Shown here piece after piece: positions 1 to 64,000 of a stretch of 64,000 nucleotides of DNA. The translations under genes and the position numbers were made by a program. Each line of letters begins with the position of its first letter. Within the stretch, counting starts at the first letter, position 1. The DNA is from Acidobacteriota bacterium (GTDB lineage: Bacteria > Acidobacteriota > Terriglobia > Terriglobales > Acidobacteriaceae). Location of the stretch: assembly GCA_018268775.1 (NCBI GenBank), contig JAFDVV010000012.1:1-64000 (forward strand), given 5' to 3'. The notes below the pieces were generated by a model that did not search any database, was not told the DNA's origin, and worked only from the letters and a program-made list of their open reading frames with translations.

Positions 1-531
1 CTCGATGTTGTGGTTCAGAATCTCGGGCCGCACGGCGACGACCATGCGTAGCGACTCCTCGTTGCCCTGGAAGTCCGGTGTCAGGATCTCGACGCGGCAG
101 CCGGGCGCCTGCTGGCGAATCTCTTCGACCACGTTGACGAAGGCCTGCGCCGCGCCGATGTTGTCGTCGTCGCGGTTCACGCTGGTGATGACGGCGTGGT
201 TCAGCCCAAGCTGTGCGACGGCGTAGGCCACGCGGCGCGGCTCGTCCAGGTCGATCGGCTCCGGCTTGCCCTTGGGCACCGCGCAGAAGCCGCAGCGCCG
301 CGTGCACAGGTTGCCGAGCATCATGAAGGTCGCGGCCTTCTGGTTCCAGCACTCGCCGATGTTGGGGCAGTGCGCGCTCTCGCAGACCGTGTGCAGGTTC
401 AGGTCGCGCGCCATCTTCTTGAGATTGTGGAAGGTCTCGCCCATGGGCGCCTTCGCCTTGAGCCACGCCGGTTTGGGCGCGGGCTTCTTCGGCGAAAGGT
501 CGATCTGCACCAACTCGGATACGGGCGTCAT
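1..531 (-). CDS. lipA: Lipoyl synthase, N-terminal part (runs off the window)
   Basis: This is the first 177 codons of a radical-SAM enzyme that inserts two sulfurs into protein-bound octanoyl groups to make lipoate. Both iron-sulfur signatures are visible. The auxiliary-cluster cysteines are C50, C55 and C61 (CESAHCPNIGEC). The radical-SAM CxxxCxxC is C76, C80 and C83 (CTRRCGFC). The family also shows the TSVNRDD segment near residue 115. The ATG at 531 is the natural start, and the rest of the gene lies left of the window. The usual family sequence after RDD is a DGGA-like stretch; here it reads DDNIGAA, a mild oddity. The family assignment is secure. Confidence 0.95.
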   Translation of the reverse strand, partial: MTPVSELVQIDLSPKKPAPKPAWLKAKAPMGETFHNLKKMARDLNLHTVCESAHCPNIGECWNQKAATFMMLGNLCTRRCGFCAVPKGKPEPIDLDEPRRVAYAVAQLGLNHAVITSVNRDDDNIGAAQAFVNVVEEIRQQAPGCRVEILTPDFQGNEESLRMVVAVRPEILNHNIE

Positions 532-650
532 CTCGTCTCTTATTGTAGCGGGCGGGCCACCAGGGCGTTTATCGGACTCCAACCCAAGGCTTTGGCCTCG
601 CCCGGGGCTTTAGCTTGCCCTTTGTTTGTCATCCCACAGCCATCTCCTTT

Positions 651-733
651 GTCATCCCGCAGCGAAGCGAAGGGATCTGCTTTTAGTACCCGTGGCAGAG
701 AAAGCAGATTCCTTCGCTTCGCTACGGAATGAC
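651..733. repeat. Dispersed palindrome, family 1 subtype b
   Basis: An inverted repeat begins GTCATCCCGCAGCGAAGCG and ends with its near-complement CGCTTCGCTACGGAATGAC. The inner arms are GGGATCTGCTTTT and AAAGCAGATTCC. It lies between the start of lipA and the 3' end of purU. Similar elements recur about 20 times in this window. Confidence 0.85.
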
Positions 734-806
734 AAAAAAGAACGGTCCAGGCAACGCTTCGCGAGGCACCCGCAACCGGGCGCCAGCATCAAGAAAGGCG
801 GCGCTT

Positions 807-1670
807 TCAGTCGAAGATGACCGTCTTGTTTCCGTAGCGCAGAATCCTGCGGTCCAGGTGCCACTTCACCGCGCGAGACAGCACGACTCGCTCCAAGTCG
901 CGGCCCTTGGCGATCAGGTCCTCGACCTGGTCGCGGTGCGAGACGCGCGCCACGTCCTGCTCGATGATCGGCCCGTCGTCCAACTCCTCTGTGACGTAGT
1001 GGCTGGTTGCGCCGATCAGCTTCACGCCGCGCTTGTGTGCCGCATGATATGGACGCGCCCCGATGAACGCCGGCAGAAACGAGTGATGCACATTGATGAC
1101 GCCGGACGGATACCTGCGCACAAACTCCGGCGAGAGTATCTGCATGTAGCGCGCCAGAACGATAAGCTCGACGCCCGCCGCCTCAAGCAGGCCAAACTGC
1201 CTCGCCTCGCCCTCGGCCTTGTTCGCGGCCGCCAACGGAACATGGTGGAACGGTATGCCGTAGAACTTTGCCAGCGCCTCGCCGTCGGTGTGATTGCTGA
1301 TTGCGAGCGCGATATCGCACTCGAGCTCGCCCATCTGGTGGCGGTGCAGCAGGTCGGCGAAGCAGTGCAGGTGCTGCGAGACAAAGACTGCGACGCGCGG
1401 CCGTATCGCACTCACGTGCAACTGCGAGTCCATGTTGTAGCGCTTCGCGATGGGGGCGAAGGCCTCGGAGAAGGCCTGAATATCGAATGCCTGCTTGCTC
1501 TCACTGCCAAGCGCCCACTCCACGCGCATGAAGAAGAGGCCGGCGTCGTGGTCCTGGTGCTGGTCGGCGTGGATGATGTTCGCGCCAAAGCGGTACAGCT
1601 CGCCCGAGACGGCTGCCACCAGACCCTTCTGGTCCGGGCACGTAATCAACAGCACAGCGGAGTCGTTCAT
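807..1670 (-). CDS. purU: Formyltetrahydrofolate deformylase
   Basis: PurU hydrolyses 10-formyl-tetrahydrofolate to formate and tetrahydrofolate, balancing the one-carbon pool and feeding formate to purine synthesis. The protein has an N-terminal ACT domain (about residues 4-80) and a C-terminal formyl-transferase domain. The catalytic stretch INVHHSFLPAF and the following THYV-like and DDGPII segments are present. Length is about 287 residues, usual for the family. I chose the ATG at 1670, just after AAGGA; an in-frame GTG at 1682 overlaps the stop of the upstream gene and is a less likely start. It is the last gene of a four-gene minus-strand run behind a cytochrome c lipoprotein and two membrane proteins. 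Confidence 0.93.
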   Translation of the reverse strand: MNDSAVLLITCPDQKGLVAAVSGELYRFGANIIHADQHQDHDAGLFFMRVEWALGSESKQAFDIQAFSEAFAPIAKRYNMDSQLHVSAIRPRVAVFVSQHLHCFADLLHRHQMGELECDIALAISNHTDGEALAKFYGIPFHHVPLAAANKAEGEARQFGLLEAAGVELIVLARYMQILSPEFVRRYPSGVINVHHSFLPAFIGARPYHAAHKRGVKLIGATSHYVTEELDDGPIIEQDVARVSHRDQVEDLIAKGRDLERVVLSRAVKWHLDRRILRYGNKTVIFD

Positions 1671-1678
1671 TCGTTCCT

Positions 1679-2080
1679 TCACTCCCTACCCGCAATCTCT
1701 CTGCCGAAGAAGAGCACGGCAAGCGCCACGACAAGTACGATCCATCCGCGACTGACTAGCTGCTGCGCGTAGCGGAACTGGTCGAAGCACTCCGCCTTGC
1801 CGAAGCTTCGGAACAGGAAGATGTCTTCTGCATAAAGCCACGCTGGAGGAACCAGCAACCACACGCCCAGGAGCCACGCCTTCGCGGTGTGCCGGTTCGG
1901 CGGTTGCGTTCCGCCGCGCCGCGCTTCAGCCTGCTCGCGCATCCACGCGAATGCCTTCGCCAAAGAATAGACTGCGCCTGCAACGCCAATGATCGTCACC
2001 AGCAAAGCCAGCCATCCATGCGAGCGGAAGGTGCCCGCCATGCAGGCTTCAGGAACGCCTTGCGCATCGAAGAACGTCAT
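1679..2080 (-). CDS. Small membrane protein of unknown function
   Basis: A 133-residue protein with hydrophobic segments near residues 22-42, 70-85 and 108-126, consistent with three membrane passes. It has no motif I recognise. It sits 7 bases after the stop of another small membrane protein and 8 bases before purU, so it is probably co-transcribed with both. The repeated pattern of cytochrome c, membrane protein, membrane protein hints at an envelope role, but that is only inference from position. Confidence 0.7.
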   Translation of the reverse strand: MTFFDAQGVPEACMAGTFRSHGWLALLVTIIGVAGAVYSLAKAFAWMREQAEARRGGTQPPNRHTAKAWLLGVWLLVPPAWLYAEDIFLFRSFGKAECFDQFRYAQQLVSRGWIVLVVALAVLFFGREIAGRE

Positions 2081-2087
2081 TGTCGTC

Positions 2088-2489
2088 TCACCGCAGCCGG
2101 TCGCGCACCGACCCGCGCACCAGGTAGAGGAAGAAGACCAGTACCAGCAACGCGCGGATCAGAAAGAATCCAGTCTTCGTTCGCTCGAAGAAGTAGAAGT
2201 CGCCCGAGCTGAGCAGCAGCGTCCCCGCGGTGACGATGGCCCATCCCCACTTCTTCAGCCGCAGCAGGCCGAAGACCCCGACGGCCAGCAGCGTGCAGAT
2301 CGCCAGCACGCTGTACTTCGCGCCGCCGGCGCCAAAGGTTCCGCGGAGTGCGGCGAAGGCATTCAGGATCGTCATGAAGATCATGAACATCGAGATGCCC
2401 GCGATACCGGGCAACATGCCTCCGGCGCGGGCCTCAAGCCGCCTGATCTCTCGCTCTTCCGCGCTGTCGATACGGTTTTCGTCGCTCAT
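2088..2489 (-). CDS. Small membrane protein of unknown function
   Basis: A 133-residue protein that begins with a charged stretch (MSDENRIDSAEEREIRRLEA) and then has about four hydrophobic segments (residues 28-48, 58-73, 80-95 and 105-122). It ends in a basic tail. Its ATG at 2489 overlaps the TGA of the cytochrome c gene in an ATGA junction, which suggests translational coupling. I do not recognise the family. Its length and topology resemble the next gene, but I see no clear sequence similarity between them. Confidence 0.75.
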   Translation of the reverse strand: MSDENRIDSAEEREIRRLEARAGGMLPGIAGISMFMIFMTILNAFAALRGTFGAGGAKYSVLAICTLLAVGVFGLLRLKKWGWAIVTAGTLLLSSGDFYFFERTKTGFFLIRALLVLVFFLYLVRGSVRDRLR

Positions 2490-2830
2490 AGTGTGTGCAG
2501 GTAGGCCAGCAGGTCGTTCAGGTCGGCCTGGTCGATCTGACCGGCCATCGGCGGCATCATGTTCCTTCCGCGCAGTACGGTGGCCGAGACGCGTTCGTCG
2601 GTCGCCGCCGCGCCGCTGGCAAGATACTCCTTCTTGAAGATGCCGCGCAGCGCGGGCCCGCTCAGCGGGGTGTCTGTGCGGTCGCTGTGGCAGCGCGCGC
2701 AGTTGGCCTGAAAGACGGCGTGCCCGTGCATCTGCTGAGCATTCAACTGCGCCAGCGGAGTGGGCGGGGGCAACGCCTTGCATCCTGCCAGCGCGCAGAC
2801 CAGCATCAATAAAACGGAAGCTCGAATCAT
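2486..2830 (-). CDS. c-type cytochrome lipoprotein
   Basis: A single-haem cytochrome c that would be anchored to a membrane by a lipid. The lipobox is LVCALAGC, with the lipid cysteine near residue 17 when the ATG at 2830 is used. The haem site is CARCH (FQANCARCHSD), and a downstream methionine-rich stretch (RGRNMMPPMAGQ) can supply the axial Met. The last helix, DLNDLLAYLHTL, is typical of the fold. Such proteins shuttle electrons in the periplasm. It is the first gene of the operon leading to purU. Its redox partner is not in the window. Confidence 0.88.
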   Translation of the reverse strand: MIRASVLLMLVCALAGCKALPPPTPLAQLNAQQMHGHAVFQANCARCHSDRTDTPLSGPALRGIFKKEYLASGAAATDERVSATVLRGRNMMPPMAGQIDQADLNDLLAYLHTL

Positions 2831-2929
2831 CTCTCCGTATTCTCTCATCTCCAACAAAGCTGACTCACTGGCGAGGTGGCCATCCCATGGACTGGCACCC
2901 CCCTGAACAAACGCCCCCAACTCTCCCGT

Positions 2930-3056
2930 GTCATCCTGAGCGGGGGGAGCGGGTCGAAGGGCCTGCGGTTTCCCTCGGCGTGAAACGGCATGGCCAGGAA
3001 AGACTGCATATCCTCCGGCTGCTTACAGCAAAGAGGCAAATTCGGCTCAGGACGAC
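2930..3056. repeat. Dispersed palindrome, family 1 subtype a, degraded
   Basis: The left end reads GTCATCCTGAGCG, followed by GTCGAAGGGCCTGCGGTTT. The right end is GGCTCAGGACGAC, the matching inverted border. The middle is degraded. It lies between the GH92 3' end and the cytochrome c start. Confidence 0.7.
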
Positions 3057-3124
3057 ACTGCTTTAGTGATAGACGAATTCAATAAACTGCATCCAGCCAG
3101 GACGTCGACTCTATCACGCGCCCC

Positions 3125-5374
3125 TCACCTCCCAACCGGCGTTCCCCTCCAAGCGCTGGCCCACTTCGAGGGCTGCGGGCCCATCGTGAACTCCAGCGTT
3201 GCGCCCTGCATGATGTCCTTATAGCGAACCACCGGTTCGTTGAGCGGCTTGCCGTTCAGCGTCGCCGACTGGATGTACATGTTCGCCGCGCCCGCGTTCT
3301 TCGCATTCACCGTGAACGTCTTGCCGTTCGCCAGCTTCATGGCGAACTTCGAGAACATCGGGCTGCCGATCATGTAGTCGCCGCTCGCCGGATTCACCGG
3401 GTAGAAGCCCATCGCCGTGAACAGATACCACGACGACATCTGGCCGCAGTCGTCGTCGCCGTCGAGGCCGGCGGGCTGGTTGGCATACTCCGCGTTGAGT
3501 ATCTCGCGGACCTTCGCCTGCGTCTTCCACGGCTGGCCGCTGTAGTCGTACAGATAGCCGTAGTGGTGGCTGGGCTCGTTGGAGTGCACGTTGTGCTTGC
3601 CCGCAAAGTGCTGGTCCAGCTTCGCGTTGTACTTGTCCGCGCCGCCCATCAGCTCGAGCGTGCCCGGGATGTCGTGGAAGGCGCCCCACGTGTAGACCCA
3701 CGCATCGCCCTCGGTCCAGCCGGAGACGGAGCGGTTGCCCGGCGTGTCGCGCGGGCCGCCGATCGGCGCCCACTTGCCGTCCGAGGTCCTGCCGTTCATC
3801 AGCCCCAGCGCAGGGTTGTAGAGGTGCTTGTAGTTCAGCGAGCGATTGAGGAAAAACTCGTAGTCCTTCTCGCGGCCCAGCGCCTTGGCCACCTGTGCGA
3901 CGCACCAGTCGTCGTAGCTGTCCTCGATGGTGCGCGAGGAGGCCTCGTCCGTCTTGTCGGTCGGAATGTAGCCGAGTTGCTTGTAGTACGTCAGCCCACC
4001 GCGCGCCTCGTACGGCGTGTGCGGCTCGCGGTCGAGCCAGCGGCGCGTCGTGTCGCCATCGGGCGGAGTCATCGCGTCCTTATACACCGCGTCCCACGCC
4101 GTCTTGCGGTCGAAGCCGGTGAAGCCCTTGTTGATCGCCTCGGCCACCAGCGAGTCGGCATGCGTGCCGATCATGATGTTCGTGTACGAGGGGTTGGGCC
4201 ACTTCGGCATCCATCCGCCTTCTTTGTAGTTTTGCAGCAGCGCCGTAATCATGCCCGGCACCCGCTCCGGGGCCATCAGCGCGATCATGCTGCTCTCGGC
4301 GCGGAAGGTGTCCCAGATGGAGTAGGCCGTGTAGCTTTCGCCCGAATGAATCTTGTCGTCGAAGGCCGAGTAGTAGCGGCCGTACTCGGAGAAGACGCGC
4401 GGGTAGAGCAGCGCGTGATAGAGCGCGGTGTAGACCATCTTGCGCTGGTCTGTACTGGCACCTTCGATGTGCACACGGTCGAGCTTGTTGTTCCACGTGG
4501 CGGTCAGCTTGTTGCGCACGGCGTCGAAGTCCCACGCGGGGATCTCCTTGCGCAGGTTCTCGCGCGCCTGGTCGACGCTCAGGAACGAAGTGCCGACGCG
4601 CACCTCAACTGTCTCACCTGGAGCGAACTCGGCGTAGGCCCCTCGAGCAACCTTTGCGCCGTAGTTGTCCATGCCGTAGGTCGCGGCGTTCTTCCATGCG
4701 CGGCGGAACTCGACGACAAAGTAGCCCTTGAAGTTCGGCAGCACGAAGGGGCCAAGGTTGCGGTCGGTGCGGTCGGGGTTGTAGCCGGTGATCTCACGCT
4801 TTTCTGCGTCGAAGTTCGCCATGCCGGGGACGCCAGGCCGCGAGATCTCCGCCAGCACACGGCCAGCCGCGCCCTTGGGGAAGGTGAAGCGCATGTACGA
4901 GCAGCGCTCGGTCGCCGTCATCTCGGCGCGAATGCGGCTGCCGTCCTTCGCCGTCATCCACACGGAGTAGTAGTCGGGCCGCGTGATCTCGTCGGCGTGC
5001 TTGAAGGCCATCTGCCGCGCCTCGGGCGTCGTGGCCAGCGAGCCCACCTGCGGAACCAGCGTGATGTAGCCGTAGTCGCCCATCCAGATGGCGGGCTGGT
5101 GCGTGCCCATGAAGCCCTGGATGTTGGCGTCCTCGTACTTGTAGCTGACGACGCTCAGCTTGTTCTGCCGCGTCTGCGGCGTCCAGTTGATCATGCCGAA
5201 CGGAGGCGTGACGAAGGGCATGGTGCCGCCGTAGCCGATCGGCCCCGAGCCGGTACCGATGTAGGTGTTCACCTCGTCGATGTTGCCCTTGGGCGGAGGC
5301 GCCGCCAGCGCAGATGCGGCGACGGCAAGCGTGGCAAGGCAGGCAGACAGGTTCAGCGCGCGTCGTTTCTTCAT
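3125..5374 (-). CDS. Secreted GH92 family alpha-mannosidase
   Basis: A 749-residue glycoside hydrolase of the GH92 family, whose members are mostly calcium-dependent exo-acting alpha-1,2-mannosidases of N-glycans or fungal mannans. The start MKKRRALNLSACLATL gives a clear signal peptide, cleaved after ALAAPP, so it acts in the periplasm or outside. The mature N-terminus has the family opening VNTYIGTGSGPIGYGGTMP. The conserved WTEGDAWVYTW segment carries the likely catalytic Glu, and DDCGQMSSWYLFTAMGFYP is the strongly conserved C-terminal block. An upstream in-frame extension (to 5485) would run into repeat DNA and is not used. It appears to be transcribed alone. Confidence 0.92.
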   Translation of the reverse strand: MKKRRALNLSACLATLAVAASALAAPPPKGNIDEVNTYIGTGSGPIGYGGTMPFVTPPFGMINWTPQTRQNKLSVVSYKYEDANIQGFMGTHQPAIWMGDYGYITLVPQVGSLATTPEARQMAFKHADEITRPDYYSVWMTAKDGSRIRAEMTATERCSYMRFTFPKGAAGRVLAEISRPGVPGMANFDAEKREITGYNPDRTDRNLGPFVLPNFKGYFVVEFRRAWKNAATYGMDNYGAKVARGAYAEFAPGETVEVRVGTSFLSVDQARENLRKEIPAWDFDAVRNKLTATWNNKLDRVHIEGASTDQRKMVYTALYHALLYPRVFSEYGRYYSAFDDKIHSGESYTAYSIWDTFRAESSMIALMAPERVPGMITALLQNYKEGGWMPKWPNPSYTNIMIGTHADSLVAEAINKGFTGFDRKTAWDAVYKDAMTPPDGDTTRRWLDREPHTPYEARGGLTYYKQLGYIPTDKTDEASSRTIEDSYDDWCVAQVAKALGREKDYEFFLNRSLNYKHLYNPALGLMNGRTSDGKWAPIGGPRDTPGNRSVSGWTEGDAWVYTWGAFHDIPGTLELMGGADKYNAKLDQHFAGKHNVHSNEPSHHYGYLYDYSGQPWKTQAKVREILNAEYANQPAGLDGDDDCGQMSSWYLFTAMGFYPVNPASGDYMIGSPMFSKFAMKLANGKTFTVNAKNAGAANMYIQSATLNGKPLNEPVVRYKDIMQGATLEFTMGPQPSKWASAWRGTPVGR

Positions 5375-5480
5375 CGAATGAAACGATAGCAGGTCGCTCC
5401 GCGGCGTGTGTACTCTCTGGCCGCGGCAGGGCTGCTTGTCTCCTAAGGTGTCATCCTGGCAGCCGCTCTCTCCCCTTGTT

Positions 5481-5615
5481 GTCATCCTGAGCGGAGCGCG
5501 CAGCGCGGAGTCGAAGGACCTGCGGTTTCAACCGAGCCTTGTGTTGGTTACTGACAAAACCGCAGATCCTTCGACTGCGTTTGCCGCAAAAACCGCGTCA
5601 AACTTCGCTCAGGAG
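5481..5615. repeat. Dispersed palindrome, family 1 subtype a
   Basis: The left arm is GTCATCCTGAGCGGAGCGCG followed by GTCGAAGGACCTGCGGTTT. The right arm is AAACCGCAGATCCTTCGACTG and ends in a degraded GCTCAGGAGC border. It lies upstream of the GH92 gene and downstream of the zinc-ribbon gene. Confidence 0.8.
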
Positions 5616-5644
5616 CAATCCGAATCGGAAGGCCTGGGTACGCC

Positions 5645-5821
5645 TCAATAAAAATCGGCGCAGCTCAAAAAGTAGCCGCAGGTGCGGCAAACGAGCTTGC
5701 AGCGGCTGTCCTCGAGCCGCGAGGAGCAGGTGGGGCAGTAGACCTGATGGTGCTCATTGATCGGGCACTGGGCTGTCTCAGGCAAAGGCTCTGCCATCTC
5801 GGCTGCGGGTGTGAGGGACAT
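5645..5821 (-). CDS. 58-residue zinc-ribbon protein
   Basis: A short gene with ATG at 5821 and TGA at 5645-5647. The protein is cysteine-rich: CP near residue 19, YCPTC (C29, C32), C41, CRTC (C45, C48) and a final SCADFY with C54. The paired CxxC knuckles are those of a zinc ribbon. The spacing of cysteines, the compact length and the intact frame between two unrelated genes argue for a real protein. I know of similar short cysteine-rich proteins in acidobacteria but no assigned function. It is divergent from the osmC-like gene, with about 127 bases between the two starts. Confidence 0.72.
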
Positions 5822-5948
5822 TTTGAAAGCGTAGCGTACTTTACGGGTTTTTCAACCACCGCGAAGCGACCGGGAGGCATCGAATCATGTACCGTCGAAG
5901 TTATCGACACAGTTATCTACCAGACCGCTGAAGACAAAGGAGAACGAC

Positions 5949-6374
5949 ATGGACCGCTACGCAAGCGCCGTATGGCACGGCACGTTGAAAGAGGGTAAGG
6001 GCACAATCAGCACCCAGAGCGCGACCCTCAAGGACACGCAGTACAGCTTCGCCGCCCGCTTCGCCGAGGGCGCCGGCACCAACCCGGAAGAACTGATCGC
6101 GGCCGCGCACGCCGGCTGCTACACCATGGCGCTGAGCTCGCAGTTGACCCAGGCCGGCCTCACGCCCGACACCATCGAGACCAAAGCAGTGGTCACACTC
6201 GACCTGCACGGCGAAGGCCCGGCGATCACGAAGATCCACCTGACCAATACGTCGAAGGTACCAGGCATAGACAAGGCAAAATTCGACGAGCTGGCAAACA
6301 AGGCCAAGGTCGGCTGCCCGGTGTCGAAGGTGCTGAAGGGCGCTGAGATTACGCTGGATGCCACGCTTGTCTAA
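5949..6374 (+). CDS. OsmC/Ohr family hydroperoxide reductase
   Basis: A 141-residue member of the OsmC family, thiol peroxidases that reduce organic hydroperoxides. The two redox cysteines are in AAAHAGCYTMAL (near residue 57) and KVGCPVSKVLKG (near residue 122). The protein has the typical opening in which a substituted beta-sheet precedes GTNPEELIAAAHA, which is of the OsmC rather than the Ohr type. The ATG at 5949 follows an AAGGAGAACGAC ribosome-binding site. It is followed by a repeat-filled gap and faces the convergent CDF exporter. Confidence 0.92.
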   Translation: MDRYASAVWHGTLKEGKGTISTQSATLKDTQYSFAARFAEGAGTNPEELIAAAHAGCYTMALSSQLTQAGLTPDTIETKAVVTLDLHGEGPAITKIHLTNTSKVPGIDKAKFDELANKAKVGCPVSKVLKGAEITLDATLV

Positions 6375-6402
6375 GTTTGTAACGCGCTATGACTGTCACG
6401 TT

Positions 6403-6438
6403 GTCATTCCGTAGCGTAGCGGAGGAATCTGCTTTCCC
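6403..6438. repeat. Half copy of dispersed palindrome, family 1 subtype b
   Basis: The sequence is GTCATTCCGTAGCGTAGCGG followed by AGGAATCTGCTTT, with no matching right arm. It abuts a degenerate family 2 hairpin. Confidence 0.75.
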
Positions 6439-6472
6439 CGGATGAGGCCGCCAGGTATGGGCACCCGGCACC
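6436..6472. repeat. Family 2 hairpin element, degenerate copy
   Basis: GATGAGGCCGCCAGGTATGG followed by GCACCCGG matches the 3' half of the family 2 elements at 23439 and 28915. The left stem is lost where the element abuts a family 1 half copy. Confidence 0.6.
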
Positions 6473-6492
6473 GGTACGTTCACCAACCCGGT

Positions 6493-6636
6493 GTCATTCC
6501 GAGCGAAGGCCGCAGGCCGAAGTCGAGGAACCTGCTTTTCCACGGGGCGCGCCGCGAATTGCGGGAGAGAAGCAGGTCCCATTCGACTTCGCTCAGGGCA
6601 GGTCTCTCCACTTCGCTGCGCTCCGGTCGAGATGAC
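6493..6636. repeat. Dispersed palindrome, family 1 subtype b
   Basis: The borders are GTCATTCCGAGCGAAG at the left and CTCCGGTCGAGATGAC at the right. The inner arms are GAGGAACCTGCTTTTC and GAGAAGCAGGTCCC. It lies between the osmC-like gene and the CDF exporter. Confidence 0.85.
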
Positions 6637-6687
6637 AAACGAAATTCGCTCAGCTTGGATCGAGACAACGACAAACAAAGACTGAGC

Positions 6688-7644
6688 TCAGTGCGAGTGG
6701 TCGTGGCCGTGGTGGTGATGATGGCCGTGCGCGCCGACCTCTTCGGGCTCCGGCGGAGAGCTACAGCCATGCGTGGTCTCGCAGCCGGTGGTCTCGAACT
6801 GGATCGTGGTGTGCGTGATGTGGAAGCTGTCGTGGAGCCGCGTGTTGAGGGCGTTCAAAATGCGAGCGCACTCCGACGCGGGCATCTCGCAGACCGTGAT
6901 GTGGCTGGCCAGCGCGTGCGAGCTCGCGCCCAGGCTCCAGACGTGCAGGTCGTGCACGTCGAGCACGCCTTCGACGCCTGCCATCGCCTCGCGCACGGCT
7001 GGCAGCTTGATGCCGCGCGGCGTGCCTTCCAGCAGAATGTTGAGCGTCTCGCGGATGATGCCCACCGAGCTCCAGAGGATCATGGCGGCGATCAGCAGCG
7101 ACAGAACCGGGTCGACCCAGCTTCGGTGCGTCGCAAGAATCGCCGCGCCGCCCGCGATCACGGCGGCCGTCGAAAGCGTGTCGCCCAGCATGTGCAGAAA
7201 GACGCTGCGAATGTTGACGTCGCCCGAGAACTTCCACAACAGCGCAGCGACGGTGCCGTTCATGATCACGCCCGCCAGCGCGACCTCCATCATCAGTTCC
7301 GGCTCAACCTCGACCGGCACACTAAGGCGATGGATGGCCGTGATGGCTATCCACACCGAGAGCACAACCAGCGTGGCCGCATTGACGAAGGCGGCGAGTA
7401 CGCCTGCGCGCTGATAGCCGAAGGTCTTTTCGTCGTTTGCAGGCCGCGACTGAAAGTAGACAGCCACGTAGGAGAGCACGATGGCCAGCAGGTCGGAGAG
7501 GTTGTGTCCGGCCTCGGAGATCAGCGCCAGCGAGTGCGCCTTCAGTCCGAAGATGAAGGTCGCCAGCACATAGGCCGCGGTAAGGCCCATGGAGATCTTC
7601 AGGACGTTCTGCATGCGGCGGTTTGGTCCAGCGACCATGTGCAT
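6688..7644 (-). CDS. Cation diffusion facilitator (zinc/cobalt exporter)
   Basis: A 318-residue CDF transporter that exports divalent metals such as zinc by proton antiport at the inner membrane. Six hydrophobic segments fill residues 15-200. The two metal-site motifs are EAGHNLSD in helix 2 and HMLGDTLS in helix 5, both HxxxD. A cytoplasmic ferredoxin-like domain follows (DVHDLHVWSLG). The tail is histidine-rich (GHHHHHGHDHSH), a common metal-buffering end. The sequence is nearest to the CzcD/ZitB type. The ATG at 7644 has no clear ribosome-binding site; internal ATGs at 7638 and 7614 are alternatives. Confidence 0.93.
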   Translation of the reverse strand: MHMVAGPNRRMQNVLKISMGLTAAYVLATFIFGLKAHSLALISEAGHNLSDLLAIVLSYVAVYFQSRPANDEKTFGYQRAGVLAAFVNAATLVVLSVWIAITAIHRLSVPVEVEPELMMEVALAGVIMNGTVAALLWKFSGDVNIRSVFLHMLGDTLSTAAVIAGGAAILATHRSWVDPVLSLLIAAMILWSSVGIIRETLNILLEGTPRGIKLPAVREAMAGVEGVLDVHDLHVWSLGASSHALASHITVCEMPASECARILNALNTRLHDSFHITHTTIQFETTGCETTHGCSSPPEPEEVGAHGHHHHHGHDHSH

Positions 7645-7673
7645 GGGTTAAGTGTAATCCCGCAGAGGGCGCT

Positions 7674-8180
7674 TCAGTCGCCGTGCGCTTCGCGCAGGTG
7701 GCGGTCGATGCCGAGGATGGGGCGGGGGGTGTCGGCGCTCAGGCGCAGGCCGCTCCAGTTTTCTGCGACCACGATGCTGTTGGCGGGGTTGTGAGGCTCG
7801 TAACGCACCTGGACCGGCAGGTCGGTGCGTATGTCGCGCACGAGGTCGGAGAGCGTGGTGACGTCCTGCGCGGCCTCGTAGCTGACGCCGGCGATGCGGT
7901 AGTTGTAGACGATGACCTGAGGCGTGGTGTGCGTCTCTTCAGTCTCGGCGGAGTGGTGCAGGTGGCCTTCGGATGTCTCGGTAATGCTGCCGTCGGTGAT
8001 GCGGCCTTTGGACGCCAGCTCCTCACGGCGGGCGCGCTCGAGGTCTTCGAGTGAGGGACGCGGCTTGCGTAATAGATACCAGGCGATACCGCCGATTGCT
8101 GCCGCCGTGGCTGCAACCGCCAGCGTGTTGCGCGGGGAGCGCAGCGCGGGAGAGACCATCTCTGGCAGAGAAGAGAGCAC
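7674..8180 (-). CDS. Membrane-anchored protein, DUF3592-like
   Basis: A protein of about 168 residues with one N-terminal hydrophobic segment (around [20 protein letters not shown]) and a soluble part. The soluble part has the pattern [18 protein letters not shown], then [15 protein letters not shown], resembling the DUF3592 fold seen in membrane proteins with no known role. I chose the GTG at 8180 because AGGA lies 8 bases upstream; an ATG at 8159 and starts near 8204-8216 are possible. It is divergent from hslV. The function is unknown. Confidence 0.65.
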
Positions 8181-8249
8181 GAAAGCCGTCCTGAGAAGAA
8201 GCATAGCCCAGCCCACGGCGGAGGGCGAATGGCCGGTTTGGGGGAGACG

Positions 8250-8270
8250 TACCCGGAGTGGTTCCGGGTA
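8250..8270. promoter_or_regulatory. Perfect inverted repeat between divergent genes
   Basis: TACCCGGA and TCCGGGTA form two 8-base arms around GTGGT. The dyad lies in the 276-base space between the divergent starts at 8180 and 8457, so it may be an operator or an RNA hairpin in the hslV leader. A TATACT hexamer at 8338-8343 could serve as a -10 box for hslV, but no good -35 is seen at the right distance. Confidence 0.35.
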
Positions 8271-8456
8271 TCGTGCGGGACGGGCTTGGTGTCGCGCTGC
8301 GAAGATGGCTCGTCAGGCCCTGTCGCCGATGGAGCGATATACTGGGATGTGCCTAAAAAACGCGATCTTACGAAGTGTTCCCCCCGTTTGCAGCAGGAAA
8401 AACAGCTCAGTCTGACCTCCGTTGCCCACCCCCTCGATTTAGGGGAGGGACGCCGT

Positions 8457-8990
8457 ATCCGCTCGACGACGGTGGTCTGTGTGCGCCGGGGCGACTCGGT
8501 GGTGATGGCGGCCGACGGACAGGTGTCGCTGGGCGCGACGGTGATGAAGCACTCGGCGAAGAAGATTCGGCGGCTCTACCAGGACAAGGTTCTGGCAGGC
8601 TTTGCGGGGTCGACGGCGGACGCCTTCTCGCTGTTCTCGCGCTTCGAGACCAAGCTGGAGCAATACGCCGGCAACCTGGGCCGCGCCGCCGTGGAGTTGG
8701 CCAAGGACTGGCGCACCGACAAGATGCTGCGTCAGTTGGAGGCACTACTGATCGTGGCCGATGCGAAGTCGACCCTGATGCTGTCGGGAACCGGCGACGT
8801 CATCGACCCGGACGAAGGCATCTGCGCCATCGGCTCGGGCGGCAGCTTCGCGCTCGCCGCCGGGCGCGCGTTAATGGAGAACACCGAGCTTGACGCGCGA
8901 GAGATCGCCGAGAAGTCGATGAAGATCGCAGGCGAGATATGCATCTATACCAACGACAAGGTGCTGATCGAGGAGCTGAAGGCTGTATGA
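8457..8990 (+). CDS. hslV: HslV peptidase subunit of the HslUV protease, likely ATC start
   Basis: HslV is the N-terminal-threonine peptidase that forms the double-hexamer core of the HslUV (ClpYQ) protease in the cytoplasm. The mature end is [20 protein letters not shown], so Thr must lie close to the start. No ATG lies in frame between 8229 and this point. A strong AGGGGAGG ribosome-binding site at 8441-8448 stands 8 bases before an ATC codon at 8457. Starting there gives MRS-TTVV and 177 residues, the normal family length. Alternatives are GTG 8349, TTG 8388 or ATG 8229, all of which need an unusually long propeptide. It is coupled to the next gene by ATGA. Confidence 0.9.
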
Positions 8991-9217
8991 AGAAGACACC
9001 GGCCAATTTCGACAGGCATAAAGAGCCCTCGCGAGGTGAGTTGGCCGAACACTTCAGGAAAACGGTGGAGCTGAGCAAGGCCGCCTATCGAAATGATCCT
9101 ACGGTAGACCTCAATGCACCTATGAACAAGACGATCCGCAGAATCACGTGGGAAGAAAAGAACGCGGAACACTTTGCTTTTCACCGAGAGTTTTACGAGA
9201 GAGAAAGAAGTAAGTAA
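8987..9217 (+). CDS. 76-residue protein coupled between hslV and hslU
   Basis: The ATG at 8987 overlaps the hslV TGA (ATGA), and the stop lies 2 bases before the hslU ATG, so the three genes are tightly coupled. The protein is charged and without cysteines or membrane segments: [20 protein letters not shown], then a helix-like stretch and an ending rich in Arg, Glu and Lys (FYERERSK). I recognise no family. Position suggests an accessory or regulator of HslUV, but that is inference; it may only share the operon. Confidence 0.72.
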
Positions 9218-9219
9218 CC

Positions 9220-10791
9220 ATGGCAATCTATCTACCCGGAACAGCAGAAGACCAGGCACTGGCGCTCGATGAGATGACTCCGCGCGAGATCGTCGCAGAG
9301 TTGGACAAGTACGTCGTCGGCCAGCAAGCCGCCAAGCGCGCTGTGGCGATTGCGCTGCGCAACCGCATGCGCCGGCAGAAGCTTGCTCCCGAACTGGCGG
9401 ACGAGATCATGCCGAAGAACATCATCATGATCGGCGCCACCGGTGTAGGTAAGACGGAGATTGCTCGCCGTCTGGCGAAGCTGACCAACTCGCCGTTCCT
9501 CAAGGTGGAGGCCTCGAAGTTCACCGAGGTGGGTTACGTGGGCCGCGACGTTGAGTCGATCGTGCGCGACCTGGTGGAGATCGCCATCGACATGGTGCGC
9601 GAAGAGAAGATGGAGGAGGTCGAAGACAAGGCCGAGATGGCCGCCGAAGACCGCCTGCTCGACCTGCTGCTGCCTCCCACGCCTGCGGCAACTGTGGCTG
9701 CTGCGGCCACAGAGGTCCCAGGCACCAACGTGATCCAGCTTCCGGCGGTGACTCCGGAGCACGATGCCGCAGCGTCGCAGAGCGAAGACAAGCCCGGCGA
9801 CCGCGAGCAGCGCACGCGCGAGAAGCTGCGCCAGCAGTTCCGCGAGGGCAAGCTCGACGAGCGCATGGTCGACCTCGATGTGCGCGACCGCAACATGCCG
9901 AGCTTCGAGATCATCACCAACCAGGGCTCCGAAGAGATGGACATCAATCTCAAGGACATGATCCCCGGGCTCTTCGGCCAGCGCACCAAGAAGCGCAAGA
10001 TGAAGGTCGCCGAGGCCTTCGACTACCTCGTGCAGGAGGAGGAGAACCGTCTGATCGACATGGACCAGGTGACGCGGCTCGCCGTCGAGCGCGTTGAAGA
10101 CTCGGGCATGGTCTTCCTCGACGAGATCGATAAAATTGCAGGCCGCGAGGGCGGGCACGGCCCCGACGTCTCGCGCGAGGGCGTCCAGCGCGACATTCTG
10201 CCTATCGTCGAAGGCACGACCGTGAACACCAAGTACGGCATGGTCTCCACCGACCACATCCTGTTCATCGCAGCAGGCGCCTTCCACGTCTCGAAGCCGA
10301 GCGACCTGATCCCTGAGCTGCAAGGGCGCTTCCCCATTCGCGTCGAGCTGCAGTCGCTCACCGTGGAGGACTTCGTCCGCATCCTGACGGAGCCGAAGTC
10401 GTCACTGGTGAAGCAGTCGACGGCGCTGCTCGAGACCGAAGGACTGAAGCTCGAGTTCACCAAGGAGGCCATCGCCGAGATGGCGCAGTTCGCCTTCCGC
10501 GTCAATGAGACGACGGAGAACATCGGCGCGCGCCGTCTGCACACCATCCTCGAGCGCGTGCTCGACGAGATCAGCTTCCAGGCTCCCGACCTGATGAAGG
10601 CCGGAAAGACCGAGCCGACGGAAGAGGGAGTCGTCGCGCAGATTGCAGCGTCTGGCGCGCCTCCGCTGCCCGTGATCGAGCGCGAGACAAACGGCGTGAA
10701 GGAGAAGGTGATCGTCGTCGACCCGGAGTACGTGCGTCAGCAGGTGGCCTCGATCGTGAAAGACCAGGACCTGAGCCGCTACATCTTGTAG
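9220..10791 (+). CDS. hslU: HslU ATPase subunit of the HslUV protease
   Basis: HslU is the AAA+ unfoldase that feeds substrates to HslV. It has Walker A GATGVGKT (72-79), the pore motif GYVG (105-108), Walker B VFLDEIDK (about 298-305), the sensor-2 region [18 protein letters not shown] and the conserved C-terminal DQDLSRYIL tail that docks into HslV. At 523 residues it is about 80 longer than the E. coli protein. The extra length is in the I-domain (an Ala/Pro-rich stretch near residues 150-190) and in an insert before VIVVDPEYV near the C-terminus. The ATG at 9220 follows GAAAGAAGTAAGTAACC. Confidence 0.96.
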
Positions 10792-10889
10792 CGGTTGGCC
10801 CTTGACTTTGAAATTGAAACGAATATTATTGGCAACCTCCCCGCCAGATGATTGGGCCCCCATCTCTGTTGAGTTCATGAGGTGCCGGA

Positions 10890-13421
10890 ATGATTGCCAG
10901 AAGTTGGCGCGCAACGATGTGCGCGTTTGCGTTTTTCTTGCCTGGTTACAGCCATGCAGTCACAAAACCGAACCCCGCAAACAAGGGCAAAGGCAACCAG
11001 CCGCCCGCGTCCAGCCCATCGCAGGCTTCGCAGCAGGTCCTTCCAGTTAAGCAGGCAGTAAGCGCCTCGCTCGACATCGATTCAGATGTCAAAGGCGATT
11101 ACGTGCCATGCAAGTTCACGCTCTCCCAGTTGCGAAACCTGATCGTTCCCGAGGCGGCAACGACGCTTACTCCCGCGGACGCGGAGAGGCTGGTTGAACG
11201 GATTGTGGCCGCTGCCCTGTCGCAAAGCGACGAACAACTGCGGAAGGGTTCGCCGCTGGCTACTTTCGTGAACGCGATGACGAGCGATCAGTTTGTAGGG
11301 ATTACCCCAGGTCAGGCGCTCCAGAAAGTCATTCAAAACATGGCAGACAGCTCCTTTTCTGACACGAAGCCGCCAGCTACAGACGCTAACACATGGCTGA
11401 ACGAGATGAAGGACGCGGTCGCCAAAAACCTGAATGTGGCTGCTACCAATTTAGAGGCTAGCGTGCAAACAGATTTGAGTTCGCTGTCCCAAAATCTTAA
11501 TAGCAAAAACACGACGGAGAGTGTCTACGAACAGGCGATCAAGGAAATTGCCAGCTCTAAGTTTTTAGCCGGCTTGACCCCGGATCGAATCTCCGCAATC
11601 AAGGCGGCCGCCACAACACTTGCTCTGAATGACAAGCTCAATCGCGCCGACTCGCAAAAAGCGAACGCTATCATTGGCGCGGCGCGCAAGACCGTAGCGC
11701 TGCTGGAGCGTCCCGCGGACATTGGCTGCTCGATGTCGATTCTGAGCTGGACCGAGACAGACCATGCGTTCGGCCATCTCATCGCGAACGAGTACATCGT
11801 CGTACAGGTGGTGGTTCGCAATATGAACCGCGACCGGGAGTTCGTGCTTCACGATGTCGAATTTGAGGTGAATGCCGACCCCACCGGACGTTTCAGCCGT
11901 TTCTTCTCGGGCAGAGACAAGGTGATTGTTCGCGCCCTGTCGGGTGCGCAATCGAGCTTCGACCCCCGAAACATCACGGTCCATGCGGCGATGGGGATCG
12001 GGCAGGCGATGGCAGCGGTTGCACCGCTCACTCTTCCCGGCGAGGCGCTGACCTACGCCTCCGGCGTTTATAACGGCGCAATCGTCCCGGCGCTCGATAA
12101 GTATTGGAAAGACCTGAGTATCGATCAGCTCAATCTCCTTAACGACGTTGGCTTCTCTTCTACCTCTTCTTCCCAGACCGTAGTTCCCAAAAGCGGGACG
12201 ACCATGTTCGTCACTTTTATTCCCGCCAAGCCATTTGAGGAAGGCTGGTGGACACAAAGCTGCGTTGAGATGCAGTATCTGGGCTCTACTAACGAAAATA
12301 ATCAGGTCATCAATCTCTCGCGCTCCCTCTATGACGGGGCAGACCCCGCCAAAGTGGTGAGCACGTCGAATGCGAACACCTCACCTGATGACGAGACAGA
12401 CGCCGCCAAAGTGGCGAACGCGTCAAAAGTGGGTGCCTCACTTGGGGTTGACGTGGCCCGCGCTCTCGAGGCCTGCATCGCCGATAAGAAGCTGCTCGCG
12501 CGATCGAAGAGAAATCCCTGGACACTTGGTCTGCATAAATCGGCGGATGGCGGACTCTTGCAGATACCAGCGAATATGCTGGACGCCACAACGCCATGTC
12601 CGAAAGGCACTGACGGCAAGGCACCTCCAAACTGTACCTCGTATCCCAAGGCCAATCAGGACCTCTTTCGAAACGCTTACCGTGTCCCTTACAAAAAATG
12701 GCCGCCCAACTCTGCGGCGATCTTTCGGGAACTCGCAAATACAGTCGTCTCCGGAATGCACATTCTCGATGAGACCGAGCTTCAGGCCGTGGTGTCGGAT
12801 CTGAAGTGCCCGACGGACGACTTGGGAAACCTGAAGCTTCCCGATGACGGCGAGACCCTGAGCTGCTCTGTATCGGGAAAGAACCTCGACAAGCTGGCCA
12901 AACTTCGACTTCACAACCCGAAGTCAGCAACGGATCTGCGTACGGCGGAAGGGCCGGTTCAGGTTGTTGGCGATGCCAATAACGCAACGCTCACCCTGAC
13001 GGTTGCCGACCTGCGTCGTCTGCCCGAGCAGCTCTACAACGTCTATGGAGTGACCTCGAACGGCGCTGAAGTCGAGACGCCGCAAGTAATTCACCTTGAC
13101 GGCCGGCCTATAATCACCGGCTTCGATCCTCCAACACTCGATTTTTCTGCGGGACCGGACACTCTTCCGCTGGCCATCCTCGGCTTTCATTTGGGCAGTG
13201 TGAAGAACGTTACGATATCCAGCGGTTCATCAAAGACCGTAAAACCCGGCACCTTTACCGCGGATGATCTCAAGATCACGGTAGTAGTCACAAAGGCTGA
13301 CGCAACGAGCCTGGCCCCCAAAGGTGACCTGACAGTCGATCTGCTCGATGCACAAGGAAAATCGATCGTCCCGGCCTCCACAAAGAAGCTGAGCTTTGTT
13401 CCGCCACCCTCTGCCCACTGA
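10890..13421 (+). CDS. Large secreted protein of unknown function
   Basis: An 843-residue protein with an N-terminal signal-like segment (TMCAFAFFLPGYSHA). Helix-rich Ala/Thr/Ser/Gln stretches fill about residues 60-260. A middle beta-rich region contains RNMNRDREFVLHDVEFEV. The C-terminal part (about 650-840) looks like Ig/IPT-type beta-sandwich repeats, for example IITGFDPPTLDFSAGP and LAILGFHLGSVKNVTI. Codon use looks less GC-biased than its neighbours, which may mark a transferred gene. A near-tandem 57-base duplication lies at 12342-12455. No catalytic motif was recognised. The ATG at 10890 has GAGGTG upstream. It is 98 bases after hslU and ends 22 bases from a convergent gene. Confidence 0.75.
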   Translation: MIARSWRATMCAFAFFLPGYSHAVTKPNPANKGKGNQPPASSPSQASQQVLPVKQAVSASLDIDSDVKGDYVPCKFTLSQLRNLIVPEAATTLTPADAERLVERIVAAALSQSDEQLRKGSPLATFVNAMTSDQFVGITPGQALQKVIQNMADSSFSDTKPPATDANTWLNEMKDAVAKNLNVAATNLEASVQTDLSSLSQNLNSKNTTESVYEQAIKEIASSKFLAGLTPDRISAIKAAATTLALNDKLNRADSQKANAIIGAARKTVALLERPADIGCSMSILSWTETDHAFGHLIANEYIVVQVVVRNMNRDREFVLHDVEFEVNADPTGRFSRFFSGRDKVIVRALSGAQSSFDPRNITVHAAMGIGQAMAAVAPLTLPGEALTYASGVYNGAIVPALDKYWKDLSIDQLNLLNDVGFSSTSSSQTVVPKSGTTMFVTFIPAKPFEEGWWTQSCVEMQYLGSTNENNQVINLSRSLYDGADPAKVVSTSNANTSPDDETDAAKVANASKVGASLGVDVARALEACIADKKLLARSKRNPWTLGLHKSADGGLLQIPANMLDATTPCPKGTDGKAPPNCTSYPKANQDLFRNAYRVPYKKWPPNSAAIFRELANTVVSGMHILDETELQAVVSDLKCPTDDLGNLKLPDDGETLSCSVSGKNLDKLAKLRLHNPKSATDLRTAEGPVQVVGDANNATLTLTVADLRRLPEQLYNVYGVTSNGAEVETPQVIHLDGRPIITGFDPPTLDFSAGPDTLPLAILGFHLGSVKNVTISSGSSKTVKPGTFTADDLKITVVVTKADATSLAPKGDLTVDLLDAQGKSIVPASTKKLSFVPPPSAH
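12342..12455 (+). repeat. Near-tandem 57-base duplication inside a gene
   Basis: Two units start GACCCCGCCAAAGTGGTGAG and GACGCCGCCAAAGTGGCGAA, offset by 57 bases (19 codons). They encode related stretches beginning DPAKVV and DAAKVA, so the duplication keeps the frame of the large secreted protein. Confidence 0.6.
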
Positions 13422-13443
13422 TACTAGTTGGGCTTACGCTGTT

Positions 13444-15261
13444 CTATTGGTTTGAAAGCAGGTAATTTCCTCCGCTGGTCGCGACGATCTTCATGCGTCC
13501 ATCAAGAAGCTGCTTCAAACGCGGCATGTCCGCCCCCCAAACCAGCAGGTAGGTTCGCTCTGGGCTTGTCCATCGCGCCTTCAGCTCGTCGTCGCCGATG
13601 AAGACCTGCTTCGCATTTGGCGCGTAGCTGCCGTACTCAAGGTTGGCGCTGCGGCCGTTCCATAGCAGCGCGGTGCGGTTGGTGTAGAAGAAGGTGGCGG
13701 AGAAGGCGTAGTAGGCGTCGCCTTCGATGAGCTGCCCCGGCGGCGACTGTTCCAACGCTTCGGCCAACTGGTACGAGCCGAGGTAGGGGTCGAACTTGAT
13801 CAGCGCCAGCCTCGCCGCTTGAATGAAGGCGAGCATCATCACGGCGAGCACGGCGACGGTCGGTCCCACGCGACGAACGCGGAGCAGTCCGACGACGCCG
13901 ACCAGCAAACCGCATCCTGCCACGAGAAGCGGCAGCCGCAGATAGGCGAAGGCCTTCAGCGTGAGGTCGCTCATGTGGCCGAGCGAGAGCGTGTAGAGGT
14001 CGGGGTTCTGCGTCAGCGCCTCTGAGATGTCGCCCGGCGTGGGCAGCTTCGCCGTGTACACGAGCAGGAAGACGATGGTTGCAAGACACGCGGCGAGGAT
14101 GCTGACGAGCACGATGCGCGCGGGCCTCGGATACTCCTCGCGCGTGGCGAGGTGGCTCGCAAGCAGCATCGCCAGCGCGGGGTAGATGGGCAGCGAGTAG
14201 TACTCCTGCGTGGTTGAGAGGGTGAAGAAGCAGAGGATGAAGAGGATCCAGACCAGCGCGAGCAGCCTTGTTCTTGCAGCGCGCGTCGTGGCCTCGCGCG
14301 GCTTGACGATGCCGCGCTTGAGCGCAACGGGCAGTGTCAGAGAAAACGGAAAGAGCCATGCAAAGTGCAGCAGCCAGAACCAGAGGCGCGGCACGGTGTT
14401 GTAGTCGCGCGGATAGCGCATGTTGAGGAAGCGGAAGAGGTGCTCGTTGAGGAAGTAGAACCAGAAGAAGCCGTGGTACTCGCCGGGGCTGGAGTGCATC
14501 GTCCAGTCGAAGTACGGCGGATTGGCAAGCGTGGCGAGGATGTGCCACGGCGCGGCGACGACGAGCACGATAGCGAGGCCGCTCAACGGTCGCAGGCGCG
14601 TGAAGAGCTCGCGCAGTGATGTCTGCCGCGTGATACCGAGGTAGATCGCGCCGATGACGATGGGAAAGACGGCGGCGACGAGTCCCTTGAGCAACAGCCC
14701 GCAGGCGAGCGAGAGGTAGAGCGCGAAGAACCAGCGCGCGGGGTGCGGCTCGTCGTCGTCGAGCAGGCGCAGCATCGACCACAGCGCAAGCGTGATGGTG
14801 AGCGTGAGCGCGGCGTCGGGGATGAGGATGCGCGTGAAGAGAAAGATGCCGATGCACGTTGCGAGTATCGTGCCGGAGTAGATGGCGGCGCGGCGTCCGA
14901 AGGCCCATAGCGCGAACCGCGCCGTCACCCAGCAGAGCGCGATGTTGATCAGCGCGAGCGGAAGTCGCGCGGCCCAGTCGTGCACGCCGAAGACCTTGTA
15001 CGAGGCCGCCATCACCCAGTAGATGAGCGGCGATTTTTCAAGATACGCGATGCCGTTGAGCCGCGCCGTAACGAAATCGCCGCTCTCAAGCATGTTGCGC
15101 GCAATCTGCGCCTGCACGGCGTCGACATCGTCCATCAGGTGCGGCGGAGAGAGCACGAGCGGAAGGAACGAGAGCGCAGCGACGATAAGGGTGATCGTGT
15201 TTACGCTGAGATCTCCGAATCGTCGGATCGGATTGCCTGGCTTATTCAGAAGGTTCTCCAT
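13444..15261 (-). CDS. ArnT-like membrane glycosyltransferase (GT39/GT83 type)
   Basis: A 605-residue inner-membrane enzyme that would move a sugar from a polyprenyl-phosphate donor to lipid A, protein or another acceptor on the periplasmic side. The first periplasmic loop has the acidic pattern DDVDAVQAQIARNMLESGDF and then GIAYLEKSPLIYWVMAASYK, the signature of ArnT and dolichol-phosphate-mannose-type transferases. About ten or more hydrophobic helices follow. The C-terminal soluble part has ERTYLLVWGAD. The ATG at 15261 is used because the in-frame extension to 15312 is made of repeat DNA. The acceptor cannot be told. Confidence 0.88.
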   Translation of the reverse strand: MENLLNKPGNPIRRFGDLSVNTITLIVAALSFLPLVLSPPHLMDDVDAVQAQIARNMLESGDFVTARLNGIAYLEKSPLIYWVMAASYKVFGVHDWAARLPLALINIALCWVTARFALWAFGRRAAIYSGTILATCIGIFLFTRILIPDAALTLTITLALWSMLRLLDDDEPHPARWFFALYLSLACGLLLKGLVAAVFPIVIGAIYLGITRQTSLRELFTRLRPLSGLAIVLVVAAPWHILATLANPPYFDWTMHSSPGEYHGFFWFYFLNEHLFRFLNMRYPRDYNTVPRLWFWLLHFAWLFPFSLTLPVALKRGIVKPREATTRAARTRLLALVWILFILCFFTLSTTQEYYSLPIYPALAMLLASHLATREEYPRPARIVLVSILAACLATIVFLLVYTAKLPTPGDISEALTQNPDLYTLSLGHMSDLTLKAFAYLRLPLLVAGCGLLVGVVGLLRVRRVGPTVAVLAVMMLAFIQAARLALIKFDPYLGSYQLAEALEQSPPGQLIEGDAYYAFSATFFYTNRTALLWNGRSANLEYGSYAPNAKQVFIGDDELKARWTSPERTYLLVWGADMPRLKQLLDGRMKIVATSGGNYLLSNQ

Positions 15262-15270
15262 ACTACGGGT

Positions 15271-15322
15271 GAAACGCAGATCCTTCGACTGCGCTCCCTG
15301 CGGTCGCTTCACTCAGGATGAC
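15271..15322. repeat. Right half of dispersed palindrome, family 1 subtype a
   Basis: The sequence GAAACGCAGATCCTTCGACT through ACTCAGGATGAC is the right half of a subtype a element, with no left half. It sits just upstream of the glycosyltransferase start and would extend its reading frame artificially by 17 residues. Confidence 0.75.
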
Positions 15323-15369
15323 ACGTGTTTTGGTGATTCAGAGATGAAGAACTGATTTAGCAATGGCAC

Positions 15370-17277
15370 CTATGCCGAGATCGCCGAGTAGTCCACCGGG
15401 GTCTCGATCTCCTCGCCGCACTGGATCTTCCATTGCTTGATCCACAGGAACAGCATCATCATGCCCCACAGGTGATACCCGTAGTTCGCCTTTCTCTCCA
15501 TGTGCAGCTTGATCAGCGACTCAAGATGCGGCCAGTAGACGATGCCAGTCTCCTCGATCGTCCTTCTGTCGAGCGTGTCGAGCAGCAGCGGCTTGAGGTG
15601 GCCGCGCAGCCAGTCGTGCACGGGAATATCCAGGCCCTGCTTCTTCTTGCCGAGAATGCTCTGCGGCAGCTTGTCCTTCATCAGGTTGCGCAGCAGCAGC
15701 TTCAGGTTGCGGCCGCGGATGCAGTAGTTGGCGGGCAGCGTCGCCGCAAACTCGACGATGCGGTGGTCGAGAAAGGCGGGGCGCACCTCGAGCGAGTGCG
15801 CCATGCTCATGCGGTCCACCTTCACCAGAAGGTTGTCCGGCAGATAGTACGCCTGGTCGAACGCCATAAAGCGGCGGACGTCCCGGCCCTCGGGAATGGT
15901 GGCCAGCAGCTTCAGGATGTGCGTGCTGTTCTCGGAGACCATCAGGTCACGCCGTTGCTGCTGCGAGAAGGTGCCGTTCCAGAAGATGTGCGAGCTGCGC
16001 TCGTCGAGCAGCGTGCCGTGCAGAAAGCGTTGCAGCTTGTAGTCGAGGCCGATCTTCTTGTTCGACGCGCGCAGGCGGTTGGCCGAACGCAGCGACAGCC
16101 GCCGCAGACTGCGCGGCACCATGCGGGCGCGGCGCGCATATTTGTCGGCAAGGTAAGTGATGTAGCCGCCGAAGAGCTCGTCGGCACCCTCGCCCGAGAG
16201 CGCAACGGTCACGTGCTTGGCCGACATGCGCGACAGGTGCCAGACGGGGACTGCGCCCGCATCGGCGTTCGGCTCGTCGGCGTAGTAGGCCATCTCGGCG
16301 ATCGAGTCCGGCGTGACGACTTCGGGGCCGAGGTCGAGCTCGTGGTGGCGCGTGCCATAGCGCGTGGCCATCTCGCGAAGGTACGGTGCCTCGTTGAACT
16401 CGCGCCCATTGAAGGTGATGGAGAAGGTGTTCAACGGCGTCGACGTGTGCTGGCTGGCATAGTGCAGCATGGTCGAGGAGTCCAGCCCCCCGCTGAGCCA
16501 CACACCCACCGGAACGTCGGCTGTCAGGTGCTCCTTGACCGAGCGCGAGATCAGCTCGCCCAGCCGCTCCGTGGAATCGGCGAAGCTGGTGTGCGCGCTC
16601 AGGTCGGCGCGGTCCACCTGCCAGTAACGGTGGGTCGATATCTCGCCGTCGTGCCAGGCGAGGAAGCACCCCGGCATCAGCTTTTGAACCCCGGCCGCCA
16701 GCGTGTGCGAGCCGGGAACATAGTTCATGCCCAGGTAGGTGTCCAGCGCGTTCAGGTCGATGCGGCGCGAGACCTCGGGGTGGCACAGCACCGCCTTCAT
16801 CTCCGAGCCGAAGTAGATGTCGCGCCCGTTACGCGCGTAATACAGCGGCTTGATGCCCATGCGGTCGCGGGCCAGCACAAGGCGGCGGCGCGACTCCTGC
16901 CAGATGGCGAAGCCGAACATGCCGTGCAGCTTTTCGATGCAGGCGGTGTCCCACTCCATAAAGGCGCGCAGCACAACCTCGGTGTCGCACGAGGTGCGGA
17001 ACCGGTGGCCGCGTGACACAAGCTCACGGCGCAACTCTGCATGGTTGTAAATCTCGCCGTTGAAGACGAGAACAAAGTCCTTATTGTCGGAGAACACCGG
17101 CTGCGAGCCGGCCGCAGGGTCGATTACCCGGAGCCGGGTGGCGCCGAGCGAGGCGGAGGAACTCTGCCAGGCAGACTGGTCATCGGGGCCTCGGTGGATG
17201 ATGGAATCCACCGCTTCGACAATTCTCTCGGAAAGGAAGGTATGGGCGACATGGGTAAATCCTGCAATTCCACACAT
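15370..17277 (-). CDS. asnB: Glutamine-hydrolysing asparagine synthetase
   Basis: A 635-residue enzyme that makes asparagine, or amidates another carboxylate, from ATP and glutamine. Cys2 (MCGIAGF) is the glutaminase nucleophile. The class II amidotransferase motifs IHRGPDD and FNGEIYNH follow. The synthetase half begins near residue 210 with the PP-loop SGGLDSS (about residue 264), then LSGEGADELFGGY. This AsnB form, near exopolysaccharide-type genes (a glycosyltransferase and an acyltransferase), is often used to amidate surface sugars. True asparagine synthesis is equally possible. An AT-rich stretch upstream (about 17290-17390) is probably the promoter. Confidence 0.93.
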   Translation of the reverse strand: MCGIAGFTHVAHTFLSERIVEAVDSIIHRGPDDQSAWQSSSASLGATRLRVIDPAAGSQPVFSDNKDFVLVFNGEIYNHAELRRELVSRGHRFRTSCDTEVVLRAFMEWDTACIEKLHGMFGFAIWQESRRRLVLARDRMGIKPLYYARNGRDIYFGSEMKAVLCHPEVSRRIDLNALDTYLGMNYVPGSHTLAAGVQKLMPGCFLAWHDGEISTHRYWQVDRADLSAHTSFADSTERLGELISRSVKEHLTADVPVGVWLSGGLDSSTMLHYASQHTSTPLNTFSITFNGREFNEAPYLREMATRYGTRHHELDLGPEVVTPDSIAEMAYYADEPNADAGAVPVWHLSRMSAKHVTVALSGEGADELFGGYITYLADKYARRARMVPRSLRRLSLRSANRLRASNKKIGLDYKLQRFLHGTLLDERSSHIFWNGTFSQQQRRDLMVSENSTHILKLLATIPEGRDVRRFMAFDQAYYLPDNLLVKVDRMSMAHSLEVRPAFLDHRIVEFAATLPANYCIRGRNLKLLLRNLMKDKLPQSILGKKKQGLDIPVHDWLRGHLKPLLLDTLDRRTIEETGIVYWPHLESLIKLHMERKANYGYHLWGMMMLFLWIKQWKIQCGEEIETPVDYSAISA

Positions 17278-17289
17278 CTTCGGAACAGC

Positions 17290-17395
17290 CTCTATTTTTT
17301 TTCACTATATCGCGAAACTTTTTATATAAGACGGTTTTTAAAGTGTTTTGGTGGAAAATATTTAGTCGATTTCTAAACTTTTTACGGACCCTGGT
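17290..17395 (-). promoter_or_regulatory. AT-rich upstream region of asnB
   Basis: A sharply AT-rich stretch in an otherwise GC-rich window, between the asnB start and the acyltransferase 3' end. On the minus strand it contains CTTATATAAA and TTTAAA-like runs that could form -10 and -35 boxes. No single promoter pair is convincing, so it is recorded as a probable promoter region only. Confidence 0.4.
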
Positions 17396-17425
17396 CGTCT
17401 TTACGCCCCCGAGGTGCATCTCCGG

Positions 17426-18553
17426 TCAATCGGCGAAGAGCGGGGCTTCGGTCTCGGCCTTGGGTGCGGGAACCGAGAGCACACGCTTGCGAAGTCTGAG
17501 GATGGGTAGTTCGAGCAGGTAGCGGGACAGCAGGCTGAGTGTGATCGTGATGGCCAGCACAATGGCCACGCGAAGAACGTATGCCCACGCGTCGCCTTCC
17601 GCGAGAGGCCCACGTACCCGGTCATAGGCTTCCATCACATAGAGATGGAGCATGTAGAACGCATAGCTGATCAGCCCGAAAAAAGTCAGGAGACGCGACC
17701 GCAGCGGAGCCATGACCGGACTGCCGGTATAGGCAATCGCCAGACCGACGGCCCCGGCACACAGCAGGCTGACGCCGGTCTGTTGCAGAGCGGCCGCCAG
17801 AGCAAGTCTTGAGGGTGCGATCAGGAGTGGGACCGCGAACAGCAGACCCCCAATGCCAAGGGACGCGATGAAGTAGCGCCTGTCGCCTGAGAGAGGCGCG
17901 CCCTCGCGTTGGTACCGGTAGAAGCGGCAGGCAATCAGCGCCCCCAGGGCAAGACCGTCGCAGCGAAAGAAGGTAAAGAGGTAGTTGTAGTGCCCTGTGG
18001 GGACGCAGGCAAAGCGCAGCAGCATGCATCCGGCCGCAAGTGCGATTGCCCAGTGGCTCAGTGTCTCCACCGAACGCCGGCGCACGACCGTGGGCCATAC
18101 CAGGTAGAACTGTTCCTCGATGGCGAGCGACCAGAAGGGGCCGCTGCTGGTGACATGAAAGACATTGGCGAAGTTGACGATGAAAAGCGCCGAGAGAAGG
18201 ACGTAGCCCCCGGTGTGCGGGACAAAGAGGAGCACGCCAAGCAGGCACACTATATAGAGAGGAAGAATGCGCAGGGCACGCTTCCAGTAAAAGTCCTTGT
18301 AAAAAGCCGGACTCTCGCGATCGCGGATCAGCAGCGATGTGATCAGGAATCCTGAGAGAACGAAGAAGACGTCGACTCCTGCGGAGCCGTATCGAGACAC
18401 ATCGCGCATCAGCAGAATGGGCAGGCCCCACCCGTCTCCCCGAAGCGAAGTGAAGCAGAGATGATGGAGGTAGACGACGACAGCGGCGATACCTCGAACA
18501 CCATCCAGCTCAGGAAGATGAGGAAGGGGGAGTGACCTGGTGGCAGATGCCAT
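17426..18553 (-). CDS. Acyltransferase 3 (OafA/YrhL-type membrane O-acetylase)
   Basis: A 375-residue integral membrane protein of the acyltransferase-3 family, which transfers acyl groups, usually acetate, onto surface sugars. The early motif ELDGVRGIAAVVVYLHH, with the paired His of the family, is followed by SAGVDVFFVLSGFLIT, FYWKRALRILPLY and WSLAIEEQFYLVWP. About ten membrane segments are predicted by eye. Its place beside asnB and a GT39-like enzyme suggests a role in cell-surface polysaccharide decoration; this is inference. The gene reads toward asnB. Confidence 0.93.
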   Translation of the reverse strand: MASATRSLPLPHLPELDGVRGIAAVVVYLHHLCFTSLRGDGWGLPILLMRDVSRYGSAGVDVFFVLSGFLITSLLIRDRESPAFYKDFYWKRALRILPLYIVCLLGVLLFVPHTGGYVLLSALFIVNFANVFHVTSSGPFWSLAIEEQFYLVWPTVVRRRSVETLSHWAIALAAGCMLLRFACVPTGHYNYLFTFFRCDGLALGALIACRFYRYQREGAPLSGDRRYFIASLGIGGLLFAVPLLIAPSRLALAAALQQTGVSLLCAGAVGLAIAYTGSPVMAPLRSRLLTFFGLISYAFYMLHLYVMEAYDRVRGPLAEGDAWAYVLRVAIVLAITITLSLLSRYLLELPILRLRKRVLSVPAPKAETEAPLFAD

Positions 18554-18636
18554 GTCCTGTGATTAAATCACAGCCCAAAGAGAAAACCGCGCAGCGCGCG
18601 CGGTCCTCTCATGGTTCAGCTTGCAACGTTCAGCGC

Positions 18637-19632
18637 TTAGCGGGCCGCGGCAGGCTCCTGAAGCTCGGTAAGCCGCTTGGCCAGCGTCTGCTCCAGCTCA
18701 ACCAGCGCCTTGGAGAAGCCGTCGATGCCCTCCTTCAGCTTGTCGTTGGCCATGCGATCGGCGGCGTGCATCTTGTCGAAGGTCGCCTTGTCGATGGTGA
18801 GCTTCTCGATCTTCATCGCCTGGGCCTTGGCCGGATCCAGCTTGCGCTCCAGCGTTCCGGAGGCTGCTTCAAGCTCAGCCAGCAGCTTGGGGGCGATCGT
18901 CAGCAGGTCGCAGCCTGCCAGCTCGATAATCTCGCCGGTGTTGCGGAAGCTGGCTCCCATGACCTGGGTCTTGTAGCCGAAGTGCTTGTAATAGTTGTAG
19001 ATGGTGGTCACGGAGATGACGCCGGGGTCTTCCGCGCCAACGTAATCCTTGCCCGTGTCCTTCTTGTACCAGTCGAGGATGCGTCCCACGAAGGGCGAGA
19101 TCAGCGTAACCTTGGCCTCGGCGCAGGCGATCGCCTGGTGCAGTCCGAAGAGCAGGGTCATGTTGCAGTGAATACCTTCCTTCTCGAGCACCTCGGCGGC
19201 CTTGATGCCCTCCCAGGTGGAGGCCAGCTTGATCAGCACGCGCTCGCGCGAGATACCGGCTGACTCATACTGCTTGATGATGTCGCGGGCGGTCTCGATG
19301 GACTTCTCGGTGTCGTAGGAGATGCGCGCGTCGACCTCGGTCGAGACGCGGCCGGGGATGATCTCCAGAATCTTCTTGCCGAAGGCGACCGCGAGCGTCT
19401 TGAAGGCCTGCGCCGCCACCTGCTCGTCGGTGGCGCTGGCTCCGGCGTCCTTGCGGGCCTGCTGCAAAACGCCGTCCACGATGGACTGATACTCAGGCAT
19501 GCCTGCCGCGGCCTGGATGAGAGAGGGGTTGGTGGTCGAGTCCGTCGGCTTGAACTGCTTGATTGCATTGATGTCGCCGGTATCGGATACCACGGTGGTC
19601 ATACCACGAAGCTGTTCCAGAATTGTCGCCAT
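18637..19632 (-). CDS. tal: Transaldolase
   Basis: A 331-residue enzyme of the non-oxidative pentose phosphate pathway that moves a dihydroxyacetone unit from sedoheptulose 7-phosphate to glyceraldehyde 3-phosphate. The opening [10 protein letters not shown] and the Schiff-base lysine in RVLIKLAST (K135; K132 in E. coli TalB) are present. [18 protein letters not shown] and the [11 protein letters not shown] stretch are also there. The length fits the TalB type. It ends in an Ala-rich tail (EPAAAR). The gene stands alone on the minus strand. Confidence 0.96.
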
Positions 19633-19812
19633 TGTGCGCTCCTTCGCTGCTTAGTTTGATTTTATCAAGGCCGCGCAGGTTACGCCGAGTCCCCGCAATA
19701 ACTCACTTCTTTGCATCGCCGCTGGCGGTCCTGCCACACTGGCGGGTCGTTCACCCGTACGCTTTGCAATCTATTCAACATGGATGCTGTTTTGCATGGC
19801 CACACCGCAAAG

Positions 19813-21060
19813 CTATCGATGATGAAGCCGGCGATGATGGCTCGATGACGGCGATGGGTGGTGACGGCGGGTACGCTTCACTGCGGGTTTGGGTGGTGGC
19901 GGCGGCAGCGGGGGCAGTCCGGCTGTGGCGAGCAGAAGCTGGTTCGCGCTCTCGAAGAAGCTGAAGTGCGTATCGCTGGGCCGGGGGATCGGCGGGCCGT
20001 CGGTGGCTGCCAGAAAGACGGCGGTGTGGCGCGTGTGGTTGATGGCGATGTAGGTCACGAATCCCGCGCCTCCTCCAGTCTTTTCAACGATGTGCGATGG
20101 GTTATCGGCGGGCAGGATGTGGATCCAGCCGAGGCCAACTCCCGATGGCTCGCCCGCGTGGTCGAGTCCCTGTTGATGGACGAGTTGCGAGGGGAGGATT
20201 TGGATCTCCTGCGCGGCGGGGTCTTGCGCCGGGATTCCGTTGCCCCCGGTTCGAAGCAGGTACTTGAGCCAGGTAGTCATGTCGGCCGCGGTGGAGTAGA
20301 GGCCGGAGCTTCCGGCAGTGGCCTCGGTAACGGTGCAGGGGCCCTGGTCGCTGGCGCCGATCAGCAGGCGGCCGCACTGCGCGGCGTTGGGGAAGAACGT
20401 AGTGCCGGTCATGTGCAGCGGGTTGAGCGTGCGCTCAGCGAGAAGTCTGGCGTAGGGCTTGTGCGCGGCGGATTGCAGGGCGTCGCTGAGAAAGTCGAAG
20501 GCGACGTTCGAATAGAGTGCCGATGTTCCGGGCGTACTGCGGAGCCGCTGGTTCGGCAGCCAGCGCCAGCGGGTGCGGTAGTCGGGGAAGGTGAAGTGCG
20601 GGGTGTCGCGCGGATGGCTGCTGAGTTCGCGCGGAAGCCCGGAGGTATGCGTGGCGAGCTCGCCGAGCGTGATGGGCTGGACGTGCCTGGGAACGACGGT
20701 GTGCGGCGGGGCGTAGCGCTGGAGCGGATCGCTGAGGCGAACGGTCTTGTCGAGAACAAGTTTGGTGAGTACGTCGGTGGTGAAGATCTTCGTCAGCGAG
20801 CAGAGCCGCAGCAGCGAGTCCTCGGTGGGAAGCTGCTGCGAACCGGGCGCGGTCTCTCCATAGCCGCGAAAGTAGACCTGATTGTCGCGGACGACGACGA
20901 GGACCATGCCCGTGGCTCCGGACTGAATGAACATGGCATCGCCAAGCGCACCCGCCAGCTTAAGGTCGGGCAGCTCTGGCGCGGAGGGCGTCTGCGCGAA
21001 GGCCGATACAAAGGGCACGAACAGCAGTGCAAGCAGGGTGCGAAGTGTGGCGTCTCTCAT
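19813..21060 (-). CDS. Secreted serine hydrolase, beta-lactamase (class C/AmpH) family
   Basis: A 415-residue protein of the class C beta-lactamase-related family, which includes penicillin-binding proteins and esterases. A signal peptide (LRTLLALLFVPFVSAFAQ) directs it to the periplasm. The SxxK site is CSLTKIFT, the second motif is YSNVAF (YxN), and a late HIVEKTGGGAGF can supply the KTG-like stretch. The last 40 residues are Pro-, Arg- and His-rich (LPPLPPPPPKPAVKRTRRHH). Whether it acts on cell wall or other esters cannot be told. Confidence 0.88.
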   Translation of the reverse strand: MRDATLRTLLALLFVPFVSAFAQTPSAPELPDLKLAGALGDAMFIQSGATGMVLVVVRDNQVYFRGYGETAPGSQQLPTEDSLLRLCSLTKIFTTDVLTKLVLDKTVRLSDPLQRYAPPHTVVPRHVQPITLGELATHTSGLPRELSSHPRDTPHFTFPDYRTRWRWLPNQRLRSTPGTSALYSNVAFDFLSDALQSAAHKPYARLLAERTLNPLHMTGTTFFPNAAQCGRLLIGASDQGPCTVTEATAGSSGLYSTAADMTTWLKYLLRTGGNGIPAQDPAAQEIQILPSQLVHQQGLDHAGEPSGVGLGWIHILPADNPSHIVEKTGGGAGFVTYIAINHTRHTAVFLAATDGPPIPRPSDTHFSFFESANQLLLATAGLPPLPPPPPKPAVKRTRRHHPSPSSSHHRRLHHR

Positions 21061-21215
21061 CTTGTCTTCATACCGCAGAGTACAAAATCGGGCGGCTTGA
21101 TGAAGGCGGAAAACAGAGAGTTGGGTGATGTGTCCTTAGATAGGTACTCGCATTGGTTCCGTGACGGGGCTTAGTCGGTGGAATTTTTAAGGAAATTCTG
21201 ATTAGGTCGCGTCTT

Positions 21216-21292
21216 GAAAGGGCGTGGCTTCAGCCACGCCGCAAGACCTGAGAGACCATTGGGCTTTAGCCCCTGAGGGAAATGTCCCTTGC
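21216..21292. repeat. Multi-hairpin intergenic element (family 3)
   Basis: GGCGTGGCTTCAGCCACGCC is a perfect 9-base hairpin with a 2-base loop. It is followed by GGGCTTTAGCCC and by GGGAAATGTCCC. The cluster lies upstream of the serine hydrolase and downstream of the secretin-N-like gene, and is similar in style to the one near 43419. Confidence 0.6.
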
Positions 21293-21339
21293 AGATGTCG
21301 GGACCCAATCAGACCATCCCCAAACTGACCCACTGCTGG

Positions 21340-22128
21340 TTACTGCGCCAGAGGTTCGGCTGTGACCTGGATCTCGGTGCGGCGGGTGGTGCCGGAGAGG
21401 TCGAGTGAACCGATGGTGAGTGGTTTGCCGAGGGTAAGGAAGGCGCTTCCCTCGTAGGAAGCTACGCGGATGATGGGCTGCGCTGTGTTTGCGCCTTCGG
21501 TGAAGAAGTTCTGGTCAACCTTGGTTCTGAGCCGGATATTACTGGCGGATGAGTCATCGAGGGTGGCGTCGAAGCTCAAGCCAACATCGAGGTAGGTAAA
21601 CTGCTGGATCGCGGCGGTCTTGTCCCCGGTGTTGATGGGCACCTTGTTGCCCTGCTTGAGGACTGTTCGCTGTCCGGGGACGAGGGCCATGCTGTAGTGC
21701 TGGTCGCCTACGCGCTTGGTGCCGTCGAGGTCGATGAGGGTGTAGGTGAGGCGGTAGGCCTTTTTGGGTTTGTCGAGTTCGCTGATGATCTTTTCAGCCT
21801 TGGCAAGTTCCTCCACTGGAGCATCCATGACGATGGCATTCTGCGAAGGCGCGTAGGTCAGGCGGTCGCGCGGGTCGATGGTGTTGCGCAGGGTAACGAG
21901 GATTTCGTTACCATCCTGCTGCTGAAGGATGTTCTTGAGAACAAAGACGCGCAATGTCATGGGGCCATAGGGATGGCGTTCGGCGAAGGTCGATGCCGGA
22001 GTCTCGGATGCTTTCGGTGTATCAGATGCTTTTGGCGGCTGTGGTGTCGATGGAGCCTGCGCGCCAGCGACCATGCTCAGTGCTGTGGCGAGGGAAAGGG
22101 TTGCGAGGACGGTGCGTTGGAATGTCAT
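21340..22128 (-). CDS. Periplasmic protein with secretin-N-like domain
   Basis: A 262-residue secreted protein. The signal is MTFQRTVLATLSLATALSMV, cut near GAQAPS, and a Pro/Ser/Thr-rich linker follows. The segment VFVLKNILQQQDGNEILVTL to IVMDAPVEELAKAEKIISEL is the fold of secretin N-domains, as in type II/IV secretion channels. The second half is a beta-rich domain (LTYTLIDLDGTKRVGDQHYS). There is no secretin channel domain, so it cannot form a pore alone. It follows an ECF sigma factor and its one-TM partner, which suggests envelope-stress or signalling use; that is inference. Confidence 0.7.
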   Translation of the reverse strand: MTFQRTVLATLSLATALSMVAGAQAPSTPQPPKASDTPKASETPASTFAERHPYGPMTLRVFVLKNILQQQDGNEILVTLRNTIDPRDRLTYAPSQNAIVMDAPVEELAKAEKIISELDKPKKAYRLTYTLIDLDGTKRVGDQHYSMALVPGQRTVLKQGNKVPINTGDKTAAIQQFTYLDVGLSFDATLDDSSASNIRLRTKVDQNFFTEGANTAQPIIRVASYEGSAFLTLGKPLTIGSLDLSGTTRRTEIQVTAEPLAQ

Positions 22129-22141
22129 TCACTTTCTCCGG

Positions 22142-22798
22142 TCATTGGGGGGGCGGTGGCGGGGCAAAGAAGGCGGTGAACTCTGCGGCCTCCTGCGCTT
22201 CCTTGGCCGCCTTGACCTCGCCGCTGATCTGGACGAGGTCGTTGGGGTGGCTCTGACGCGCGAAACGCAGAAGGAGCTTCTCCTGCTCGGTGAGCGGGAG
22301 CGGAGGTGCTGGGTGGCTGATCGGCGTGGTCTCTTCTGAGAGAGACGTCTCGATGCGGCGCGGTCGCGATGGCCGTAGTGGAGCAAAAGATTTGTAGCTG
22401 GACTGGACGGTTACAGTTATGGCGGTCGGTGTTTGTGGAGCAGGTAGCTGCGAGGTTATTTGTTGCGTTCCTGCTGTGGGGGATAGGGTATGGCGTTGCG
22501 TTAGGGGGATGAGCGCGACTGCCGCAAGCGTGGCGACAGCTGCGGTGGTTGTCCAGCGGAGATACTTGCCTGTGCTGGCATTGCTAAATGCGGGGATTCC
22601 TCGGCTGCGCTTCGCTCCGCTCGGAATGACACCTCTTACAGGCGCGATATTTTTAGAGACACCTTTTAATGAGGACCGCGCTTCGAGGATGTTGAGGATG
22701 CGGCGGTTCATGCCGATGGGTGGCGTGGTGTTGCGGAGAGCGCTGAGGACGCGGTCGATCTGGATGTCGTTTTGGTCGGGGCTGTGATGTGGGTTCAT
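22142..22798 (-). CDS. ECF-sigma-linked one-TM protein containing a repeat insertion
   Basis: A 218-residue protein with one central hydrophobic segment (WTTTAAVATLAAVALIPL), a cytoplasmic N-terminus and a periplasmic Pro-rich C-terminus (SLSEETTPISHPAPPLPLT). This is the layout of anti-sigma factors, but no zinc motif is seen. Its ATG overlaps the sigma-factor TGA in an ATGA junction. The stretch VRGVIPSGAKRSRGIPAF (about residues 54-71) is read from a fragment of the family 1 palindrome at 22588-22630, so a mobile-type repeat has become part of the protein. Its role as a sigma partner is inferred from position. Confidence 0.72.
   Translation of the reverse strand: MNPHHSPDQNDIQIDRVLSALRNTTPPIGMNRRILNILEARSSLKGVSKNIAPVRGVIPSGAKRSRGIPAFSNASTGKYLRWTTTAAVATLAAVALIPLTQRHTLSPTAGTQQITSQLPAPQTPTAITVTVQSSYKSFAPLRPSRPRRIETSLSEETTPISHPAPPLPLTEQEKLLLRFARQSHPNDLVQISGEVKAAKEAQEAAEFTAFFAPPPPPQ
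22588..22630 (-). repeat. Family 1 palindrome fragment inside a coding sequence
   Basis: On the minus strand the fragment runs GTCATTCCGAGCGGAGCGAA then GAGGAATCCCCGCATT, closely matching the intergenic copy at 61022-61054. It lies inside the open frame of the ECF-linked gene and is translated. Confidence 0.8.
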
Positions 22799-23358
22799 CG
22801 GTAGCCTGCTTTCTCGAGCCGTTCGCGGAGGCGGGTGCGTGCGCGGAAGAGAATCCCGCGCACGGCGGCCTCGGAGCGGCCGGTGATGGAGGCGATCTCT
22901 GCGGTTTCCAGTTCTTCGAGGGAGGATAGGAGGAGGACCTGGCGTTCGAGCGCGGGGAGGCGGTCGATCTCGCGGAGGACGGCCTGGATGTGGCGTGTGT
23001 CTTCGAGGGCGCGGTCGGCGGGTGTGCCGGTCGCTATGAGTGTGTCGACGAACTCGGAGTCTGCGGGACGGGTCTTGCGTCGGCGGAGGCGGTCGAGGGC
23101 GAGGTTCCAGGCGATGCGGACGAGCCAGACGCGGTGGTCGCGGACTTCGGGCAGCGCGGTGGAACGTTCGAGCACGCGGAGGAAGGTGTCCTGCACCACG
23201 TCTTCGGCCTCGTCGTGGGAGTGGAGGAGGGAGTAGGCGACGCGGAAGAGCAGCGCGGAGTGCATCTCAACGAGAGCGGCGAGGTCGATTGCGGACTCGG
23301 CGCTCTTGATGGACGACAACAATGCCAGGCTTTCCTCGAACGATGCCATAGATTCCAT
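22795..23358 (-). CDS. ECF-family RNA polymerase sigma factor
   Basis: A 187-residue sigma factor that would direct RNA polymerase to a small regulon. Region 2 is HSALLFRVAYSLLHSHDEAEDVVQDTFLRVLERS. Region 4 is LPALERQVLLLSSLEELETAEIASITGRSEAAVRGILFRARTRLRERL, a helix-turn-helix. Regions 1 and 3 are absent, as in ECF sigmas. It heads an operon with a one-TM partner (ATGA overlap) and a periplasmic secretin-N-like protein. The trigger is not visible. Confidence 0.93.
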   Translation of the reverse strand: MESMASFEESLALLSSIKSAESAIDLAALVEMHSALLFRVAYSLLHSHDEAEDVVQDTFLRVLERSTALPEVRDHRVWLVRIAWNLALDRLRRRKTRPADSEFVDTLIATGTPADRALEDTRHIQAVLREIDRLPALERQVLLLSSLEELETAEIASITGRSEAAVRGILFRARTRLRERLEKAGYR

Positions 23359-23438
23359 CTACTGTACTGACGCACGGCGGTGGATTGCGCTCGGGGAAAT
23401 TTTTGCGGGGTAGAAACCGCGGATTTTGGGAGAGAGGC

Positions 23439-23501
23439 CGTTCGAGCTTCGCTCGAATGGGCCCACATCTGGCGATGAGGCCGCCAGATTCCGAGCACCC
23501 G
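23439..23501. repeat. Family 2 double-hairpin element
   Basis: A first hairpin TTCGAGCTTCGCTCGAA is followed by a second with arms ATCTGGCG and CGCCAGAT, then GAGCACCCG. It lies just upstream of the sigma-factor gene. Related copies with different but still pairing stems are at 26721, 28915 and 41736. Confidence 0.75.
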
Positions 23502-23511
23502 CTTTGTGACC

Positions 23512-24648
23512 CTACGGAGTCGTTGCGATCATGGCGGCGAGCAGGGCTGTCCGTGGAGTGAGGTGTTCGGTGACGATGTGTTCGTGGGCGGCGTGAGCTC
23601 CGGCCCCTATGGCTCCCATGCCGTCGAGCGTGGGGACGCCGAGGGCGGCGGTGAAGTTGCCGTCGGAGCCGCCTCCGGTCGCGGCCTCGTCGATCTCGAA
23701 GCCCAGTCCGGCGGCGAGTTTCTTCGCTTGTTTGAAGAGAGCTACGGTTCCCGCCTTGCGCTCCATGGGCGGGCGGTTGATGCCTCCCGTGACGGTGAGC
23801 TTGCAGTGCTTATCGAACGGGCGGAGCGAGGAGAAGAATCGGTCGACCTTCTTCGCGTCGGAGGCGCGGGCGATGCGGACGTCGACCTCGACGCGGGCCT
23901 CGGCCGCGATGACGTTGGAGCGCGTTCCACCGGAGATGACGCCGCAGTTTACCGTGCGTCCGCTCTTGAGGTCGGTGAAGGCGGAGATCTTTTCGATCTG
24001 GCGCGCGAGTTCGAGCACGGCGGAGTGACCGCGCTCGAAGTCGACGCCGGAGTGCGAGCCGACTCCTGTGACGTGAACGTGGTAGTTGCCGATGCCCTTG
24101 CGCGCGGTCTTGAGCGCGAGCACCTGGGCTGGCTCCAGGACGAAGACGGCCTGCGATTCCTTGGCCAGCCTCTCGGTGATGGGGCGGGAGACGGGGCTGC
24201 CGACCTCTTCCTCGGAGTTGAGGAGCAGCGTGACGGGGCGGAGCAAGTTCAGGTCCTTGAGCACGGAGATAGCGGTGAGCGCCATGACGACTCCGGCCTT
24301 CATGTCGAGGGTGCCGGGGCCGTAGATCTTGCCTTCGGCCTCGCGCCAGGGCATCGACTTGAGGGTGCCGTGGGGCCATACGGTGTCGAGGTGGCCGAGC
24401 AGCAGGATGGGCTTCTGCTTCGAGCGGGTGGGGCCGAAGCGCAGCTCGTAGACATCGCCGTAGGCCCTCTGGCGATGGCGCTTTACACGGCCTCCCAGTG
24501 CCTCGGCCCAGGTGGCTGCTAGCTGCATGGCGGCGTTAACTGCGGCAGGGTCTTCACTTGGGCTTTCGACCAGAACAAGCTCTTTGAGGCGCGAGAGCAG
24601 CCAGGGGGTCTTCGACTGAGTACTAGTGAGAATGCTGGCGAGATCCAT
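23512..24648 (-). CDS. M20-family metallopeptidase (glutamate carboxypeptidase type)
   Basis: A 378-residue zinc exopeptidase close to carboxypeptidase G2, which removes C-terminal glutamate or similar residues. The metal ligands are in LLLGHLDTVWPHG (H86, D88 as catalytic-site pair), GPGTLDMKAGV (D115) and NSEEEVGS (E146/E147, general base and ligand). The last histidine lies in HAAHEHIV. A lid domain follows GVGSHSG. No signal peptide is seen, so it is likely cytoplasmic. The substrate is not determined. Confidence 0.9.
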   Translation of the reverse strand: MDLASILTSTQSKTPWLLSRLKELVLVESPSEDPAAVNAAMQLAATWAEALGGRVKRHRQRAYGDVYELRFGPTRSKQKPILLLGHLDTVWPHGTLKSMPWREAEGKIYGPGTLDMKAGVVMALTAISVLKDLNLLRPVTLLLNSEEEVGSPVSRPITERLAKESQAVFVLEPAQVLALKTARKGIGNYHVHVTGVGSHSGVDFERGHSAVLELARQIEKISAFTDLKSGRTVNCGVISGGTRSNVIAAEARVEVDVRIARASDAKKVDRFFSSLRPFDKHCKLTVTGGINRPPMERKAGTVALFKQAKKLAAGLGFEIDEAATGGGSDGNFTAALGVPTLDGMGAIGAGAHAAHEHIVTEHLTPRTALLAAMIATTP

Positions 24649-24819
24649 GCTAAGTATTTACACCTGCTTGATTTATATAGGCTTACCTGACGAAGAGAGA
24701 ACGAAAGTGTGTCTATTTTGCAACACAAAATTCGATTGACCCGTCTGTAACCTTGTAGCTGGAATTCTAGAGCAGTTGGGAGCTGCAAGCCCAGCCCGTT
24801 CTAATGGAGAAGCCGTTTC

Positions 24820-25740
24820 GTGGGACCCGAGCCTCACTTTGAGCGCACAATCCGGTCGGCGATTGAGTTCAGCGGAGTGGGGCTGCACAGCGGGGCACCG
24901 GTGTCGATGCGTCTGGTTCCCGCGCCGGCGGGTTCGGGCATCGTCTTTCGCAGGACCGATCTGGACAACTTCGAGATCTCGGCGACGGGTCGCAACGTCG
25001 CCAAGGTGAGCTACGCGACGAGCCTGATGCGGGGCTCGGTGCTGATCTCGACGACGGAGCATCTGCTATCGGCCCTGATCGGGTATGGCGTGGACAATGT
25101 GATCGTCGAGATCGACAACCTCGAGGTGCCGATCCTCGACGGCAGCGCGCTTCCGTATGTCCGCGCTATCGAAGAGTCGGGGGTCAAGCAGCAGCGGCGC
25201 AGGCGCGAGTACATGCGCATTCTCAAGGCGGTCGAGGTTCGCGATGGCGACAAGTTCATCGGCGTGTATCCGGGCAAGGGATACGCCATCGACTACACGA
25301 TCGACTTCCCGGAGCCGATCGGCTACGAGACGTTCCGCGGCGACCTGGCCACCGGAGACTACGCAAAGCTAATCGCCCCGGCGCGCACCTTCGGCTTCAA
25401 GGAAGACGAGGCGATGCTGAGGAACATGGGTCTGATCCGCGGCGTCTCGGACGAGAGCGCGATCATCTTGTCGCGCAAGGGTGTGGAGAATGGGCCGCTG
25501 CGCTTTGCCGATGAGTTTGTCCGGCACAAGGTGCTCGACCTGATCGGCGACCTCGCGCTTGCGGGGCGTCGCATCGAAGGCCGCGTGGTGGCTGAGCGTG
25601 CGGGCCACGCGATGCACACGGCGCTGGTGCAGCGGCTGCTGCGCGACCGGTCGGCGTGGGAGTTGGCGCACGGCTACAACGAAGTGCGTGAGCCCGAACC
25701 GGCGATGGCTGCGGTGCGGTTGCAGCCGGTAACGGCGTAG
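24820..25740 (+). CDS. lpxC: UDP-3-O-acyl-N-acetylglucosamine deacetylase
   Basis: LpxC is the zinc enzyme that commits UDP-3-O-acyl-GlcNAc to lipid A synthesis in the cytoplasm. Zinc ligands are H81 (STTEHLLSAL), H236 and D240 (FVRHKVLDLIGD), and the catalytic acid is H263 (GHAMH). The length of 306 residues is normal. The start is GTG at 24820, preceded by GGAGA at about 9 bases. The folK gene follows 7 bases after the stop. Presence of LpxC shows a lipid A outer membrane. Confidence 0.96.
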   Translation: MGPEPHFERTIRSAIEFSGVGLHSGAPVSMRLVPAPAGSGIVFRRTDLDNFEISATGRNVAKVSYATSLMRGSVLISTTEHLLSALIGYGVDNVIVEIDNLEVPILDGSALPYVRAIEESGVKQQRRRREYMRILKAVEVRDGDKFIGVYPGKGYAIDYTIDFPEPIGYETFRGDLATGDYAKLIAPARTFGFKEDEAMLRNMGLIRGVSDESAIILSRKGVENGPLRFADEFVRHKVLDLIGDLALAGRRIEGRVVAERAGHAMHTALVQRLLRDRSAWELAHGYNEVREPEPAMAAVRLQPVTA

Positions 25741-25747
25741 CGGACAC

Positions 25748-26212
25748 GTGAAGGGACTGGCGGCGATTGCGTTGGGGTCGAACCTTGGGTCGCGGTATGG
25801 CGACCGCGAGGCGAACCTGCGCGAGGCGGTGCGGCGGCTGGGGGAGTTGGGCGAGGTGCAGGCCGTCTCCACGTTTTACGATACGGCCCCGGTGGGCTAC
25901 ACCGATCAACCCAGTTTTCTAAACGGCGCGACGGTGCTGGAGACAGCGCTCGATCCGCTGGACCTGATGCGCGCGCTGCTGACGATTGAGCGGGCGATGG
26001 GGCGCGAGCGCGTGATCGCAAAAGGACCGCGCGTGATCGACCTCGACCTGCTGCTGTATGGCAGCCGGATCATGAACACCGCCGAGCTGACGCTGCCCCA
26101 TCCAGAGATGCAGGAGCGCAGGTTTGTGCTGGAGCCGTTGGCGGAGATTGCAGGCGAATGGGTGCATCCTGTGCTTGGCGCTACGGTGCGGGAGATGCTC
26201 GCCAAGGTGTAG
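25748..26212 (+). CDS. folK: 6-hydroxymethyl-7,8-dihydropterin pyrophosphokinase
   Basis: FolK transfers pyrophosphate from ATP to hydroxymethyl-dihydropterin for folate synthesis. The family signatures are GSNLGSRYGDREANLREAV, YDTAPVGYTDQPSFLNG and the metal/ATP motif GPRVIDLDLLLYG, followed by LPHPEMQERRFVLEPLAE. The length of 154 residues is usual. The GTG start at 25748 lies 7 bases after lpxC, so the pair is probably co-transcribed. The next folate gene, folP, lies about 13 kb away. Confidence 0.95.
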   Translation: MKGLAAIALGSNLGSRYGDREANLREAVRRLGELGEVQAVSTFYDTAPVGYTDQPSFLNGATVLETALDPLDLMRALLTIERAMGRERVIAKGPRVIDLDLLLYGSRIMNTAELTLPHPEMQERRFVLEPLAEIAGEWVHPVLGATVREMLAKV

Positions 26213-26274
26213 CGGTGTTTCGCTTCTCGTCCTTGCCGAGTTCACCAGTGGGCATAAGTAGGTCATCTCTTGTT

Positions 26275-26300
26275 GTCATTCCGTAACGCAGTAGTGATGA
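26275..26300. repeat. Short fragment of family 1 palindrome
   Basis: GTCATTCCGTAACGCAGTAG is a left-border fragment with no partner arm, in the gap after folK. Confidence 0.5.
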
Positions 26301-26458
26301 TGTGACAGTCTGCCCATTCATCCTTATCCAGGCAAGGGTTGATGAGTCGGGCACCTGGTGTGGGACGCCACGATAGTTGTAGGGCGATGGGGATTTTGCG
26401 GTGCCATACTGAGGGTGCTTTGAGCCATATCTCACAAGCTGACGGCCAGTTGGATGTA

Positions 26459-26668
26459 ATGGCCGCGACGCGTCTGGTTCCGTCCGGGCTGAGCCACGAC
26501 ATGGTCTGCGCAGTGTGCGGCGACCTGTTGCGCAGGGATGTACGCACCAGGCAGGCCCCGCTCTATAACCGGGAGAAGATTGAGGCCCACCTGGCGGTCT
26601 GCCCGGGGCCGAAGACGTGGAAGAGACGGCTGCACAGGATCTTTCGCCCTCTGGCGCGCACGGCGTGA
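26459..26668 (+). CDS. Small putative zinc-binding protein
   Basis: A 69-residue frame, with ATG at 26459, that has C17-A-V-C20 (MVCAVCGDLL) and H44-x3-C48 (EAHLAVCPGP), the arrangement of a C2HC zinc finger. The C-terminus is very basic (KTWKRRLHRIFRPLARTA). The finger and intact frame make a real gene plausible. A longer frame begins at 26339-26342, but that region shows no conserved features. No family was recognised. Confidence 0.5.
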   Translation: MAATRLVPSGLSHDMVCAVCGDLLRRDVRTRQAPLYNREKIEAHLAVCPGPKTWKRRLHRIFRPLARTA

Positions 26669-26720
26669 GCGCGTAGACCCGCCGTTTCTCTCTCTCTGAA
26701 ATGACCTCGTAAGGAAGGCG

Positions 26721-26779
26721 GTTCGCGCGTCGCGCGAATGCCCCACCCATGCGATAAAGCCGCATGAATGGGGCACCCG
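26721..26779. repeat. Family 2 double-hairpin element
   Basis: The first hairpin is TTCGCGCGTCGCGCGAA. The second has arms CATGCG and CGCATG around ATAAAGC, then AATGGGGCACCCG. The stems differ from other copies but still pair. Confidence 0.75.
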
Positions 26780-26809
26780 ATTTTGTGGCGGATCGAAAGA
26801 TTGCGACCC

Positions 26810-27013
26810 TCAGTAGGTTGCGGCCTCGTCGTCGAAGACGGCCTCGATGGTGGTATCGAAGAGGCGCGCCAGCTTGAAGGCCAGGGGCAGCGAGGGGTCG
26901 TACTTTCCGGTCTCGATAGCGTTGATGGACTGGCGGGAGACCTCGAGCTTCTGCGCGAGGTCGGCCTGGGACCAGTTGCGTTCGGCGCGGAGGACGCGGA
27001 GCCGGTTCTTCAT
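26810..27013 (-). CDS. XRE-family helix-turn-helix regulator
   Basis: A 67-residue DNA-binding protein that is almost only a helix-turn-helix: MKNRLRVLRAERNWSQADLA, then KLEVSRQSINAIETGKYDPS and FDTTIEAVFDDEAATY. This compact Cro/CI-like form is common beside a small membrane protein, as here: its ATG at 27013 overlaps the TGA of the upstream membrane gene (ATGA). It probably controls the pair's own promoter or membrane traits. The target is unknown. Confidence 0.9.
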   Translation of the reverse strand: MKNRLRVLRAERNWSQADLAQKLEVSRQSINAIETGKYDPSLPLAFKLARLFDTTIEAVFDDEAATY

Positions 27014-27414
27014 CGGTACCTCAGGCGGATAACGACTCCGGAGATGCCCATGAAGATCCAGAAGAAGAGGTAGGCGTAGAAGCTGGAGTGATGTGGCGCC
27101 TGGGCGAACTCTTCGAGCGTGCCCCAGATGGTGCTGACGGCGAGCGCGCCACCCAGTCCCCAGAGGATGGACTGGACGAGGATCGAGCGCTCGAACTCGT
27201 CCGACTCTTCCCTGACGTAGAGGCCGACGATGGCCAGCGACGCGACCATGGGCAGCGCCGGAAGTATGGCGAGCAGATACACGGTGAGTCCCGTGGGTTG
27301 AAGATGCTGGAACAGCCATTTTGTGAGGAAGACAACGGCCACGTAGACAACACTCGTAGGGGCGAGACGGGCAAGATAGCGGCGTGTCGCGGGGGTTAGG
27401 GGTGCGCAAACCAT
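27010..27414 (-). CDS. Small four-TM membrane protein paired with XRE regulator
   Basis: A 134-residue protein with about four hydrophobic segments: around SVVYVAVVFLTKWLF, VYLLAILPALPMVASLAIVG, SILWGLGGALAVSTIWG and FYAYLFFWIFMGISGVVI. I chose the ATG at 27414 because AAGGA lies upstream and the promoter at 27445-27473 would begin RNA near 27437, leaving almost no leader for the ATG at 27432. It overlaps the XRE gene by 4 bases. Small HTH/membrane pairs of this kind are widespread; the role is unknown. Confidence 0.8.
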   Translation of the reverse strand: MVCAPLTPATRRYLARLAPTSVVYVAVVFLTKWLFQHLQPTGLTVYLLAILPALPMVASLAIVGLYVREESDEFERSILVQSILWGLGGALAVSTIWGTLEEFAQAPHHSSFYAYLFFWIFMGISGVVIRLRYR

Positions 27415-27444
27415 GACATGAGTCCTTTCCATAAAGACAAGCTA

Positions 27445-27473
27445 ACTTTACATAATTGAGAGAAACATGTCAA
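27445..27473 (-). promoter_or_regulatory. Consensus sigma-70 promoter for the membrane protein/XRE pair
   Basis: On the minus strand TTGACA (27473-27468) and TAAAGT (27450-27445) are separated by exactly 17 bases. The -35 box matches the consensus at all six positions. The predicted transcript starts near 27437, about 23 bases before the chosen ATG. Confidence 0.75.
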
Positions 27474-27530
27474 GCACACTTGTCATTATTGATTTCAAGG
27501 GGGCAACATCGGCATGGAATAAAGGATTCA

Positions 27531-27550
27531 GTTACGACATTTGCCGTAAC
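27531..27550. promoter_or_regulatory. Inverted repeat, possible operator
   Basis: GTTACG and CGTAAC flank an 8-base centre in which CA and TG also pair. This 20-base dyad lies 34 bases upstream of the Tat-type protein start at 27584 and between it and a divergent XRE gene pair. It could bind a dimeric regulator; direct evidence is lacking. Confidence 0.4.
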
Positions 27551-27583
27551 CGAATCAGTCTGTAGCCGATAGGATCGTTGACC

Positions 27584-28909
27584 ATGATGAAAAAGATCGA
27601 AGTAACGGAGCCGAACTCTCTTACCCGGCGCGAGATGCTGGGACTGACCGGCATGGCCGGTATGGCCGCGCTGACCGGAGCCGCTCCCAATGCGGTGGCG
27701 CAGGCCCCGCAGAGGCGGCCTCGCATCGCGTGCCTCGTCAGCTATTGGGGTCTGCCGACCTCGCACGCGGACTGGATCGTGAACAAGCTGATCGACGGTT
27801 ACTGGTGGAAGGGCGCGCATACGCCTTCGCAGGTGGATGTGGTGGCCGTCTACATCCATCAGTTCGACACGAGCCTGCTGGCGCAGAAGGTATGCAAGGC
27901 GAAGAACATTCCGATCTTCAAAACAGTGGGTGAGGCGGTGACGCTTGGCGGCAAGGAGCTTGCGGTGGATGGCGTCGTCATCGTCTGCGAGCATGGAAAC
28001 TATCCGACTGACCTGAAGGGCCACTGGCTGTTGCCGCGGTGGTGGATGTACCAGCAGGTGATGCAGGTCTTCGAGCAGAGCAAGCGCTCGGTGCCGGTCT
28101 TCAACGACAAGCACCTCTCGTACAACTGGGACGACGCGAAGTGGATGTTCGACAAGTCGCGCGAGTTGAACTTTCCGCTTTCCGGGGGATCTTCGGTACC
28201 GCTCTTCTTCCGCAAGCCCGAGATCGATATCGCGGCCGGTACTCCGATCAAAAATTCGATCGTCGTGGGGGCCTCGCCGGACGAGGGAGCGATCTTCCAT
28301 TGCATCGACACGCTCCAGTCGTTTCACGATCGCCGCAGGGGCGGGGAGACGGGCGTCAGGTCGGTGCAGTCGATTCGCGGGCCCGAGGCCTGGAAGTGGG
28401 TGGACCGCACGCCCTGGGCAGGCAATCTGCTGGAGGCGGCGCGAAAGAGCCTCGACCTGAAGCCGGGGTCATTTCAGGAGGTCAGGCGCGCGAACATCTG
28501 CATCGTGGAGTACAACGATGGGACCACCGGGGCGATCATTCCGCGCGAAGGAGTGGGCTGGACCTACGCCGGCGAGATCGAAGGGCAGAAGGACCCAACG
28601 ATCATCTCGATGCTCGATTTCCCCATGCCCATCGGGCAGTACCATGCGACGAACGCCTTCGCGCACTGGATCATCGAACTGATGCTGACCGGCAAGGAAC
28701 CGTTCAACGCGGAGCGACTGCTTCTGTCGACCGGGATTACGAACCACTACATGGACTCGAACTGGCAGGACGGCCAATACTCTGCCGTTGGGCGCGTCAT
28801 CGAGACGCCGTATATGAACATGAAGTACCGCTCGACGCATGGCGCGATGTTTGAAACGGCACCGCGTCCGCCGAACGCACCGTACATACGGGGTTTTGCA
28901 ACGGCGTAG
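27584..28909 (+). CDS. Tat-exported protein of unknown function
   Basis: A 441-residue protein. The N-terminus has TRREMLGLTGMAGMAALTGA, a twin-arginine signal typical of a folded exported enzyme. The first part resembles a nucleotide-binding fold (RIACLVSYWGLPTSHADWI, VDVVAVYIHQFDTSLLA). The middle has GVVIVCEHGNYPTDLKGHW. There is no clear active-site motif. Related Tat-exported, oxidoreductase-like proteins occur in acidobacteria and planctomycetes. The ATG at 27584 follows AGGATCGTTGACC. Confidence 0.7.
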   Translation: MMKKIEVTEPNSLTRREMLGLTGMAGMAALTGAAPNAVAQAPQRRPRIACLVSYWGLPTSHADWIVNKLIDGYWWKGAHTPSQVDVVAVYIHQFDTSLLAQKVCKAKNIPIFKTVGEAVTLGGKELAVDGVVIVCEHGNYPTDLKGHWLLPRWWMYQQVMQVFEQSKRSVPVFNDKHLSYNWDDAKWMFDKSRELNFPLSGGSSVPLFFRKPEIDIAAGTPIKNSIVVGASPDEGAIFHCIDTLQSFHDRRRGGETGVRSVQSIRGPEAWKWVDRTPWAGNLLEAARKSLDLKPGSFQEVRRANICIVEYNDGTTGAIIPREGVGWTYAGEIEGQKDPTIISMLDFPMPIGQYHATNAFAHWIIELMLTGKEPFNAERLLLSTGITNHYMDSNWQDGQYSAVGRVIETPYMNMKYRSTHGAMFETAPRPPNAPYIRGFATA

Positions 28910-28914
28910 CGTGG

Positions 28915-28977
28915 TCCGAGCGAACGATCCCGAATGAACCCACATCTGGCGATGAAACCGCCAGATATGGGGCACCC
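28915..28977. repeat. Family 2 hairpin element
   Basis: Arms ATCTGGCG and CGCCAGAT flank ATGAAAC, then TATGGGGCACCC. The 5' hairpin is degraded (CCGAGCGAACGATCCCGAAT). Confidence 0.7.
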
Positions 28978-29042
28978 AAATTCCGGGGGTGGTTCGATCG
29001 GAGTGGAGAACCCGATGCATCAAGGGTTCCGGTGCGTTCTTT

Positions 29043-29128
29043 GTCATTCCGCAACGCAGTGGAGGAATCTGCTTTTCCCTTAGGACGGCGATGCGAAAGC
29101 AGATTCCTCCGCAGCGCTACGGAATGAC
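29043..29128. repeat. Dispersed palindrome, family 1 subtype b
   Basis: The borders are GTCATTCCGCAACGCAGTGG and GCGCTACGGAATGAC. The inner arms are AGGAATCTGCTTTTCCC and GAAAGCAGATTCCT. It lies just upstream of the aminotransferase. Confidence 0.85.
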
Positions 29129-29195
29129 AAAGAAGATGACGCAGCGGAAGTAAGATGGATGCACCTCGTTTTGTGGACGATTGTGGAGGTGGGCG

Positions 29196-30392
29196 ATGGT
29201 GGGTGCAGAGGCGAAGACGCGTGGTCTGGGGCTGAGCGCGCTGGCTCCACGGGCGGTGCAGTCGGAGATTCGCGCGATGTCGGTGGAGAGCGATCGCGTG
29301 GGCGGCGTAAACCTGGCGCAGGGCGTATGCGACACCGAGGTTCCCTCAGTCGTTGCGGAAGCGGCGATTGCGGCGATCCACGAGGGCCACAACATCTATA
29401 CGCGGCAGGATGGCATCGCGCGGCTGCGCCGAGCGATCGCCGAGAAGACGGAGCGGATGCAGGGGCTGGTGGTCGATCCGGAGCGCGAGGTGCTCGTGAC
29501 GAGCGGCGCAACGGGAGCGTTCCACGCGGTGGCGATGGCGCTGTTCGATCCCGGCGACGAGGTGCTGCTGTTCGAGCCGTTCTACGGCTATCACGTGGGC
29601 ACGCTGCGTTCGATGCGCGTGGTGCCGGTGGCGGTGGAGCTGGAGATGGGGACGTGGGCGCTGGATCTCGATCGTGTGCGATCTGCGATTTCGCCGAAGA
29701 CGCGGGCGATTGTGGTGAACACGCCGTCAAATCCTGCGGGCAAGGTGTTTACGCGCGCGGAGCTTGAGGGCCTCGCGGAGATTGCGAAGGAGCACGACCT
29801 CTTCGTGCTGACGGACGAGATCTACGAGCACTTCATCTACGGCGACGCGAAGCACATCTCGATGGCGGCGCTCGATGGGATGCGCGAGCGGACGATCATC
29901 ATGTCGGGCTACTCGAAGACGTTCTCGGTGACGGGATGGCGCATCGGCTACGTGATTGCCGATGCGAAGTGGACGCCCGCGATCGGGTACTTCAGCGACC
30001 TGCTGTATGTGTGCGCTCCAGCGCCGTTTCAACACGGCGTGGCGGCGGGCATCGAGACACTGGGCAAGACCTTCTATGCCGGCCTTGCGATGGACCACGA
30101 GGTGAAGCGCGAGATGCTGGTGAGCGCGCTGCGCGATGCCGGTTTCGTGCCGCACGTTCCGGACGGCGCGTACTACATCCTTGCTTCGATGGAAAAGCTG
30201 GACAACCTGCTGGAGGGCGAGAACGCGGCCGAGAAGGCGCGGTCGCTGCTAAAGAAGACGGGCGTGGCGGCGGTGGCGGGGTCGGCGTTCTTTCGCGCGG
30301 GCAAGGGCGAGGACCTGCTGCGGTTCTGCTTTGCGAAGAAGGACGAGGACCTCGAAGACGCCTGCCGCAGACTGCGTGGACTGAGGAGGTAG
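29196..30392 (+). CDS. Class I/II pyridoxal-phosphate aminotransferase
   Basis: A 398-residue aminotransferase of fold type I. Features are VNLAQGVCDTEVP, the PLP-anchoring TSGATGAFHAVAMALFDPGDE, VVNTPSNPAGKVFT and the Schiff-base lysine in MSGYSKTFSVTGWRIGY. It is close to aspartate, kynurenine and methionine aminotransferases, but the precise amino acid cannot be told. The ATG at 29196 follows GGAGGTGGGCG; further upstream GTG or TTG starts are less likely. It is convergent with the TIM-barrel isomerase gene, with a 41-base gap. Confidence 0.9.
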   Translation: MVGAEAKTRGLGLSALAPRAVQSEIRAMSVESDRVGGVNLAQGVCDTEVPSVVAEAAIAAIHEGHNIYTRQDGIARLRRAIAEKTERMQGLVVDPEREVLVTSGATGAFHAVAMALFDPGDEVLLFEPFYGYHVGTLRSMRVVPVAVELEMGTWALDLDRVRSAISPKTRAIVVNTPSNPAGKVFTRAELEGLAEIAKEHDLFVLTDEIYEHFIYGDAKHISMAALDGMRERTIIMSGYSKTFSVTGWRIGYVIADAKWTPAIGYFSDLLYVCAPAPFQHGVAAGIETLGKTFYAGLAMDHEVKREMLVSALRDAGFVPHVPDGAYYILASMEKLDNLLEGENAAEKARSLLKKTGVAAVAGSAFFRAGKGEDLLRFCFAKKDEDLEDACRRLRGLRR

Positions 30393-30433
30393 GCCTCCGC
30401 TTTTTGAGCAGAGGCCACCTCGAAGTCATGCGG

Positions 30434-31351
30434 TCATCCGGCGATGAAGGGCCGCAGATACTTTGAGCACAGCGCGAGGGCCTGCTTGCGGTGCGCCCCG
30501 TCTTCTTCGTAGCGGCGGTCTTCGGCCTCGACGGTGGCGTAGCCGTCGTAGCCGATCTCGCGGAGCCCGGCGAAGAACAGGGTCCAGTCGATCTGCCCCA
30601 TGCCCGGCAGCACCGGCGTGTGGTACTCGTGGGGATAGGCGAGGATGCCGACGCGGTTGAGCTTCGCCTTGTCGACGACGACATCTTTCAGATGGATGCG
30701 GAAGATCTTCCCGGCATAGTCCTGCAGGGGCGACATGTAATCCATGCCCATCCATACCGGGTGCGAGGGGTCGTAGTTGAGGCCGAAGCTGCGGCTGGGG
30801 ATCGCGTCGAACATTCTGTCCCAGATGGCCGGACAGTAGGCGAGGTTCTTGCCGCCGGGCCACTCGTCGGGCCCAAAGAACATCGCGCAGTTTTCAATTG
30901 CAATCCTGACTCCGTGGTCTTCGGCAAACTTGATCAGGTCAGGCCAGATGGAGAGGAACATGGGCCAGTTCTCATCGACGGTGAGCTTCCAGTTGCGGCC
31001 GATGAAGGTGCTCACGGTATCGAGGCCGATCATGCCGGCCGCGACGATCACCTTCTTCAGGTGGCCTGTAGAGACCTCGCGCTCTTCCGCCGACGGAGCC
31101 AGAATGTTGGGGTAGTAGCCGAGGCCGCTGATGCCGACGTTCTTCTCGCGCATGAGGGCCTTGATCTGATCGGCGCGCTCCTGGGTGAACTCGCGCACGT
31201 CGATGTGGGTGACGCCGGCGTAGCGGCGCTCCGCCTTGCCGGGAGGCCAGCACATCACCTCCACGCTGTCGTAGCCGTTGTCACGGGCTGTATCGAAGAC
31301 CTGCTCCAGGGAGAGGTCCGGCAGAATCGCACTCACAAATCCAAGCTCCAC
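30434..31351 (-). CDS. Xylose-isomerase-like sugar phosphate isomerase/epimerase
   Basis: A 305-residue TIM-barrel protein of the AP endonuclease 2/sugar isomerase fold. It has the start VELGFVSAILPDLSLEQVFD and LNYDPSHPVWMGMD, and acidic metal ligands near ENCAMF, HLKDVVVD and ATVEAEDRRYEED. Members isomerise or epimerise sugars or inositols. The GTG start at 31351 lies 8 bases after AAAGGAG. There is no signal peptide, so it is cytoplasmic. The specific substrate is unknown. Confidence 0.85.
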   Translation of the reverse strand: MELGFVSAILPDLSLEQVFDTARDNGYDSVEVMCWPPGKAERRYAGVTHIDVREFTQERADQIKALMREKNVGISGLGYYPNILAPSAEEREVSTGHLKKVIVAAGMIGLDTVSTFIGRNWKLTVDENWPMFLSIWPDLIKFAEDHGVRIAIENCAMFFGPDEWPGGKNLAYCPAIWDRMFDAIPSRSFGLNYDPSHPVWMGMDYMSPLQDYAGKIFRIHLKDVVVDKAKLNRVGILAYPHEYHTPVLPGMGQIDWTLFFAGLREIGYDGYATVEAEDRRYEEDGAHRKQALALCSKYLRPFIAG

Positions 31352-31424
31352 AACAAGGTCTCCTTTTCGCTGCAACGGAAGAAAGGGCGTCCGATCAATT
31401 CACCAATTTTCAGAACCTGGCCCT

Positions 31425-31516
31425 GTCATTCTGAGGCGTAGCCGAAGAATCTCAGTAGTTCTCACCGCGCTGGGAATGCAAACTACAGGGATTCTTCGGC
31501 TACGCCTCAGAATGAC
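31425..31516. repeat. Dispersed palindrome, family 1 subtype c
   Basis: GTCATTCTGAGGCGTAGCCG pairs with CGGCTACGCCTCAGAATGAC. The centre contains AACTACAGGGATTCTTCG, shared with the other subtype c copies at 50693 and 61567. It lies between the isomerase and the cupin gene. Confidence 0.85.
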
Positions 31517-31631
31517 GGCAACTGAATCGAACCGGCTCCCTATGAAGAACCGTACGAGTTCCAAGATAGACGATTCGCGTGAAGATATCTCTATATAGTG
31601 GAGAGGCTGTTCGATCGACGAGGAGATTCCC

Positions 31632-32039
31632 GTGCCGCAGGAAAGCCGCTTCTTCAACATCCCCGCACTCGCCGCCACCTTACCTGAAACAGCCGGGACG
31701 ATGGTCACTGACATTCGTCTTACGGAAGAGACGGCCGCGAGCTGCCGCGTGCTACGGGTGCATCGTCCGGCGCCTGCCCACTACCACACCAGTTGCGACG
31801 AGTATCTGTACGTGCTCACGGGCCGCGCCGAGATCCACATCGACGGCCATCCGCCACGCGAGATCGGCCCCGGCGAGCTTGTGTTCTTCAAAAAGAACAC
31901 GGTGCACGCCATGCCCCGCATCATCGAAGAGCCTTACACTGTGCTCGCTGTCGATACGCCGCGCCGCCCGCCCGACGACGTTCACTTTGTAAACCCCGCC
32001 GATGGCACGGCGGCCACGTTCATCAGGACACAGTACTGA
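31632..32039 (+). CDS. Cupin-domain protein
   Basis: A 135-residue single cupin (double-stranded beta-helix). The metal-site motif is HYHTSCDEYLYVLTGRAEIHID, with H, H and E ligands, and the second motif is PGELVFFKKNTVHAMPRI, with its His. Many such proteins are small dioxygenases, isomerases or sugar-binding regulators; the role cannot be told. The GTG start at 31632 has AGGAG six bases upstream. It reads away from the isomerase, with a palindrome between them. Confidence 0.88.
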   Translation: MPQESRFFNIPALAATLPETAGTMVTDIRLTEETAASCRVLRVHRPAPAHYHTSCDEYLYVLTGRAEIHIDGHPPREIGPGELVFFKKNTVHAMPRIIEEPYTVLAVDTPRRPPDDVHFVNPADGTAATFIRTQY

Positions 32040-32394
32040 ATCCATGGATAGGTAGCGCAGCGGGTGCTACGATCTTCAGCATCTGTCCGGAGCGGCGCGC
32101 TCATGAGCGGCTTGACCGTCACGATCCCCGTGGGCGACTTCCACTGCGGTATGCGCGATGCGCCGCGATGCCATCCTCGGGCCAGACCACGGGCATGGAG
32201 TACGCGAGCGAGATGGTCGTGTAGCGCTTTGGTTGTCATCCCGTAGCGCAGCGAAGGGATCTGCTGTCCCTCTTCCCTTCATGGGCGCGATTTGCCAGGT
32301 GTTGCGAGAAAAAGCAAAAGCAGATCCCTTCGCTGCGCTACGGGATGACAAACGTAAGAGTCGAACTCTAGTCCCTTGTCCCTGGTCCCTGTCT
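32040..32394. other. Gene-free stretch with a palindrome and no clear gene
   Basis: This 355-base gap holds a family 1 element (32235-32349). The part from 32040 to 32234 contains short frames (for example MSGLTVTIPVGDFHCGMR from 32104) that could be a decayed gene, but none has recognisable motifs. I see no RNA gene in it. Confidence 0.55.
32235..32349. repeat. Dispersed palindrome, family 1 subtype b
   Basis: GTCATCCCGTAGCGCAGCGA pairs with TCGCTGCGCTACGGGATGAC nearly perfectly, with inner arms AGGGATCTGCT and AGCAGATCCCT. It is one of the least decayed copies. Confidence 0.9.
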
Positions 32395-32604
32395 TTACGC
32401 GCTTGCCGCGGGAGTGAAGCCGTCGCATCCGCTGATCGGTGTGACCTTCAGGTGCAGCATGGCGTGCTTCGGATGACCGCACTCGTCCAGAACGTTCAGC
32501 TCCGCCTTCTTGCTCGTCATGATCGAGACAAGCACCTTGTCGTTGTGGTGGCTCTCGCCGAAGTGGGTACAGAGTCCGCACTGTCCTGCATGGATCGTCT
32601 GCAT
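32395..32604 (-). CDS. 69-residue Cys/His-rich protein
   Basis: A small protein that starts MQTIHAGQCGLCTHFGESHH and has cysteines at 9, 12, 42 and 60 plus nearby histidines, suitable for one metal. A strong AGGAGG ribosome-binding site lies about 7 bases before the ATG at 32604, so it is very likely expressed. No family was recognised. It is divergent from the TM2-domain gene. Confidence 0.75.
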   Translation of the reverse strand: MQTIHAGQCGLCTHFGESHHNDKVLVSIMTSKKAELNVLDECGHPKHAMLHLKVTPISGCDGFTPAASA

Positions 32605-32860
32605 GGAAACCTCCTGAACCTCTTCAGAGTCGGTGGCGCGGTCTGCGAGTTGCCTCGAACGCGCGATGACGGTGGGAACTCTACGCAGCGGGAGGCACGG
32701 TTGTAAAGCTCGGCGCAAGGGGCGCGCGCCGCGGTTCCCCAACCCGCAGATAGCAGTGGACTTCAGCGGATGGAACACTTGTTCGCCCGTTCGCGTATCT
32801 GTCTTCGAGCCGCTCGAAACGTTTCGCCTGAGCGCCGCAGCGACAGGAGCCAGCAAGCCC

Positions 32861-33286
32861 ATGACCTTCATCGACCCGATCTACACCGCAGGCATGACCC
32901 CGCACCAGCGCGACTGGTTCTTCGCCGAATTCGACCAGGCGCGGCGCGATGAGGTCGTCGGCGTTCTGCTCGCACTGTTCCTCGGAACGTTTGGCATCCA
33001 CCAGTTCTATCTTCGGCGCAATGGGCTGGGTGTGCTCTATCTCCTGCTGTTCTGGACAGGGATCCCGGCCATCCTCGGCTTTGTCGAAGCGTTTCTGATG
33101 CCGGGCCGCGTGCGCCGCTACAACGCGCAGCAGGCCGCTTACATTGCCTCCCAGATACTTGGCGGAGCGACGCCGCTTTACACCGCCGCCATGCCGGGTC
33201 TGCCGTGTCCGGCGTGCGGAGGCAACTTCACCCCCGGCGCCGTCTTCTGCCCGCACTGCGGCGCAGCGGTCGCCGCGAGGGTTTAG
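32861..33286 (+). CDS. TM2-domain membrane protein with zinc ribbon
   Basis: A 141-residue protein. The TM2 domain begins near residue 30 with VVGVLLALFLGTFGIHQFYL and its paired membrane helix LGVLYLLLFWTGIPAILGFVEAFLM; this domain is found in many small bacterial membrane proteins. A C-terminal zinc ribbon follows (PCPACGGNFTPGAVFCPHCG), with four cysteines. The combination suggests a membrane protein with a cytosolic zinc tail. Its function is unknown. The ATG at 32861 is the first that begins the conserved part; AGGAG lies about 10 bases upstream. Confidence 0.88.
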   Translation: MTFIDPIYTAGMTPHQRDWFFAEFDQARRDEVVGVLLALFLGTFGIHQFYLRRNGLGVLYLLLFWTGIPAILGFVEAFLMPGRVRRYNAQQAAYIASQILGGATPLYTAAMPGLPCPACGGNFTPGAVFCPHCGAAVAARV

Positions 33287-33314
33287 TTACGCAAACGAAC
33301 AGATCCTCAAAGTT

Positions 33315-33465
33315 GTCATCCTGAGCAGAGGGTTCGCGCTTTTGCGAACCCGCAGTCGAAGGACCTGCATTTTCGGCACTCGGTCCGCGCGAACAATCTG
33401 GACGCGGGAAAGGAAATGCAGGTCCTTCGACTCCGCTCCACTTCGGCCGCTTCGCTCAGGATGAC
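33315..33465. repeat. Dispersed palindrome, family 1 subtype a
   Basis: The left part is GTCATCCTGAGCAG, then CGCAGTCGAAGGACCTGCAT. The right part is ATGCAGGTCCTTCGACTCCG, ending GCTCAGGATGAC. It separates the convergent TM2 and GH31 genes, a position where it could act as a bidirectional terminator. Confidence 0.8.
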
Positions 33466-33523
33466 AAATTGAGGATGTTCGCACGATCGCCCAGGACAGC
33501 TCTAAGAAGTGCGACCGGTTGGC

Positions 33524-35785
33524 CTACTGCCAGGCCACCGTACTCTCGCGCGTGAAGTCGAACTCGACGAACGGCTCCCCGTTATCGCCCGCCGACAGCT
33601 TCGTGGGAGCGCCGTCCACCGTCGCGCTGTGCGGATGCGTCGACCGCCAGCGAACGATGACATGCGCAGGCTTGCCACCTTCGATCTTCAGCGAGCCTGC
33701 GTTGCGCTCGAGCCTTCTGCCCTCGAAGTCCGTCAGCGACACGGTTTCTCCTCCATCGATCAACTCGTAGATGCGGCGGTTGTCCATCGCCTTCACGGTT
33801 GCGTTGCCGCTCTCGTCCGAAGGGACGAGCGTCATCACATCTTCGGGAATCTTCGGGATCACGGCTCCGGCGCGCGCATACACAGGGACCTGGCCAATCG
33901 CGGCTTCCACCTCCAGCGTTCTGCCTCCCGTGATGTGCGTCCCCGTCCAGTAGTCGACCCACTCGCCCTGCGGCAGATACACCACGCGATGCGTGCCCTC
34001 ATCCACCACGGGCGCAACCAGCAGATCGGGGCCGAAGAGATACTCGTCCTTCACGCGGCGCGCGTGTTCGTCGTTCTGATAGACCAGCGCCAGCGCGCGC
34101 ATGATGGGCATGCCCGTCTTCGCCGCTTCTTGCACGGCGGCGTAGCGATACGGGAAGAGGCTCATGTGCAGCACGGCGTATCTCTTGAAGGTCGCCAGCG
34201 CCTGCTCGCCGTAGCTCCAGGGGCCGAGGTTCTTGCTCGATATGACCTCCATCGTGGGAGAAAACGCGGAGTACTCCGTCCAGCGCTGAAAGAGCACGGG
34301 GTCGGGAGTCGACGGCGTCGCCTCGTAGCCGCCCAGGTCGGCGGTCCATAGCGGCATCCCGCTCATCCCCGCGCCAAGCCCCGCTGTCACAACCGTCGGC
34401 AGACCGTTCTCCGTGGAGAAGCTGGCCTCGTTGTCGCCGCCCCACAGCAGGCCCAGCCCGTTCGCACCCTGCGTAACGCTGCGGCAAAAGAGGACGCCGT
34501 TGCCCTTCAGGTCCTTCTGCACCAGCTCTTCCATTGCGTTGTTGTAGAGCACAGCGTACTTATTGCGCATCGTGCGCGGATCGCTGCCATCGGCAAACTT
34601 TATGGGCCCGGCAACGAAACTGCCCTCGGCGTCGTCGTCTTTGAAGCCGTCCGCGCCCGCTGCAATCGCCTGCCGCACCTGGTCCTGCCACCAGCGCTTT
34701 GCTGAAGGGTTGGTGAAGTCGATCAGCGAACCCTCGCCCTTCCACCAGCGGCCAACGTAGGGGCTGCCGTCGAGGGCTTTGACGAAGAAGCCGTTGCCCG
34801 CGGCCTCGTCGTAGTTTTCTGACTTCGGCGCGATCTTGCCCTCGAAGCCCTTCTCGTGCGGCGGGTCGGACTTCGAGTTGATCCACGGCGTGTGCCACAG
34901 CACCAGTTTGTAACCGTTGCTGTGCACATATTTGACCAGCCCGGGAGCATCGGCAAACTGCTTTGGGTTGAATTTGTAACTGTTATAGGCCGTCGCCCAT
35001 GGCGAGTCGATCATGACGACGCTGGCCGGAATTCCCTCCGCGCGCATCCTGTCCACGTCTTCCTTCACCTGTGCGTCGTTCTGGTGATAGTCGCGGCTGA
35101 TCCACGGCGCGAACGCCCAGTACGGCGGCAGCATCGAGCGGCCCGCGAGCGCGGTGAAGCGGTCGAGTATCTTCGGGAACTCCGGGCCCGTGAACAGCAC
35201 GATGCGCAGCTTCTCCGCCGGCTCGTCGACGACGATCTCGCGTTCGTCGGACGCGTTCATATCGAAGGTCGCGTCCGAGGTCGTATCCACCCACAGGCCG
35301 TAGCCGGTTGTGCTCATGTAGAAGGGCATCGGCTTGTAGGTGGAGCCGCCCTTCGCGTGGCCGTTGTCGGTGGAGACGTTGCGCACGATCGTGTGCGAGT
35401 GGTTCAGCTCGTTGAAGCGCTCGCCCAGGCCGTAGTAGCTGGCGTTGTCGCGCACGCGAAAACGCCAGTAGCCCACCGTGTAGGCGACGCTCGTCACCTC
35501 GAAGACCCCCGGCGAGAGCTGCCGGAGATGCACCTTGCTGGTGGGCACGGCCGTGCCCTCGAACTCGAAGCCGCCCAGCTCCAGCGTGCCGCCGCCCGGC
35601 AAGGTCAGAGCGAGCATGTCGAGGTCGCGGCGCACAAACCCATCCACCGGCGCCTCCGCCGTTCTGCCCGCCGGAACGGGAACCGCCGTGCCGGGTGCGA
35701 TGTCCTGCGCCATTGCTGCTGAAACTGAAGAGGCTGCAACCAGCAGCGTCCCGATTGCCGCGCGCCACCCAAACATCATTTCCAC
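33524..35785 (-). CDS. Secreted GH31 alpha-glycosidase
   Basis: A 753-residue retaining alpha-glycosidase of GH31 (alpha-glucosidases, alpha-xylosidases and relatives). A signal peptide (FGWRAAIGTLLVAASSVSAAMA) sends it out of the cytoplasm. It has the N-terminal beta-sandwich, then a barrel with WAFAPWISRDYHQNDAQVKE. ADGFKDDDAEGSF probably holds the nucleophile Asp and WGGDNEAS the acid/base Asp. The C-terminal beta-domains include VDYWTGTHITGG. The exact sugar linkage is not determined; alpha-xylosidase is a possibility given the acidic active-site segment. Confidence 0.9.
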   Translation of the reverse strand: MEMMFGWRAAIGTLLVAASSVSAAMAQDIAPGTAVPVPAGRTAEAPVDGFVRRDLDMLALTLPGGGTLELGGFEFEGTAVPTSKVHLRQLSPGVFEVTSVAYTVGYWRFRVRDNASYYGLGERFNELNHSHTIVRNVSTDNGHAKGGSTYKPMPFYMSTTGYGLWVDTTSDATFDMNASDEREIVVDEPAEKLRIVLFTGPEFPKILDRFTALAGRSMLPPYWAFAPWISRDYHQNDAQVKEDVDRMRAEGIPASVVMIDSPWATAYNSYKFNPKQFADAPGLVKYVHSNGYKLVLWHTPWINSKSDPPHEKGFEGKIAPKSENYDEAAGNGFFVKALDGSPYVGRWWKGEGSLIDFTNPSAKRWWQDQVRQAIAAGADGFKDDDAEGSFVAGPIKFADGSDPRTMRNKYAVLYNNAMEELVQKDLKGNGVLFCRSVTQGANGLGLLWGGDNEASFSTENGLPTVVTAGLGAGMSGMPLWTADLGGYEATPSTPDPVLFQRWTEYSAFSPTMEVISSKNLGPWSYGEQALATFKRYAVLHMSLFPYRYAAVQEAAKTGMPIMRALALVYQNDEHARRVKDEYLFGPDLLVAPVVDEGTHRVVYLPQGEWVDYWTGTHITGGRTLEVEAAIGQVPVYARAGAVIPKIPEDVMTLVPSDESGNATVKAMDNRRIYELIDGGETVSLTDFEGRRLERNAGSLKIEGGKPAHVIVRWRSTHPHSATVDGAPTKLSAGDNGEPFVEFDFTRESTVAWQ

Positions 35786-35817
35786 TACTCCCGGTTTTTG
35801 CCAAAGGCAAAGAAAAA

Positions 35818-35835
35818 GGTCCCATATCAGGGACC
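35818..35835 (-). terminator. Rho-independent terminator
   Basis: GGTCCC and GGGACC form a perfect 6-base stem around ATATCA. On the minus strand it is followed by TTTTTCTTT. It lies 75 bases past the stop of the 310-residue gene, whose transcription it should end before the GH31 gene. Confidence 0.85.
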
Positions 35836-35910
35836 CTTTTCTATTTCATCCTTTGTATCAGAACGGCTCGATCCGTCGTCTTCTGCGGCGAGCCCTGTGC
35901 GTTATCCGGC

Positions 35911-36843
35911 CTACATATTGGTGTGGCCGGCGCGCATGTCTTCGTTGAACGAGGGCTTGATGAACTTGAGCGCGGCTTCCAGCTCCTGGAAGTAGCCGTC
36001 GCGGTGGCCCATCAGCGCCTCGGTCGGCGTGGCGAACTCAGTGTCGGCGGCCAGTCGGATGATACCTTCGTGGGCGACAGACGCGGCTGTCTTCTTCAGA
36101 TCTTCCACGGTCGTGTTCAGGTACTGCGCGTCGCGGGGATCGGCCAGCCATACCGGCTCGCCGCCGCCCAGCACGCCCGACAGCCAGAACGCCTTGGCCG
36201 CCAGAAACTGCTGACGCTGCGCGTCCGTCGTGTCGTTGAAGATAAAGCGCTTCTGCTTGGAGCTGTAGTAGCGCGTCGTGACCGGGACGGGCTGACGGTT
36301 TCCGCTCTTCACCAGCTCCAACTGCCCCTGGTCCATCGTCTTGCGGATGGCGTTGTAGATAAAGCTCTCGGCAAACGGCTGCTCCAGGGCAGCGACGACC
36401 TCGGCGAAGGTCACGGTCATCGACGCGGCCACCTTGGCGTGCAGAATGCTCTCGCTGCCGTCCTCAAGGCGCGCCTCGCCGTGCACGATGTAGGTGTCGG
36501 CGCCCGAGGTGGAGTGGTGGAACGGCCACTCAAACTTGCCGAAGCTCAGCGGAAGACCATGCAGGGTCAGATAACAGTCCGGACGCGGGTTCTTCAGACG
36601 GGTGGCAGACTCCTTCAGGTAGCCCTCAACTACGCCCTTCAGCGGTCCCTGCGAGAAGTCGAAGGCCGCGCTCAGCTCCAGCGTCTGCGTCCTGGAGGGG
36701 TCGGAGGCCAGCCCCAGCGTAAACCGCGCCGTTGGCCCGCCGGAGAAGTCCTTGCCCTCCGTCATGCCCACTACAACCAGCCCCGCCGCCTTTGCCGCCG
36801 CCTCAACCTGTCCTGCCAATGCCGTCTGTAAGCCTGTGCTCAT
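35911..36843 (-). CDS. Conserved-looking cytoplasmic protein of unknown function
   Basis: A 310-residue soluble protein with no signal peptide or membrane segment. It has segments such as MTEGKDFSGGPTARFTLGLA, FEWPFHHSTSGADTYIVHGE and KAFWLSGVLGGGEPVWLADP. Its ATG at 36843 and the perfect terminator just downstream mark a single-gene unit. I do not recognise the family. Its composition and codon use look like the neighbours. Confidence 0.75.
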   Translation of the reverse strand: MSTGLQTALAGQVEAAAKAAGLVVVGMTEGKDFSGGPTARFTLGLASDPSRTQTLELSAAFDFSQGPLKGVVEGYLKESATRLKNPRPDCYLTLHGLPLSFGKFEWPFHHSTSGADTYIVHGEARLEDGSESILHAKVAASMTVTFAEVVAALEQPFAESFIYNAIRKTMDQGQLELVKSGNRQPVPVTTRYYSSKQKRFIFNDTTDAQRQQFLAAKAFWLSGVLGGGEPVWLADPRDAQYLNTTVEDLKKTAASVAHEGIIRLAADTEFATPTEALMGHRDGYFQELEAALKFIKPSFNEDMRAGHTNM

Positions 36844-36944
36844 CGCCTGCCGTCCTGAATCAGATTTTCCGTAACCCTATTATTTTACCGCCTTCAAGGT
36901 CCTTTCGGCTGCATTCACCTCTGCGGCTGCGGGCGTTGTTGAGC

Positions 36945-36976
36945 CGCCATTCTGAGCGTTCGGCTCAGAATGACGG
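36945..36976. repeat. Short hairpin resembling family 1 subtype c border
   Basis: GCCATTCTGAGC pairs with GCTCAGAATGACGGC around GTTCG. It is the border portion of subtype c elements without the central part, in the gap between the two minus-strand genes. Confidence 0.65.
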
Positions 36977-37018
36977 CTGGGAATTAGGTGCTGATGGGGT
37001 AAAAGTTCATAACAACCC

Positions 37019-38692
37019 CTAATTCGCCGCCGCAATCAGCTCGACGATCTTGTCCATCGCCTTCATGTCGTCCGACGAGTGCGGCATGTGCGTTGAATCC
37101 ATGATGGAGAAGATCACCGTCCTGCCGCTGGCGCATTCCAGGTAGCCGCCCAATGCGCGCGCCTCGCCCAGCGTGCCGGTCTTGGCGAAGACGTGGTCTT
37201 TGAGCGCCGTCTTACCGAAGCGCGAGATCAGCGAGCCGTCCTCGCCGCCGATGGGCAGCGTGCGCTTCCAGTCCGCGAACCACGGCTGCGTGGAGGCGTA
37301 CTGCAGCAGCCTTACCGTCGCGCGCGGCGCAAGCAGATCGTGTCCGCTCAGGCCCGAACCGTCGAAGAAGACGAAGTCGTCGGGGTCGACGCCAGCGCGT
37401 GTCGTCAGAAAGGCGCGAACGACCCGGACGCCATTCACCGTCGAGCCATCGCCCAGGACCGCCGCGCCTGCGTTATGCAGAAACATCTCGGCGTGCAGGT
37501 TCTGGCTGACCTTGTTGGTCCACACCATGTCGTCGATCAGCGCGGGAGAGGTGTGCGAGGCCAGCACCGTCTCAGACCCTGCCGCTGCGCAGTTGTTCGC
37601 GCAACCCGAAGGCGCTGGCTTCGGTGCCGTGTACGTGCGCGGTTCCAACATAAGCGCCTCGTGCGAGGCCGTGAAGAAGTTGCGCGCGTCGGTCGGCAGG
37701 CGATGCTTCGCCCGCGCCACTCCGGTGACGAGGATGCCGCGCTGCTCGAGCAGCGACTTGAAGACCGTAGCGCCGTACTCCGCCGGATCGTGGATGGCGA
37801 TCTCCTCGTCGTCGGGCTGTGCGTCGACAGCTATGGAACCCCAGAGCCGCAGCACCTTCGAGCCCACGGCGCGGTCGATCTGCACATGGCTGCTGCTCTT
37901 CGCCGGGCCGGTGACGAGGTTCGTCGCATCCACCGTATAGTACGGCGCGATGGGATCGAGCGACACGACCGCAGGCTGCCCCGCGGCGGTTCCGGGCGCA
38001 ACCTTCAGCGAGAGCTGGTTGTCGGTGATGGTCAGCGCCGAGACAGGCGCGCCGTAACCCCACAGTGAGTCGTCGATCGACCAGTCCTGCGGGTATGGCT
38101 CCCACGGATAGAGCGTGTCGTCGCCGACGATATCGCCGTTGACCACCTTCAGGCCGGTCTTCGCCACATCGTCGGCCATCTGTTTCAGATAGCGTAGAGC
38201 ATCGGGCTCCGGCAGCGGAGACCCACCGGGCGTTGGCTTGGGACGCTGCGCCGGAGCAATGTACGGAATGCTGCGCCCGGAGAGGTTCGCGTCGCCGCCA
38301 CCCACCAGCACGACATCGCCGGTGAGGTTTGCCGGCGTGTTGAACCTGCCACGCGCCACTACCTTCGTCTCGAAGGTGGTCTGTGGTCCCAGCAGGGCCA
38401 TCGCCGTGGCCGTGGTGAACATCTTGGTGTTGCTGGCAGGCTGGAAGAGCTGGCCCTCGTTCAGCGAATAGAGAGGCGTGCCGTCCATCGCCGCGACCAT
38501 GATGCCCCAATGAGCACGCGCCACCAGCGGCGCGGAGAGCACCTCATCGATCTGCTTTGCCAGGCTGGGGCACGACCTGATGTGTCCTGCCTTTGATGCG
38601 GCATGGCCTGTACAGTCCGCCTTCTTCGACTGCGCCGCGAGAGGACACACCGCCACTGACGCAAGAGCAACTGCCGCCAACACTCTGTTCAT
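37019..38692 (-). CDS. dacB: D-alanyl-D-alanine carboxypeptidase/endopeptidase (PBP4, peptidase S13)
   Basis: A 557-residue periplasmic enzyme that trims and cleaves peptidoglycan peptides. The signal (MNRVLAAVALASVAVCPLAAQ) is clear. The active-site serine tetrad SxxK is PASNTK (S87, K90). The third motif is AKTGTLGEARALGGY. The family insert domain falls between. The place of the SxN motif reads DGSGLSGHDLL, so Asn is not where expected, a variation to note. The protein is longer than E. coli DacB by about 80 residues. Confidence 0.92.
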   Translation of the reverse strand: MNRVLAAVALASVAVCPLAAQSKKADCTGHAASKAGHIRSCPSLAKQIDEVLSAPLVARAHWGIMVAAMDGTPLYSLNEGQLFQPASNTKMFTTATAMALLGPQTTFETKVVARGRFNTPANLTGDVVLVGGGDANLSGRSIPYIAPAQRPKPTPGGSPLPEPDALRYLKQMADDVAKTGLKVVNGDIVGDDTLYPWEPYPQDWSIDDSLWGYGAPVSALTITDNQLSLKVAPGTAAGQPAVVSLDPIAPYYTVDATNLVTGPAKSSSHVQIDRAVGSKVLRLWGSIAVDAQPDDEEIAIHDPAEYGATVFKSLLEQRGILVTGVARAKHRLPTDARNFFTASHEALMLEPRTYTAPKPAPSGCANNCAAAGSETVLASHTSPALIDDMVWTNKVSQNLHAEMFLHNAGAAVLGDGSTVNGVRVVRAFLTTRAGVDPDDFVFFDGSGLSGHDLLAPRATVRLLQYASTQPWFADWKRTLPIGGEDGSLISRFGKTALKDHVFAKTGTLGEARALGGYLECASGRTVIFSIMDSTHMPHSSDDMKAMDKIVELIAAAN

Positions 38693-38748
38693 ATGGGCGA
38701 AAGTCTAGCAAATAATCCCGGGGTTCACCCTCTTTCTTCCGCTGCTGC

Positions 38749-38874
38749 GTCATTCCGACCGAAGCGCAGCGTAGTGGAGGGAGCTGCTTTTCTGAGACAG
38801 CCACGGCAAACGGTAGAAAGCAGGTTTCTCCACTACGCAGGACGAAGATGCCGTCCTGCTCCGGTCGAAATGAC
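38749..38874. repeat. Dispersed palindrome, family 1 subtype b
   Basis: The borders are GTCATTCCGACCGAAGCGCA and CTGCTCCGGTCGAAATGAC. The inner arms are AGTGGAGGGAGCTGCTTTTC and GAAAGCAGGTTTCTCCACT. It fills most of the gap between dacB and folP. Confidence 0.85.
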
Positions 38875-38912
38875 CCTTCACGGAAAAAAGAGCGAATCAC
38901 TACAATCTCTGC

Positions 38913-39830
38913 ATGGCCTTTGCTCCACGCCCACGCTACGACTGGCGGCTGCGCACCCGCTCGCTCGCGCTGGGGCAGCGCACGCTGGTCATGGGCATCC
39001 TCAACGTGACGCCGGACTCCTTCTACGACGGCGGCCACTTCTACGACGCGGCATCCGCGCCGGAGCGGGCCGTTGCGCACGCGCTCCAGATGCTCGACCG
39101 CGGCGCCGATCTCATCGACCTCGGCGGCGAGTCCACGCGCCCCGACGCCACACCGCTCTCGCCCGGCGAAGAGCAGCAACGCGCGCTTCCCGTCATCGCC
39201 GCCATCCTGCGTGAGCGGCCGCAGACGGTCATCTCCGTCGACACCTTTCACGCGGTCACGGCGCGGCTGGCGATCGAGGCGGGCGCGGAGATCGTCAACG
39301 ACGTCAGCGGCCACCTGTGGGACGCGCGGATGTCCGCCACCTGCGCCGAGCTTGGCTGCGGGGCCGTGCTGATGCACGCGCGCGGCACACCAAAGGAGTG
39401 GAAGTCGCTGCCCGCGCTCGTCCACAGCGAGATCATGCCCATGATCGTCTCCGAGCTGAGCGACCGCATCGCAGCAGCAACCGCAGCAGGTATCGCACGC
39501 GAGCGGATCGTCGTCGATCCCGGCATCGGCTTCGGCAAGCGGCTGGACGAGAACTACCCCATCCTCGCGCATCTTGCGGAGCTTCACCGGCTCAAGCTGC
39601 CCATCCTCGTTGGAGCGTCACGCAAGGGCTTTCTCGCGCACACGCTGGCACAGGCACCATGGCTGGCCGCCGTGCACCGGGGAGCGATGCCACCGGCAAA
39701 CGCGCGGCTCAGCGCGACGACCGCTGCAAACATCGCGGCGATCCTCGCCGGAGCGCACATCCTCCGCGTCCACGACGTGCAGGCGGCGGCAGAGGCGGCG
39801 GCCATCGCCGACCGCATCCTGGAGGGGTAG
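38913..39830 (+). CDS. folP: Dihydropteroate synthase
   Basis: FolP joins hydroxymethyl-dihydropterin pyrophosphate to para-aminobenzoate, the step blocked by sulfonamides. Motifs are MGILNVTPDSFYDGG, DLGGESTRPDATPLS, IVNDVSGHLWD, VVDPGIGFGKRLDEN and ILVGASRKGF. The length of 305 residues fits. The ATG at 38913 follows a family 1 palindrome. It lies upstream of a GH29 gene that is unlikely to be functionally related. Confidence 0.95.
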   Translation: MAFAPRPRYDWRLRTRSLALGQRTLVMGILNVTPDSFYDGGHFYDAASAPERAVAHALQMLDRGADLIDLGGESTRPDATPLSPGEEQQRALPVIAAILRERPQTVISVDTFHAVTARLAIEAGAEIVNDVSGHLWDARMSATCAELGCGAVLMHARGTPKEWKSLPALVHSEIMPMIVSELSDRIAAATAAGIARERIVVDPGIGFGKRLDENYPILAHLAELHRLKLPILVGASRKGFLAHTLAQAPWLAAVHRGAMPPANARLSATTAANIAAILAGAHILRVHDVQAAAEAAAIADRILEG

Positions 39831-39863
39831 CAGTCCGCAGCCCAATCAAATAGAGTGGCTGCC

Positions 39864-41456
39864 ATGCCTATCTCGCGCAGGCGACTGCTCGCCAACTCAG
39901 CCCTTGCCGCCAGCTCTTCCCTTCTGCCTCGCACGCTTCACGCCTTTCAGGCAGGCGCACCGGCGGGCGCACCCGACGCCTACGCCACGCCGAAGCCCGA
40001 CCTTCCCGGCCCGGTGCAGCCTACGTGGGAGTCGCTGCGCGAGACATACACCGTGCCCTCGTGGTTCAACCAGGCGAAGTTCGGCATCTTCATCCACTGG
40101 GGTCTGTACTCGATACCCGGCTACGTCAACGAGTGGTATGAGCGCCGCATGTACAAGGAAGCCGACGGCATCAAGTGGCACGCCGCGCACTACGGCCCGC
40201 AGGACAAGTTCGGCTACAAGGACCTGATCCCTCTCTTCAAGCCGGACAAGTACCACGCCGACGAGTGGATCGCGATCTTCAAGCGCGCCGGCGCAAACTA
40301 CGTCGTTCCCGTGGCCGAGCACCACGACGGCTTCCCGATGTACTACTCCGAGCTGACGCCGTGGTGTGCCGGACGCATGGGGCCGAAGCGCGACCTGACC
40401 GGCGAGCTCGCCGCCGCGGCGCGCAAGCAGAACTTCATCTTCGGCCTCTCGTCGCACCGCATGGAGCACGCCTACTTCGCCTATCCGGCAAAGGGCCTGA
40501 AGACCGACGAGTTCGACCCGAAGTACGCCGGTTTCTACGGTCCGCCCATCGACCAGGAGTTCAACTCCGGCAACAACTCGAAGGCGTTTCAGCTCGACTG
40601 GCTGGCCCGCATTCAGGAGCTGGTCGACAAGTTCTCGCCACAGCTTCTTTATATGGACAACGGCGTAAACGTGCGCGCATACGACGAGGTGAAGCTGCGC
40701 GCCGCCGCGTACCTGTACAACCGCGCCCGCGAGCGCGGCTACCAGACCACGCTCGCCACCAAGGACGACGCCTATCTCTACGCCACCGTGCAGGACTTCG
40801 AGGGTACGCACCACGCGCCGAAGTGGCCCTTCGCCGGGGCGTGGCAGTGCGACACGCCCATCGGCAACTCGTGGGGATACATCAACGGGCTGAAGGTCGC
40901 CAGCGGCCTTTCGCTGATTCATCAGTTCATGGCCGTGGCAAGCTGCGGCGGCAACCTGCTGCTGAACGTCTCGCCCAAGGCCGATGGGTCGATCCCCGAA
41001 GACCAGCAGGCGTCGCTGCGCGCGCTGGGCGACTGGCTCGCGGAGAACGGCGAGGCCATCTACGGCTCGCGCGCCTGGATCAGGCCGGGCGAAGGACCGG
41101 GAGTTCCAGCAACGCCCAACGGCGACTGGAAGGGACGCTCGACGGCGATCCTCGACTGGCCAAGTGTGAAGGCAGAGAAGCAGAAGCCTTTCACCGAGGC
41201 CGACTTCCGTTTCACCACGAAGGATGGCAGTCTCTACGCCATCGGCTACCGGTACTCTAGCGGCGATGCAACGCTCAAATCGCTCGCGGCTGGAAAGGCA
41301 AAGATCGAGCGTGTGACGCTGATCGGAAAACAATCGCAAACAGTAAAGTTCCGCCAGACGGACGAAGGCCTGGTATGCACGCTGCCCACAAGAACGGCCC
41401 CAGCGGAGCAGCCGTATGTGTTGCGCATCGAAGGCAACATGCCGCTGGGACTTTAG
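39864..41456 (+). CDS. Secreted GH29 alpha-L-fucosidase
   Basis: A 530-residue GH29 enzyme that releases alpha-L-fucose from glycans. The N-terminus MPISRRRLLANSALAASS is a twin-arginine-type signal, so it is probably exported folded. The barrel has FGIFIHWGLYSIPGYVNEWY, AEHHDGFPMY and LLYMDNGVN (probable nucleophile Asp), then KADGSIPEDQQASLRALGDWL near the end of the catalytic domain. A beta-sandwich finishes the protein. A GTG at 39855 is also in frame; the ATG at 39864 gives the usual signal. Confidence 0.92.
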   Translation: MPISRRRLLANSALAASSSLLPRTLHAFQAGAPAGAPDAYATPKPDLPGPVQPTWESLRETYTVPSWFNQAKFGIFIHWGLYSIPGYVNEWYERRMYKEADGIKWHAAHYGPQDKFGYKDLIPLFKPDKYHADEWIAIFKRAGANYVVPVAEHHDGFPMYYSELTPWCAGRMGPKRDLTGELAAAARKQNFIFGLSSHRMEHAYFAYPAKGLKTDEFDPKYAGFYGPPIDQEFNSGNNSKAFQLDWLARIQELVDKFSPQLLYMDNGVNVRAYDEVKLRAAAYLYNRARERGYQTTLATKDDAYLYATVQDFEGTHHAPKWPFAGAWQCDTPIGNSWGYINGLKVASGLSLIHQFMAVASCGGNLLLNVSPKADGSIPEDQQASLRALGDWLAENGEAIYGSRAWIRPGEGPGVPATPNGDWKGRSTAILDWPSVKAEKQKPFTEADFRFTTKDGSLYAIGYRYSSGDATLKSLAAGKAKIERVTLIGKQSQTVKFRQTDEGLVCTLPTRTAPAEQPYVLRIEGNMPLGL

Positions 41457-41512
41457 TTTTCTGTTGCACTGATCTTTAGATGTGTCCTGACGAATCGTTC
41501 CCCAACGAGAGC

Positions 41513-41634
41513 GTCATTTCGACCGGAACGGGACGGCCTTATCGTCCCGTGGAGTGGAGAAACCTGCTGTATTGCCAGCGTGGACAGAAAAGCAGGTCCC
41601 TCCACTACGCGCTACGCGCTTCGGTCGGGATGAC
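41513..41634. repeat. Dispersed palindrome, family 1 subtype b
   Basis: Borders are GTCATTTCGACCGGAACGGG and TTCGGTCGGGATGAC. The inner arms AGTGGAGAAACCTGCT and AGCAGGTCCCTCCACT match the copy at 38749. Confidence 0.85.
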
Positions 41635-41735
41635 ACATCATTCAATTACTAAAATGGAACAGACAAGAGAGCGCCGGATACCACATCCTTCGATGCAATG
41701 CGGCTAAAGGTGGGGAACTCGGCGAAGTATCGAGG

Positions 41736-41788
41736 ATTCGAGCAACTTACATTCCCACCTTTCACTCCGTGAAGGATTGGGGCACCCG
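41736..41788. repeat. Family 2 hairpin element
   Basis: The arms CCTTTCAC and GTGAAGG pair tightly around TCC and are preceded by CCCA and followed by ATTGGGGCACCCGG. The TTCGAGC of the first hairpin is present but its partner is lost. The hairpin stem differs in sequence from the other copies. Confidence 0.65.
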
Positions 41789-41856
41789 GGACGTTTTGGC
41801 GGTACAAGATTTGCAGAACGTTTGACGGTGCTATTCTGTGGCGAAGGAAAGACGAA

Positions 41857-43347
41857 ATGTTGACTATCCTCCTTGCCTGCCAGATCGTAACCCTGATTGC
41901 CGTCGTTGTGATGCTGCTGCGTAAACAGCAGGTGCCGGTAGCCGACCCGCGCCTGGCGCAGCTTCCCGACCAGATCACGCGGCTCGAAGCCCGCAATCAG
42001 GCGCTGGACGAGCACATCCGCAATGCCTTTGCGCAGATGCGCAACGACATCGCCGCCGAGGCGCAGCGCACCCGCGAGGCCAGCGCATCCGACTTCGGCG
42101 CGCTGCGCAAAGAGGTCACCAGCAACATCGCTGAACTCGGCAAGGTGTTGCAGGACGGCCTCAACGGCTTTCGCACCGACAACAAGAGCTCCGACGACCT
42201 GCTGCGCACCGCCGTGCAGAAGCAGATGGACGCCATCTCGCAACGCGTCTCGTCGTTTACGTCGGAGACCAACCAGCAGCACACAAATCTTCGCGAGGCC
42301 ATCAACGCAAAGCTGAACCAGTTGATGGACAGCAACACCGAGTTGCAGAACCGCCTGCGCGAAGCGGTCGAACAGAGGCTGACGAAGCTGAACGACGACA
42401 ACTCGAAAGAGCTCGAAAAGATGCGTCAGACCGTCGACGAGAAGCTGAACGACACGCTGCAGACGCGGCTGACGGAGAGCTTCGGGCAGGTGACCGACCA
42501 GCTCAACAAGGTGCACACGGGGCTGGGCGAGATGACGAAGCTATCGGACGGCGTCAACGACCTGAGCCGCATCTTTACCAACGTGAAGTCGCGCGGCGGC
42601 TTTGCCGAGGTGCAGCTCGGCATGCTGCTCGAACAGATGCTGGCGCCCAACCAGTTCATTCGCAACGCGCGGGTGAAGGACGGCTCCCTCGAAGCCGTCG
42701 AGTTCGCCGTGCGCTTTCCCGGCCACGCGGGCGAGACGCTGCTGCCGATCGACGCCAAGTTTCCGCGCGAGGACTGGGAGCGTCTTGAAGCGGCCTACGA
42801 GGGCGGCAACGCGGACGATATCGCCACCGCCGGCAAGGCATTTGAGGCGGCGATCCGCACCGAGGGCGACCGCATCTGCTCCAAGTACATCAACCCGCCG
42901 AAGACGACGCCGCATGCCATCATGTTTCTTCCCACCGAGGGCCTCTACGCCGAGGTGATGCGCCGCGACGCCTTGCAGGCCGAGGTGCAGTCGAAGTGCC
43001 GCGTCACCATCGCCGGGCCAAGCACGCTGTCGGCAATTCTGACCAGCTTCCAGATGGGCTTCCACATGCTCGCCATCCAGGAAAAGGGCGACGAGGTATG
43101 GCGTGTACTCGAGGGCACAAAGAAGGAGTTCGGCAACTTCGAGGTGCTGATGACCAAGATGGAAGGCCAGGTGGGCACCGTGCAGAACACCATCCAGAAG
43201 CTCGGCGTGCGCACGCGGGCCATCAACCGGACGCTGCGCGAGGTGGGCGAGACGGACAAGGCCATCCCCGGATCGATCCCGATCGACTTCGACCAGGCCG
43301 CCGGAATCACCACCTTTGGCCTTGCGGCTTCGGGCGAGGACGATTAG
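41857..43347 (+). CDS. rmuC: RmuC-family DNA recombination protein
   Basis: A 496-residue protein of the RmuC family, linked to limiting inversion between short repeats and to DNA repair. It has an N-terminal membrane segment (MLTILLACQIVTLIAVVVML), a long coiled coil (about residues 35-230, many Gln/Glu/Lys heptads) and a C-terminal nuclease-like region (FAVRFPGHAGETLLPIDAKFP) with the conserved IDAKFPREDWERL. The ATG at 41857 has AAGGA upstream. Its association with a repeat-rich genome is notable but not shown to be causal. Confidence 0.93.
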   Translation: MLTILLACQIVTLIAVVVMLLRKQQVPVADPRLAQLPDQITRLEARNQALDEHIRNAFAQMRNDIAAEAQRTREASASDFGALRKEVTSNIAELGKVLQDGLNGFRTDNKSSDDLLRTAVQKQMDAISQRVSSFTSETNQQHTNLREAINAKLNQLMDSNTELQNRLREAVEQRLTKLNDDNSKELEKMRQTVDEKLNDTLQTRLTESFGQVTDQLNKVHTGLGEMTKLSDGVNDLSRIFTNVKSRGGFAEVQLGMLLEQMLAPNQFIRNARVKDGSLEAVEFAVRFPGHAGETLLPIDAKFPREDWERLEAAYEGGNADDIATAGKAFEAAIRTEGDRICSKYINPPKTTPHAIMFLPTEGLYAEVMRRDALQAEVQSKCRVTIAGPSTLSAILTSFQMGFHMLAIQEKGDEVWRVLEGTKKEFGNFEVLMTKMEGQVGTVQNTIQKLGVRTRAINRTLREVGETDKAIPGSIPIDFDQAAGITTFGLAASGEDD

Positions 43348-43410
43348 AGCATCCCCGTTTAGAGGTGGTGCGGCATTTTGTGTCGCGCTTTCAGCGCTTT
43401 GTTCATTCGG

Positions 43411-43480
43411 GTTGCTCACCTGGGCCTTCGGCCCAGGCTAAGATATTGCGGGCCGTTGGCCCTTGGGCTCTTCAGCTCTA
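43411..43480 (+). repeat. Hairpin cluster after rmuC (family 3-like)
   Basis: CCTGGGCC and GGCCCAGG are 8-base arms with a 3-base loop (43419-43437). They are followed by a second imperfect hairpin GGGCCGTTGGCCC. It resembles the GGCGTGG-type cluster at 21216 and may end rmuC transcription, though no T-run follows. Confidence 0.55.
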
Positions 43481-43552
43481 CACCTTCATGGAAATAGCCA
43501 TGGGCCATACCTGCAAAGAGTGATTACAACCACTCTTTACCCCCAATGAAGT

Positions 43553-43678
43553 GTCATCCTGAGCGAGCCGCAGGCGAGTCGAAGGATCTGCGGTTTCCCC
43601 TTCGCCCCTACGTGCAACTCGCTGTGAAACGGCAGGGCCTTCGCCTCAGTTCCCTTCGGTCGCTACGCTAAGGTTGAC
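43553..43678. repeat. Dispersed palindrome, family 1 subtype a, degraded
   Basis: The left part is GTCATCCTGAGCGAGCCGCA then GTCGAAGGATCTGCGGTTT. The right border is degraded (CGCTAAGGTTGAC). Confidence 0.7.
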
Positions 43679-43747
43679 AGTTTCTTCGCGGACGGGAATA
43701 TTATGTCGATCATTCTGAATCCGTGGATTTCTCGCGTGCCCGCTTGC

Positions 43748-43776
43748 TTTACACTCAGCGGAGCCGTGGGTATGCT
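43748..43776 (+). promoter_or_regulatory. Sigma-70 promoter for acpP-fabF
   Basis: TTTACA (43748-43753) and TATGCT (43771-43776) are separated by exactly 17 bases. The transcript would begin about 80 bases before the acpP ATG. No other promoter in this gap is as good. Confidence 0.7.
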
Positions 43777-43863
43777 TTAGATTGGCTCAGGGGCGTATTG
43801 TGTCCTCGGGAAGCAACGGTTTTGATCCTGATTTTCGATTCAAAAGGTATATAGGAGAACGAC

Positions 43864-44109
43864 ATGGCAGCAGTTGATGAAAAGGTAAAACAGATTATTG
43901 TCGAGCAGCTTCAGGTGGATGAGGCCGAAGTCACCCCCGGCGCGAGCTTCCAGGAAGACCTCGGGGCCGATTCTCTCGACGTAGTCGAGCTCGTCATGCA
44001 GTTCGAAGAGGCCTTTGACATCCAGATCCCGGATGAGGACGCCGAGAAGATCAAGACCGTCAAAGACGCCGTCGATTACATCGAGAAGAACCAGAAAGCG
44101 GCAAAGTAA
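43864..44109 (+). CDS. acpP: Acyl carrier protein
   Basis: An 81-residue acidic carrier that holds fatty-acid intermediates on a phosphopantetheine arm. The attachment serine is S37 in [20 protein letters not shown]. The protein has the usual three-helix pattern and starts [18 protein letters not shown]. The ATG follows AGGAGAACGAC. The fabF gene begins 2 bases after its stop, so the pair is a fatty-acid synthesis operon. Confidence 0.97.
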
Positions 44110-44111
44110 CA

Positions 44112-45362
44112 ATGATTGAGCGTCGCGTCGTCGTAACCGGCCTCGGACTGATCTGCGGGGTCGGCAATACCGCGCCCGAGGTCTGGGATGGCCTGATGGC
44201 CGGCAAAAGCGGTATGGCTGAGATCACATCGTTCGATCTCACTGGCCACCCCGTTCGCTTTGCAGCGGAGGTCAAGAACTTCGACCCGCTCAAGTTTGTC
44301 GACAAGAAGGAGTCCCGCAAGATGGGGCGCTTCATCCACCTCGCGCTGGCCGCGGCCGACGAGGCGATGAAGAGCTCCGGGCTTGAGGTGACGCCAGCGA
44401 TCGCTGACCGCTTTGGCGTACACATTGGCTCCGGCATCGGCGGGTTCGACGTGATCGAGCGCGAGCACTCGGCTCTGATCAACGGCGGGCCGCGCAAGAT
44501 CTCGCCGTTCTTCATTCCCGCCTCCATCGTCAACCTTGCCGCGGGACACGTCAGCATTCGCTACAACGCGAAGGGGCCGAACGAGGCGACGGCAACGGCC
44601 TGCACCTCGAGCGCGCACTCCATCGGCGACGCCTTCCGCATCATTCAGCGCGGCGACGCCGACGCCATGATCGCCGGAGGAACCGAGGCCGCCATCACCC
44701 CGATGGGTGTCGGCGGGTTCGCGGCCATGAAAGCGCTCTCCACGCGCAATGAAGACCCCACGCACGCCTGCCGCCCCTTCGACAAGGACCGCGACGGCTT
44801 CGTGGTGGGCGAAGGCGCCGGCATCCTGATTCTCGAAGAGCTGGAGTTCGCCAAAGCGCGCGGAGCGAAGATTCTCGGTGAGGTCATCGGCTACGGCATG
44901 TCGGCGGACGCCTTCCACATGACGGGCATGGCGCCCGAGGGCGAGGGCTGCTTCCGCGCCATGAGCGCCGCGCTGAAGGTCGCCGGAGTCTCGCCGGACA
45001 AGATCGACTACGTCAACGCGCACGCCACCTCGACACCTCTCGGCGACGCGCTGGAGTCGCAGGCGATCGAGAACGTCTTCGGCGAACGCGCGAAGAACGG
45101 AACGCTGCTGGTCAGCTCCACCAAGTCGATGACCGGGCACCTGCTCGGCGGCGCGGGCGGACTCGAAGCCGGCATCACCATCATGTCGATGCTCAACCAG
45201 ACCGCGCCTCCGACGATGAACATCGTCGAGCTCGATCCGCTGTGCCGATTGAACTACGTGCCAAACAAGCCGCAGGCCGCGAAGATCGACTATGCCCTGT
45301 CGAACTCCTTCGGCTTCGGCGGAACCAACGGCTCGCTGGTCTTCAAACGCTGGACGGAGTAA
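44112..45362 (+). CDS. fabF: 3-oxoacyl-ACP synthase II
   Basis: FabF extends acyl-ACP chains with malonyl-ACP in fatty-acid synthesis. The nucleophile is C164 (ATACTSSAHSIGDA), and the catalytic histidines are in NAHATSTPLGD and MTGHLLGGAGG. The length of 416 residues is normal. It directly follows acpP. The start is MIERRVVVTGLGLICGVGN. Confidence 0.97.
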   Translation: MIERRVVVTGLGLICGVGNTAPEVWDGLMAGKSGMAEITSFDLTGHPVRFAAEVKNFDPLKFVDKKESRKMGRFIHLALAAADEAMKSSGLEVTPAIADRFGVHIGSGIGGFDVIEREHSALINGGPRKISPFFIPASIVNLAAGHVSIRYNAKGPNEATATACTSSAHSIGDAFRIIQRGDADAMIAGGTEAAITPMGVGGFAAMKALSTRNEDPTHACRPFDKDRDGFVVGEGAGILILEELEFAKARGAKILGEVIGYGMSADAFHMTGMAPEGEGCFRAMSAALKVAGVSPDKIDYVNAHATSTPLGDALESQAIENVFGERAKNGTLLVSSTKSMTGHLLGGAGGLEAGITIMSMLNQTAPPTMNIVELDPLCRLNYVPNKPQAAKIDYALSNSFGFGGTNGSLVFKRWTE

Positions 45363-45511
45363 GTTCCGCAGGTTTAGCGAACAAGAGGCGCGGCCTATGG
45401 CTGTGCCTCTTGTTCTTTGCTGCACCATCCGGGCTGGAAATGCTCTAATGATCTCGCCGATACAAAGCTGGAACTCTTCTCATCTCAACTGCTTGAAGTG
45501 AAGGAATGCGA

Positions 45512-46726
45512 ATGAATAGACGCCAGGTACTGCGCAGCGCCGGGTTGGGATTGATGGCTGGAACGGCGGCCCACGCCGGGGCCATCCCTTCCTCGTCGAA
45601 GGAAGGGACCGAAGAGCAAGCATCGCCCAGGCCGCTCAACCTCGCCGACTATGAGCCGGCCAGCATGCTTCACGTGCAGGAGACGCATGTGGCGCGTTCG
45701 CGATTTCCTGTAATCGATATCCACACGCATATCTGCTACTCCGCGAAGAGCAGGAACGGAGTGGAGCTGTCCCCGGAGCGCACCTACCTTGGCACGCCTC
45801 TGGAACTGCTTCAGGTGATGGACCGGAAGAACATTCACTCCATGGTCAACCTGACCGGAGGCTACGGCACGGGACTGTCCGAATCCGTCAAGAGATACGA
45901 CCGCGCCTTTCCTGACCGCTTCTACACCTTCACCGAGCCCTCCTACTCGCGTCTGCTTGAGCCTGACTACCCAAGGGTGCAGGCCGAGGCGATCGAACAA
46001 GCCCACAGGGATGGTGCCCGGGGCCTCAAGATACTTAAGACTCTCGGATTGTATCTGCGGGAAAGCATCACCACGGGCACGCTGGTGAAGATCGACGACC
46101 CACGCTTCGACCCGATGTGGGACATCTGCGGACAATTGGGAATCCCCGTCGCGATACATGTTTCAGATCCCCTGGCCTTTTTCAAGCCTACGGACCGTTT
46201 CAACGAACGCTACGAAGAGTTGAACAATCACCCGGACTGGTCCTTCTACGGCCACGGCTTCCCCAGCAACGCCGAACTGATCCACGCTCGCAACCGAATG
46301 TTCGCCCGCCATCCGAAGACAAGATTCATCGGGCTGCACGTTGGAAATGGCGCGGAGAACCTGGCGGAGGTCTCTGAGAATCTCGACCGCTTTCCGAACC
46401 TGACCGTCGATATTGCGGCGCGTATCGGCGAACTTGGAAGGCAACCACGGACAGCACGAAGGTTTTTTGAAAAGTACCAGGACAGAATCCTGTTCGGGAC
46501 CGATGCCACTCCGCATGGCGACGAGTTTCCCCAGCAGGTCTTCAACAACCAGCTATACGAGATCTATTACCGGTTCCTTGAAACTGACGACGAATACTTC
46601 GACTACGCGCCTGCCAAGGTGCCGCCCCAGGGGCGATGGCGCATCTATGGCATCGACCTGCCGGAGTCGATTCTTCGCAAGGTGTACAACGGCAACGCTG
46701 CGCGGGAACTACAGATATCGATATAG
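45512..46726 (+). CDS. Secreted amidohydrolase (Amidohydro_2 family)
   Basis: A protein of about 404 residues of the metal-dependent amidohydrolase-2 family, which includes decarboxylases and hydrolases. The signal-like MNRRQVLRSAGLGLMAGTAAH contains a twin-arginine motif. Metal-site residues are in VIDIHTHICY, AIHVSDPLAF, IGLHVGNGAEN and LFGTDATPHGDEFP (HxH, His, His and Asp). The ATG at 45512 follows AAGGAATGCGA; the ATG at 45506 also overlaps the ribosome site and is less likely. The substrate is unknown. Confidence 0.86.
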   Translation: MNRRQVLRSAGLGLMAGTAAHAGAIPSSSKEGTEEQASPRPLNLADYEPASMLHVQETHVARSRFPVIDIHTHICYSAKSRNGVELSPERTYLGTPLELLQVMDRKNIHSMVNLTGGYGTGLSESVKRYDRAFPDRFYTFTEPSYSRLLEPDYPRVQAEAIEQAHRDGARGLKILKTLGLYLRESITTGTLVKIDDPRFDPMWDICGQLGIPVAIHVSDPLAFFKPTDRFNERYEELNNHPDWSFYGHGFPSNAELIHARNRMFARHPKTRFIGLHVGNGAENLAEVSENLDRFPNLTVDIAARIGELGRQPRTARRFFEKYQDRILFGTDATPHGDEFPQQVFNNQLYEIYYRFLETDDEYFDYAPAKVPPQGRWRIYGIDLPESILRKVYNGNAARELQISI

Positions 46727-46752
46727 GCAGCCTTTCAAACCTGAGTCAGCCG

Positions 46753-47490
46753 TCAACTCGTCGCCAGGGCGATTCCCACGCTGACGACCAGCCCGAAGGC
46801 CCACCAGCCGACGACGACGGCTGCGGCCTTGCCGCGCGAGACCTTCGCAACGATGGCTGTCCCGATGATCAGAAGGATCAGCGACCAAATGCCCACGATA
46901 TCGAAGAAGCTGAGGATAGCTTTGATGACCGGGCTGGCATCCGGCATGAAGTACGCGAGGTTCGTGCCTACCGGGTTCTTCATATCGTAGGCATCGACGT
47001 TCGCCCCAAGCAGCAGCGTGACAATGGTCAGCAATCCGATAAACAGCTTCGGCAGCCCGGCATACATCCACACGGCAAACATCTGGCCGTAGGTGGTGCG
47101 AGCGCCCAGCCCGAAGTTGAAACTGGCCCAGTAAAGCAACGCCGCGATGGCGACGAAGATCAGGATGAACAGAAAGCTGGCATAGGTGGAGTAACGGTAG
47201 CCGATGCTCATCCCGCGCACGCGCGCCGCTCTCTGCTCCGGAGTGAGGTTGCTGAGCTGGTCTTCCTGCTTGGGATTCTGGTGAATCTGGTTCTCGACGA
47301 CGCGGTCGAAGCCAACCTGTCTTTCGACCACAAAAGCCGAGGCCAGCGTCACGATCACCATCAACACAAAGGGCAGCCACCACGATGCACTGCGAAGAAT
47401 ATCGGCAAACGTCTTTGAGGGTGCAACAAACGCATCGACGACGCGCTCTACTTCACTCAGTCCTGCTCCCGTCTCAACCGCTTCGCTCAA
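46753..47490 (-). CDS. Yip1-family integral membrane protein
   Basis: A 245-residue protein with five or so membrane helices, including WWLPFVLMVIVTLASAFVV, YASFLFILIFVAIAALLYW, YAGLPKLFIGLLTIVTLLLG and IVGIWSLILLIIGTAIVA. It resembles bacterial Yip1 proteins. A TTG start at 47490 has GAGGAGG a few bases upstream. The role in bacteria is unknown. It ends only 26 bases from the convergent amidohydrolase. Confidence 0.8.
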   Translation of the reverse strand: MSEAVETGAGLSEVERVVDAFVAPSKTFADILRSASWWLPFVLMVIVTLASAFVVERQVGFDRVVENQIHQNPKQEDQLSNLTPEQRAARVRGMSIGYRYSTYASFLFILIFVAIAALLYWASFNFGLGARTTYGQMFAVWMYAGLPKLFIGLLTIVTLLLGANVDAYDMKNPVGTNLAYFMPDASPVIKAILSFFDIVGIWSLILLIIGTAIVAKVSRGKAAAVVVGWWAFGLVVSVGIALATS

Positions 47491-47579
47491 TTCGCCTCCT
47501 CACAGCAGTGCAAAAGCGCAAAAAACCTCGCTGCGGGATTGTAGCTCCTCGGGAGATATACGTCGAAAGGAATTCGCTC

Positions 47580-50249
47580 TTACTCTGCACGCAGAGCTTC
47601 GCTGGGGTCCACTCTGCTTGCAGACCTCGCCGGAACCAGCGTCGCCGCCAACCCCACCACAACCAACATCAGCGTCATGGCTCCAAATGTCATAGGATCG
47701 CGCGGTCCCACCCCGAACAGCAGCGACGACAGCACTCGCGATAACGACAGAGCAGCCACCAACCCCGCCGCGACTCCCACCGCAATCAGCCGCAAACTCT
47801 TTCCCATCACCAACCGCAGAATATCCGCGCGAGCAGCACCCAACGCCATCCGTACACCAATCTCCTGCGTTCGCTGCGCCACCAGGAACGCGATCACTCC
47901 ATACAGACCAATCACCGCCAGCGTGAAGCCGATTAGCGCGAAGAAGCCTACCAGTGAAACCTGGAACCGCGGCTGGTCGGCCAGCTTGCTCACTCGCTGC
48001 CGCAACGTAGCGATATCCACGGGCAACGTTGGATCCAGCACCGCAACCTGATTACGAATTGCCTTGGATGTCTCCTCTTCCGTCAGCGAACTTCGCACGA
48101 CGAACACCGATGTCTGCGCCCACACTCCCCAACGCCCCCAGTCTTCTGCCCGGTAGCGTCTAAGAAAGTAGTACTCGGGAGTCTCTTCCCCCGTCAGGCC
48201 GCCATTCTTCACGTTGGCCGCAACTCCAACCACCCTGTACCAGGGAGCGTTCGGGTCTCCGACATGTTCGAAGTTCAACCGCATTCCGATTGGATCTTCA
48301 GAAGGAAACAGCATCTCTGCCAGCCGCTGGCTGATCACAACGACACGTTCATTGGAGGTGAGATCCGACTCCTGAAAGCCTGCGCCGCGCACGATCCGCA
48401 CATCCAAAGCCCGGAAGTATTCCGGCGAGACCAGCCGTGCGATCACCACCGATCCCGGCCCTTCCGTCGTTCGTGGCTTGCCATCGACCAGTATCTCGCC
48501 GTAGCGCACACCGGCATGCGCCCCACCCGGCGGCAGCGAATCGCTCACCGACACCACTTCCACCCCAGGCAGAAAACGCAATCGCGTCGCCAGTTGCTGG
48601 AAGAACATCATCTTGCTCATTGCGCTGGAGTATTTATGCTCTCCCAACGTAATCCTGGCCGTCACCGTGTTGTCTTCGCGCATTCCCAACTGCTGGTTCT
48701 CAAGCTTCCAAAAGCTGCGCAGCATCAGCATCGCCGCCGTCAGCAACACCATGCTTGCAGCAATTTGACCCACGACCAACCACTGCCGCATCCTCGCATG
48801 AGAAACCGACGCAATCGATCTTCCGGTCAGCATCTCCTCTCTCGGTCGCTGCAGAGCCGGAACCAGACCAAACAGCGCTCCACAAACGAATGACAGCGCA
48901 ACCGTGAAACCCACTATCCGCAGATCCAACTGCGCCTGCGTCACGTAAGGAACACTCGCAGGCGCTATCGCAAGAAAGATGTGCAGCAGCAGTTCTGCAA
49001 AAGCACATCCAGCCACGGCCCCTGCAAGCGAAAGTAACAGCGCTTCCGTCAACGACTGTCTGACAAGCCGTCCCCTGCTCGCTCCCAGCGCAGACCGCAC
49101 GGCAAGCTCTCTCTGCCGCGCAGCGCCACGCGCCATCAGCAGGCTCGCCACATTCGCGCACACAATCATCAACACTGCCAGCACCGTTCCCAGTAAGACC
49201 CATGCCATCACGCGAACATCCTGCATCTGCCGGTCACGCAGCGACCTCACCTTCAGGCGGAAGTTCGAACGAATCTCCGCAGGAATCCACTTCTGCGTCT
49301 GCTCAAATAGCGGCATCAGTTGCGCACGCGCCTGCTCCACGCTCACACCTGGCTTCAGTCGCGCGAAAACCCGCTTAGGACCTCCCAGCCCTGAGTTCGT
49401 CTTGCGGTCTGCGGCCTCATCCATCGTCATCGGAAAGATCACGTCGGCAGCTTGCAGCCGTGGCATCTCGAACCCCTTCGGTAACACACCGACCACGCGC
49501 ACCGGCTTGCCATCAATCTCAATCGTCTTGTTCAGAACTCCCGAATCGCGGTTGTAACGCGTCTGCCACAAACCATACGAGATCAGCACCACAGCCGGAG
49601 CTCCTGGCCTTCCCTCTTCGGGCAGAAAATTCCTCCCCGCTGCCGGCGTTATACCAAGCGTCGGCAGGAAATTCACCTCGACTATCGGGCAGCTTAACTG
49701 CGCTGAACTCCCCTCAGTCAGATCGCATACTCTTGTCACCGCGTTCTCAGACGTCATCGCTTCAAACGGCGTCTGGTCTCTTCTCCAGTCGTAGTAGAAG
49801 TGGCCGAGCATGAACTCCTGCGGCTCCATCGACTGCACCAGCCCCACCGACACCAGCCGGTCACCATGCGCATACGGCAGCGCGCGAAACAGAATCCGGT
49901 CCACCACGCTGAATACCGCCGCCGTCGCTCCGATCCCAAGCATCAGCGTCACGACAATCGTGATCGTGAAAACAGGATTTCGTCGGAACCCGCGCAACGC
50001 ATAACGCACATCCTGCGCCAGGACCTCCATCCAGAACCCCGGCCGCGCCTCACGGCACTTGGCCTTCGCGCGTTCGACCCCGCCGAAGGCGATCCTGGCC
50101 TGACGCCGTGCATCGTTTGCATTCATGCCCGCAGCACGATGCTCCTCTTCTTCGCGCTGCAAGTGAAATGCCAACTCCTCGTCGAGTTCAGCGTTGTCCC
50201 TTCGTACCAGAAGGCGAACGCGCGTCATCCATAAACGAAGTAGCTCCAT
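47580..50249 (-). CDS. MacB/FtsX-type permease without ATPase (ADOP family)
   Basis: An 889-residue membrane protein with two FtsX domains. The N-terminus has an acidobacterial leader domain (AELDEELAFHLQREEEEHRA, GFWMEVLAQDVRYALRGFRR). The first helix is ITIVVTLMLGIGATAAVFSV. The first FtsX domain (MAWVLLGTVLAVLMIVCANV) and the last (FALIGFTLAVIGLYGVIAFL, SLLFGVGPRDPMTFGAM) match the family. No ABC ATPase gene is adjacent, as is typical for these permeases, whose energy source and cargo are unclear. It lies 3 bases after padR. Confidence 0.92.
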   Translation of the reverse strand: MELLRLWMTRVRLLVRRDNAELDEELAFHLQREEEEHRAAGMNANDARRQARIAFGGVERAKAKCREARPGFWMEVLAQDVRYALRGFRRNPVFTITIVVTLMLGIGATAAVFSVVDRILFRALPYAHGDRLVSVGLVQSMEPQEFMLGHFYYDWRRDQTPFEAMTSENAVTRVCDLTEGSSAQLSCPIVEVNFLPTLGITPAAGRNFLPEEGRPGAPAVVLISYGLWQTRYNRDSGVLNKTIEIDGKPVRVVGVLPKGFEMPRLQAADVIFPMTMDEAADRKTNSGLGGPKRVFARLKPGVSVEQARAQLMPLFEQTQKWIPAEIRSNFRLKVRSLRDRQMQDVRVMAWVLLGTVLAVLMIVCANVASLLMARGAARQRELAVRSALGASRGRLVRQSLTEALLLSLAGAVAGCAFAELLLHIFLAIAPASVPYVTQAQLDLRIVGFTVALSFVCGALFGLVPALQRPREEMLTGRSIASVSHARMRQWLVVGQIAASMVLLTAAMLMLRSFWKLENQQLGMREDNTVTARITLGEHKYSSAMSKMMFFQQLATRLRFLPGVEVVSVSDSLPPGGAHAGVRYGEILVDGKPRTTEGPGSVVIARLVSPEYFRALDVRIVRGAGFQESDLTSNERVVVISQRLAEMLFPSEDPIGMRLNFEHVGDPNAPWYRVVGVAANVKNGGLTGEETPEYYFLRRYRAEDWGRWGVWAQTSVFVVRSSLTEEETSKAIRNQVAVLDPTLPVDIATLRQRVSKLADQPRFQVSLVGFFALIGFTLAVIGLYGVIAFLVAQRTQEIGVRMALGAARADILRLVMGKSLRLIAVGVAAGLVAALSLSRVLSSLLFGVGPRDPMTFGAMTLMLVVVGLAATLVPARSASRVDPSEALRAE

Positions 50250-50252
50250 CGC

Positions 50253-50582
50253 TCACACCCCTTTGAGCACAAGAGAGATCGCCGTCGTCAGCCGGTCCCA
50301 GTCCTCAAGCTCAGCAACAAGTTGTTTTTTGCCGCTCTTCGTCAGCGAATAGTATTTCGCTCTACGATTGTTCTCCGACTCCCCCCACTCCGACTGAATC
50401 CATCCCTTGTACTCAAGCCGGTGCAGCGCCGGATAGAGCGACCCCTGCCCGATCTCGAGCGCATCGCGGGAGACCTGCTGAATGCGCCGCGCGATCCCCC
50501 ACCCGTGCATCGGCTCAGTGACCAGCGTCTTCAAAATAAGCAGGTCGAGCGTTCCCTGAAGTAGATCCGATGTTGCCTGCAT
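50253..50582 (-). CDS. PadR-family transcriptional regulator
   Basis: A 109-residue winged-helix regulator. The conserved part is QGTLDLLILKTLVTEPMHGW, IGQGSLYPALHRLEYKGWIQ and RRAKYYSLTKSGKKQL. Acidobacteria carry many PadR-ADOP pairs; here the stop lies 3 bases before the permease ATG, so PadR probably controls the operon by a small molecule or drug signal. The ATG at 50582 is preferred, with GAGG six bases upstream; an in-frame ATG at 50597 is possible. Confidence 0.93.
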   Translation of the reverse strand: MQATSDLLQGTLDLLILKTLVTEPMHGWGIARRIQQVSRDALEIGQGSLYPALHRLEYKGWIQSEWGESENNRRAKYYSLTKSGKKQLVAELEDWDRLTTAISLVLKGV

Positions 50583-50692
50583 AACTCCCCTCGACATTCG
50601 ACAAAAGAATGCGCCTGCTACCTGTCGAATGTCAAGGGGAAAAATCTGGCTTCGCCATTCATCACGACACCTGAAGGGAAACCTCTCTAACC

Positions 50693-50785
50693 GTCATTCT
50701 GAGGCGCAGCCGAAGAATCTCGGCATTTCTTTGTCGGGCCTGAAGATGAAACTACAGGAATTCTTCGGCTGCGCCTCAGAATGAC
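50693..50785. repeat. Dispersed palindrome, family 1 subtype c
   Basis: GTCATTCTGAGGCGCAGCCG pairs with CGGCTGCGCCTCAGAATGAC. The centre contains GATGAAACTACAGG, shared with the copy at 61567. It lies upstream of padR. Confidence 0.9.
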
Positions 50786-50827
50786 GACAAGCTGGATCAT
50801 GCGGGCCGGGTTCGTTCACGACAGACT

Positions 50828-52138
50828 CTACTCCCTCTCATCCTTGTGCTTCCGCTTCCACCACCAGACGACGAGTCCGGCGATGAAGGTAAAGCCTGCG
50901 CCGCCGGGGATCATGTAGCTGAAGAACTTCATCGGGTCGTGCTGGTAGTCGTCGACGATGGTCGACCAGAGCGAGGCCACGTCGACCTCGACCGTCGTGT
51001 GGTAGTCCTCCAGCGGAATCTCGCTCTTGTCGGTGTTGGGATACAGCAGCGAGACCAGAATCTTGATCCGCTGCTTTGCTCCCGATTTGTTCGGCGTCAC
51101 CTTCCATATCCACGTCGTTGCGCCGTTGTTTTGAACATCCTTCGCCATGTCGCCGTTTTCGAGCGCGATCGTGAAGTCGTCGGGGTTGTCCTCTGCCAGC
51201 AGCTCGACCTTCATGCGCGGCGATTGTTTGAGCGGTGCCGAACCCGTGGGCTGTTCAAGCGCTGTCCCGTTCACATCCTGAAAGCCGTGGATCACCACCG
51301 TGACCGTAGCCGCGTGGAGCAGCAGCATCTTCTGCGGCACCTTGTATTCGATCTTGCCCTGCTTCAGTTCGTTGACCCACCGCTCCATCTCGGTGGACGA
51401 CTTGTAGACATCGGGCACAGCGGGCTGGGCTGGCGCGGGAGCGGCAGGGGAACGTGCGGGAGCAGTGGCCGCGCCTTGCGCACCCGGTTCAGGGGTGGCC
51501 GGAGCAGCACCCTGTCCAGCCGGTTTGGGAGCGGCTGGATTAGGCATCTCGTGCGCGGGCTCAGCAGGAGTCGGGGCAGGCGCCGGGGCAGGCGTGGCAG
51601 TCTCGTGCCGATGATCGGGAGCGGGCGGTGTTGGCATCGCAGGGGGCTTTGCCTCATCCCCCTTCTTCATCGGAGTCTCCGCCGGCACAGTCGCCGTCCC
51701 CTGTCCCGGGTGAGCGGGCAGGTGCAGGTCTTCGGTGTGAGGCTCTCCCATGACGGCAACTTCGACCGCCTGCGATGCGCTCCTGCCTGTCGCCTCTGTC
51801 GCTGTGCACGTGATATGCACGGTCCTCTGGCTGAGCCCGGCTGTATTCAGACGTGCGAGTGGACCGCTCTCCGAGAGTTGGCCAGCGTCCGTAGCGAAGC
51901 TATAGCGCAGCGCCAGGCCCTGCATACTGCGGCCCTCTGCCTGAATAAGGACGGTGGCCCCGGCAAAGACCCTGGCCGGGTTGGCCGAGCAACTGACCGT
52001 CACCAGCGCGATCTGGTGGGCCTGTATCGGGACATGGCCCTGGATTGGCCCATGCGGTGCCACAATCTGCGCGTGGCCAACCAACACACAGGCGGCGCAA
52101 AGCGGAAGCGCTCGATGAAATAGCCGTCGTGGCACCAA
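50828..52138 (-). CDS. Envelope protein with Pro/Ala linker and C-terminal TM, unknown function
   Basis: A protein of about 436 residues with a TTG start at 52138 (a GTG at 52135 is nearly as likely). A signal-like segment (LFHRALPLCAACVLVGHAQ) is followed by an Ig-like stretch, a long Pro/Ala-rich linker and a beta-rich domain (MLLLHAATVTVVIHGFQDVNG). A C-terminal membrane helix (GGAGFTFIAGLVVWWWKRKH) closes it. Such layouts suit a periplasmic protein anchored to a membrane. The biotin-carrier gene ends about 80 bases upstream of it on the same strand. No family was recognised. Confidence 0.7.
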   Translation of the reverse strand: MVPRRLFHRALPLCAACVLVGHAQIVAPHGPIQGHVPIQAHQIALVTVSCSANPARVFAGATVLIQAEGRSMQGLALRYSFATDAGQLSESGPLARLNTAGLSQRTVHITCTATEATGRSASQAVEVAVMGEPHTEDLHLPAHPGQGTATVPAETPMKKGDEAKPPAMPTPPAPDHRHETATPAPAPAPTPAEPAHEMPNPAAPKPAGQGAAPATPEPGAQGAATAPARSPAAPAPAQPAVPDVYKSSTEMERWVNELKQGKIEYKVPQKMLLLHAATVTVVIHGFQDVNGTALEQPTGSAPLKQSPRMKVELLAEDNPDDFTIALENGDMAKDVQNNGATTWIWKVTPNKSGAKQRIKILVSLLYPNTDKSEIPLEDYHTTVEVDVASLWSTIVDDYQHDPMKFFSYMIPGGAGFTFIAGLVVWWWKRKHKDERE

Positions 52139-52217
52139 GGCAGTCTCTCCCTGGGGATAGGATCTCCGACCGGGCCTGCCACGCAGCTTACACCTTTTCC
52201 CCGAGGTTGAGCAGGGC

Positions 52218-52712
52218 TTACTCGATGACGACCAGCGCATCACCGGAACCGACCGTGTCATCCACCGCGACGGCAATCTTCACGACGCGACCGGCTTTGG
52301 GCGATTTCAGCTCGTTCTGCATCTTCATCGCCTCAATCACCACGACTCCCTGATGCTCGGCGACCTCATCGCCAACAGAGGCCAGCACGCGCACCACACG
52401 TCCCGGCATGGGAGCCTTCACCGTGCGCGGCCCCGCGGCACCGTCACCCGCGCCACGCCCGCCTCGCAGCGATCGCGGGTCTTCGATGGAGAACTCATAC
52501 CTTTGTCCGGCGATGACGACCGCGTCGCCATCGAGCACGGCGCGGTACTGCCGCCCCTCGACAAGCAGTGACAGAACGCCGCGCTCGGGAAACCGCGCAT
52601 CGACCGTGATTGGCTTGCCGTCGACGAGGCAATTGAGGACTCCGCCCGCCGCAGCCTCCGCCGGAAGCTCGACCCTCCGCTGCTTACCATCGATATCGAG
52701 CCAGACGGTCAA
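52218..52712 (-). CDS. Biotin carboxyl carrier protein of an acyl-CoA carboxylase
   Basis: A 164-residue carrier. The biotin lysine is K130 in VVVIEAMKMQNELKSPKAG, inside a C-terminal biotinyl domain (about 97-164). The N-terminal half is unlike E. coli AccB and is Ala/Gly-rich near its linker. It overlaps the preceding biotin carboxylase gene by 4 bases (ATGA), so the two form one unit, but no carboxyl-transferase gene lies nearby. It could serve acetyl-, propionyl- or another acyl-CoA carboxylase, so I leave the symbol blank. Confidence 0.9.
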   Translation of the reverse strand: MTVWLDIDGKQRRVELPAEAAAGGVLNCLVDGKPITVDARFPERGVLSLLVEGRQYRAVLDGDAVVIAGQRYEFSIEDPRSLRGGRGAGDGAAGPRTVKAPMPGRVVRVLASVGDEVAEHQGVVVIEAMKMQNELKSPKAGRVVKIAVAVDDTVGSGDALVVIE

Positions 52713-54217
52713 GCACCCACTCCTTCTCTGCGGCCAGCGGCGGCCCAGCGGCTCTCCGTCGCTGCAATTGCATCCGTCGACCTTGTCTTGATCGAGCCCG
52801 AAAGTAGAGCAGCCGCAAGGGCAACCACATCTTCGGAAAGCTCCTTCACCGGCGTTGTATCTTCACCTGCCAGCAGCCGCTCCAGATATCCGGTGTGAAT
52901 GTTGGCCGCGCGGAAGTCGGGGTCCGACAGAATGCGCCGGAAGAACGAGATGTTGGTCTTGATGCCCCCGACAACGTATTCGTCGAGTGCACGCAGCATT
53001 TTGTCGATGGCCTGCTCGCGCGTCTCGGCATAGGCCACCAGCTTCGACAGCATGGGGTCGTACTCGAGCGGGACCGTCCAACCTGCATAGACGCCGCAGT
53101 CCTCGCGGATACCGGGGCCGCCTGGCTGCACAAGACGTGTGATCAGGCCGGGTGAAGGGAAGAAGTTGTTGCCGGGGTCCTCTGCGTAGATGCGGCACTC
53201 CACCGCGTGGCCACGCAGTTGAATCTCCTGCTGCCGTATGCCCAGAGGCTCGCCCATGGCAACGCGCAACTGCATGCGCACCAGGTCGATCCCGGTAATC
53301 ATCTCCGTGACTGGATGCTCCACCTGGAGCCGCGTGTTCATCTCGAGAAAGTAGAAGCTCTGCTCGTCCGTCGCCCGGTCGCGGCTGACGAGGAACTCGA
53401 CCGTGCCTGCGTTCACGTAGCCACAGGAGAGCGCGAGCCGCACCGCCGCCTCGCCCATTCTGCGCCGCAGGTCGTCGCCAACGACGGCGGACGGGGCCTC
53501 CTCGATCACCTTCTGGTGCCGCCGCTGTACCGAGCACTCGCGCTCGCCGAGGTAGATGCAGTTGCCGTGCGTATCGGCCATCACCTGTATCTCGATGTGG
53601 CGCGGCTCGACGATCAGCTTTTCGAGATAGACCTCGCCAGAGCCGAAGCTGCGCTCCGCCTCGCTGCTTGCTGCTGTAAACGCGGCGGGAAGATCGGCGG
53701 GCGACGCAACAGCGCGCATGCCCTTGCCACCTCCGCCAGCGGCTGCCTTGAGCATGACGGGATAGCCGATCTCCCCGGCGACGCGCATAGCCTCTTCCAC
53801 CGACGGAAGCCCGGTCACGGAGCCGGGAACACGCGGCATCTGCGCCCGATCCGCGGCCTGCCGCGCCTTGGTCTTCGAGCCGAGAGCACGCATCGCGCTG
53901 GCTGGTGGCCCGATAAACATGATTCCCGCAGTCGCACAGGACTCGGCGAAGTCCGCGTTCTCCGAAAGAAAGCCATAGCCGGGATGAATGGCATCGGCAC
54001 CGGAGCGTCGCGCAACGTCGAGAATCAGGTCGCCGCGCAGATAGCTCTCCGTCGCCGGTCCAGGGCCAAGACGATACGCCTCATCCGCATGAGAGACATG
54101 CAGCGCTGCGCGATCGACATCGGAGTAGACCGCCACCGTCGCCAGCCCCATTTCGCGGCACGCGCGGATCACCCTGAGTGCGATCTCGCCACGATTTGCG
54201 ACCAGAACTTTCTTCAT
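52709..54217 (-). CDS. accC: Biotin carboxylase subunit of an acyl-CoA carboxylase
   Basis: A 502-residue ATP-grasp enzyme that carboxylates biotin. Motifs are VANRGEIALRVIRACRE, LKAAAGGGGKGMR (ATP), ECSVQRRHQKVIEEAP and EMNTRLQVEHPVTEMITG, with RQQEIQLRGHAVECRIYAED. The ATG at 54217 is used; a TTG at 54226 is also in frame. The C-terminal part is about 50 residues longer than in E. coli AccC. It is coupled to a biotin carrier gene. Whether the substrate is acetyl-, propionyl- or methylcrotonyl-CoA is not determined. Confidence 0.92.
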   Translation of the reverse strand: MKKVLVANRGEIALRVIRACREMGLATVAVYSDVDRAALHVSHADEAYRLGPGPATESYLRGDLILDVARRSGADAIHPGYGFLSENADFAESCATAGIMFIGPPASAMRALGSKTKARQAADRAQMPRVPGSVTGLPSVEEAMRVAGEIGYPVMLKAAAGGGGKGMRAVASPADLPAAFTAASSEAERSFGSGEVYLEKLIVEPRHIEIQVMADTHGNCIYLGERECSVQRRHQKVIEEAPSAVVGDDLRRRMGEAAVRLALSCGYVNAGTVEFLVSRDRATDEQSFYFLEMNTRLQVEHPVTEMITGIDLVRMQLRVAMGEPLGIRQQEIQLRGHAVECRIYAEDPGNNFFPSPGLITRLVQPGGPGIREDCGVYAGWTVPLEYDPMLSKLVAYAETREQAIDKMLRALDEYVVGGIKTNISFFRRILSDPDFRAANIHTGYLERLLAGEDTTPVKELSEDVVALAAALLSGSIKTRSTDAIAATESRWAAAGRREGVGA

Positions 54218-54271
54218 AACCGGCAAGCCGCAATTCTACCGGAGCGGCAAAGGGAATCACTTCGCAAAATG

Positions 54272-54300
54272 AAAGGAGCCTCCCAGTGGGAGACTCCTTT
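54272..54300 (-). terminator. Terminator hairpin after the TPR lipoprotein gene
   Basis: Arms AAAGGAG and CTCCTTT enclose a second pairing CTCCC/GGGAG. On the minus strand the stem is followed by CATTTTG, a weak T-run. It lies 33 bases past the TPR gene stop and before the biotin carboxylase gene. Confidence 0.7.
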
Positions 54301-54333
54301 CGGGTACTACGGTCTCAGGCAAAAGAACAGCGG

Positions 54334-55155
54334 CTAGTTCATCGATACGCCGCCGGCGTTCTTCTCTTCCTTCTTCTTCTCATTTGCCTTGCGCGCGCCC
54401 ATCGACTTCTGGCTCCAGTCGTCGGCCTTGGCAAGGTCGGCCTTGCGAGCGTTGTCGTCACCGCACTCCATATCGGCCTTACGGCGCCAGGTGAGGTTCA
54501 GGTACGACATGGCGTCGTCGTAGGTCGGGTTGATGTCGACAGCCTTGTTCAGGTACTCAAGCCCCTCATCGACGAGAGCGGTATTGGCCTCCTGCAACTT
54601 CTGGCAGGCCCCCTTGCTCTTCTTCACGTTGCCATTTCCATCGTCGGTGAGACCGTCGGCGGCAAGGATCGTACGCGCGTTCTGATAGGCCTGCATCCAG
54701 TCGACCACGCCGACCGTGTAGTAAGCCTCAGCGGCCTTGGGGTCGAGCGCGATGACCTTCTTCTGGTACTCCTTGGCCTCGGGCAGCTTCTTCGTGTTGA
54801 AGTAGATCGACGCGATCTGCTTCAACGCGCCAAGGTCGTTGGGGTCCTTGGCCAGAATCTCCTGGAAGCCATCCATCGCCTTCTTGGCGATAGCAAGGTT
54901 CTCGGGCGAATCGAGGTTCGGTACAACCTGATACGAGTAGGAGGTCGCAAGATACAGCTTCGCGGTATCGTAGCTCGGGTCTAACTCAATCGCAGTCTGG
55001 AAGTGGTTGACCGCTTCCTCGTAGCGTGCGTTCTTGAACGCCTGCACGCCTTTTGTAAGCTGGTCACGCGCCTTCAGGCGGTTGCACCCGGTTACAGAAC
55101 CAAGCATCAGCGCCAGTAGTGCAGCCGTAACCGGAATCCGTGCGGTCAATTTCAT
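54334..55155 (-). CDS. TPR-repeat lipoprotein
   Basis: A 273-residue lipoprotein. The signal and lipobox are LLALMLGSVTGC, with the lipid cysteine C24, using the ATG at 55155. An upstream ATG at 55176 overlaps its own AAGGAG and is rejected. Several TPR-like helix pairs follow (FKNARYEEAVNHFQTAIELD, ILAKDPNDLGALKQIASIYF, EAKEYQKKVIALDPKAAEAY). TPR lipoproteins serve as scaffolds in outer-membrane assembly. It lies downstream of the tonB-exbB-exbD operon, separated by 320 bases, and may have its own promoter. Confidence 0.88.
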   Translation of the reverse strand: MKLTARIPVTAALLALMLGSVTGCNRLKARDQLTKGVQAFKNARYEEAVNHFQTAIELDPSYDTAKLYLATSYSYQVVPNLDSPENLAIAKKAMDGFQEILAKDPNDLGALKQIASIYFNTKKLPEAKEYQKKVIALDPKAAEAYYTVGVVDWMQAYQNARTILAADGLTDDGNGNVKKSKGACQKLQEANTALVDEGLEYLNKAVDINPTYDDAMSYLNLTWRRKADMECGDDNARKADLAKADDWSQKSMGARKANEKKKEEKNAGGVSMN

Positions 55156-55475
55156 GGGACGTGATATCTCCTTCAAATAGGGCGCGTATCGTCAGACGGG
55201 ATGACAAAAACCACAAATGCAGTTTTGCGCTTGCGGGATGATTGTAATGGTATACCGCCCCCATGACCAGAGGCGACTAACTTATCGGGCCGATAATTTT
55301 CAAATTTCAAAAAAATATCTTTACCCGATTCCGATGCGATCAATAGCTTGGGAGCAGCCCACCCAGGGAACTGCCTTTAGACCGGCGAAGCCATCATGTT
55401 CTACGACTGTCTATAGCAAGTGAATCGGGCGGCCATGGTCTCGACCGCCCGACGATAAAACGTCCGAATACCGCT
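55156..55475. other. Space between exbD and the TPR gene
   Basis: This 320-base region holds an 8-base hairpin at 55425-55452 after the exbD stop and then an AT-rich stretch near 55290-55330, likely the promoter of the TPR gene. No gene is seen. Confidence 0.55.
55425..55452 (-). terminator. Perfect hairpin after the tonB-exb operon
   Basis: TCGGGCGG and CCGCCCGA are perfect 8-base arms around a 12-base loop, 23 bases past the last exbD stop. No T-run follows, so termination may need Rho or the element may protect the transcript end. Confidence 0.5.
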
Positions 55476-55910
55476 CTACTGGCCAGCCAGGATGCGAGGT
55501 GTGATCAGGCCGATATTGTCGACGCCAGCCTGATGGCCGTAGTCGATGACCTCGGCGATCTTGCTGAAGTCGAGGTCCTTGTCGCCCTTGACGAACATGA
55601 CCTTCTCCTGGCGGGTCGCGAAGATCTCAGCCAGCTTCGGCTCGATGTCCTGCTTGTTGAACGCGTCCTCGTTGATCTTGTACGAAGGTGCGCCCGCTCC
55701 GTTCGACAGCACCTGAACGACGATCGTACGGTCGTTGACCTGGTCGTTCGTCTTGTTCTTCGGCGGCTGAGGCACGAGCGTGTCCAGACCCTTCGGGGTA
55801 ACCGGCACGATGACCATGAAGATGATCAACAGCACCAGCAGCACGTCGATCAGCGGAGTAACGTTGATCTCCGAGACCGCTCCACCGTGACTTCCACCAC
55901 TCATTCCCAT
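55476..55910 (-). CDS. ExbD/TolR-family biopolymer transport protein (second copy)
   Basis: A 144-residue protein with one N-terminal membrane helix (LIDVLLVLLIIFMVIVPVTP), preceded by SEINVTPLID, and a periplasmic domain. The aspartate in the helix (LID) is the family's proton-path residue. Together with ExbB it drives TonB. It starts at the ATG 55910, with AGGAG 8 bases upstream. It is the second of two exbD genes in the operon; the pair may form a heterodimer, by analogy with known Exb systems. Confidence 0.92.
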   Translation of the reverse strand: MGMSGGSHGGAVSEINVTPLIDVLLVLLIIFMVIVPVTPKGLDTLVPQPPKNKTNDQVNDRTIVVQVLSNGAGAPSYKINEDAFNKQDIEPKLAEIFATRQEKVMFVKGDKDLDFSKIAEVIDYGHQAGVDNIGLITPRILAGQ

Positions 55911-55961
55911 AACAAACTCTCCTGAAAACTTCTGACGCCTAAACCTGCTCCGCTGGAAGGT

Positions 55962-56402
55962 CTACTTCTTCGGGTTCTCCGGCGCTTCACGCTTCTCGGT
56001 CAAAAGACCAAGCTGGCTGACGCCTGCGGCGCGAATACCGTCGACCGCGTCCATCACCTTGCCATAGTTGGCGCGTGCATCGGCGCGCATAAAGACCTGC
56101 TTGTCGGTCTTGTTCTCCAGTTTCGACGAGATCTTCGGGCCCAGATCGTCGATCGAGACCTTGTCTCCGCCAAGGAAGATATCGCCGCTGCGCGTGACTG
56201 CGACCGTCACCGCGTCTTCCTTGTTCGCATTCTCCATCACCGTCGCCGAATCCGTCTTCGGAAGGTCGACGTTGACCTTATTGTTCAACATGGGAGTGAT
56301 GACCATGAAGATGATCAGCAGTACCAGCATGACGTCCACCATCGGCGTCACATTGATATTGGAGTTTACCTTCGAGCCTTCATCCCTCTTTGAAATACCC
56401 AT
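55962..56402 (-). CDS. ExbD/TolR-family biopolymer transport protein (first copy)
   Basis: A 146-residue ExbD-type protein with SNINVTPMVDVMLVLLIIFM as its single membrane helix and a periplasmic domain carrying FMRADARANYGKVMDAVDGI. It follows the exbB-like gene after a 135-base gap and precedes a second exbD by about 51 bases. It differs from the second copy over most of its length but shares the helix motif. Confidence 0.92.
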   Translation of the reverse strand: MGISKRDEGSKVNSNINVTPMVDVMLVLLIIFMVITPMLNNKVNVDLPKTDSATVMENANKEDAVTVAVTRSGDIFLGGDKVSIDDLGPKISSKLENKTDKQVFMRADARANYGKVMDAVDGIRAAGVSQLGLLTEKREAPENPKK

Positions 56403-56537
56403 AACCTACGCTCCGTCCGGTTTCGCCGTTCCGCTGCTCCGCGCCTCGCATCGGCTTCTCTCCCCCGGTACAGGCCATTTGGCCCGTACCGGAAGAAGAG
56501 GCCCAGGATTCTCGCGGAATATCTGCTGCCGTTTCTA

Positions 56538-57278
56538 CTACCGGTGGCTCTGCTTGATGAAGTAGTCCACCAGCTCGGAGGAGCTGTTGTCCATCTCCAC
56601 GTCGAAGGCCTCAACCTTGTTGGTGAAGTAGTTGAAGGTCATAACGGCCGGGATGGCGACCAGAAGACCGAACGCGGTCGTAACCAGAGCTTCCGAGATA
56701 CCGCCGGCGACTGCGCCGATACCGGAGGTCTTCTGCGTTGCGATCTGCTGGAAGGCGTTCAAGATGCCGACCACGGTGCCGAACAGGCCGATAAACGGTG
56801 CCGTCGAACCGATGGTGGCCAGACCGCCCAGGCCGCGCTTCAGCTTGGCGTGAACGATGGCCTCGGAGCGCTCAAGCGCGCGCTTGGAGCTCTCGATCTG
56901 GGCCTCGGTGATTGCGCCGCCCGAACCGAAGCTGCGGAACTCCTGCAGACCGGCGGTGACAACCTCGGCGAGGTGCGACTTCTTGGAGCGGTCGGCGACC
57001 TTGATCGCCTCGTCCAGACGGCCGTCCTTCAGAGCGCCGGCAACCTTAGGAGCGAACTCGCGCGACTGCTTACGTGCTGCCGAGAAGTACAGAGCGCGAT
57101 CGATGATCACGGCCAGCGACCAGATCGACATGATGAAGAGGATGATAACGACCGCACGGGCCAGGTTGCCCATGTTGCCCCAGAGCTGGAGAGGGCTGAA
57201 TCCTACCTGCGCCTCCTGGAAAAACAGAGCCAGCGAAGTGGGTACATGAACGGTAGATGCGAGATGAGCGAGAATCAC
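56538..57278 (-). CDS. MotA/TolQ/ExbB-family proton channel
   Basis: A 246-residue inner-membrane channel that couples proton flow to TonB or Tol proteins. The helices include RAVVIILFIMSIWSLAVIID, GLGGLATIGSTAPFIGLFGT and SEALVTTAFGLLVAIPAVMT. The start is a GTG at 57278 with AGGAGG seven bases upstream; the reading frame extends to 57335 but lacks a better start. It lies between the tonB-like gene and the first exbD. Confidence 0.93.
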   Translation of the reverse strand: MILAHLASTVHVPTSLALFFQEAQVGFSPLQLWGNMGNLARAVVIILFIMSIWSLAVIIDRALYFSAARKQSREFAPKVAGALKDGRLDEAIKVADRSKKSHLAEVVTAGLQEFRSFGSGGAITEAQIESSKRALERSEAIVHAKLKRGLGGLATIGSTAPFIGLFGTVVGILNAFQQIATQKTSGIGAVAGGISEALVTTAFGLLVAIPAVMTFNYFTNKVEAFDVEMDNSSSELVDYFIKQSHR

Positions 57279-57429
57279 AGAATTTCCTCCTGATTGGAAC
57301 TCTAACCTTCGTATTTCTAAGCCGTAACTCCCCAAAAGGGTGATGCGTCGATGGGGAGATTGAGGGGCGAGATCGTTGATTGTTGCCCGGAAGCGGCCGC
57401 CCGGTTGAGGCGCGGCCGCCGGGTAAAAT

Positions 57430-58161
57430 TTAGCCGCCGAAGTTGAAGTTGACCGTGACCGTCGTCTCCACCTCGGTGGGTTCGCCGTTCAGGATGTAGG
57501 GCTTATATCTCCAGTTGCGCACAGCCTCCATGGCCGAGTTCCTCAACATCTCGGGGCCGCTGATGACCTCGAGGTTCTTGATCGTACCTTCCTTGGAGAT
57601 GATGGCGTGAAGCACCACGGCGCCGGAGACGTGGGCCGCGCGGGCGATCGGGGGATAGATCGGCTTGGGCTGCGAGATGAGGTTACCTGCAACCACACCG
57701 CTCGATACGCGAACCGGACCCTTGGGCTTCTCGACGACAACCTTAGGCGCGGGAGCATTTCCGAGACCGCCCATCACACCACCGGGAACGCCAGAACCGG
57801 AACCCATGCCGCTCATACCGGCGACGCCGGCCATCGTCGGAGGAGGCGCGGCCTCTTCCTTCAGCATCTTGATGTCCTTGGGGATCTTGGTGGGGGCATG
57901 GAGGCCCTGATCGATCTCCGACACCATCTTGATCGGCTTGACGATCTGCTGAGGCGGCGGCGGGGGCGGTGGGGGTGGCGGCGGCGGCGGTGCCGTCAGC
58001 ATGGCCGTCATGGCCGTCTTCGGCAGCGCTTCGGGGTACAGCAACGGAATCAGGATCAGAGTGCCAAGAATCGCGGCATTGAAGAGGAACGTGCCGATCA
58101 TCCAATACTTGGACTTCGTCTTGATCTTTCCGCCAGACTCCATCAATGAATCTTCAAACAT
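57430..58161 (-). CDS. tonB: TonB-family energy transducer
   Basis: A 243-residue protein with an N-terminal membrane helix (YWMIGTFLFNAAILGTLILI), a polyproline stretch of 14 consecutive prolines (around residues 62-75) and a C-terminal TonB domain (LISQPKPIYPPIARAAHVSG and ending VNFNFGG). It transmits proton energy from ExbB/ExbD to outer-membrane receptors. It is the first gene of the tonB-exbB-exbD-exbD operon. No outer-membrane receptor gene is in the window. Confidence 0.93.
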   Translation of the reverse strand: MFEDSLMESGGKIKTKSKYWMIGTFLFNAAILGTLILIPLLYPEALPKTAMTAMLTAPPPPPPPPPPPPPQQIVKPIKMVSEIDQGLHAPTKIPKDIKMLKEEAAPPPTMAGVAGMSGMGSGSGVPGGVMGGLGNAPAPKVVVEKPKGPVRVSSGVVAGNLISQPKPIYPPIARAAHVSGAVVLHAIISKEGTIKNLEVISGPEMLRNSAMEAVRNWRYKPYILNGEPTEVETTVTVNFNFGG

Positions 58162-58265
58162 ATCCAGCCTCGTAAAGAAGAGCTATTGGAGTATAGACAC
58201 CACGAGTTTTTTCTTTGTTCCCGTTTTAAGCAGCTTTCCGTCGAAAAATTTCCACACCCTGTGGA

Positions 58266-59228
58266 TTACGTGCGCGCATTCCTGCCAGCAGGCAAAGTCG
58301 CAGCTTTTCCGTGCTTAGTCCGCCACTCCTGATAGGCCACCAGCATGGGCGATGCCACAGCGATGGAGGAGTACGTGCCGATCAAAATGCCGACCACCAG
58401 CGCGAACGAGAATCCATGAAGCACCTCGCCGCCAAACAGATACAGCGAGAGCACGGTGAGGAAGGTCAAGCCCGAGGTCAGCACCGTCCTGCTCAGCGTC
58501 TGGTTGATCGACCGGTTCACCACTTCAGCCAGCCCTTCACGGCGGCTGGTGGCCAGGTTCTCGCGGATACGGTCGAAGATCACGATGGTGTCGTTCATCG
58601 AGTAGCCGATCAGGGTCAGAATGGCTGCGATTACGGTGAGGGTGATCTCTTTATTAGTCAGCGAGAAGGCACCGATGGTGATCAGCGTGTCATGGAAGAC
58701 CGCCACCACCGCGGCCACACCGTAGATCAGCTCGAACCGGAACCACAGGTAGATCAGCATCCCGATCAGCGAGTAGACGGTCGCCAGCATCGCCTGCTTC
58801 TGCAACTGCTTACCGGCCGTGGGGCCCACGATCTCCACCTGCTCGACGGTTGCTTTGGAGTCGTGATAGTCCGCAGCCAGCGCCGTCTCGACCGCCTGCC
58901 TGCCGGCGTCGTGCGCCTGGTCGGTCGCCGACGAGATGGGCAGCGAGATGATGACCTTATTGGCCGCATGGCCGCTGGGGTCGCTGACGCGCTGGATGGT
59001 CGCATTGTGCACGCCGCCCTTGTCCATGGCCGCGCGGATGTGGTTCTCATCCGGCGTCTTGTCGAAGGAGACGCGAATCTGCGTGCCGCCGGTAAAGTCG
59101 ACGCCCTTGGGGATGCCATGCCAGAACAGCATGCTGAGGACCCCGGCGACGGAAAAGATCAGAGAGAAGCCGAGGAAGTACCACTTCTTGCCCAGCCAGT
59201 CGATGTTGGTGCTGCGAAAAAGTTCCAC
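58266..59228 (-). CDS. secF: Protein translocase subunit SecF
   Basis: A 320-residue membrane protein that, with SecD, uses proton force to pull proteins through the Sec channel. The family signature is KGVDFTGGTQIRVSF. Six helices are present, including VIAAILTLIGYSMNDTIVIF, and the SINQTLSRTVLTS loop follows. A GTG start at 59228 has AAGGA upstream. It follows secD by about 130 bases. Confidence 0.96.
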   Translation of the reverse strand: MELFRSTNIDWLGKKWYFLGFSLIFSVAGVLSMLFWHGIPKGVDFTGGTQIRVSFDKTPDENHIRAAMDKGGVHNATIQRVSDPSGHAANKVIISLPISSATDQAHDAGRQAVETALAADYHDSKATVEQVEIVGPTAGKQLQKQAMLATVYSLIGMLIYLWFRFELIYGVAAVVAVFHDTLITIGAFSLTNKEITLTVIAAILTLIGYSMNDTIVIFDRIRENLATSRREGLAEVVNRSINQTLSRTVLTSGLTFLTVLSLYLFGGEVLHGFSFALVVGILIGTYSSIAVASPMLVAYQEWRTKHGKAATLPAGRNART

Positions 59229-59254
59229 GTTGCAATCCTTTACTCAAAAACCTT

Positions 59255-59332
59255 GTCATTCCTTCGGAGCGACGCGCCATTCCAGCTTGTCATTCCGACC
59301 GGAGCGTAGCGGAGTGGAGGAACCTGCTTCTC
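59255..59332. repeat. Two left-end fragments of family 1 subtype b
   Basis: GTCATTCCTTCGGAGCG at 59255 and GTCATTCCGACCGGAGCG then AGTGGAGGAACCTGCTT at 59289 are left borders without right arms, in the secD-secF gap. Confidence 0.65.
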
Positions 59333-59357
59333 GACCGCTTCGTCCGCCTCAATCCAA

Positions 59358-60965
59358 CTAAATTGAAAGCGCCGCGCCGCGCTCCTTGCCCTTCAGGTGC
59401 GAGTCGAAGATCACGCGCGAGACAAACACGGCGGTAAACAGGTTCGCCAACAGACCGAAGGCCAGCGTCACGGCGAATCCACGTACCGGGCCGGTACCGA
59501 AGAGGAACAGAATCATCGCCGAGACGATGGTCGTCACGTGCGTGTCGATGATCGTGATCCAGGCGTGGGCGAAGCCCTGCTGCACCGCGATTGCGGACGA
59601 CTTGCCTGCCCGCAGCTCTTCGCGGATACGCTCGAAGATCAGCACGTTCGAGTCGACGCCCATACCGATGGTCAGGATGACGCCGGCGATTCCCGGCAGC
59701 GTCAGCGTCGAGCCGGTAAATCCCATGAACCCGAGCAGAATCACCAGGTTGAGGACGAGCGCCAGGTCGGCGTTGATGCCCGCCCCGCGGTAGTAGACCA
59801 GCATGAAGATCATGACTGCGGCCATGCCCGCGATCGCCGCAAAGACGCCCTGACGGATCGAGGCCGCTCCGAGGCTCGGGCCAACGGTACGCGTCTCAAG
59901 GAACGAGATCGAGGCCGGGAGCGCTCCTGTGCGGAGCATCAGGCTCAGGTCGGCCGCCTGCTGCTTGGTGAAGCCGCCCGTGATCTCGCCGCGGTCGCGG
60001 ATGGCCGACTGGATTCCTGCAACCTCGCGGACCTTGTTGTCGAGCACGATGGCCATCGAGCCGGGGGTCGCCGAGGTGGCCGAGTGCTCGCTGGTGTACT
60101 TGTAGAAGCGGTCGCCGGCCTCTGTGGTCAGCGTAAAGGTGATGTTTGGACGGCCGTTCTGGTCCGTCGAGGGCTGCGCATCGCGGAAGTCGGTTCCCTC
60201 AACCTCGCTCACGCGCTTCAGCAGCCAAACCTGTTCGGGAGAACCGGCCGAGGCCGCGCCCTTCAGCAGGATCGAGTCCGCCGGAATGATGCCGTTGTTG
60301 GCCTGCATGGCGTCCTGGTCGCTGGCATAAGGGCCGCCCGTCACGGCGTGGATCTCCAGCTTCGCCGTCGACTGAATAATGTCTTCGACACGCGCCGGGT
60401 CGTCGAGGCCGGGAAGCTCGACCAGAATCTGGTTCTCGCCCAGACCGTACTTCTGAATCACCGGCTCGGCCACGCCCAGCTTGTCGATGCGCTCGCGGAT
60501 GGTTTCGATCGAGGTGTCGACGGTGCGGGTGGCAAGGTCGGTCGCGGCCGACTGCTTCATCGTCAGCGTCTGCGTGCCGTCCTGTCCCGAAGCCACGTCG
60601 TAGGTGCTGTAGTTCACGCCGTTGAAGACGCCGCGAGCGTCGCTGATACGGTCAGCCGGAATACCGGAGACGACGATCGTCTGCGGACGCGAGGCGTCGG
60701 AGCGGGCCGCCGTTGCGCCGGAGATCCCCGCCGTCTGAAGGTCCGTCGCCAGTCTGGCAGCATCGCGGTCGACCGCCGAGGCCACAGCCTCGTTCACGTG
60801 GACCTCGAGCACAAGGTGGGTGCCACCCTTGAGGTCAAGGCCAAGGTTGATGCGGCGCGTGATCGACTCCTTCAGCCCACCCTTCGGTATGCCCACGATG
60901 CCGTAGCAGAAGATCAACAACACGCCAATAATGAACGCCGTCTTACCGGTCAGACTCTTTCCCAT
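59358..60965 (-). CDS. secD: Protein translocase subunit SecD
   Basis: A 535-residue membrane protein with the conserved opening LGLDLKGGTHLVLEVHV, a large periplasmic P1-type domain and C-terminal helices (GVFAAIAGMAAVMIFMLVYY, LTLPGIAGVILTIGMGVDSN, ITIIDTHVTTIVSAMILFLF). It works with SecF in Sec-dependent export. The ATG at 60965 follows AAAGAGAGAAAC. It lies between yajC and secF. Confidence 0.96.
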   Translation of the reverse strand: MGKSLTGKTAFIIGVLLIFCYGIVGIPKGGLKESITRRINLGLDLKGGTHLVLEVHVNEAVASAVDRDAARLATDLQTAGISGATAARSDASRPQTIVVSGIPADRISDARGVFNGVNYSTYDVASGQDGTQTLTMKQSAATDLATRTVDTSIETIRERIDKLGVAEPVIQKYGLGENQILVELPGLDDPARVEDIIQSTAKLEIHAVTGGPYASDQDAMQANNGIIPADSILLKGAASAGSPEQVWLLKRVSEVEGTDFRDAQPSTDQNGRPNITFTLTTEAGDRFYKYTSEHSATSATPGSMAIVLDNKVREVAGIQSAIRDRGEITGGFTKQQAADLSLMLRTGALPASISFLETRTVGPSLGAASIRQGVFAAIAGMAAVMIFMLVYYRGAGINADLALVLNLVILLGFMGFTGSTLTLPGIAGVILTIGMGVDSNVLIFERIREELRAGKSSAIAVQQGFAHAWITIIDTHVTTIVSAMILFLFGTGPVRGFAVTLAFGLLANLFTAVFVSRVIFDSHLKGKERGAALSI

Positions 60966-61021
60966 GTTTCTCTCTTTACCTAATCCAGCTTCCGGCCTCT
61001 GGCCGTTGGTCCTCTTTGCGT

Positions 61022-61054
61022 GTCATTCCGAGCGGAGCGAGGAATCCCCGCATT
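61022..61054. repeat. Half copy of family 1
   Basis: GTCATTCCGAGCGGAGCGAG then GAATCCCCGCATT lies in the yajC-secD gap. It is the best intergenic match to the fragment inside the gene at 22588. Confidence 0.75.
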
Positions 61055-61081
61055 TTTCCCGAAGCGCCACCAATCCCTGTC

Positions 61082-61393
61082 CTAGCTCGCCGTATCTTCG
61101 GTCGTCACTGCTGCAATCGCGCTTTTGACAAACTCCAGCTTGACGCCGTCGGGCTGCACGCGCAAAACGACGGAGTCGTCCTTGACCGTCAGCACGGTGC
61201 CCTTGATGCCGCCGTTGGTGGTGACGCGATCACCCGACTTGATCTGCCCCAGCATCTGCTGCCACTTTTTCTGCTTCCGCTGGTTGGGAACGATCATCAA
61301 AAAATACAGCACGACGAAGAAAAGCACCGGCAGAGCGAGTCCGCCCAGACTTCCCAGGCCGCCAGACGCACTCTGCAACCAGATTGCAACCAT
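61082..61393 (-). CDS. yajC: Preprotein translocase subunit YajC
   Basis: A 103-residue protein with one membrane helix (LALPVLFFVVLYFLMIVPNQ), then RKQKKWQQMLGQIKSGDRVT and GIKGTVLTVKDDSVVLRV, all typical of YajC, which binds SecDF. The start ATG at 61393 has no strong ribosome site. It heads the yajC-secD-secF group. Confidence 0.95.
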   Translation of the reverse strand: MVAIWLQSASGGLGSLGGLALPVLFFVVLYFLMIVPNQRKQKKWQQMLGQIKSGDRVTTNGGIKGTVLTVKDDSVVLRVQPDGVKLEFVKSAIAAVTTEDTAS

Positions 61394-61770
61394 CCGTTAT
61401 CCCATCCCCTCGGGTGACGGCACCCGTCCTGCCGGAAAGAGGCGCAAGAAGGCGCGACTCCGCAAACAGGCCAAAATATGTGCCTAGCCTCTTAGCATCG
61501 CGGTTCCGCGCCCCTGTGTCAAGAAAATGGGCCGCCCGGAAGGTGTCTTAGCTTGATGTGTGAATCGTCATTCCGGGCCGCAGACGAAGAATCTTAGCAT
61601 TTGTCTCGTGTCCGGCGATGAAACTACAGGGATTCTTCGCCTGCAGCTTAAGAATGACGAGTTCGGTTGCGCAAACACTGCTCCCTGTAATGCCTGGAGT
61701 CGTCTTCGGGTCATTAATTTTGAACCGGATTGCATGTCTGGCAACTCCTATACCCAGAGGAATCAGGTAG
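61394..61770. other. Gene-free stretch between yajC and the PEP-mutase-like gene
   Basis: This 377-base divergent gap contains the family 1 subtype c palindrome at 61567-61658. Apart from it no gene is seen. The leader of the downstream gene has GAGGAATCAGGTAG just before its ATG. Confidence 0.7.
61567..61658. repeat. Dispersed palindrome, family 1 subtype c, partly degraded
   Basis: GTCATTCCGGGCCGCAGACG is followed by AAGAATCT. The right side has GATTCTTCGCCTGCAGCTTA and ends AGAATGAC. The central GATGAAACTACAGG matches the copy at 50693. Confidence 0.85.
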
Positions 61771-62631
61771 ATGAATCCAGAGACCTTCGCCGCCCGCCGA
61801 GCCGCCTTCCGCAAGCTGCATGAGTCCGGCTTCTTCGTCATCCCCAACCCGTGGGACGCCGGCACGGCGCGTTACCTGTGTTCGCTAGGCTTCAAGGCAC
61901 TGGCCACCACAAGCTCCGGGCTGGCCTTCTCGCAGGGGCTTCCCGATGCCGACTGGGCCGTGACCCGCGATGTCGCCCTCGATCACATCCGCGCCATCGT
62001 GGAGGCCGTGGATCTGCCGGTCAACGCCGACTTCGAGTCTGGCTTTGCGGATGCACCCGACGACGTCGCCGCCAACGTGCGGCTGTGCACCGCCACGGGA
62101 GTTGCCGGGCTCTCCATCGAGGACGCGACCGGCGATCCACGCAAACCGCTCTACGATCTGCCGCTTGCCGTCGAACGCATACGCGCCGCCCGCGAGGCCG
62201 TCGGCCACTCCGGCGTTCTGCTGACCGCCCGCGCAGAGTGCTTCCTGGTCAACTGCCCCGACCCACTTACCGAGGCCATCCGCCGCCTGACCGCCTATGC
62301 TGAGGCAGGCGCCGACGTGCTCTACGCTCCTGGAGCGGCAACCCGCGCCGAGGTCGAGGCCATCGTCGCCGCCGTTCGCCCGAAGCCGGTGAACGTGCTG
62401 CTCGCCTCAAGCCACGGCCTCACGCTCAGGGAGCTGGCCGCCATCGGCGTTCGCCGCGTCAGCGTAGGTTCGGCGCTCGCCCGCGCCGCATGGGGAGGCT
62501 TCATCCGCGCCGCAACGATGATGGCGCGCGAAGACTCGATGCAGGGGCTGGACGACGCCGTGCCCTTCGCCGAGCTGAACAACTTCTTCCGGAAAGACCT
62601 GGCTGAGCGAGCGATTCGAGAGGGCGACTAG
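61771..62631 (+). CDS. Isocitrate lyase/PEP mutase superfamily enzyme
   Basis: A 286-residue TIM-barrel enzyme of the PEP mutase superfamily. Features are FFVIPNPWDAGTARYLCSLG, TTSSGLAFSQGLPDADW, VNADFESGFADAPDDVAANV and GLSIEDATGDPRKPL. The catalytic cysteine motif of isocitrate lyase (KKCGH) is not there, so that activity is unlikely. Relatives of this subgroup are phosphonopyruvate hydrolase or oxaloacetate decarboxylase-like; the reaction is unresolved. It appears to be transcribed alone. Confidence 0.85.
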   Translation: MNPETFAARRAAFRKLHESGFFVIPNPWDAGTARYLCSLGFKALATTSSGLAFSQGLPDADWAVTRDVALDHIRAIVEAVDLPVNADFESGFADAPDDVAANVRLCTATGVAGLSIEDATGDPRKPLYDLPLAVERIRAAREAVGHSGVLLTARAECFLVNCPDPLTEAIRRLTAYAEAGADVLYAPGAATRAEVEAIVAAVRPKPVNVLLASSHGLTLRELAAIGVRRVSVGSALARAAWGGFIRAATMMAREDSMQGLDDAVPFAELNNFFRKDLAERAIREGD

Positions 62632-62695
62632 AGCGGATGTTTGAACTTCGTGCATTCGCACTGTGGCGATTGCCGCTCGTTTCGCGATAGAACGT

Positions 62696-62863
62696 GTCAT
62701 CCTGAGCGAGCGTAGCGAGTCGAAGGACCTGCGGCTCCCTTACCGGCAACGTGTGTGTGTGTGCGATCTGGCTCAAGCGCCATGGGGCCCAAGGCTAACG
62801 GTCTACCTCAGTGCTACAACCGCAGATCCTTCGACTGCGCGCTTCGCGCTCGCTCAGGATGAC
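62696..62863. repeat. Dispersed palindrome, family 1 subtype a
   Basis: GTCATCCTGAGCGAGCGTAG then GTCGAAGGACCTGCGG is followed by a divergent centre. The right part is CCGCAGATCCTTCGACTG, ending CGCTCAGGATGAC. It lies between convergent genes. Confidence 0.85.
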
Positions 62864-62915
62864 ACTTCTTATAGAACTGAAGCTGGAACGATAAACCCGC
62901 TGAGCCAAAGCTGTT

Positions 62916-63305
62916 CTAGACACCCAGCATTCGCTGAGAAAGCGCTTCCATCGCCTCCCCCGGCCCTTGCTCGCACAGCCCGGTGTGCACGGGCGAGACC
63001 TGGATGATGGTCGAGCGTGGAGACACCAGCCAGTGGAACCGCTCGCGCTGGGCCAGCTTCGCGATCGGCCCCGCCGTGAGGTCTCCTGCCGCAATCTTCG
63101 GAATCGCATCGAGGTGCCTCCGCACCAGCTCAACATCGATCTCAGGCCACAGGGCCTTCAGGCGTTGCTCATCGACGACGATGCGCGCTTCGAGGAACTT
63201 CCGCTCAAGGCAGAAGACGATCACGCCCGCGTTGATGTACTCCCCGCGTTCGACGCGAGGCACAACACGCACCACCGCATAATCAAACGAGCTGGGCACG
63301 GGCAC
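62916..63305 (-). CDS. DUF3037-family protein
   Basis: A 129-residue protein with FDYAVVRVVPRVERGEYINA and GVIVFCLERKFLEARIVVDE, typical of DUF3037, a family found next to HipA-like kinases. The GTG at 63305, with AGGAGG seven bases upstream, overlaps the preceding kinase gene by 23 bases. The sequence has no membrane segment. The family's role is unknown. Confidence 0.88.
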   Translation of the reverse strand: MPVPSSFDYAVVRVVPRVERGEYINAGVIVFCLERKFLEARIVVDEQRLKALWPEIDVELVRRHLDAIPKIAAGDLTAGPIAKLAQRERFHWLVSPRSTIIQVSPVHTGLCEQGPGEAMEALSQRMLGV

Positions 63306-64000
63306 GGTCCGCCTCCTCGGTAAAGATAGCGGAAGCGGCAAGCCGCCGCGAGAAGAAGTCCTGGTAGACGGCGCGCTTCTCCGCTGCGCTGATGCCATCG
63401 TCGTCGCGCATCAGCCATTTGTCGGGAACGGCGTCGAGTATCTCGGCGATGCGTTCGGTGCGCAGCGTCGTGCGCGCTTGTTCATCTGCTTCATTCAGCC
63501 TGGTAGCCCACGGAAGAAGCACATGGTGCTTCACCTCGCGGAAGGGAGACGCGGCACGCTCGATCATCGTCGTCCAGTCGTGATGCGCGTACATCGCTGC
63601 GCCGTGGTCGATGAAGTAAAGCTCCCTGTGCCAGCACAGCAGGTTCGCATTGCGCGGCGTGCGGTCGACGTTCATCGCGAAGGCATCGAACCACACCGCC
63701 AGCGACGCCGTCTTCGCATCGGCGGTATCGCCTGCGGCGGAATCGAACATCGTCGACCCCGGCAGATAGTCGAGCGCGAGGTTCAGCCCCACGCTCGCCT
63801 TCAACAGATCGCGAATCTCCTCGTCGGGCTCGTTGCGGCCCAGAGCGGGGTCAACCTCAGCAAAGACAAGTTCGGGCACATTCAGTCCAAGCTCACGGCC
63901 GATCTCGCCGGCGACAAGCTCAGCCACTAAAGCGAGCGGCCCCTGCCCCGCGCCGCGAAACTTCAGCACGTAGAGGCCGAGGTCGTCCGCCGCTACGATC
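63283..64000 (-). CDS. HipA-like kinase, C-terminal part (start beyond the window)
   Basis: A kinase-fold protein of the HipA-like family. The reading frame is open to the right end of the window (VAADDLGLYVLKFRGAGQG), so the start is missing. Catalytic-loop residues are in AMNVDRTPRNANLL, and the DFG-equivalent is FIDHGAAM. Distinct from classic HipA, it has no HipB partner here; it overlaps a DUF3037 gene instead. Its target is unknown; HipA kinases phosphorylate translation factors, but that is not shown for this group. Confidence 0.85.
   Translation of the reverse strand, partial: IVAADDLGLYVLKFRGAGQGPLALVAELVAGEIGRELGLNVPELVFAEVDPALGRNEPDEEIRDLLKASVGLNLALDYLPGSTMFDSAAGDTADAKTASLAVWFDAFAMNVDRTPRNANLLCWHRELYFIDHGAAMYAHHDWTTMIERAASPFREVKHHVLLPWATRLNEADEQARTTLRTERIAEILDAVPDKWLMRDDDGISAAEKRAVYQDFFSRRLAASAIFTEEADRARAQLV

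Follow-up and report, generated by a model that had tools for sequence, protein, structure and literature searches.

A short HipA-like kinase–DUF3037 gene pair with a rigid overlap, a probable minimal relative of the HipAD/PDC-M66 systems

Introduction

Gene pairs of the kind described here, in which a HipA-like kinase is combined with a DUF3037 protein, have already been published under the names HipAD, DS-6 and PDC-M66. The available part of PMC12548924 describes such a pair adjoining Retron-Sda1, which carries the PADLOC name PDC-M66; defense against phage Bas51 is abolished on deletion of the kinase, and deletion of DUF3037 is toxic. In the available part of PMC13092281, DS-6 is renamed HipAD, the DS-6B protein (DUF3037 plus DUF1829) is modeled with DNA, and a catalytic mutant of DS-6A is found to lose defense; for HipAD this paper cites Brenes and Laub 2025, the title of which concerns prophage defense systems of E. 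coli. The survey of the HipA family by Gerdes et al. 2021 (PMC8262856) presents, in its available part, ten gene organizations and HipA-homologous kinases with the downstream putative antitoxins HipE, HipI, HipJ and HipM; its sampling generally required a DNA-binding partner, and the word DUF3037 is absent from this part of the text.

No title or abstract opening found in the open-access literature concerns a short form in which the partner consists of DUF3037 only. The RST1/Focadhesin family is, we presume, DUF3730. A plant mention of DUF3037 (PMC6711988) has been set aside, the available passage being concerned with RST1/Focadhesin.

The pair analyzed here, from a soil bacterium, lies at the end of the window, which is the whole stretch of 64,000 nucleotides that was studied. 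As judged from sequence, what is new is a slimmed-down pair with an unusually rigid overlap that is kept across several bacterial phyla.

Results

Layout of the gene pair

Two minus-strand genes, a HipA_2 kinase and then a DUF3037 gene, fill the final 1085 bases (62916-64000) of the window (Table 1). Between the edge of the window and the stop codon, the kinase frame is uninterrupted. An earlier note on this DNA had placed the kinase start beyond the window and had called for retrieval of the full gene; contig C15 (67519 bp) indeed continues past the window and the whole kinase can be read, with the likeliest start being the ATG at C15:64068, 68 bases outside the window, giving a protein of 261 residues. 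A GTG one codon earlier is a possible alternative start.

Table 1. Coordinates of the features of the kinase–DUF3037 pair in the window
Feature	Position	Strand	Evidence
HipA_2 (PF20613) kinase, 3' 718 bases	63283..64000	-	open frame, Pfam, PADLOC PDC-M66A
Catalytic loop NVDRTPRN (D135, N140, full-protein numbering)	63649..63672	-	both residues invariant in 67 kinases
Metal-binding IDHG motif (D154)	63601..63612	-	I153, D154 and G156 invariant in 67 kinases
DUF3037 gene, GTG start at 63305, 129 residues, proposed kinase neutralizer	62916..63305	-	PF11236, E 9.9e-42
Stretch of 23 bases shared by the kinase 3' end and the DUF3037 5' end	63283..63305	-	read from sequence; kept in relatives
AGGAGG ribosome site of DUF3037, within the last kinase codons	63312..63317	-	sequence; 6/6 match in 63/76 loci

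In the Pfam search, the kinase matches HipA_2 alone, with an E-value of 2.6e-19, and the 129-residue protein has no second Pfam domain beside DUF3037. The PADLOC model PDC-M66A matches the kinase (E 4.8e-21, positions 9-248 of 270), and PDC-M66B matches the DUF3037 protein over positions 3-66 of 281 only (E 1.3e-10). With NCBIfam, no family is found at E 0.1 among the four proteins submitted. The overlap and the strong ribosome site that the earlier note had pointed out are both present as described, the full AGGAGG lying 6 nt before the GTG. Its statement that a HipB antitoxin is lacking also agrees with the surroundings, as the nearest identified genes besides DUF3037 itself are an M3 peptidase gene upstream and a PEP-mutase-family gene downstream, and a HipB-like partner was rejected among these.

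Occurrence of the two genes together

The earlier note had proposed a fixed pairing of the two genes. This holds for the short type, to which the pair of the window belongs, and is less consistent in the wider families. Pfam matches of both families were compared in 61 genomes (the own genome and 60 relatives). All 20 strong, short-type DUF3037 matches have a kinase at most 1.5 kb upstream, whereas for the other DUF3037 matches a kinase is found within 1.5 kb in 44/51 cases and is not found in 7/51; conversely, 18 of the 82 kinase matches have no DUF3037 beside them. The bit scores of all 18 unpartnered kinases are at most 52.1, those of the 20 short-type kinases at least 57. The wider kinase and DUF3037 families are thus not always paired, although contig ends and missed weak matches could contribute to these counts; the seven unpartnered long DUF3037 matches may be such missed weak matches, contig ends or true orphans.

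When short-type profiles are run against 297 Acidobacteriota genomes, own genome included, the short DUF3037 is found in 31 (at least 155 bits, every other match being at most 37) and the short kinase in the same 31 (at least 353 bits, the rest being below 50 except for a match of 61.6, which is the second piece of a split kinase). The kinase adjoins DUF3037 in all 31 genomes. Independent occurrence, which the earlier note had named as evidence against a module, was looked for, and neither an orphan short kinase nor an orphan short DUF3037 is seen in the 297 genomes, as scored from the best first-look candidates of each genome (at most 14 for DUF3037 and 8 for the kinase), so that misses are possible.

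A frameshift splits the kinase of G152, one of the 31 genomes, and its DUF3037 is intact; the opposite case is not seen. The kinase is intact in the very similar locus of G217 (L229), when compared with the G152 locus (L222, C1:3717000-3724000), and the break in G152 may be a sequencing error. Flags of '1 TGA' in the matches from the 31 genomes were considered as further gene breaks and rejected, because the frames are open in the re-read loci of G278, G273, G319, G244 and G336; judging from these frames, the flags are taken as matches running past the gene end. Among 20 re-read loci, only G152 has a split kinase.

A scan of genome contigs for relatives, from which the best 80 of 155 were kept, gives kinase sequence directly upstream of DUF3037 in 80/80 cases. 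A full-length kinase is missing in four of these, two being truncated by contig ends and two being read in two frames. The length of DUF3037 ranges from 122 to 156 residues across the 80 loci. By record title, the 76 loci with a full-length kinase are from Acidobacteriota (48), Chloroflexota (10), Pseudomonadota (8), Myxococcota (5), Cyanobacteriota (2) and Actinomycetota (1), with 2 unplaced, and many of them are metagenome bins. The overlap goes beyond chance: the DUF3037 start has the same position relative to the kinase stop in 20/20 genus loci, and among the 76 wider loci 67 have an overlap of 23 nt, 6 of 17 nt, 2 of 20 nt and 1 of 14 nt, these starts having been chosen partly by ribosome-site score, which biases them toward a strong site and a 23-nt overlap. 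Terriglobus roseus DSM 18391 has identical short pairs at two places of one chromosome (L157 and L158), which is perhaps a recent duplication.

Translation and promoter signals

With the starts so chosen, the ribosome site of DUF3037 matches AGGAGG at 6/6 positions in 63 of the 76 loci, at 5/6 in 8 and at 4/6 in 5, and in most loci it is encoded by a C-terminal EEA, QEA or KEA of the kinase. In the 51 loci with EE (the 25 loci without EE were left out), the glutamate codons at this site are GAG in 98/102 cases, compared with 795/1191 over the remainder of these genes (Fisher p 2.8e-12, with kinship ignored). At the kinase start, the best nearby ribosome-site scores are distributed like those of random positions (76 loci).

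A TANNNT box is found 4-12 nt upstream of the kinase start in 50/76 loci, compared with 2, 8, 9 and 2 loci for four other 9-nt bins; this signal is weaker beyond Acidobacteriota (12/28 loci). The nearness of this -10 box to a start that has no ribosome site suggests that the kinase mRNA is leaderless. A genome-wide leaderless promoter consisting of GCTACACT plus ATG was considered and rejected, as the own genome shows no enrichment of it (13 matches versus 12 in the reversed control). It is conspicuous at the kinase start only, with CTACACT present within 60 nt in 21/76 loci, compared with 5/3800 random stretches. Because the DUF3037 site is strong and the kinase has none, DUF3037 is probably made in excess over the kinase.

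A long pair between two phage genes

A second pair in the same genome (G000 C57:45080-46850; L004, L084) has a kinase of 301 residues and a DUF3037 frame of 312 residues. It sits between the genes of a large terminase and a portal protein, whose identities come from the relative L085. The order terminase–kinase–DUF3037–portal is seen in 12 of the 13 fetched genus loci with a long pair (including L085-L095), the exception being L083, a second copy in G003; purE (purE-purK) is close to the cassette in 11/12 genus loci. Of 21 IMG/VR contigs that carry a related portal gene (L242-L262), 18 have the same order. No terminase or portal match is found at eight loci from other families (L096-L103), and in the other families of the class the long DUF3037 is seen outside the phage cassette (L096-L103, G039, G040, G045, G047, G048, G054 and G007:C263). 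In the genus, this arrangement resembles either a phage packaging cassette that has been domesticated or a phage-like element that has integrated, the long pair being locked within it.

Inheritance, selection and genomic setting of the short pair

A joint tree of the 76 loci tracks the phyla, needing 6 changes when the minimum is 5 and the shuffled mean 25.1, as obtained by a quick method with 16/72 inner branches starred. Within the genus, three syntenic sites account for 16/20 loci (8, 5 and 3 loci, judged by eye), the site with 8 loci being near the M3 peptidase, yajC-secDF or PEP mutase genes. On a SecD tree of 23/37 genus genomes, the presence of the pair needs 4 changes. Both genes are under purifying selection, with a median pairwise dN/dS of 0.22 for each (ranges 0.05-0.51 and 0.08-0.65, from 86 and 102 of 190 pairs with dS of 0.1-1.5).

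The neighbors of the pair are mixed and mostly housekeeping genes. They were taken from 45/76 loci, namely all loci labeled as other than Acidobacteriota and every third locus in list order; loci below 9 kb and proteins above 700 residues were then dropped, giving 104 proteins from 29 loci. These have 135 Pfam families, none of which occurs in more than three proteins. A defense island was considered and rejected, as only seven PADLOC families are matched at E 1e-10 among the 104 neighbors, with one to three members each (mad3, WYL twice, mad8, mad2, AriA and Cas3c), and going by their names these matches are judged to be mostly to generic domains. No phage record matches the short pair, none of the 13 stretches of viral contigs that fitted the short DUF3037 pattern was confirmed, and the six plasmid records that match do so at below 60% identity each.

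Conceivably, the pair is a chromosomal signaling kinase whose obligate subunit, DUF3037, acts as regulator or substrate adaptor, activating or directing the kinase in normal stress physiology. This is in agreement with the inheritance by phyla, the syntenic sites, the mixed neighbors, the lack of phage-record and confirmed viral-contig matches and the selection on both genes. The presence of the pair is patchy, however (31/297 genomes of the phylum and 20/37 of the genus, some of the latter being incomplete), the published relatives act as toxin plus neutralizer, and a weak kinase signal beside a strong partner signal fits a toxin better than a pair of subunits. Such a signaling unit is considered unlikely.

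As a separate observation, a dispersed repeat starting with GTCATCCTGAGCG has 18 matches in the window (at most two mismatches), compared with a shuffle mean of 3. Copies of this type are at window positions 62696-62708 and 62851-62863 and upstream of the kinase (L003:4120-4240); inverted copies are found on the downstream side of the module and, as judged by eye, on the upstream side as well. A longer form of the pattern has 3 matches in the genome versus 0 in the control.

Residues and folds of the two proteins

As the earlier note had stated from the NVDRTPRN and IDHG motifs, the catalytic residues are kept. K36, D135, N140 and D154 are invariant in 67 aligned kinases, chosen from the 76 full-length ones. 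In HipA-type protein kinases these are the lysine, the catalytic aspartate and asparagine, and the metal-binding aspartate, all of which are thus preserved here.

The AlphaFold2 model of the kinase of a close relative (L104, pLDDT 94.5) has as its best solved match the kinase CtkA (PDB entry: 3akk; Z 16.3, 3.1 Å over 211 residues, 15% identity), followed by the type II PI 4-kinases (PI4KII; Z 14.2, 4.1 Å over 228 residues), CotH and actin-fragmin kinase (Z 13.0), HipT (Z 12.1) and HipA (Z 11.3). The model aligns with HipA only from about residue 145-149, which, going by the predicted structure, indicates a HipA/CtkA-type core that is missing the N-terminal part of HipA. The ranking of the type II PI 4-kinases above HipT and HipA would suit a kinase with a lipid or small molecule as its target instead of a translation protein, the pair still being a regulated effector; we consider this quite improbable, as the top match is CtkA, the sequence family is HipA_2 and a common fold does not show the substrate.

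The model of DUF3037 has a pLDDT of 93.6. A HipS-like or other known fold was considered for it, but the best Foldseek match has an E-value of 0.24 and the best VIA match a Z of 3.4, neither being usable; no HipS chain is present among the structural matches listed. The kinase and DUF3037 profiles give chance-level matches only against PDB sequences.

That the two genes are chance neighbors or decaying can practically be dismissed: one frameshifted kinase in 31 and two two-frame kinases in 80 wider loci could point that way, but the overlap is kept across several phyla, the catalytic residues are invariant, the median dN/dS is low and the joint occurrence in the same 31 genomes contradicts it.

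Discussion

The pair is probably a reduced relative of HipAD/PDC-M66, in which a toxic kinase is kept silent by DUF3037. The active kinase would harm the cell by phosphorylating some target. Its mRNA would be leaderless and weakly translated, as the gene has no ribosome site and in most loci has the -10 box directly before its start. DUF3037, translated from a strong ribosome site of its own that lies within the kinase gene, would bind the kinase and silence it. When the function of DUF3037 is lost, by phage interference or stress, the kinase would be released. Autorepression via a C-terminal DNA-binding part is not expected, because the short DUF3037 does not have this part.

The reading as a silenced toxin is favored by the homology to PDC-M66A/B and the behavior of the published relatives, by the fixed pairing, the 23-nt overlap and the GAG bias, by the asymmetry of the ribosome sites and the TANNNT box, and by the invariant residues, the dN/dS values and the breakage of the kinase only (in G152). 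Against a toxin or defense function stand the tree by phyla, the mixed neighbors and the lack of phage-record or confirmed viral matches; the weaker -10 box outside Acidobacteriota, the unenriched GCTACACT, the nearest fold being CtkA and the lack of a convincing structural match for DUF3037 also argue against a toxin. A toxin–antitoxin function is partly supported, by homology to the longer published pairs and by the expression layout, and a phage-defense role of the short pair is unproven.

A more far-reaching proposal is that the pair is a largely vertical chromosomal kinase module, distinct from the mobile HipAD, with a leaderless kinase mRNA that encodes the ribosome site of its silencer in its C-terminal codons, that serves physiology instead of phage defense, and that is controlled by DUF3037 alone. 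This is possible, though on balance doubtful. If it is true, every kinase message would also bring its inhibitor or regulator, and DUF3037, without a DNA-binding part, would do all of the control, at the level of protein and translation. The case for ordinary physiology over phage defense is real but unproven, and the short pair raises the question of whether kinase toxins of this type have a role in ordinary physiology as well.

The published HipAD-type systems have a DNA-binding partner and are studied as phage defense. Going by the minimal form, with its exact overlap across six labeled phyla, DUF3037 may be enough by itself to restrain a HipA-like kinase, and the short pair is a small object for structural and biochemical work.

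Comparison with known systems

The earlier note had suggested a toxin–antitoxin-like or regulatory module distinct from HipBA. The pairing and the distinctness stand; the kind itself is already represented by the published pairs. With HipBA and HipBST the kinase fold is shared, but here the kinase gene comes first, an HTH protein of the HipB type is not found and the N-terminal part of HipA is missing. CtkA of Helicobacter pylori is the nearest solved fold, yet its sequence identity is low.

The pair adjoining Retron-Sda1 likewise consists of a kinase and DUF3037. It lies beside a retron, whereas the two nearest identified genes in the window are metabolic and proteolytic, and its DUF3037 protein has a C-terminal region like a type III-A1 DNA-binding protein, which the protein of the window does not have. 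The DUF3037 protein described here is also much shorter than the PDC-M66B model (129 residues versus 281 positions). The partner in HipAD/DS-6 has a C-terminal DUF1829/DNA-binding part; because this part is missing in the short DUF3037, the pair is not a full HipAD member. It also differs from HipAD in being chromosomal, amid mixed housekeeping genes. What it has in common with HipAD, DS-6 and PDC-M66 is the combination of a HipA-family kinase with a DUF3037 partner, without HipB.
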